A DNA stretch of 21,086 nucleotides from a virus. The notes below the pieces were generated by a model. That model was not told the origin of the DNA. It ran no database searches and saw nothing but the letters and a program-made list of their open reading frames with translations. The stretch lies in the IMG/VR virus record IMGVR_UViG_3300027996_000203, positions 1 through 21,086 of that record. The stretch is one strand, 5' to 3'. Positions 1 to 21,086 of the stretch are shown here, piece after piece; the stretch's first letter is position 1, and each line of letters begins with the position of its first letter. A program made the translations under genes and the position numbers.

Positions 1-970
1 TAAACTGTCCACCATCAATCAGATATACGTTTAAATTTCCTCCTGCATCAGTTGCTAACAACCATTCATAAGAACTAGCCGCTCCATTATCTTTAGATAA
101 AACTCTAAATCTAGCATTGTCATCGCATTTAATCCAAGCGCAAAGACTAAATGGCTCGTCTTGCGAACCATCCGAAAAACTAAAGTCAGTAGAGTTTCCT
201 AAGTCAACGTGATCACTAGTCCCATTAAAGATTCGTGACATACTACCAAACTCTACCGCTGGAGAGGGATTATCATATGAATACTTAGTGCCGTAGTTAG
301 TGCCGTGACTTGTTCCCACAGCATCTAGCACGTTGTCTGCATCTATTAGCCCATGCCCTACTAGATTTGTTGTAATGTTTATGCCGTTGTAGATATCTGA
401 GATATCAGTAGCGGTTAGGTCAGTATCGTAGAAGCGAAAATCTGCTAGCTTTCCATTTAAAAGGGTTGTAACTGATACTTGATCCCTACCACCAAGAACA
501 AGATCTACTGAACTATTATACAGAGAAGATATGCCTGTGGTTGCTAATGTGTTACTTAGTGAACCATTGATATAAATCTTTATAGAATCATTGGGAGTAA
601 ATACGCAAGCAACGTGTGACCACTCTAAGGCAGATACCGCGTCTAAAGCCTCTACATTCACATGAAGTTGACCACCTTCTGAAACATAAAATCTTACTTT
701 GCCGTTGCTAGCATTTGGCAGGTATATAGCAAAAGAGGCATTATTAGAATCTGTTGTTGTCCAATGTGTAATTAAATCTTGACCACTCGGACCACTATTT
801 AATGTATTAAACTTTACCCAGCAACAAATAGTCTGCGCTCCTGTAGGAATGTTTGCGTTATCTGCAATGGAAATATAATCATCAACACCATCAAAGCTTC
901 GGCTTCGATTACCAAAGCCGTTAAATGCTACAGACTCGCCTCCGTGAATATATGGATTGATTATGTCCAT
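1..970 (-). CDS. Tandem LamG-like (concanavalin A-like) tail/adhesion protein, C-terminus beyond the window
   Basis: The open frame starts at ATG 970-968 and stays open for 323 codons to the left edge, so the C-terminus is missing. Two copies of a LamG/concanavalin A-like fold are visible. The first spans about residues 22-195: it opens with SFDGVDDYISI, continues with QTICCWVKF, WSHVACVF and IKIYINGS, and closes with GKLADFRFYDTDLTATDI, the usual order of strands in LamG_3-type domains. A second begins near residue 240 with SRIFNGTSDHVDLG and SLCAWIKC and is cut by the edge. Such domains in phage structural proteins usually bind surface glycans; that role here is inferred. The start codon overlaps the stop of the preceding gene as TAATG, so translation is probably coupled. 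No enzymatic motif is seen. Confidence 0.8.
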   Translation of the reverse strand, partial: MDIINPYIHGGESVAFNGFGNRSRSFDGVDDYISIADNANIPTGAQTICCWVKFNTLNSGPSGQDLITHWTTTDSNNASFAIYLPNASNGKVRFYVSEGGQLHVNVEALDAVSALEWSHVACVFTPNDSIKIYINGSLSNTLATTGISSLYNSSVDLVLGGRDQVSVTTLLNGKLADFRFYDTDLTATDISDIYNGINITTNLVGHGLIDADNVLDAVGTSHGTNYGTKYSYDNPSPAVEFGSMSRIFNGTSDHVDLGNSTDFSFSDGSQDEPFSLCAWIKCDDNARFRVLSKDNGAASSYEWLLATDAGGNLNVYLIDGGQF

Positions 971-1539
971 TAAATCATGTCTGGATCAACTGGCTCTGGC
1001 TCTGCGTTAAATATAGTGTAGCAGTGAAGACCATACTGAATCATGTCTGAGTTAAAAATCTCTATTGTAATTAAATGGCTAACACCCAACACATCTTTAA
1101 CAGAAACCTCGTCAGTTAAAGCCATACCAGCGTGATCAATAAGGCTCTGCATACGAGTAAAAGCGTTCTGTGCTTGCTCTGATACATCATACTTAATACC
1201 TCCAATGTCAACATGGGAAGGAAGCTTCGCATCAATCTCCTCTTGGGTCAAATCGACAACCTCAAAGCTTTGGGTTGTTGCGGTCTCGTTAGCTACGTCA
1301 TAACTTACAGGTAATCTTTTGATTTTTTGTGTTAATGGATCAAAAGTGGGGCGAGTTCCCACAACTTCAATTAACCACTTAATATTATCTGCTAAATTAG
1401 GAATCATTTGAGTAAGGTCGTTAGAACCCCACTTAACTCCTGTCATAGGTCTTCCAGCACCATCTTTTAAGGGTGCGGAAGTATTTGTGTCATAGACGGT
1501 AAACTTATCTGTTTCTTGAATCGGGTATGTGATAGCCAT
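970..1539 (-). CDS. Small tail-fibre-associated protein of unknown function
   Basis: A 189-residue protein lying between the large fibre gene upstream and the LamG-like protein, to which it is coupled by a TAATG overlap. The middle, around residues 63-102 (RPTFDPLTQKIKR, then FEVVDLTQEEID), resembles a motif common in short phage proteins encoded beside fibres, in which a 'y-d-P-x-T-q-k' strand precedes an acidic 'L-x-x-E-E-i' helix. The C-terminus is acidic and Pro-rich (EPEPVDPD). There is no signal peptide or membrane segment. Position suggests a fibre accessory or assembly role, but no catalytic or named domain can be recognised, so function is open. No good Shine-Dalgarno precedes ATG 1539; the region upstream is A/T-rich. 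Confidence 0.75.
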   Translation of the reverse strand: MAITYPIQETDKFTVYDTNTSAPLKDGAGRPMTGVKWGSNDLTQMIPNLADNIKWLIEVVGTRPTFDPLTQKIKRLPVSYDVANETATTQSFEVVDLTQEEIDAKLPSHVDIGGIKYDVSEQAQNAFTRMQSLIDHAGMALTDEVSVKDVLGVSHLITIEIFNSDMIQYGLHCYTIFNAEPEPVDPDMI

Positions 1540-1560
1540 TTTTTATTAATTATTTAGTTG

Positions 1561-4500
1561 TTAGTCCCATGAAATAAGCAAGTCGGTATGTAGTCCAGCT
1601 GCACCTGCCGTGGTTGTATCCACTTCAAATTCGAACTTATCACCAGCCGAAAAGCTAGTAGGTTCATTCGTTAGTACAGCTGGGGTAGCGGCTGTAGCTG
1701 TGCTTGATTCACTTGCATCAATGGTTATTTTAGTATCAAAAATTGTTGTTCCGTTTTTATGTACATCTGAAACCAAGGAACTTCCAGATGTTGCTGTGGT
1801 AGAACCTGCGGCTACGCCATGTATTTTGCCGTTTGCTGGTGCATACCATGTAACCTTGACTCCTGTGCTTGCGTCTGCAGTTTCGTTTCCTAGTTTCCAA
1901 CTGTACCAGTTTTGAAGCAATGAGTTAGAATAAATAATTCTTACGCCCAAAAGTCTAGCGTCTTGAGATGCGGCTGTTGCTCCAGCAGTTGCCCTAGCAA
2001 CCTCGAAATGTAAAATGTCTCCGTCTTGAGGTGAGCCCCCAACCGTAATCGATTCGGCAGAAATTCTATGTATGTCTCCATTTGCTAGAATAGGATCGTC
2101 TAGAGTCGCTGTAGGAGCTGGGAAGGATATATCCCAAGCATCGTCATCACCACCAGCTTGAGCCGCCACTTCCCATTTGACGTTTTCGCCTACTGTTCCA
2201 CCGTCTACGGTCCAAAATATTTCTGCGTTTATAGTTCCACCGTCCCATTGAGGTGGCATCGCTACTTTTGCGTATAGAGTTTCTGCTGTTGCTACATTAT
2301 ACCAGTCAACAGAATTATTGGTTCCGTTGTCGGCACCTGTGCTTGCGTCAGCCTCTCCATCTTTAGCTAAAAACGCACCAGCGTCTATATAAATAGATGT
2401 TTCTGCTGTTTCTGCACTTCCCCCACCGCCTATTCCACCAGCTTCTATAGCATCCAAAGCATCTTTAACCGTAGCTCCTGTAACTGCTGAGTCGTTAGTT
2501 ATATCTGAAGCAGAATGAGAATGACCCGTAAGCGAATAACTTCCGCTATCTTGGTAAGCCATTGTTCCCAAGATTGGCTTATTGAGTATTTCTGCTTGAC
2601 CACTTGTGGCGTTCCAGTCGGCGTTAACACCACCTTGACCAGACGTAAGGTAACCAGCGTCATTTGTTAGGACCGATACGTTATCTGCAGGTTGAATAGA
2701 AGATCCAGCTAAGGAAATCCTGCTGTCGCCGCCTAAAACAACATCTGTCAAGCCAGCGTCAGAAAATTCATTAACATCGTATTCAGCTGCCGTGCCTAAA
2801 CCTATTATATCGCTATAGGAATGCAGGTGACTATTTAATGCAAAGTAACTAGTATCTTGAGATGCGGCTGTGCCAAGACCAGAAATATCAGAAGTCGTAT
2901 GTTGGTGACCAGTTACAGAAAAAGATCCAGTGTTTAAATCGGTTATTTCTGAAACTGTGTGTGTGTGACCTGTCGCAGAATATTCACCAGATTCATATTG
3001 AGCTATTGAGCCTATGGTCGGCTTGTTTAATATTTGCGAATCCCCGACAACAGAATTCCAGTCTGAGTTAACGTTAACGTTAGCATTGTCCTGTATACCT
3101 CCAAGTTTAATAATGTCAGAGGCATTTGTAAATTTATTATTAGAAGAGGAATCATCAAGATCGTCTGTATCGAGAACAACGACTCCTGTGTAAGAGTTTA
3201 CGGAGGAAACAGCATTAGAACCACTAGTCAAGTACCCAGCGTCATTAAGCAACAAAGAAACATTGTACCCGCTCTGAAGCGCTGAATCGGCAGTGTCTCC
3301 TTGCGTTGATGTAGCGAAACTACTTGAATCCTGCGACGAAGCTGTACCTAAAGTAGGTTTGTTTAGTATTTCTGAATCGCCACCAACAGAAGTCCAATCA
3401 GCATTGACATTTACCTCTGCCCCAGAAGCTATTGAATCTAATTTTAATTCGTCAGAAGTTGTAAAACTAGCGGTGGTATTTGTTAATACCGAATCAAGAG
3501 GTTGATAAGCCGCAGAAATCTGGCTAGAACTTAATATTGTAGCGTCAGTTACAACGTTATTTAAACCAGTAAGGGTATTTATATCTCCAGGCTGTATAGC
3601 GGAGTCTGCCAAAAGACCTTGCTCTGCAGTAGCGTAAGAGCCTGTTAAAGAGGATGATAGATTGTTTAGAGCTTCTGTGACATTTAATCCAGAAACGTTG
3701 GAATCATTTCTAACATCTGTAGATGGTTGTTTAGGGTAAGACGCTAAAACTTGTAAAGAACCGTTATTTTGTTGGCTTTTTAAGCATATGGCTATTGGTT
3801 GAGAGTAACCACTTGTAGGCTCAACTCCTGTAAGTAGCCCAAGACCATCTACATAGAGTATCTCTCCTTCGTTGAAAGCTGTAGTGTTTACATGATCTAA
3901 AACACCAGCTGTAATTATATTACCAAAAGATCCTTGAGGTATATCCTCTTCAGCTAAACCTATCGAAACGTCTGTCAATTGGTTAGACAAACTAACATTA
4001 ATAGCATTTTGTCCTACGTTGAAGCTGTCATATTTGACTGGTTGACCTTTAAGTAAGCTTTCGTCTGCTTTGACCTTGATATGTAACTGGTCAGCATGTA
4101 TTAGGTTACTTGCATCTGTTAGTGTTTTATTCGTCAACGCAATAGGACCATCAGCAAGGTCAGTAACATCACTCATCAAATGAGTGTGTATGGCTGGGGC
4201 AAAGTCAGTAATGTCTGATCCTGCCGCTGTGCCAGCATCACTTATATCACCCAAGAGATGCGTGTGGGAGGCGGTAGCGAAGTCTCCCGTATCGGCAGCA
4301 GCGGCAGTGCCAGCGTCGGTAATGTCAGCCAAAAAGTGTTGATGATTTACAAGAGCGTAACCAGATAAGTCTATACCATCGATAGCTGCTTGAGTAGCCG
4401 TGCTGACAGGCTTGTTTAAATCAGAAGTGTTATTTACATTCTCTAACCCAGCTACATCAGCCTGTGTCAAAAGAATGTCCCCAACTCTGCCAGCTACAGA

Positions 4501-4593
4501 GGTAACAGCGCTTGCAGCCAACTTATTCGAGACCTTTACGGTTCTAATTGGACTGTTTAAATTGGTTATTGTTACTGTTATCGGTTCAGCCAT
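1561..4593 (-). CDS. Large tail fibre with His-x-His repeats and beta-sandwich tip domains
   Basis: A 1010-residue modular fibre. Residues 30-70 (VAGRVGDILLTQADVAGLENV, then DLNKPVST) match the collar segment common in phage side fibres. His-x-His triplets follow at residues 84, 110 and 136, exactly 26 apart, and again at 543, 563, 589 and 691. In T4 gp37-type fibres such triplets coordinate iron along a trimer axis (known family property). A globular domain sits at about 155-290 (IHADQLHIKVKADESLLKGQ). Three copies of an ADW-x(9-10)-ILNKP-x-(L/I)-G unit occur near 398, 510 and 658, and NDAGYLTSG occurs twice. The last 270 residues look like two beta-sandwich tip domains (about 730-890 and 893-1010), probably receptor-binding. 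It is coupled to the preceding gene by TAATG. The gene is clearly richer in G+C than the glycan cassette or gpJ. Confidence 0.9.
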   Translation of the reverse strand: MAEPITVTITNLNSPIRTVKVSNKLAASAVTSVAGRVGDILLTQADVAGLENVNNTSDLNKPVSTATQAAIDGIDLSGYALVNHQHFLADITDAGTAAAADTGDFATASHTHLLGDISDAGTAAGSDITDFAPAIHTHLMSDVTDLADGPIALTNKTLTDASNLIHADQLHIKVKADESLLKGQPVKYDSFNVGQNAINVSLSNQLTDVSIGLAEEDIPQGSFGNIITAGVLDHVNTTAFNEGEILYVDGLGLLTGVEPTSGYSQPIAICLKSQQNNGSLQVLASYPKQPSTDVRNDSNVSGLNVTEALNNLSSSLTGSYATAEQGLLADSAIQPGDINTLTGLNNVVTDATILSSSQISAAYQPLDSVLTNTTASFTTSDELKLDSIASGAEVNVNADWTSVGGDSEILNKPTLGTASSQDSSSFATSTQGDTADSALQSGYNVSLLLNDAGYLTSGSNAVSSVNSYTGVVVLDTDDLDDSSSNNKFTNASDIIKLGGIQDNANVNVNSDWNSVVGDSQILNKPTIGSIAQYESGEYSATGHTHTVSEITDLNTGSFSVTGHQHTTSDISGLGTAASQDTSYFALNSHLHSYSDIIGLGTAAEYDVNEFSDAGLTDVVLGGDSRISLAGSSIQPADNVSVLTNDAGYLTSGQGGVNADWNATSGQAEILNKPILGTMAYQDSGSYSLTGHSHSASDITNDSAVTGATVKDALDAIEAGGIGGGGSAETAETSIYIDAGAFLAKDGEADASTGADNGTNNSVDWYNVATAETLYAKVAMPPQWDGGTINAEIFWTVDGGTVGENVKWEVAAQAGGDDDAWDISFPAPTATLDDPILANGDIHRISAESITVGGSPQDGDILHFEVARATAGATAASQDARLLGVRIIYSNSLLQNWYSWKLGNETADASTGVKVTWYAPANGKIHGVAAGSTTATSGSSLVSDVHKNGTTIFDTKITIDASESSTATAATPAVLTNEPTSFSAGDKFEFEVDTTTAGAAGLHTDLLISWD
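1961..1977. repeat. 17-base exact repeat inside the fibre gene (copy 1)
   Basis: TCTTGAGATGCGGCTGT occurs here and at 2855-2871 in the same orientation and frame, encoding a shared T-A-A-S-Q-D peptide. Such short direct repeats in fibre genes can promote recombination between modules; here it may simply reflect repeated protein units. Confidence 0.6.
2855..2871. repeat. 17-base exact repeat inside the fibre gene (copy 2)
   Basis: Second copy of the repeat at 1961-1977, same strand and frame, 894 bases away. The bases immediately outside both copies differ, so the identity is exactly 17 bases long. Confidence 0.6.
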
Positions 4594-4937
4594 TAGTCTG
4601 TTATGTGTCTGCTTGTTTTAAGATACATGGTTTCAGTATAGTAAACTGCGCCACTAGGCTCTACGAACTTAATGTCATATTGCAAGCTGTAATCAGCTGG
4701 CAACACTAATGTTTCGGCTGGTGTAGCAGAAATGCCTACAATACCGCTAACAAAGGACCCGCTATCAATAGCAAAAGATAAAAGCCCACTAGCACCTGGA
4801 GAATCCTTTAAATCGCTGCTAACGCCCCAACCACTTAGGTTTACAGCTATATCAGACTCATCTAAGCAAGTGATTGTTTGCTCAAAGGTGGACCCTCTTT
4901 TGATTTCTGTTAAAGTTTTTTCTAAATCACAAGACAT
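4593..4937 (-). CDS. Small BppU-like / Ig-like baseplate or fibre adaptor protein
   Basis: A 114-residue protein directly upstream of, and TAATG-coupled to, the large fibre gene. Residues 13-37 (KRGSTFEQTITCLDES, then NLSGW) fit the pattern 'k-x-G-d-t-f-x-x-t-i-t-w-x-d ... v-d-L-t-G-w' seen at the N-terminus of BppU-type baseplate proteins and related small phage proteins. The rest is beta-rich: LPADYSLQYDIKF, then a YYTETMYLKTSR strand. No signal peptide, membrane segment or catalytic motif is visible. A role as a small adaptor between the tail tip and the fibre is inferred from sequence pattern and position. It is the first gene after the glycan cassette, with 111 non-coding bases upstream, and so is likely to start its own transcript or be read through. 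Confidence 0.75.
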   Translation of the reverse strand: MSCDLEKTLTEIKRGSTFEQTITCLDESDIAVNLSGWGVSSDLKDSPGASGLLSFAIDSGSFVSGIVGISATPAETLVLPADYSLQYDIKFVEPSGAVYYTETMYLKTSRHITD

Positions 4938-4954
4938 CTTATATGTTAATACAC

Positions 4955-4981
4955 AAAATAGAAAGAAGCTGCGTCTTCTTT
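4955..4981 (-). terminator. Possible weak intrinsic terminator after the glycan cassette
   Basis: On the minus strand a perfect 7-base inverted repeat AAAGAAG / CTTCTTT (arms 4975-4981 and 4962-4968) encloses a 6-base loop and is followed by the T-rich run CTATTTT. It lies in the gap between the methyltransferase stop (5049) and the start at 4937, where a transcript end would be expected. The stem has only two G-C pairs, so it would be weak. The rest of the 4938-5048 gap holds no supportable gene. Confidence 0.3.
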
Positions 4982-5048
4982 TGATAAGTCAGGGAAGTTT
5001 TTTCATTCTGCAAAATTAACCTCACTGTAAATCAACTATTATTATAGT

Positions 5049-5693
5049 TTACTCATCAATCTTTTTATATAACAAATTCTTTCTAAAGTAGTTTTCATTT
5101 ATCCAAATATCATTGCGTCTATCTGTTCGAATATATTTAAAATTTTGTTTTTCTAAAATAGATTTACACTTCTCCCAATTTTGGTGATAACTTTCAATAA
5201 TGATAATATAAACAGGAATGTCCCAGTTCATTGTTTCTAATACTTCATGTTCGCACCCCTCTACATCTATTGAAAATAAATCAATATACTGAATATCACC
5301 TTCTTTCAATATTTGATAGAATGGTTTTGCTGGAACTGTTATAATTGCTGAATTTTGATGCCACCGATTTTTAAAAGCCTCTGTCGTATTGCTTACGACA
5401 CTACTCACTAAAGGTTGATTAGAAACATACATATCAACTTGTGTTTTAATTTTCGATATAGCAAAGTTAAAGCACTTACTATCGGGGCGATTGAGTTTTA
5501 AGTGTTGGAATTGTTGTGGATCTGGTTCAATTAACACACCAGAAAATCCCAATGATTTTTCAAACATACATGTATTAGATTGTTTAATTCCATCCACCGC
5601 TCCCAATTCAACAAAAATACCATCATCTGTTTTTTGATTTATATAATTTTCGAAAACAAAAACATCTTCTTTATTTAGGCTATACGATTTCAT
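5049..5693 (-). CDS. FkbM-family SAM-dependent methyltransferase
   Basis: A 214-residue class I methyltransferase of the FkbM type, which normally O-methylates sugars or polyketides. The SAM-binding loop is FVELGAVDG at residues 27-35; the acidic end of strand 2 is LIEPDP at 54-59; the FkbM signature IDVEGCEHEVL is at 142-152. Length and motif spacing fit the family well and nothing seems missing. It is the last gene of the four-gene cassette and starts inside the stop of the glycosyltransferase gene (TAATG), so the two are translated together. Context suggests it methylates a hydroxyl group on the glycan built by its neighbours; the actual acceptor is not shown by the sequence. No signal peptide is present, so it acts in the cytoplasm. 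Confidence 0.88.
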   Translation of the reverse strand: MKSYSLNKEDVFVFENYINQKTDDGIFVELGAVDGIKQSNTCMFEKSLGFSGVLIEPDPQQFQHLKLNRPDSKCFNFAISKIKTQVDMYVSNQPLVSSVVSNTTEAFKNRWHQNSAIITVPAKPFYQILKEGDIQYIDLFSIDVEGCEHEVLETMNWDIPVYIIIIESYHQNWEKCKSILEKQNFKYIRTDRRNDIWINENYFRKNLLYKKIDE

Positions 5694-6679
5694 TATAGTT
5701 TGTTGTTAAATCCCTTTAGTGTTAATATCTCTGAGCAAATAAACTTATCGTCTACTCTCTCTAAATCAAAATCGTTTTTGTATATCTCTATACACTTAGC
5801 TAAGAGGAACTCTCCAAAGCCAAATCTTGCTGAGTGTTTAAAGAATGTATTATAGAAGTTTGCAATGTTTGCTTTCATACGAAGAACTCGTTCCTTATCC
5901 TCTAAGAGAAGCTCCACTTGCTCATGAATATATTCCATAGAATGCTCTCTTAAATCAAACCTCAACATATAATCATCTACATTCTCAAATATGTTTTCCC
6001 ATCCGTAATAATTCATAGACGAAATCATAACAGGTATGCATCCCGCCATAATAACATCGAAAAAACTGTTTGCAAAAGTTTTGTCTCCTCTTAGAACAAA
6101 GGATATATCAGATTTAGATAACTCTTCAATGTAATCTGTATATATATTTGGTGATGTTTCGTTTTGATAGACATTTGACGTAAACTTAATTATATTAAAT
6201 CTATCGTCATCAACAGTATTGTAAAAATCATAGAGCTCTTTTCGTGTTGCGTGTGAAGAGATACGACCACACCAATAAACTCTGTTATGAAAATCTGTAT
6301 TTTTAATATTATAATCTAGCCAGTATTGTGGCTTTTGTGATACTGAATTATGATTTGTAGGACCAGAGGGAGTTGATATAATATATGGCTTATTACAAAT
6401 ATCAAGAGGTGAAAAATAAAAATTCTGAAGGTCAGGCAGATCTATATTGTTATCAACACAAAAACCATTTCTTAAATTCCAACCAGTCCTAACTCTTTTA
6501 ACACCGTTTAATAAGTAAATATTATTTTTATTAAATTTTTCGCTCCCATCTCCCTTAATAACAGAGAAGTCTGCTTCATCCTCTGAATTAACAAACTTAA
6601 CCCCGTCGAAGGAAATGTTTCCAAAATAACGTTCTTTTACATTAGGCTTACAAAAAATCAATATCATAACCAAATTCAT
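5693..6679 (-). CDS. Exostosin-like (GT47-type) glycosyltransferase
   Basis: A 328-residue protein with the C-terminal signature of exostosin-like glycosyltransferases: VYWCGRISSHATRKEL at 134-149, then FVLRGD at 194-199 and DVIMAGCIPVMIS at 208-220. This matches the 'f-x-l-x-p-r-G-d ... f-x-d-x-x-x-a-G-c-I-P-V-x-i' pattern that binds the nucleotide sugar. Family members add hexose, hexuronic acid or hexosamine units to glycans; the sugar used here cannot be read. The first part (1-130) is unlike any domain I recognise. The start is uncertain: Met1 overlaps the upstream sulfotransferase gene by 32 bases, while Met5 (position 6667) would overlap by 20. No membrane anchor or signal peptide is apparent (MNLVMILIF is short), so a cytoplasmic enzyme is likely. 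Confidence 0.75.
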   Translation of the reverse strand: MNLVMILIFCKPNVKERYFGNISFDGVKFVNSEDEADFSVIKGDGSEKFNKNNIYLLNGVKRVRTGWNLRNGFCVDNNIDLPDLQNFYFSPLDICNKPYIISTPSGPTNHNSVSQKPQYWLDYNIKNTDFHNRVYWCGRISSHATRKELYDFYNTVDDDRFNIIKFTSNVYQNETSPNIYTDYIEELSKSDISFVLRGDKTFANSFFDVIMAGCIPVMISSMNYYGWENIFENVDDYMLRFDLREHSMEYIHEQVELLLEDKERVLRMKANIANFYNTFFKHSARFGFGEFLLAKCIEIYKNDFDLERVDDKFICSEILTLKGFNNKL

Positions 6680-7316
6680 CTATCACCCATTTTTCCTTTT
6701 CTGCAACCATATCAATAAGTTCTTCCGTATATAATTCTTCTTTAATTATCCTTTGATTGACTGATTTATTTTCGTGCAGAAGTTTTGGCGTTTGTGTAAT
6801 GCCGACGGATTCGCAAAACTCATTAAAATCATTTGATATATTTTCCAGTTGACCAATTTTATCCATCACTACATCACCATTGATGTCAATTAAATATTTT
6901 TGTTGTTGTGGATACTTCTCTATAATTGAAGTTAAAATTTGTAGGTCTGTTTTTCCATTAAAAAGATCAAGAGTATTCTTTTTTTGTTTTTGTCGATTGT
7001 CGTTCAGAGGTTCTTTGGTTTCCTGATAGATTTTTAATTTTGTTTTGTAGTAAGTAAAAAAAGAAAAATAACGATCCCAAGGATTTCTTACAACGCTGAA
7101 TTTGAAGTATCTGTTAATGTCCCAACCCTCTTCTTTAAAACCCTCAACAACCTCATTCATAGCGCTGTGATGACGGAATTTTATTTTACTAGAAATAGGC
7201 AAGGGAGTACCAATTACATCAATGACATTAAGCTTTCCCAAGGACTTTCTTAATGACTTAGTCCCAGTTTTTTGTATGTTTATTATTAGAAATTTATGTT
7301 TATGTGATATTAACAT
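6648..7316 (-). CDS. PAPS-dependent sulfotransferase family protein (second of two)
   Basis: A 222-residue sulfotransferase. The 5'-phosphosulfate-binding loop is INIQKTGTKSLRKSL at residues 12-26 and the 3'-phosphate-binding segment is FSVVRNPWDRYFSFF at 73-87; both are near-textbook for the Sulfotransfer_2 group. The C-terminus ends in EFGYDIDFL, the usual last strand of bacterial members. The reaction would be transfer of sulfate from PAPS to a hydroxyl or amino group, probably on a sugar given the neighbouring glycosyltransferase. It has no transmembrane anchor, unlike Golgi homologues. The gene overlaps its neighbours by 17 bases (upstream) and 32 bases (downstream), so it belongs to one translated unit. 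PAPS supply is not encoded in the window and would have to come from the host. Confidence 0.87.
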   Translation of the reverse strand: MLISHKHKFLIINIQKTGTKSLRKSLGKLNVIDVIGTPLPISSKIKFRHHSAMNEVVEGFKEEGWDINRYFKFSVVRNPWDRYFSFFTYYKTKLKIYQETKEPLNDNRQKQKKNTLDLFNGKTDLQILTSIIEKYPQQQKYLIDINGDVVMDKIGQLENISNDFNEFCESVGITQTPKLLHENKSVNQRIIKEELYTEELIDMVAEKEKWVIDEFGYDIDFL

Positions 7317-8139
7317 ATTTGTTATATATTTTATAATCCCATTTAGTTTGATTTAAGAAATGGTTTTTTGTTTCTTCGTCCAAGCTTTCGAATGGGTATT
7401 CTAATTTATCTTTTGTCGTATTCGTATTAATTCTTAAGCCGCGTGTTATTTTTTTATTTAAAAAGTCTTTTATGTCTAAACCTAAATTATAACACTCATT
7501 AAATATTTTCACGATAACATAATCAACATCAGAAATATCAGACACCAACATATTATCTAAGATATTACATGTTTGTTCATAATGATCTTGAGTAATAATT
7601 TCTGGATCTGGGACATTAAGCAAGTTATGAATTAACCAAGATCCTTGTAACTGAGGAGAATTTAGATGTTCAATAAATGTATTACTATCATAAGCTCCGT
7701 GTGATGGTTCGTGAGCAGACTGTGATGATTGAAGATAACTAAAAAGAGAAAGTGTTCTGCCGTAAGGTTCTCTTAAGAACATAAATTCGTAAGGCTTTAG
7801 ATTGCGAGGAAGGTTTTTATAAATGTAGTCCTTATAACTACCGAAGCTTCTAGCACATATCTCTACGAAATACAGGTTTAAATCATCAATATTAAAATCA
7901 TCGTAATCTACAAATAAAGTTTCGTGGGAACCCCCTCTTTTATATTTATCACTTAAAGGCGTGTTTTTTGCAGAACATGCCATGCGATACAATATATACT
8001 CACCTTTCTTTACTATTATGTTTAATATAGTGTCATTATCAAGCAATCTTAGTCTAACCAATTGAAATGCTAGATTGTAAGCATAAGTCCCAGCGTTCTT
8101 GGGAATATGAAAAAACACTGGCAACCTAATATCCTTCAT
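7300..8139 (-). CDS. PAPS-dependent sulfotransferase family protein (first of two)
   Basis: A 279-residue sulfotransferase-fold protein, first gene of the cassette. The PAPS loop is FFHIPKNAGTYAYNL at residues 9-23, where the 'hIPKnAGT' form is typical of the Sulfotransfer_2 and heparan/galactose sulfotransferase-like group. The 3'-phosphate segment is FMFLREPYGRTLSLF at 119-133, with the expected Arg and a later Ser. The gap between the two motifs is about 35 residues longer than in the neighbouring sulfotransferase, so the two are not a recent duplication and probably have different acceptors. The start at 8139 follows a TATAAT box by only five bases and has no Shine-Dalgarno. The next gene overlaps its end by 17 bases. 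Confidence 0.82.
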   Translation of the reverse strand: MKDIRLPVFFHIPKNAGTYAYNLAFQLVRLRLLDNDTILNIIVKKGEYILYRMACSAKNTPLSDKYKRGGSHETLFVDYDDFNIDDLNLYFVEICARSFGSYKDYIYKNLPRNLKPYEFMFLREPYGRTLSLFSYLQSSQSAHEPSHGAYDSNTFIEHLNSPQLQGSWLIHNLLNVPDPEIITQDHYEQTCNILDNMLVSDISDVDYVIVKIFNECYNLGLDIKDFLNKKITRGLRINTNTTKDKLEYPFESLDEETKNHFLNQTKWDYKIYNKYVNIT

Positions 8140-8144
8140 ACGAT

Positions 8145-8150
8145 ATTATA
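8145..8150 (-). promoter_or_regulatory. Candidate -10 box for the glycan cassette
   Basis: A perfect TATAAT on the minus strand lies five bases upstream of the first cassette gene (ATG at 8139) and just after the terminator of the preceding gene, where a promoter is needed. No good -35 is seen: the best placed hexamers at 17-19 bases are weak (for example TTGTAG). If used, transcription would begin at or within a base or two of the ATG. In A/T-rich DNA such a box can also occur by chance. Confidence 0.35.
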
Positions 8151-8169
8151 TGATGAGTAAATATTAATT

Positions 8170-8220
8170 CTACAAAATAAAAAGCCCCGCATAAAGCGAG
8201 GCTTCAATATAGTTTTGTAG
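8170..8220 (-). terminator. Intrinsic terminator after the 162-residue gene, with an outer inverted repeat
   Basis: On the minus strand AAGCCTCGC (8204-8196), a loop TTTAT and GCGGGGCTT (8190-8182) form a nine-pair stem with one G-U pair, followed directly by TTTATTTT: a standard Rho-independent terminator. It sits eight bases past the stop at 8228. A second perfect 8-base inverted repeat, TTTTGTAG (8213-8220) and CTACAAAA (8170-8177), encloses it, so the terminator is the inner arm of a longer hairpin. It separates the small structural genes from the glycan cassette. Confidence 0.85.
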
Positions 8221-8227
8221 GTATTTC

Positions 8228-8716
8228 TTACTCTACCAATGATGCGGCGAGGAATATCGCGTCAACCTCCTCATCCGTAAGACCTAACGCTGCTTGCATT
8301 GTTGCTATACGAACATTGTCGCGCCTAAAAGTGGAAGCATGTTGCCACCAATCATACATTTTCTTTTTATCAACGACTTCCTGATCTGTAGTTTCAGGCA
8401 TTGCCGCAATAATTTCGTCAACTGTATCATGAAGACCCTCGTCAATCAAGGCATCTCTCATTTGGATGTTTGTAACTTCTTCTATAGACGGTTCGACAGT
8501 AGTCTCTAGTTTCCAACCATATGATTCGGCTGTAAGTTCTCTAACGTAATACTGACCTTCTGGTGCGTCGTCTGGCATTGGAAGGTTCTCGACATAATCG
8601 TAACCATCTGGCGTAGGTGGCGCGGCAGCATCTCTAGTCAAGGATGATGGCAAACCATTAACACTTGAGTATTCGAGCTTTAATGGGCTTAGTTTAATTA
8701 ATTGATAAGTTTTCAT
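8228..8716 (-). CDS. Phage tail-associated protein with conserved C-terminal Trp-Trp/Arg-Arg segment
   Basis: A 162-residue protein. The first 75 residues (with YVENLPMPDDAPEGQYYVRE) resemble the beta-rich start of short phage proteins encoded with fibres. The C-terminal part (residues 85-160) has two helical motifs found together in many small phage proteins: RDALIDEGLHDTVDEIIAAM, and then WWQHASTFRRDNVRIATMQA running into ALGLTDEEVDAIFLAA. That second motif ('w-w-x-x-a-t-x-F-r-R ... a-L-G-l-t-d-e-x-i-D-a-l-F') recurs beside tail-fibre genes, but its molecular job is not known to me. It is the last gene of the right-hand minus-strand unit and is followed by a strong terminator. A poly-A stretch rather than a Shine-Dalgarno precedes the start. 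Confidence 0.75.
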   Translation of the reverse strand: MKTYQLIKLSPLKLEYSSVNGLPSSLTRDAAAPPTPDGYDYVENLPMPDDAPEGQYYVRELTAESYGWKLETTVEPSIEEVTNIQMRDALIDEGLHDTVDEIIAAMPETTDQEVVDKKKMYDWWQHASTFRRDNVRIATMQAALGLTDEEVDAIFLAASLVE

Positions 8717-8737
8717 TTTTTTCTTTTTTAAAGTTAA

Positions 8738-9163
8738 TTATGTTACATCACTCATATACAAGTACTGATCTGATCCATCATCATACCAACATACAGTGCC
8801 AACACCGCTCCCAGAAGCGGTAATAGAAGCTATATCAGCAAGATCGCCAACCAATACAGTTTGGCTGGATGAGAAAGTCCAAGCGGCAGTGTTGTCTTGT
8901 TTGACAACCACCAATCCAGAATCCCCAGAAGTGGAATTGGTAATAGAGAAACCAGTTATATCTTCTGTAAGAGTGGTAGCTGCGCTATAGCCGCCTGTAA
9001 CGTCCAAGGTGAGAACACCAGCTGACGAGCTAATTGATTGTTGAGTGAAATGAGGTTCGATTGAACCAAGTCTGTTTTCTGCATCAGTAGCATTAGCATT
9101 GAAGATATTCCTAAATGTTAAATGCGTTGCTCCGCTGACTGGTATGAAATTTTGTTGTGACAT
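8738..9163 (-). CDS. Small fibre-like structural protein, paralogue B
   Basis: A 141-residue protein whose last 100 residues are shared with the next gene upstream: LTEDITGFSITN, GDSG, QDNTAAWTFSSS, GDLADIASITASG, then W-Y-x-D-G. This Thr/Ser/Gly-rich pattern with regular short strands is typical of phage fibre or head-decoration beta-domains. The N-terminal 40 residues (SQQNFIPVSGATHLTFRNIF, then NANATDAENRLGSIE) are unrelated to the paralogue and may be the part that attaches to another virion protein. An AAGGA motif lies 11 bases upstream of ATG 9163, one of the few Shine-Dalgarno-like sites in the window. Exact virion location is not shown by the sequence. Confidence 0.75.
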   Translation of the reverse strand: MSQQNFIPVSGATHLTFRNIFNANATDAENRLGSIEPHFTQQSISSSAGVLTLDVTGGYSAATTLTEDITGFSITNSTSGDSGLVVVKQDNTAAWTFSSSQTVLVGDLADIASITASGSGVGTVCWYDDGSDQYLYMSDVT

Positions 9164-9193
9164 GATTGATTTTTTCCTTAGTTTTTTATTTTA

Positions 9194-9625
9194 TTATGTG
9201 ACACTACTTACAAAAAGATAGTTCTGTGTTCCGTCATTATACCAACCAATACCACCAGCTCCAATGCCAGAAGCTGTGATTGACGCTATGTCAGATAAGT
9301 CACCCGCTAAAACCTCATAGCTACTTGAAAAGGTCCAAGCTGCTGTATTATCCTGATCTACAACTATAAAGCCAGAGTCTCCAGTAGTTGTATTTGTAAT
9401 TGAAAATCCAGTTACATCCTCAGTTAAGGTCAAGGATGCATTACCTCCAAGGGATGCGTCTAAAGTAAGCAAGGAAGAGGAGGAACTGATTGAGTTTTGT
9501 TTACTTTTCGTTTCAAGACCCAAAACTCTTGGATATGAATCATCAAAATTAGCATTAATCCCACTCAACACATCTTCGTGAGTTGTTACCCCTGTTTCTA
9601 TTTCTATATGGTATGGTGAAGTCAT
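9194..9625 (-). CDS. Small fibre-like structural protein, paralogue A
   Basis: A 143-residue protein sharing its C-terminal 100 residues with the neighbouring gene at 8738-9163 (LTEDVTGFSITN, GDSGFIVV, QDNTAAWTFSSS, GDLSDIASITASG, ending in YLFVSSVT). The N-terminus differs: TSPYHIEIETGVTTHEDVLS, then GINANF. The pair looks like an old tandem duplication in which the first 40 residues were replaced or diverged fast. It follows the gene at 9629-9958 after three bases (TAA-AAA-ATG), so translation is probably coupled. A structural role in fibres or the virion surface is inferred from composition, position and resemblance to phage fibre beta-domains; there is no catalytic motif. Confidence 0.75.
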   Translation of the reverse strand: MTSPYHIEIETGVTTHEDVLSGINANFDDSYPRVLGLETKSKQNSISSSSSLLTLDASLGGNASLTLTEDVTGFSITNTTTGDSGFIVVDQDNTAAWTFSSSYEVLAGDLSDIASITASGIGAGGIGWYNDGTQNYLFVSSVT

Positions 9626-9628
9626 TTT

Positions 9629-9958
9629 TTAAATTATTGTTACGTTTCCGTTTTCGTCTGTTTGTGTCGCTGGTTTAGTAGCGGCTTTAGCCAAGATGGA
9701 ATCAACTTCTTCTTGCTTTCTTCCTGAGAGGACGTTGTTTAAATAGATAACTGTCTGTTCGTTTATGTCAAAAACTTCAGAAGCATCTTCCCCCAATGCA
9801 TCCAAGACATCTTGAGGGTTGCTATGACCCCAAACAAGATCCCAGCCTTCATTCCAAGACTTGATTAGTTCTTGGGAGATTGCTGAGTTCAAAAATTTTA
9901 TTCTAGCAGCTTTTCTTTCTGCGCTAGGCTCTTGTTGGTTATTATCTAAAATGCTCAT
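9629..9958 (-). CDS. Small conserved phage protein, probably virion-related
   Basis: A 109-residue, largely helical protein. Residues 30-70 (QELIKSWNEGWDLVWGHSNP, QDVLDALGEDASEVFDIN) match a pattern seen in short phage proteins encoded near fibre genes, where a Trp-rich helix 'l-w-e-x-g-f-x-l-v-W' is followed by 'p-x-e-v-l-d-a-l-G-x-d-a-x-e-l-F'. The C-terminal tail (ATKPATQTDENGNVTII) is low in complexity and probably flexible. Function is not established. It has the clearest ribosome-binding site in the window (see 9963-9968), lying across the stop codon of the gene before it. Confidence 0.7.
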   Translation of the reverse strand: MSILDNNQQEPSAERKAARIKFLNSAISQELIKSWNEGWDLVWGHSNPQDVLDALGEDASEVFDINEQTVIYLNNVLSGRKQEEVDSILAKAATKPATQTDENGNVTII

Positions 9959-9962
9959 TTTA

Positions 9963-9968
9963 TCCTTT
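9963..9968 (-). promoter_or_regulatory. Shine-Dalgarno overlapping the preceding stop codon
   Basis: On the minus strand the sequence TAAAGGATAAAATG joins the stop TAA of the Cys/Trp-repeat gene (9967-10161), the ribosome-binding site AAAGGA and the ATG at 9958, with a four-base spacer. The site fixes the start of the 109-residue gene and implies translational coupling. Confidence 0.6.
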
Positions 9969-10161
9969 AATCAGTTTTCCATATGCAGTTATTATCCCAT
10001 GTATGTTGGTTCTGCCATACAGAGGTACAACACTCTTCCCAAGGGCAGTCGTCGTCCCATTTTACAGAATCTTTCCATAAAGAAGTGCAACAACCAACCG
10101 CAGCAACCGCTCTTCTGACGGCTCTGCCAATTACATTGCCAGGCATTCTTAGAAATCTCAT
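9967..10161 (-). CDS. Cys/Trp mini-protein with two exact-length 20-residue repeats
   Basis: A 64-residue protein. The first 23 residues (MRFLRMPGNVIGRAVRRAVA) are cationic and could form an amphipathic helix. Residues 24-43 and 44-63 are two copies of a 20-residue unit with pattern C-C-T-S-(L/V)-W-x5-W-D-x2-C-x-W. The six Cys (24, 25, 39, 44, 45, 59) and six Trp (29, 35, 41, 49, 55, 61) keep the same register, and the Trp are six apart within each unit. This strict conservation, against varied residues between, shows a real gene. It could be a small disulfide or metal-binding fold in the virion; no family can be named. It sits six bases downstream of the stop of one small gene relative to its own start and is read in the same unit as the fibre proteins. 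Confidence 0.7.
   Translation of the reverse strand: MRFLRMPGNVIGRAVRRAVAAVGCCTSLWKDSVKWDDDCPWEECCTSVWQNQHTWDNNCIWKTD
9973..10092 (-). repeat. Two 60-base in-frame coding repeats (Cys-Cys/Trp units)
   Basis: The two halves, 10033-10092 and 9973-10032, each encode one 20-residue C-C-T-S-x-W unit. At DNA level they have diverged, while the Cys and Trp codons are kept, so selection acts on the protein. Confidence 0.7.
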
Positions 10162-10167
10162 TTTTCT

Positions 10168-10419
10168 TTATTTAGCGTTATAAACAATAGCGTCCCCACT
10201 TATTTCTATAGTAGTCCAATGACCGACAATACAATCCCCAAGGGTAATGGCAGATCCAGATAGATTTTCTATATTTCCTATTGTTCCAGCCCCGATTGTA
10301 CAGTCATCTAGAGCATGAATAGCCATGAATTCACCCGTTATTGTTTGGGTGCCTGTGACTCTTAAGCCACCATAACCTCCTAGTTGTTTTACAAGACTTG
10401 ATTGTGTTGATGCAGACAT
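10168..10419 (-). CDS. Small beta-rich phage structural protein
   Basis: An 83-residue protein from ATG 10419; a longer reading from TTG 10437 would add six residues (including three Cys) encoded by a TG-rich simple stretch and is less likely. The sequence ITGEFMAIHALDDCTIGAGT followed by SGSAITLGDCIVGHWTTIEI and SGDAIVYNA fits a short beta-structured pattern common in small phage proteins: 'f-x-a-I-x-x-l-e-D-t ... G-x-x-i-x-G-x-f-t-s-I-x-l-s-s-G-x-v-i-a-Y'. Such proteins are usually found in fibre or head-decoration loci, but their exact place is not known to me. It is six bases upstream of the Cys/Trp-repeat gene in the same transcript. Confidence 0.65.
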   Translation of the reverse strand: MSASTQSSLVKQLGGYGGLRVTGTQTITGEFMAIHALDDCTIGAGTIGNIENLSGSAITLGDCIVGHWTTIEISGDAIVYNAK

Positions 10420-10444
10420 ACAAATACATACACACAATTATTGT

Positions 10445-10702
10445 CTATGGCAAATATTTAAAGGATATTCTACCCACTTTATTAGTTTCGTCAGAAATGA
10501 AACCAGAAATCAAAACTCCCTTATCGCACATAGCTACAGATTTGATATCAAAAAGATACTGACTGCCTTCGAATATTGTACTTAGTATCTGATTTCTTTG
10601 TGTGAAAACAAACTCTTCGAACTCAAAAATAGAATCTTCAAGGTGTTTGGTTGTCGAGTTTGTTCCTATTACTTTGAATTTTAAGTTTTTCACAATGAGC
10701 AA
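10445..10702 (-). CDS. Hypothetical protein, 85 residues
   Basis: I do not recognise this protein. It has alternating hydrophobic and polar residues consistent with a small beta-sheet fold (LKFKVIGTNS, EEFVFTQRNQ, YLFDIKSVAM, GVLISGFIS, VGRISFKYL). The start is unclear: the longest reading begins at TTG 10702 and overlaps the upstream gene by 65 bases; a GTG at 10693 reduces that to 56. No ATG start is available before the conserved-looking part, so a non-ATG start is needed if the gene is real. There is no visible domain, signal peptide or membrane segment. The frame is long for a chance one in A/T-rich DNA and fills the gap between neighbours, which supports it. Confidence 0.5.
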   Translation of the reverse strand: MLIVKNLKFKVIGTNSTTKHLEDSIFEFEEFVFTQRNQILSTIFEGSQYLFDIKSVAMCDKGVLISGFISDETNKVGRISFKYLP

Positions 10703-11192
10703 GTATTGATTCTCTATTTAGATACACAGAATCGTATTCAGAATGCTCGTTTTCTTTGTAGGTCATAGCTTTTATATATCTTTTTAAAAATATTTTATAG
10801 CTGTTCTTTTTGCTAACCCTGATTACCTCTCCTTCTATTTCTTCAACCTTTAGCTTATCCAAGGCATGAAGGCATAAATCGTAAAAACAGTTTCTCATTT
10901 GAGAAGGGGATTGTTTTAGATTTGTATTTGGTAGGGCGAAGTGAAGCTCTATGGAGTCATTGTTGTTTTTCTTGAAAAAAGCAAAGAACAAATACTCACC
11001 TTCAGGAGAAATGGAGCATAAAGAAAGTCTGCACTCATGTTCTAGACTTTTTACAAAATTTTCAGAAGCAACACTTCTAAAAGATATTGACTTATGAATG
11101 TCTATAGAGCTAAATGGTGACGACTCTATGCAATACTTTTTTATAATCGTATTGCATTTTTCATTACTAAAGTCTACCTGCTCAACCCTCAT
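10638..11192 (-). CDS. Unknown protein, possibly of GNAT acyltransferase fold
   Basis: A 184-residue protein. The middle and end read like a degenerate GNAT fold: GEYLFFAFFKKN (strand), then IELHFALP (strand), a long helix with MRNCFYDLCLHALDKLKVEE, and IEGEVIRVSKKNSYKIFLKR, which resembles the 'i-x-a-e-i-x-x-x-N-x-x-S-x-x-l-x-k-x-l-G-F' end of GNAT enzymes. The acetyl-CoA loop (Q/R-x-x-G-x-G/A) is not seen, so an enzyme role is uncertain. GNAT-like proteins occur in several marine phage genomes. It starts two bases after the stop of the gene at 11195-11389, with AAAAGAAG upstream as a weak ribosome-binding site. Confidence 0.55.
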   Translation of the reverse strand: MRVEQVDFSNEKCNTIIKKYCIESSPFSSIDIHKSISFRSVASENFVKSLEHECRLSLCSISPEGEYLFFAFFKKNNNDSIELHFALPNTNLKQSPSQMRNCFYDLCLHALDKLKVEEIEGEVIRVSKKNSYKIFLKRYIKAMTYKENEHSEYDSVYLNRESILAHCEKLKIQSNRNKLDNQTP

Positions 11193-11194
11193 AT

Positions 11195-11389
11195 CTACTT
11201 CTTTTCTGAAGAATATATAACTTTAGAGTTGGTCGTACACCCAAGGCTGTCGATAGTATCTTCTTTGACAAGACCTTTTAACAAAACCGCGCAATCAATA
11301 GCCCAGCAACGAGAATCTTTCAGTTTAGACGAATAACTCTGGTGATACCTGCTTTTTTTGTCGAATACTCTGTAAATAACGTTTTCCAT
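11195..11389 (-). CDS. Hypothetical protein, 64 residues, first gene of the leftward unit
   Basis: I do not recognise this protein. It is basic, rich in Ser and Lys, with three Cys-flanked hydrophobic stretches around CWAIDCAVLLKGLV at residues 28-41; the rest appears short and possibly partly disordered. It is included because it is the first open frame after a good promoter-like sequence (11398-11425), ends two bases before the next gene and is on the same strand as its neighbours. No Shine-Dalgarno precedes ATG 11389, and the -10 box ends only eight bases before it. Confidence 0.55.
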   Translation of the reverse strand: MENVIYRVFDKKSRYHQSYSSKLKDSRCWAIDCAVLLKGLVKEDTIDSLGCTTNSKVIYSSEKK

Positions 11390-11397
11390 GTTGCTAT

Positions 11398-11425
11398 ATT
11401 ATACATAGTAAAAAGATTATTGCAA
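11398..11425 (-). promoter_or_regulatory. Candidate sigma70-type promoter for the leftward gene block
   Basis: On the minus strand a perfect TATAAT (11403-11398) lies 16 bases from TTGCAA (11425-11420), which matches four of six -35 positions. It is placed directly before the first leftward gene. The expected start point is about 11391, giving an almost leaderless transcript for the ATG at 11389. Confidence 0.45.
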
Positions 11426-11448
11426 TATTTTTTTTACTTAAGTTAAAT
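11420..11448 (+). promoter_or_regulatory. Candidate promoter for the rightward tail-tip block
   Basis: The self-complementary TTGCAA at 11420-11425 also stands 17 bases before TTAAAT (11443-11448) on the plus strand, four of six matches at both boxes. It would start transcription about 50 bases upstream of gpL. The two divergent promoters would share their -35 hexamer. The rest of the 11390-11505 gap is very A/T-rich and shows no gene. Confidence 0.25.
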
Positions 11449-11505
11449 AGGTCTTTAAAAATCAATAAAATGTCATAAAATAAGATTAAATGTGTAACTT
11501 GTTTT

Positions 11506-13329
11506 ATGGGAGAAGGATCAAATAAAATAGCAAGCTCTCTATTAAGTCTAGAGCCATCAGCGATTATTGATTTGTATATCATATACCCAGATATCATCAA
11601 TAGTCCTGAGTCTTTTGCACCCATCCATAACGGCTCTATATTTGAAAAAGGCGTTATCTGGCAGGGAACCACCTATATACCTGTCGCTATTGAGATAGAT
11701 GGCTTCGAAGTTAACGCAGACGGGAAGGTTAATAGACCCAAAATAAAAATCTCTAATAAGGATTATTTTGTAACAACTATGCTGAAGAAGCATAGCGATT
11801 TCAAGAACGCGAGAATAACCAGGAAAAGAACACTCGTTAAGTTTCTGGATGACGAGAATTTCGACGGAGGCAATCCTTATGGAGAATCTGATTCTTCAGC
11901 TCAGATATCGGAAGAGCAGTATGTTATCTCTCAGAAAAGCCAAGAAAATAAAATATATGTAGAGTTCGAACTAACATCTCCTTTGGACTTAGACAATTTT
12001 CAAGTCAATAGTAGGAGAATAGTTGGTAAATACTGTTACTGGAAATACAGAGGCGACGGATGCCAGTATAATGGATCTCCTATTCAAAAAGAAGACGGTA
12101 GACCTTTTGCTGATATTTATGAAAAACAAATACCAATAACAGGTTTATCTACCCAAGAAGAATACAGTAAAGAAGTTAATTATACAACTGGAGATGTAGT
12201 ATTCACCAGAAATAATAGAGTCAGGGTTTCTGACCCCAAAGGTATAGACCCTCCAAGACCCCTACTTAACTATTATGTAGCAAAAACAGATGTAAGAGGT
12301 TTAAATCCAGACGATAATCCAAATTTTTGGGACAGAGATGGATGCAACAAAAAGCTTTCATCCTGCAAACTTAGATTCACATCGGACCAAATAGTTACTA
12401 GATTCGTTGGGACTGAGGAGGTTGAAAATATTATAGCAAGCATAAATTCCCTAAACAGTGGTACTCCAGTAAGTATTGAATTCAAGCCTGACAAAGAACT
12501 GCCCTTTTTGCAAACACTAAGTGGTACTGGTGGTTGGACTATGGCTTATAGTTTTGTGCGGAACCCTGGCATATCAAGTAAGGGACAGACGTTCTATCTA
12601 AATACAAACCCAAATGTTTATAATGGATTAGAAATGACCCACTACGACAGATCTGACACCGATTATTTATACTACAGAGATTCAAATGGAACGAACAGAT
12701 ACATAGGCGTTAAACCTTATGACGAACCAACTGTAGATGGTCGAAAAGGCTATAAGTTTGTCACTAGGGTGACCCCCGAAAACACAGAGCTTTCTCATTA
12801 CAACCCGAGAACTAAAGTCAGGACCAGAGGAGTCAACGGTTACAGCCAAAATCAAACTTACAACTTTTTTAAGGTTTTAGCCGTAGATAAAAATTCAAAT
12901 TGGAACACAAGTTATACTCGCAACGGTATTATTAATACTGAGGTAGAAGGGATTTGTTTTTGGGATAGAACCTTATCAGACGAGGAGATAGATATTCTAT
13001 ATCGTAAAATGGACAACGGTGCTTTAAGAATGAGACCGCATTCAGAATTTGCTGATAGCCAAATACCAGCAGAACAAGCTATATTAAATGGTCTTTTAGC
13101 TTGGTGGGATAAGCCTTTTGCCTTAGAAGGTAAAACAGGGTTTGAAGATAAGAGTAACGAAAAAAACGATTTGATATACAGCGGTAGTAACAATAATGAT
13201 CAACCTTTTAGGGTTCTTTACAAATACAACTACTCAGTAAACCAAAACGTTTCTACACAAGAAGAATTATCCTATCTTCCATTCGGGGGTTTCCCAGGAA
13301 CTGACGGTTTCGGGTTCCAAAGAGCATAA
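11506..13329 (+). CDS. Minor tail protein, lambda gpL-like, with two inserted putative carbohydrate-binding modules
   Basis: A 607-residue relative of lambda gpL (232 residues), which forms part of the tail tip. The N-terminal barrel-like region matches well: ASSLLSLEPSAIIDLYII, WQGTTYIPVAIEIDGFEV, then FKNARITRKRTLVKFLD. Four Cys sit as two pairs at 177/186 (YCYWKYRGDGCQY) and 280/287 (DGCNKKLSSCKLRF), matching the four that hold an iron-sulfur cluster in lambda gpL. Between the pairs, residues 211-278 look like a CBM5/12-type insert (Y-x2-G-D-V-V, then LNYYVAKTDV, ending NPNFWDRDG). After the second pair, residues 340-500 resemble a LamG-like domain (GWTMAYSFVRNP ... GICFWDRTLSDEEIDILY), and 526-560 carry a motif that normally opens such a domain (NGLLAWWDKP ... 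DKSNEKNDL). The end, LPFGGFPGTDGFGF, is gpL-like again. It is the first gene of the rightward unit. Confidence 0.85.
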   Translation: MGEGSNKIASSLLSLEPSAIIDLYIIYPDIINSPESFAPIHNGSIFEKGVIWQGTTYIPVAIEIDGFEVNADGKVNRPKIKISNKDYFVTTMLKKHSDFKNARITRKRTLVKFLDDENFDGGNPYGESDSSAQISEEQYVISQKSQENKIYVEFELTSPLDLDNFQVNSRRIVGKYCYWKYRGDGCQYNGSPIQKEDGRPFADIYEKQIPITGLSTQEEYSKEVNYTTGDVVFTRNNRVRVSDPKGIDPPRPLLNYYVAKTDVRGLNPDDNPNFWDRDGCNKKLSSCKLRFTSDQIVTRFVGTEEVENIIASINSLNSGTPVSIEFKPDKELPFLQTLSGTGGWTMAYSFVRNPGISSKGQTFYLNTNPNVYNGLEMTHYDRSDTDYLYYRDSNGTNRYIGVKPYDEPTVDGRKGYKFVTRVTPENTELSHYNPRTKVRTRGVNGYSQNQTYNFFKVLAVDKNSNWNTSYTRNGIINTEVEGICFWDRTLSDEEIDILYRKMDNGALRMRPHSEFADSQIPAEQAILNGLLAWWDKPFALEGKTGFEDKSNEKNDLIYSGSNNNDQPFRVLYKYNYSVNQNVSTQEELSYLPFGGFPGTDGFGFQRA

Positions 13330-13333
13330 TGAA

Positions 13334-13741
13334 ATGAATAAAGAATCTTTTAAAACAAAAAACGAAAAAAGCATCCTTCTAAAAATAAAAGAATGGTCAG
13401 CTTCCAACTTCTCGCAAGAAGTATGCGGATTAGTGGGGGAATCAGATGGTAATCTAACTGCTTTTTTATGCGAGAACAAATCAATATCTCCAAGAGATAG
13501 TTTTTCGATAGACCCTATGGAATATTTGCTTTTCACAAAAAATTATAAGCCTGTGGCAGTTTTCCATAGTCACGTTGTGGGTGACGAGACTGAATCAGAA
13601 AAAGATATCATCATGTCTGAGAACAGTTGCTTGCCTTTCTTTATTTATTCACTAAACACAAAAAAAATAAATATCTACTCACCAAAAAGAAGCATCGCTA
13701 ATCGAGAAACCATAACAAATTTTAAAAAAGAAAATGACTAA
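13334..13741 (+). CDS. Tail-tip JAMM (Mov34/MPN) metalloprotease-like protein, gpK N-terminal half
   Basis: A 135-residue protein with a complete JAMM zinc-peptidase motif: Glu29 in QEVCGLVG, then His78-Ser-His80, seven residues, Ser88, two residues, Asp91. In lambda gpK this domain is followed by an NlpC/P60 hydrolase; here the protein stops after the JAMM domain and no NlpC/P60 Cys-His motif is seen in this gene or downstream in gpI. JAMM domains in tail tips are thought to cleave a tail or wall-associated substrate during assembly or entry; the substrate is unknown. The next gene begins inside its last codons (8-base overlap), so the two are translated together. The start at 13334 is fixed by a stop four bases before it. 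Confidence 0.85.
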   Translation: MNKESFKTKNEKSILLKIKEWSASNFSQEVCGLVGESDGNLTAFLCENKSISPRDSFSIDPMEYLLFTKNYKPVAVFHSHVVGDETESEKDIIMSENSCLPFFIYSLNTKKINIYSPKRSIANRETITNFKKEND

Positions 13742-14318
13742 GATAGAGATACACGGCTTATTGGGTCATGAATTCGGAAGTTCTTTTTCTATGGAAATCG
13801 ATAAAGCTTCGGACATTTTTGAAGCAATAGAAGTTAATAGAAAAGGCTTTAAAAAAAGAATATTTGAACTAAGTAGAGCTGGTTTTGATTACTGCATTGT
13901 TGTCGATGGTGAGAAGTTCATGGACACCAGCAAGAAGAGCAGAAAGCAGAAAGCTAGGACTATAGAATTAGTACCTATTATAAGCGGTAGGGGTGCTGTT
14001 TTCGCGGCAGCTGTTATTACGACCGTCGTTAGTACAGCTATTTCAATAATGCTTATGCCAGATCCGCCGAAGCCACCAGAGATAAGCGCAAACGCAAAAG
14101 CCTTAGAGAAATCATTCACCTTCTCTAGCGTCGAAAACAGGGCAGCTCAAGGAACTCCTGTTCCCGTTTGTTATGGGGAACTATTGGTAGGCAGCGAGGT
14201 TATACAAACATGCCTAAAAACATACCCTCAAAACCAAGAAACATTTAAGGCATTCAGAAGAAACGCTTTGGACTCTACCACTACGCAAACAAGGTCTTCT
14301 AGCCAATTAGAAAAATAA
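13734..14318 (+). CDS. Tail assembly protein, lambda gpI-like
   Basis: A 194-residue gpI homologue (lambda gpI is about 220). The first 80 residues have the ubiquitin-like pattern of the family (IEIHGLLGHEFG, ISGRG after IELVPI). A hydrophobic stretch at 87-108 (GAVFAAAVITTVVSTAISIM) is the usual single membrane-like segment, and SFTFSSVENRAAQGTPVPVC at 127-146, followed by YGELLVGSEVI, is the most conserved gpI motif. The tail after residue 160 is variable. In lambda gpI is needed for tail-tip assembly yet is not found in the finished virion. It lies between gpK and gpJ, three bases before gpJ, in the lambda order. Confidence 0.85.
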   Translation: MTKIEIHGLLGHEFGSSFSMEIDKASDIFEAIEVNRKGFKKRIFELSRAGFDYCIVVDGEKFMDTSKKSRKQKARTIELVPIISGRGAVFAAAVITTVVSTAISIMLMPDPPKPPEISANAKALEKSFTFSSVENRAAQGTPVPVCYGELLVGSEVIQTCLKTYPQNQETFKAFRRNALDSTTTQTRSSSQLEK

Positions 14319-14321
14319 AAA

Positions 14322-17300
14322 ATGAAGCATTTTGAAATAAAAAATAGTATTGCTGGATCAAAAGGAGGCTCTAAGCCAAAACCTCCAGTTTTAAAACCGC
14401 CACAGATTGGTGATTATTCTGTCGCTGCATCTTTTTCTTATTCAGAATCAGTAGATTTAATTTCAGACGGACCTATAGAAGGGTTGGTCAACTCGAACGG
14501 TTACGTATTAGACTCTTCATCCTACATGCAGGGGGTTTATCTAAATGACGTACCAGTAGAGGTGACCAACGAGAACTTTGTGCAAAGGTATGACGAGGCT
14601 ATTCAAGAATTCGAACCAGAAGCCGAAGGCTACATAAATGATTATATAGATCTTGTTAAGAAATCTCATGAAATACTTGAAGATTATGAGGACGCATTGT
14701 ATAGTTTTACATCTTTAAAACACGCAATGGTAGATGTTTATTCCGATCGGAGATATTATCGCGGGTCCTACTCAAGAAGCAAAGTCGTTGGTCAAGAACT
14801 CAAAACATACAAATACCAAAACCCAATAAAGCAATCGTCCAATAAAGTTTTAATATCTCAATTCATAAACCCTGGACTTTTTAGTGAGGGTGGGAAAAGA
14901 GTTGACTTGGCGGAAAATCAATTTGCTTGCATCGACATATCTTCGGATGATGGTTACAGTGGAATAGCCGTAAGGTACAATAATAACTCTGTCGTCACCC
15001 TCGATAAAGCTAGAGAAATTCATGCAGAAGAATCTTTGGCAGCAAAAGCTCAAAGTTACAATAGATCTTACAGCAACAGCAGAACCAAAAACTATTTTAG
15101 TAATTATACCAAATGGTCATATTATTTAAAAAACCACACTATAGAACAAGCAAAAATTTACTTTGGGGTATATGACAAAAGGGACGACCTTAAAGCAAGG
15201 AAAATAGCGTGTGGAGGTACGATTTTCTTTGAAAAGCAAATTAAGGATGATCTTTTAAATAACACTCTGTACTCAGAGATATGTCTTCAATATTCAAACT
15301 GGTCAAGATCTTTAGACTCCAATCTACAAGAGGGGGTTTATAGAAAAAAAATATCAGATGGTATAGATCAACTTATTAATCAAGTTAATGTAAATAAAAC
15401 ACGAAGCCAAGGTCTAAGCTCTGAATATTTAAGATTTTCCTTAGATCTTTTAGGTGTGAGCGCAAATATAAATCAAGAAGACGGGTCCATAGCCGAAATA
15501 ACAAGAGAGGAAATATCTAGGTTTGTTAAGGACACCTTGTCCATAACTGACGATAGGGAGGCTTTCGATGAATTCATACCTCCTTACTCTTTTGCATCTT
15601 TTAATGAAGACGAGGTTATAGAAGGTTACGATCCAATTTTGCATGATAAAATTTTTAGAGATCCTAATTTTGTAGAGAATATAAAACCACAGACCACATA
15701 CTACAATGGAGAAAATTTCCATTTCGGGGACAAATATTACTCAGTTAATATAGCGTCTTTGGCGACTCCTGCTTTGGTAGATAGTGCGTATATAACATTA
15801 AGAGCGGCTGAAGCTTCAATAGTAGAGCAAGACGCGCCGACCAGAAGTGTAGAAGAATCTTACTCAATTGAGCCTAAGTCTTTGGTTTCTAGGGGGGATT
15901 ACCTAGGAAAAAGATTGAACTTTTTAATACCAAACCTTGACTCTGATGGTATTTGGGATGGAAAAGTAAAAGGTTTTTACATGGAGATATTAAATGTCGA
16001 TAATAATAGGTCCGCAGAAACTATAAATAAAAGTTCTAATTCAAAATATAGCAGGAAACCAAGTATGCGAGAATACGGAGTTTCTAGAAAAGGATTCAGC
16101 AATAAAGCTATAGATTACTTCAACTTCCTAATGGATAAAGAGGAAATATCTTACAATAAAAACATAGATGGTTTAGCTGTATTCGATATATCACAAAGAA
16201 TAGATGCAGTCAGAGGAGCTAAGAAATACAATTACTCCAATGTCATGGTCGAATTTAGAAATGGAAGCCAGATGCAAGACCCTCTTGCTTACTTTAGGAA
16301 TATTTTTATTGATCACTATTATAATTCCAAACTGATTGGACCTTTTGCTGTAAGAGGTGCTTTAATAGCAAATCGTGCTGGAAATGTTAGTACTGACTAT
16401 CTCAGTGTTCAAAAATTATCAGAAACTAACGATCTGAAAAAACAAGACGGTATAACTCCGAAACTTAACTTCAATCGCAATTCCATACCCCCGATGAAAG
16501 ATGACTTCAGACTTTCTGCTGCGGAGGGAAGCTCTGATTACAGAAATGCAGAAGGAGAGGGAGGAGGAAATAAACCTTATCATGCATGGAATAAATCAAA
16601 AATAGATTATGATGAAAAAGCCCAACCAATAACACATATTGTAGAAAATCCCAATACCTCATCTTGTTTTATAACTATTTCTGTAGAGTCTCTGCTTGAT
16701 ACAACTGAAGACACCAAATACAAAGGAGGAGAGTTAGGTTCTAGAATCCCAGCACCAGTTAACATATTGGTCGAAACAGGATTGATAGACGAACAGGGTT
16801 CAGAGTCTGTTTTCGTTCGTAAGTTTTTTCAAATAGTTGCTTTAGTGGAAACACCCAACTACATGGACATAGGAAACCCTGACGCAAAGGATTCAATATT
16901 AGAATACAAAGATATAAGAGAGTTGGAGAGAGATATCGAGACTGTAGCGCAAGGAGGCATAGACAAACCCTTTCTGCTTCCACCTCTCCCTTATTCAGAA
17001 CTATCTGAGGATACTGAATATAGAGAAGATTTAAAACAAAGGAGGTACATTAGAGTCATTAAACTATCTACAGAGTCAAACTCGACCTTAATAAATAAAG
17101 ATATGTCTTTAATTAAGGTGACAGAAATAATAGATTCACAATGCACTTATCCTTTTTCTTCTGTGGTTGGTTCTAAAGTTGATTCTAGAGTATTTAGTGA
17201 AATACCTAAAAGAACATATAGAGGTAAATTTAAAAAAATAAAAATACCATCTAATTATTATCCGACATTTAAAAACGGAAGAGACAAAAGATATTTTAAG

Positions 17301-19427
17301 ACAATATCTGATTTTGAAAACACATCGAACAACAACAAACAAATATACAAAGGGGACTGGGACGGCACTTTCAAATTTGCTTGGAGTGATAATCCAGCTT
17401 GGATTCTATATGATATGTTGACTTCTACAAGATACGGATTAGGAGAGCAGATTTTCGAAGAACAAATAAATAAGTGGGAGCTATATTCCATAGGTAGGTT
17501 TTGCGACTCCGTAGACGAAGAAGGTTTTTTCGTGGGAGCTTCTGACGATAGGGGTGGTTTAGAACCAAGGTTTAATTGTAATATAGCGTTTACTCAGGGA
17601 ACTAAAATATTTGACGCAGTAAATTCTATAGCCGCTATATTTAGAGGTATAGTTTACTTTAAAAACTCTACTATAAGTTTCTCTGACGATAGAATAAAAA
17701 GCCCAATAGCTCTTTTCACTAACTCTAATGTTCGAGACGGTTTGTTTTCTTATTCTAGTTACAAAAGAGATGAGAAATTTAACGCAGTAGAAGTCTCATA
17801 CAAGGACAGATATGACGACTACAAGTCTAAAATGGAATACGTAGAGAACGAAAAAGATATTTTAGAGAGAGGTATATTCAAAAAAGATATAACCGCAGCT
17901 GGAGTAACATCCAAAGCCATGGCTAAGAGGGCGGCTAAACACATAATGTATCAAACGACAAAAGAAAACGAGTCTGTTATGTTTGAGGCTGGTAATGAAT
18001 CTCTGCTTTGTAAGCCTGGAGATTTGATAATCGTTGAAGACGACCTTAAATCTCTGAGGGATAATATAGGTAGAGTTTTAAGCGTCGACCCTACAGAATG
18101 CTCTATAAGAACATCCGCTCCTTTTGACATATCAAAGAATAAAAATGAGGTTACTGTTTATTTGCCAACTGGAAATTTATCTAAATCAGACCTTGATCTT
18201 GAGGCTTCACTAAAAAGAAAAAGAGTTACGGATTTTAAAATGGATATAGATCCTTCTTATGCTGATTTTAAGAATAAATTCGATTCTCTTTATAGGTTTG
18301 ATAAATACGAAAATGGTTATGACTACTCATACATACAAGACAATATAGAAGAGGAACTCTATGAACAGTATGCTTCTTATACAGGTCTAGACAATAGGTT
18401 TATATGGTTTGATACTGAGGCTACTGGATGGGTTTTCTCAACAGGTAAGGCTTTTGAGAAAAGCAATGAATACAACCTTTTTATATCAGACACTGGAGAC
18501 AATACATTCAATTTTAAATCTTTATCAAGAGGGGTTTCTGAATCTGTATCGGGCTTTGTATATGACGAAAACTCAACAGCTAAAAGAAGTGGCGTTGCAG
18601 AAATAAACTTTTCTGGGGCATTTAAGACTTTTGATAGTTTGTTTGATTTGGATTATCAAGGAGGTGTTGAGAATGAAAAAATAAACGTAAACGGAAACAC
18701 ACAAATAAGGACTTTCTCGGTCACTGGATGGGGCGGATTTAAGGGGCAACAAGCAGAAGAGTTTGGAGATAAGCTATACATAGACAAGAACGACACAAAC
18801 TCTAGCTTGCTTAAGTTTATTCCTGAGGGGTCTACTTATAGATTTCAATCAAAAGATTCAGAAGACCAGGTATTTAAGATAAACAGCATAAAAGAAAACG
18901 ATAATTATTCTTACAATATAATAGCTTCTAAATACCACTCTGGAAAGTATGAGGAAATAGAAAAAGGTGACAAGTCGGCTCAAACAGATAATACATATGA
19001 CGATTACAATGTAAACGATTTGAAAATAAATAATGTTAATTACATAACACTAGAAAGTCCAGATGTAGAATTAACTTTAGAAACGGAAAATGAGGAAGGA
19101 AAAGATTTCTTCTCTTTGGTAGCGGAATGGGAGCCTATAGCTGACGCTACTGGATACTACTATTACTTTGAGGAACCTAATGGATCTTCTAGCGAGCCAT
19201 TGACTACCTCCTCAACGGTTGCCGTTTTTGAGCCTCGTTATATAGGAAAACACAACTTTAAAATACAGGCTCTTTCTAATATATTCAATAATGAAAGTTA
19301 TAATAAAAGATTTTACGACTCAGAACCTTCTTCTTCTAATTTATTAGTAGAAGACATAAACGAAGAAGGCGATGAAGAGCAGGAGGAAAATGAAGGTACT
19401 ACTTTAGCTGGTGTAACTATTGAATAA
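14322..19427 (+). CDS. Central tail-tip host-specificity protein, lambda gpJ-like, enlarged
   Basis: A 1701-residue gpJ homologue; lambda gpJ has 1132. The N-terminal Gly/Lys/Pro-rich lead and ESVDLISDGPIEGL at 42-55, then VYLNDVPV at 72-79, are family hallmarks. Core modules follow late: QIYKGDWDGTFKFAWSDNPA near 1007, followed by WILYDMLTSTRYGLG; a FDAVNSIAAIFRGIVYF segment near 1090; and a CKPGDLIIVEDDL segment near 1230, all known gpJ signatures. A long insertion, residues 90 to about 900, separates the N-terminal part from the core; it is Asp/Asn/Ser/Tyr-rich with one helical stretch (97-127) and no domain I recognise. A fibronectin type III-like domain lies at about 1578-1665 (VAEWEPIADATGYYYYF ... 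HNFKIQALS), and the end is very acidic. gpJ homologues contact the receptor, so the variable parts may carry specificity. Confidence 0.9.
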   Translation: MKHFEIKNSIAGSKGGSKPKPPVLKPPQIGDYSVAASFSYSESVDLISDGPIEGLVNSNGYVLDSSSYMQGVYLNDVPVEVTNENFVQRYDEAIQEFEPEAEGYINDYIDLVKKSHEILEDYEDALYSFTSLKHAMVDVYSDRRYYRGSYSRSKVVGQELKTYKYQNPIKQSSNKVLISQFINPGLFSEGGKRVDLAENQFACIDISSDDGYSGIAVRYNNNSVVTLDKAREIHAEESLAAKAQSYNRSYSNSRTKNYFSNYTKWSYYLKNHTIEQAKIYFGVYDKRDDLKARKIACGGTIFFEKQIKDDLLNNTLYSEICLQYSNWSRSLDSNLQEGVYRKKISDGIDQLINQVNVNKTRSQGLSSEYLRFSLDLLGVSANINQEDGSIAEITREEISRFVKDTLSITDDREAFDEFIPPYSFASFNEDEVIEGYDPILHDKIFRDPNFVENIKPQTTYYNGENFHFGDKYYSVNIASLATPALVDSAYITLRAAEASIVEQDAPTRSVEESYSIEPKSLVSRGDYLGKRLNFLIPNLDSDGIWDGKVKGFYMEILNVDNNRSAETINKSSNSKYSRKPSMREYGVSRKGFSNKAIDYFNFLMDKEEISYNKNIDGLAVFDISQRIDAVRGAKKYNYSNVMVEFRNGSQMQDPLAYFRNIFIDHYYNSKLIGPFAVRGALIANRAGNVSTDYLSVQKLSETNDLKKQDGITPKLNFNRNSIPPMKDDFRLSAAEGSSDYRNAEGEGGGNKPYHAWNKSKIDYDEKAQPITHIVENPNTSSCFITISVESLLDTTEDTKYKGGELGSRIPAPVNILVETGLIDEQGSESVFVRKFFQIVALVETPNYMDIGNPDAKDSILEYKDIRELERDIETVAQGGIDKPFLLPPLPYSELSEDTEYREDLKQRRYIRVIKLSTESNSTLINKDMSLIKVTEIIDSQCTYPFSSVVGSKVDSRVFSEIPKRTYRGKFKKIKIPSNYYPTFKNGRDKRYFKTISDFENTSNNNKQIYKGDWDGTFKFAWSDNPAWILYDMLTSTRYGLGEQIFEEQINKWELYSIGRFCDSVDEEGFFVGASDDRGGLEPRFNCNIAFTQGTKIFDAVNSIAAIFRGIVYFKNSTISFSDDRIKSPIALFTNSNVRDGLFSYSSYKRDEKFNAVEVSYKDRYDDYKSKMEYVENEKDILERGIFKKDITAAGVTSKAMAKRAAKHIMYQTTKENESVMFEAGNESLLCKPGDLIIVEDDLKSLRDNIGRVLSVDPTECSIRTSAPFDISKNKNEVTVYLPTGNLSKSDLDLEASLKRKRVTDFKMDIDPSYADFKNKFDSLYRFDKYENGYDYSYIQDNIEEELYEQYASYTGLDNRFIWFDTEATGWVFSTGKAFEKSNEYNLFISDTGDNTFNFKSLSRGVSESVSGFVYDENSTAKRSGVAEINFSGAFKTFDSLFDLDYQGGVENEKINVNGNTQIRTFSVTGWGGFKGQQAEEFGDKLYIDKNDTNSSLLKFIPEGSTYRFQSKDSEDQVFKINSIKENDNYSYNIIASKYHSGKYEEIEKGDKSAQTDNTYDDYNVNDLKINNVNYITLESPDVELTLETENEEGKDFFSLVAEWEPIADATGYYYYFEEPNGSSSEPLTTSSTVAVFEPRYIGKHNFKIQALSNIFNNESYNKRFYDSEPSSSNLLVEDINEEGDEEQEENEGTTLAGVTIE

Positions 19428-19434
19428 AAACAAA

Positions 19435-19448
19435 AATAATATATTATT
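19435..19448. repeat. 14-base perfect A/T palindrome between gpJ and the next gene
   Basis: AATAATATATTATT reads the same on both strands and sits in the 27-base gap before the 530-residue gene. It could be a weak operator or hairpin, or simply chance in A/T-rich DNA; it has no G-C pair, so it is unlikely to terminate transcription. Confidence 0.25.
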
Positions 19449-19454
19449 AATAAC

Positions 19455-21047
19455 ATGTCTAATTGTTGCACACCATTATATGTCAAAATACCATCAGTAA
19501 GTCCAACTGGTGACATAAGAATCAAAAGAGGTACTGGGAATTCTCCTAGCTGCGGATATTATGATTACTACTCAGGAACTCCAGAAGTATCCAACTACGA
19601 TTATCATACTGTAGATATACAGTATAACTCTGGAAGTGGATTCTGGACTTTCTCTGGAGACTCTACAGGATTTAACGACAGTTCTATTTATATATCTGTT
19701 CAGACAGGCAACCCTTGTAATCCAGTTGGGGAATATACAGGAGGATTGTTTGGGTCCATAAGAATAAACTCAGACCCTTTCGGTGCATATCCTATTTACG
19801 ACTTTGAACCTTCTTTTGATTATGATGCTAAAGATATATCTATAATAGGTAGAGGTAGCGGAATACACCTGGATAGGGATGTTTCTTTTAAATTTTCTTT
19901 CTTAGACAGAAAAAATAAGTATATTTCAAACGCTACAGAAATGAATAATAGTCCGTTTTTTAAATCTGTATCTTATGATATATTAGATAAGAATGGAATA
20001 GTAGCTTACCCCAACTTTTTAGAAGGATACGTTTCTAAATTTGTATTCTCTGAGCAAGATAACATAAAAGTATTTGGTAAATACGAGCCTAATTTTGGAG
20101 TCAGAGCAAGGACAAAAGATGATGTTTTATCTCAAGACGGTATTGCAGAAGTATTCACTTACGGGAATAATCTTTACATACCAGAAGTTCAGATACAAGA
20201 CAAACAAGGAACAACAAAATGGTTTGATAGCGAAACTGGATCATCTACGACAGGGGCTTTACCCTCTGGGTCTATAGAAGACTCAGTTATAATAAAAACT
20301 GTTTTTGCCAACAACACCAGAAAAACAAAAGCATCTCACATAGACGTTTACGCCTCACAAGATGAATACTTCAGCCTCAATGAATCAAACAAGGTTATTT
20401 CAAAAAACCTCGATGCTTCTTCGGCGTTATTTAATATTGAGTTAAATAGTTCTTTTGGCATAGAAACAAACAAAGATTACTGGTACTCTTTAGTGGGAAG
20501 CTCAAAAATAGGCTCTGGTAATGCAGTTAAATTTGGACCACATAAGATTTACCAAGCTGAAGAAGCCCCGATTCCAACTGACGCTCCAGAACTTAACATT
20601 TCTTATAAAGGTGCAAGTTCAAGCAATATGTTTAAAACGGGCTCTATAAATCAAGAGGTAACAGGTTATTCTGGAATAGTAGATAAGCTGATAATAAACA
20701 AAGAGAGCTACGGTATTTCTTCAGGTGTTTATGATGGACCAGACTTTTTGTTCAAAACAATACCGACAAACGAAAGCGGTCAATGGGTTTATACAACATT
20801 CGATTATTCACTTGAATTTAAAGATCCCCTAAATCCTTACAGCAATGTATCAAAAAATGTAAAGCTAAGTGCCACTGGAACTTCTATACAGCCACTAAAT
20901 AGTGGAATGCCACTATTCGATATAGTGGACTCAAATACAGGAGCACCTGTAGAAGTAGCCATAAACTATACAGAAAGTGGATTGTATCTTGTAGCTAGCA
21001 CGGGACACAGCTATTCTAACTTTAAATATCAGAGGAATTCTTTTTAA
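19455..21047 (+). CDS. Large tail-tip companion protein of unknown function
   Basis: A 530-residue protein downstream of gpJ on the same strand. No domain can be named. The N-terminus has paired Cys (Cys4-Cys5) with Cys33 and Cys88 and is rich in Gly, Tyr and Ser. The remainder has regular beta-type stretches (KASHIDVYASQDEYF, NKDYWYSLVGSSKIG, SGVYDGPDFLFKTI, ESGLYLVAST) and looks like a row of Ig- or FN3-like units. The end (GAPVEVAINYTESGLYLVA) resembles the closing parts of large tail-tip proteins. No signal peptide or membrane segment is seen. Position after gpJ suggests a distal tip or fibre component added to the gpJ hub. There is no Shine-Dalgarno; the start at 19455 lies in an A/T-rich lead. 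The remaining 39 bases of the window hold no gene. Confidence 0.8.
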   Translation: MSNCCTPLYVKIPSVSPTGDIRIKRGTGNSPSCGYYDYYSGTPEVSNYDYHTVDIQYNSGSGFWTFSGDSTGFNDSSIYISVQTGNPCNPVGEYTGGLFGSIRINSDPFGAYPIYDFEPSFDYDAKDISIIGRGSGIHLDRDVSFKFSFLDRKNKYISNATEMNNSPFFKSVSYDILDKNGIVAYPNFLEGYVSKFVFSEQDNIKVFGKYEPNFGVRARTKDDVLSQDGIAEVFTYGNNLYIPEVQIQDKQGTTKWFDSETGSSTTGALPSGSIEDSVIIKTVFANNTRKTKASHIDVYASQDEYFSLNESNKVISKNLDASSALFNIELNSSFGIETNKDYWYSLVGSSKIGSGNAVKFGPHKIYQAEEAPIPTDAPELNISYKGASSSNMFKTGSINQEVTGYSGIVDKLIINKESYGISSGVYDGPDFLFKTIPTNESGQWVYTTFDYSLEFKDPLNPYSNVSKNVKLSATGTSIQPLNSGMPLFDIVDSNTGAPVEVAINYTESGLYLVASTGHSYSNFKYQRNSF

Positions 21048-21086
21048 AAGTAAAACAATTAAAGTCTGGATTATTATCCTTTTTGT

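Follow-up and report, generated by a model that had tools for sequence, protein, structure and literature searches.

The locus raises the question of what is made by four sugar-modifying genes placed among the tail-fibre genes of an uncultured marine phage, and on which molecule their product is built. The window analysed is a stretch of 21,086 nucleotides (positions 1 to 21,086 of IMG/VR virus record IMGVR_UViG_3300027996_000203). Four overlapping, intact open reading frames were located on its minus strand, at the positions given in the original prediction. These are ST1 (7300-8139, 279 aa), a predicted carbohydrate-type sulfotransferase whose family is nearly restricted to viruses and has no Pfam model; ST2 (6648-7316, 222 aa), a predicted sulfotransferase of the Sulfotransfer_2 family; Exo (5693-6679, 328 aa), a predicted exostosin-type glycosyltransferase; and FkbM (5049-5693, 214 aa), a predicted FkbM-family O-methyltransferase. 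Overlaps are 17 nt (ST1/ST2), 32 nt (ST2/Exo) and 1 nt (Exo/FkbM). The four enzyme types named in that prediction were recovered, three of them by Pfam and ST1 by motifs and fold. GC content is 30.7% in the cassette, 36.7% in the window and 43.0% in the adjacent fibre gene, a deviation typical of morons.

ST2 was assigned to Sulfotransfer_2 (PF03567) at 38.2 bits (cut-off 22, 2.4e-9) and matched phrog_3347, 'Galactose-3-O-sulfotransferase', at 2.6e-15. Its PAPS-binding motifs, KTGT and RNPWxRY...S, are present, with Q in the window protein where P usually precedes K; its relatives keep an MLISHKHKF start and the RNPWxRY motif. Exo was assigned to Exostosin_GT47 (PF03016) at 36.7 bits (cut-off 33.4, 4e-9), and a profile comparison linked it weakly to EXT1/EXT2 (E 0.03-0.08). 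Relatives of Exo in three other phages are 41-65% identical. A075L of chlorovirus PBCV-1, annotated as an exostosin through PF03016, proved to be GT114 (PMC11571054), and the phage Exo may therefore not be GT47. FkbM belongs to the FkbM methyltransferases by two models, both above their curated cut-offs: Methyltransf_21 (PF05050, 68.9 bits, cut-off 22.7, 7.7e-19) and NCBIfam TIGR01444 (50.5 bits, cut-off 37.7). Membrane segments were found in none of the 29 cassette proteins checked, and a PDB sequence search returned no match for ST1, ST2 or FkbM.

ST1 matched no Pfam or PHROG family, and Sulfotransfer_2 was matched by 3 of 14 ST1 relatives. The motifs HIPKNAGT (5'-PSB) and LRE...S (3'-PB) were recognised, with K14, R123 and S131 invariant across the 14 relatives. 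The closest PDB folds to an AlphaFold2 model of ST1 (pLDDT 89.9) were heparan-sulfate 2-O-sulfotransferase (E 7e-5) and 6-O-sulfotransferase (E 6e-4), with an overall TM-score of only 0.4-0.5 for the best folds. The ST1 fold and the Exo family recall the enzymes of heparan-sulfate sulfation and chain extension, but at 13-15% identity and a TM-score of about 0.5; the phage proteins are soluble, and no evidence of a glycosaminoglycan was found. Tyrosylprotein sulfotransferases have a similar overall fold and appear at rank 31 (E 0.046), and the cassette adjoins fibre genes, as it would if the sulfotransferases directly sulfated tyrosines of fibre proteins and the other two enzymes acted separately. 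This is considered very improbable, since these matches are far weaker than those to the heparan-sulfate enzymes and ST1 is fused to sugar transferases in relatives.

Several phages glycosylate DNA, and ST2 weakly matched a 5-hmdU DNA kinase 2 model below threshold (E 0.053). It is nevertheless scarcely credible that the P-loop proteins belong to a DNA hypermodification pathway adding groups to phage DNA: the ST2 match to Sulfotransfer_2 is far stronger, the 5'-PSB motif (HIPKNAGT or KTGT) stands in place of the kinase Walker A, and no base-modifying gene was noticed near the cassette.

Some 40 distinct viral loci were found to contain ST1, which is almost absent elsewhere. Fusions of ST1 to glycosyltransferases are of three kinds: with a fucosyltransferase-like domain (a FUT8/NodZ-type fold, in four relatives), with an exostosin-like domain (ST1-Exo in L123) and with a DXD-type putative transferase. 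A known or putative transferase is fused to ST1, or lies at most 3 kb away, in 37 of the 45 distinct ST1 genes. ST1 adjoins ST2 in all 14 distinct phages whose ST2 is at least 40% identical, and the divergence of the two proteins is correlated (Mantel r 0.46, 0/5000). Two further putative transferase families, GTc2 and GTc11, gave no Pfam match and no PDB sequence match and are assigned as transferases solely by their DYD/ExD motifs. The fusions, and the pairing of ST1 with ST2 in those 14 phages, support the proposal that the genes serve glycan modification, and the evidence for a glycan-sulfation module is good. In the literature, phage sulfotransferases usually figure as auxiliary metabolic genes of unclear function (PMC10580990; PMC8290583), and the substrates of ST1 and ST2 could in principle be small molecules, lipids or metabolites of the host, their linkage to glycan genes being incidental. 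The three fusion kinds, the 37 of 45 genes near a transferase and the fold of ST1, which resembles polysaccharide sulfotransferases more than it does cytosolic SULTs, make such a role improbable. Among 50,697 phage records, no relatives of ST1, Exo or the ST1-FucT fusion were found in cultured phages; the same search returned weak relatives of ST2 and FkbM.

The tail-fibre setting is supported by a Laminin_G lectin domain in the fibre locus (2-970), by phage tail repeats and by the plus-strand tail tip genes L-K-I-J of the window. A long fibre protein with tail-repeat motifs (1561-4593, minus strand; PF12789, 2.2e-5), segments of which are 60-90% identical in relatives, adjoins the slot. The flanking genes are also on the minus strand. 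Upstream is a phrog_6034-like gene within the fibre operon (8228-8716; 55-97% identity in relatives), and downstream is a gene of 114 aa (4593-4937; 81-96% identity in six other phages) with distant similarity to phrog_1084 and to an L-shaped tail fibre assembly family. The conserved leader of this 114-aa gene, TTTGTGTATTA...ATATAAG (4938-4960, minus strand), marks the slot's downstream limit; it is near identical in the remaining records of the group and can still be recognised in L003.

Three signals had been proposed around the cassette, in the layout of a phage moron. The upstream terminator, placed at 8170-8220, was located as an intrinsic terminator closing the upstream fibre operon (8181-8205, minus strand; 10-pair stem and T run, -23 kcal/mol, z -5.9) and is kept in a close relative, L018. 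The -10 box (8145-8150, minus strand) is present as the letters TATAAT, also kept in L018, but it lies 5 nt from the ATG, no -35 was found, and promoter-like matches in the region fall below shuffled expectation. The promoter is thus weak in the window; an 11/12 sigma-70-like match lies upstream of the cassette in L006 and L050. The possible downstream hairpin (4955-4981, minus strand) was rejected as a terminator: its z-score is -1.1 and 29 of 200 shuffled sequences fold equally well, so that it does not stand out from chance.

An independent phage, L006, has all four genes with their order and junctions unchanged, which supports the prediction that they form one unit. A peptide-pattern scan of viral contigs had given no match for FkbM, yet L006 holds a counterpart at 73% identity; absences from such scans therefore carry little weight. 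The complete set is confined to the window and L006, and enzymes are swapped in the other relatives. The slot contains one to eight glycan genes in 7/7 group records carrying the downstream gene, with a sulfotransferase in every one. A moron would be dispensable, and the check proposed was whether related phages have the four genes together or lack them as a block. Together they were found, in L006, but the slot was empty in 0/7 group records, each of which holds at least one sulfotransferase, and elsewhere its contents are exchanged. A dispensable block is accordingly not supported: of the moron features, the terminator and the deviant GC content stand, and the downstream hairpin and presence or absence as a block do not. 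The terminase of the group is at most 28% identical to deposited phages among the matches listed, and a neighbouring 375-aa protein of its virion gene region had no match among deposited phages.

Genes for PAPS or nucleotide-sugar synthesis were not found within the four-gene block, and a GMD-like (GDP-mannose-dehydratase-like) gene lies outside the cassette in 5/5 larger group records, so that the pathway is not self-contained as had been suggested. Some T4-like relatives have an APS-kinase-like domain close to ST1, but the match is partial (about 85 residues) and far under the apsK equivalog cut-off, and the domain is joined to a nucleotidyltransferase-like one; phage-made PAPS is not claimed. 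A WbaP-type initiating transferase (PF02397) and a Wzx flippase (PF01943) were absent from 13 large phage records, with positive cellular controls, as was an integrase. These 13 records hence lack the initiating phosphosugar transferase and the flippase of a Wzx/Wzy-type surface polysaccharide cluster. Phage records are fragments, so these absences are not proof.

Sugar-modifying genes lie among virion structural genes, as virion glycosylation would predict, both in the fibre locus of the window and in unrelated phages. In L033, a T4-like relative, the cassette is found between the portal and head-protease genes, among late genes; in L145 and L121 cassettes lie beside fibres. Large sulfotransferase clusters in two T4-like relatives (L037 and L040) have no adjoining structural genes in the stretches read. 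The enzymes might instead modify a glycan of the host surface, or the precursor of that glycan in the cytoplasm (capsule, LPS or a teichoic-like polymer), blocking later phages that share the receptor of the flanking fibres. The slot does lie among receptor-binding genes, one with the Laminin_G lectin domain; a related record, G001, has a second cluster with LicD-, GT2- and GT32-like genes; WcbI-like capsule-type genes accompany sulfotransferases in some relatives; and a phage could borrow the lipid carrier and flippase of its host, so that the lack of export genes counts for less. Against this, no flippase, initiator or membrane-bound step was found, the lack of an integrase in the 13 large records would limit any benefit to one lytic cycle, and the L033 cassette is embedded with late genes. 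Modification of the host surface is therefore judged unlikely, though well worth considering.

The genomic context, together with the absence of flippase, initiating transferase and integrase, favours the virion. With a probability of roughly 0.5, the cassette would be an exchangeable module for glycan sulfation in virulent marine phages, its glycan being most probably built on a virion protein; attachment to virion proteins is our best inference. The activities, reaction order, acceptor and benefit that we infer would be as follows. One mRNA, set off from the upstream fibre operon by the terminator, would yield four soluble cytoplasmic enzymes. The exostosin-type transferase would add a sugar, ST1 and ST2 would move sulfate from host PAPS onto one or two positions, and FkbM would add an O-methyl group. 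The product would be a short, strongly anionic glycan, built directly on a fibre, tail or capsid protein before release, and could shield the particle or alter receptor choice. Between relatives, transferases and decorators are exchanged by way of the shared flanks, and a sulfotransferase is kept every time.

Precedent for virion modification by such blocks is provided by two systems. In Cluster O mycobacteriophages, Corndog gp35-gp38 form a compact block of O-methyltransferase and glycosyltransferase genes within the virion-structure region, for which capsid modification was proposed (PMC4351075). The L033 cassette occupies an equivalent place, between portal and head protease. The Corndog block differs in its transferase families and in lying at a head locus rather than the fibre locus of the window, and the paper text mentions no sulfotransferase (PMC4351075). 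PBCV-1 glycosylates its capsid protein in the cytoplasm with its own 6-deoxy-sugar donors, an exostosin-like transferase and a methyltransferase (GMD, GMER, A064R, A075L; PMC5408694, PMC11571054); it is, however, a eukaryotic virus, and the review mentions no sulfotransferase (PMC5408694).

Reports on marine phage genomes regularly list sulfotransferases and call their function unclear (PMC10580990). Those Sulfotransfer_3 and Sulfotransfer_2 genes are of the same superfamily, and ST2 matches phrog_3347, but they are reported singly (PMC10580990), in contrast to the cassette with ST1 and transferases. Text searches of the literature returned phage sulfotransferases and no published description of this gene cluster, in agreement with the original prediction. 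To our knowledge, no sulfated virion glycan has been reported in bacteriophages. The locus gives these enzymes a concrete setting of linked pairs, transferase fusions, a fixed slot among virion genes and alternative enzyme sets in sister phages, and leads to a claim that can be tested: the particles of some phages would bear sulfated sugars. Were this so, it would affect receptor choice, the charge of the particles and their stability in sea water, and escape from host or environmental binding proteins, and ST1 would represent a new family of enzymes in the synthesis of sulfated sugars. That relatives keep the slot and swap its enzymes hints that sulfated sugars matter to marine phages. More tentatively, unrelated marine phages may have particles coated with sulfated, methylated oligosaccharides that are built by the ST1 family together with interchangeable transferases and ST2, and the exchange of cassettes at fixed genomic slots may have diversified these coats.

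Rhizobial NodZ, NoeE and NoeI similarly combine fucosyl transfer, sulfation and methylation on one decorated sugar, the Nod factor (PMC4881576). The Nod factor is a secreted bacterial lipo-oligosaccharide signal and the window has no NodZ-like domain; the similarity is one of function type and not of close homology. In relatives, the fucosyltransferase fold matches NodZ, and Sulf3 weakly matches NoeE.

The locus would represent virus-encoded glycan modification at an exchangeable sulfation slot, with activity, acceptor and glycan all predicted; its core is a viral sulfotransferase family, largely undescribed in the openly licensed literature. The 21,086-base window is the complete virus record and a genome fragment, the remaining content of which was deduced from relatives. 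A lambda-like tail tip is encoded on the plus strand: protein L, the minor tail protein (PF05100, 9.8e-42), is accompanied by K-like (JAB-domain), I-like and J-like proteins, the last with 1,701 aa and Phage-tail_3. The minus strand carries fibre-type genes. Four overlapping genes were confirmed where they had been placed, between the minus-strand genes 8228-8716 (upstream flank) and 4593-4937 (downstream flank): the putative sulfotransferases ST1 (7300-8139) and ST2 (6648-7316), the exostosin-type Exo (5693-6679) and the FkbM-family methyltransferase (5049-5693). Curated Pfam cut-offs were exceeded by ST2, Exo (which may be GT47 or GT114-like) and FkbM; ST1 had no match in Pfam, PHROG or NCBIfam. 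A tandem pair of paralogous fibre-region proteins, 59% identical, lies at 8738-9163 and 9194-9625, and another fibre-region protein (2-970) carries a Laminin_G/ConA-like lectin domain, likely its glycan-binding part.

The four genes form a real unit. An independent record, L006, keeps their order (identities of 50, 52, 64 and 73%), has equal ST2/Exo (32 nt) and Exo/FkbM (1 nt) overlaps, and shares the gene that borders them downstream (95%). Unrelated contigs (L025, L039, L040) repeat the window's 17-nt overlap between ST1 and ST2.

ST1 is predicted to be a sulfotransferase from motif and fold. K14 (of HIPKNAGT), R123 and S131 are invariant across 14 ST1 relatives, three of which match Sulfotransfer_2, and their layout matches the two PAPS-binding motifs of sulfotransferases. 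The AlphaFold2 model (pLDDT 89.9) was closest among solved folds to heparan-sulfate 2-O-sulfotransferase with PAP and heptasaccharide (E 7.4e-5, probability 1.00, TM 0.52), followed by heparan-sulfate 6-O-sulfotransferase (E 6e-4), with cytosolic and tyrosyl-protein sulfotransferases ranked lower. The nearest predicted viral structures, from uncultured Caudovirales phages and Megaviridae, are annotated 'Sulfotransferase family'.

Gene fusions and neighbours point to ST1 as part of glycan synthesis. In L002, L003, L006 and L009 it carries a C-terminal domain with an H-R-GD motif (FucT), the model of which (moderate pLDDT, 70) matched the FUT8 and NodZ alpha-1,6-fucosyltransferases (probability 1.00). 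Fusion of ST1 to an Exo homologue in L123 (1305-3317) directly ties two members of the window cassette; this contig, possibly viral, was binned with a Diapherotrites archaeon. A third type, a DXD-type putative transferase, is N-terminal to ST1 in a single chain in L014, L016, L069, L160 and L163. Two putative transferase families were recognised from motifs alone. A known or putative transferase is fused to 10 of 45 distinct ST1 genes and fused or within 3 kb for 37; an ST2-family gene lies within 3 kb of 26. ST1 was nearby in all 14 distinct phages with an ST2 at least 40% identical to that of the window, and ST1 and ST2 distances were correlated (Mantel r 0.46, 0/5,000 permutations).

Six more distinct phages carry the downstream flank gene. 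Slot content is ST1-ST2-Exo-FkbM in the window, Sulf3-[ST1+FucT]-ST2-Exo-FkbM in L006, Sulf3-MT-[ST1+FucT]-ST2-MT-MT-putative GT-RmlD-like in L009, [ST1+FucT]-WcbI-like-ST2 in L003 and one Sulfotransfer_3 gene each in L047, L049 and L050; none of these seven slots was empty. In L018, the closest relative (upstream flank gene 97%), ST1 begins at the same site before the contig ends, and the terminator and -10 box are kept. Sister phages have an 11/12 sigma-70-like match upstream of the cassette. Slot-bearing phages share the leader ahead of the downstream flank gene and, in several cases, a block directly after the cassette, which would allow exchange by recombination. A second lineage shows the same content swapping: L004 has ST1-MT-ST2, and L013, whose neighbouring genes match those of L004, has ST1 only. 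The original observation was sound for the genes and mixed for the regulatory signals. Its reading as a glycan-modifying cassette was right in kind, with 'self-contained' overstated; an exchangeable sulfation slot fits better. Among near-slot genes inspected by eye (L049:11169-11429, L050:11409-11978, L004:12538-13116), L049 has an M15-peptidase-like fragment and L004 shows Tat-like N-termini (RRKFLKL), which may point to an endolysin that is, unusually, exported.

Decoration of the virion is the most likely role of the cassette product, at a probability of about 0.5. Across 13 large records, initiating phosphosugar transferase (PF02397), flippase (PF01943) and integrase (PF00589) were each found in none (cellular controls 9/14, 13/14 and 14/14). 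Membrane-like segments were absent from all 29 cassette proteins, and the enzymes therefore appear soluble. Together with the missing PF02397 and PF01943, this gives no sign of phages making and exporting their own surface polymer; the host surface ranks next as target and is rather unlikely. Mycobacteriophage virion glycosylation was reportedly the subject of a 2023 study. Virion decoration is further suggested by the T4-like phage L033, in which the genes for portal (5e-186) and head maturation protease (1.5e-78) flank ST1-GT-FucT-ST2-sulfatase. In Corndog-type phages this site holds a methyltransferase/glycosyltransferase block for which capsid modification was proposed (PMC4351075). As precedent, PBCV-1 encodes GMD, exostosin-like and methyltransferase enzymes and uses them for cytoplasmic glycosylation of its capsid (PMC5408694; PMC11571054). 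At 5852-10375 in L033, the sulfotransferase cassette is followed by this phage-borne sulfatase (PF00884, 1e-51).

PAPS would be supplied by the host. Each of the five larger records in the window's group has a GDP-mannose 4,6-dehydratase-like protein of full length. Its score on the gmd model is 314-329 bits, where the equivalog cut-off is 415, and the runner-up model reached 128-131 in the two tested. It may open a route toward GDP-fucose or GDP-rhamnose, with no confident candidate for the second enzyme. The group also has a second glycan cluster (L129:14111-18278, L126:9227-14287) of GT2, GT4, GT32-type, LicD, sulfotransferase and GMD-like genes, with ribonucleotide-reductase-like genes nearby.

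The ST1 family appears nearly virus-restricted. Among 84,980 prokaryote species genomes, searched with short patterns that diverged members can escape, four relatives were found, all within metagenome-assembled bins; one of these contigs, L121, clearly comes from a phage and has transferase-ST1-transferase-methyltransferase beside tail-fibre genes. ST1 and Exo had no matches among 50,697 deposited phage records. Shine-Dalgarno-like leaders precede only 26 of 215 genes of the window and related records (shuffles gave 8). Bacteroidota bins hold two of the four MAG contigs with ST1, and the two observations hint weakly at the host. Several T4-like phages carry, near ST1, an APS-kinase-like P-loop domain fused to a nucleotidyltransferase-like domain (L037:3425-4228, L021:4705-5532), which could serve PAPS supply or NAD metabolism. 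Large T4-like marine contigs (L037, L040, L034, L022 and their records) hold 6 to 11 Sulfotransfer_2 genes each, accompanied by GT61-, WcbI- and GT2-like genes, and these sets are putative sulfotransferase islands.
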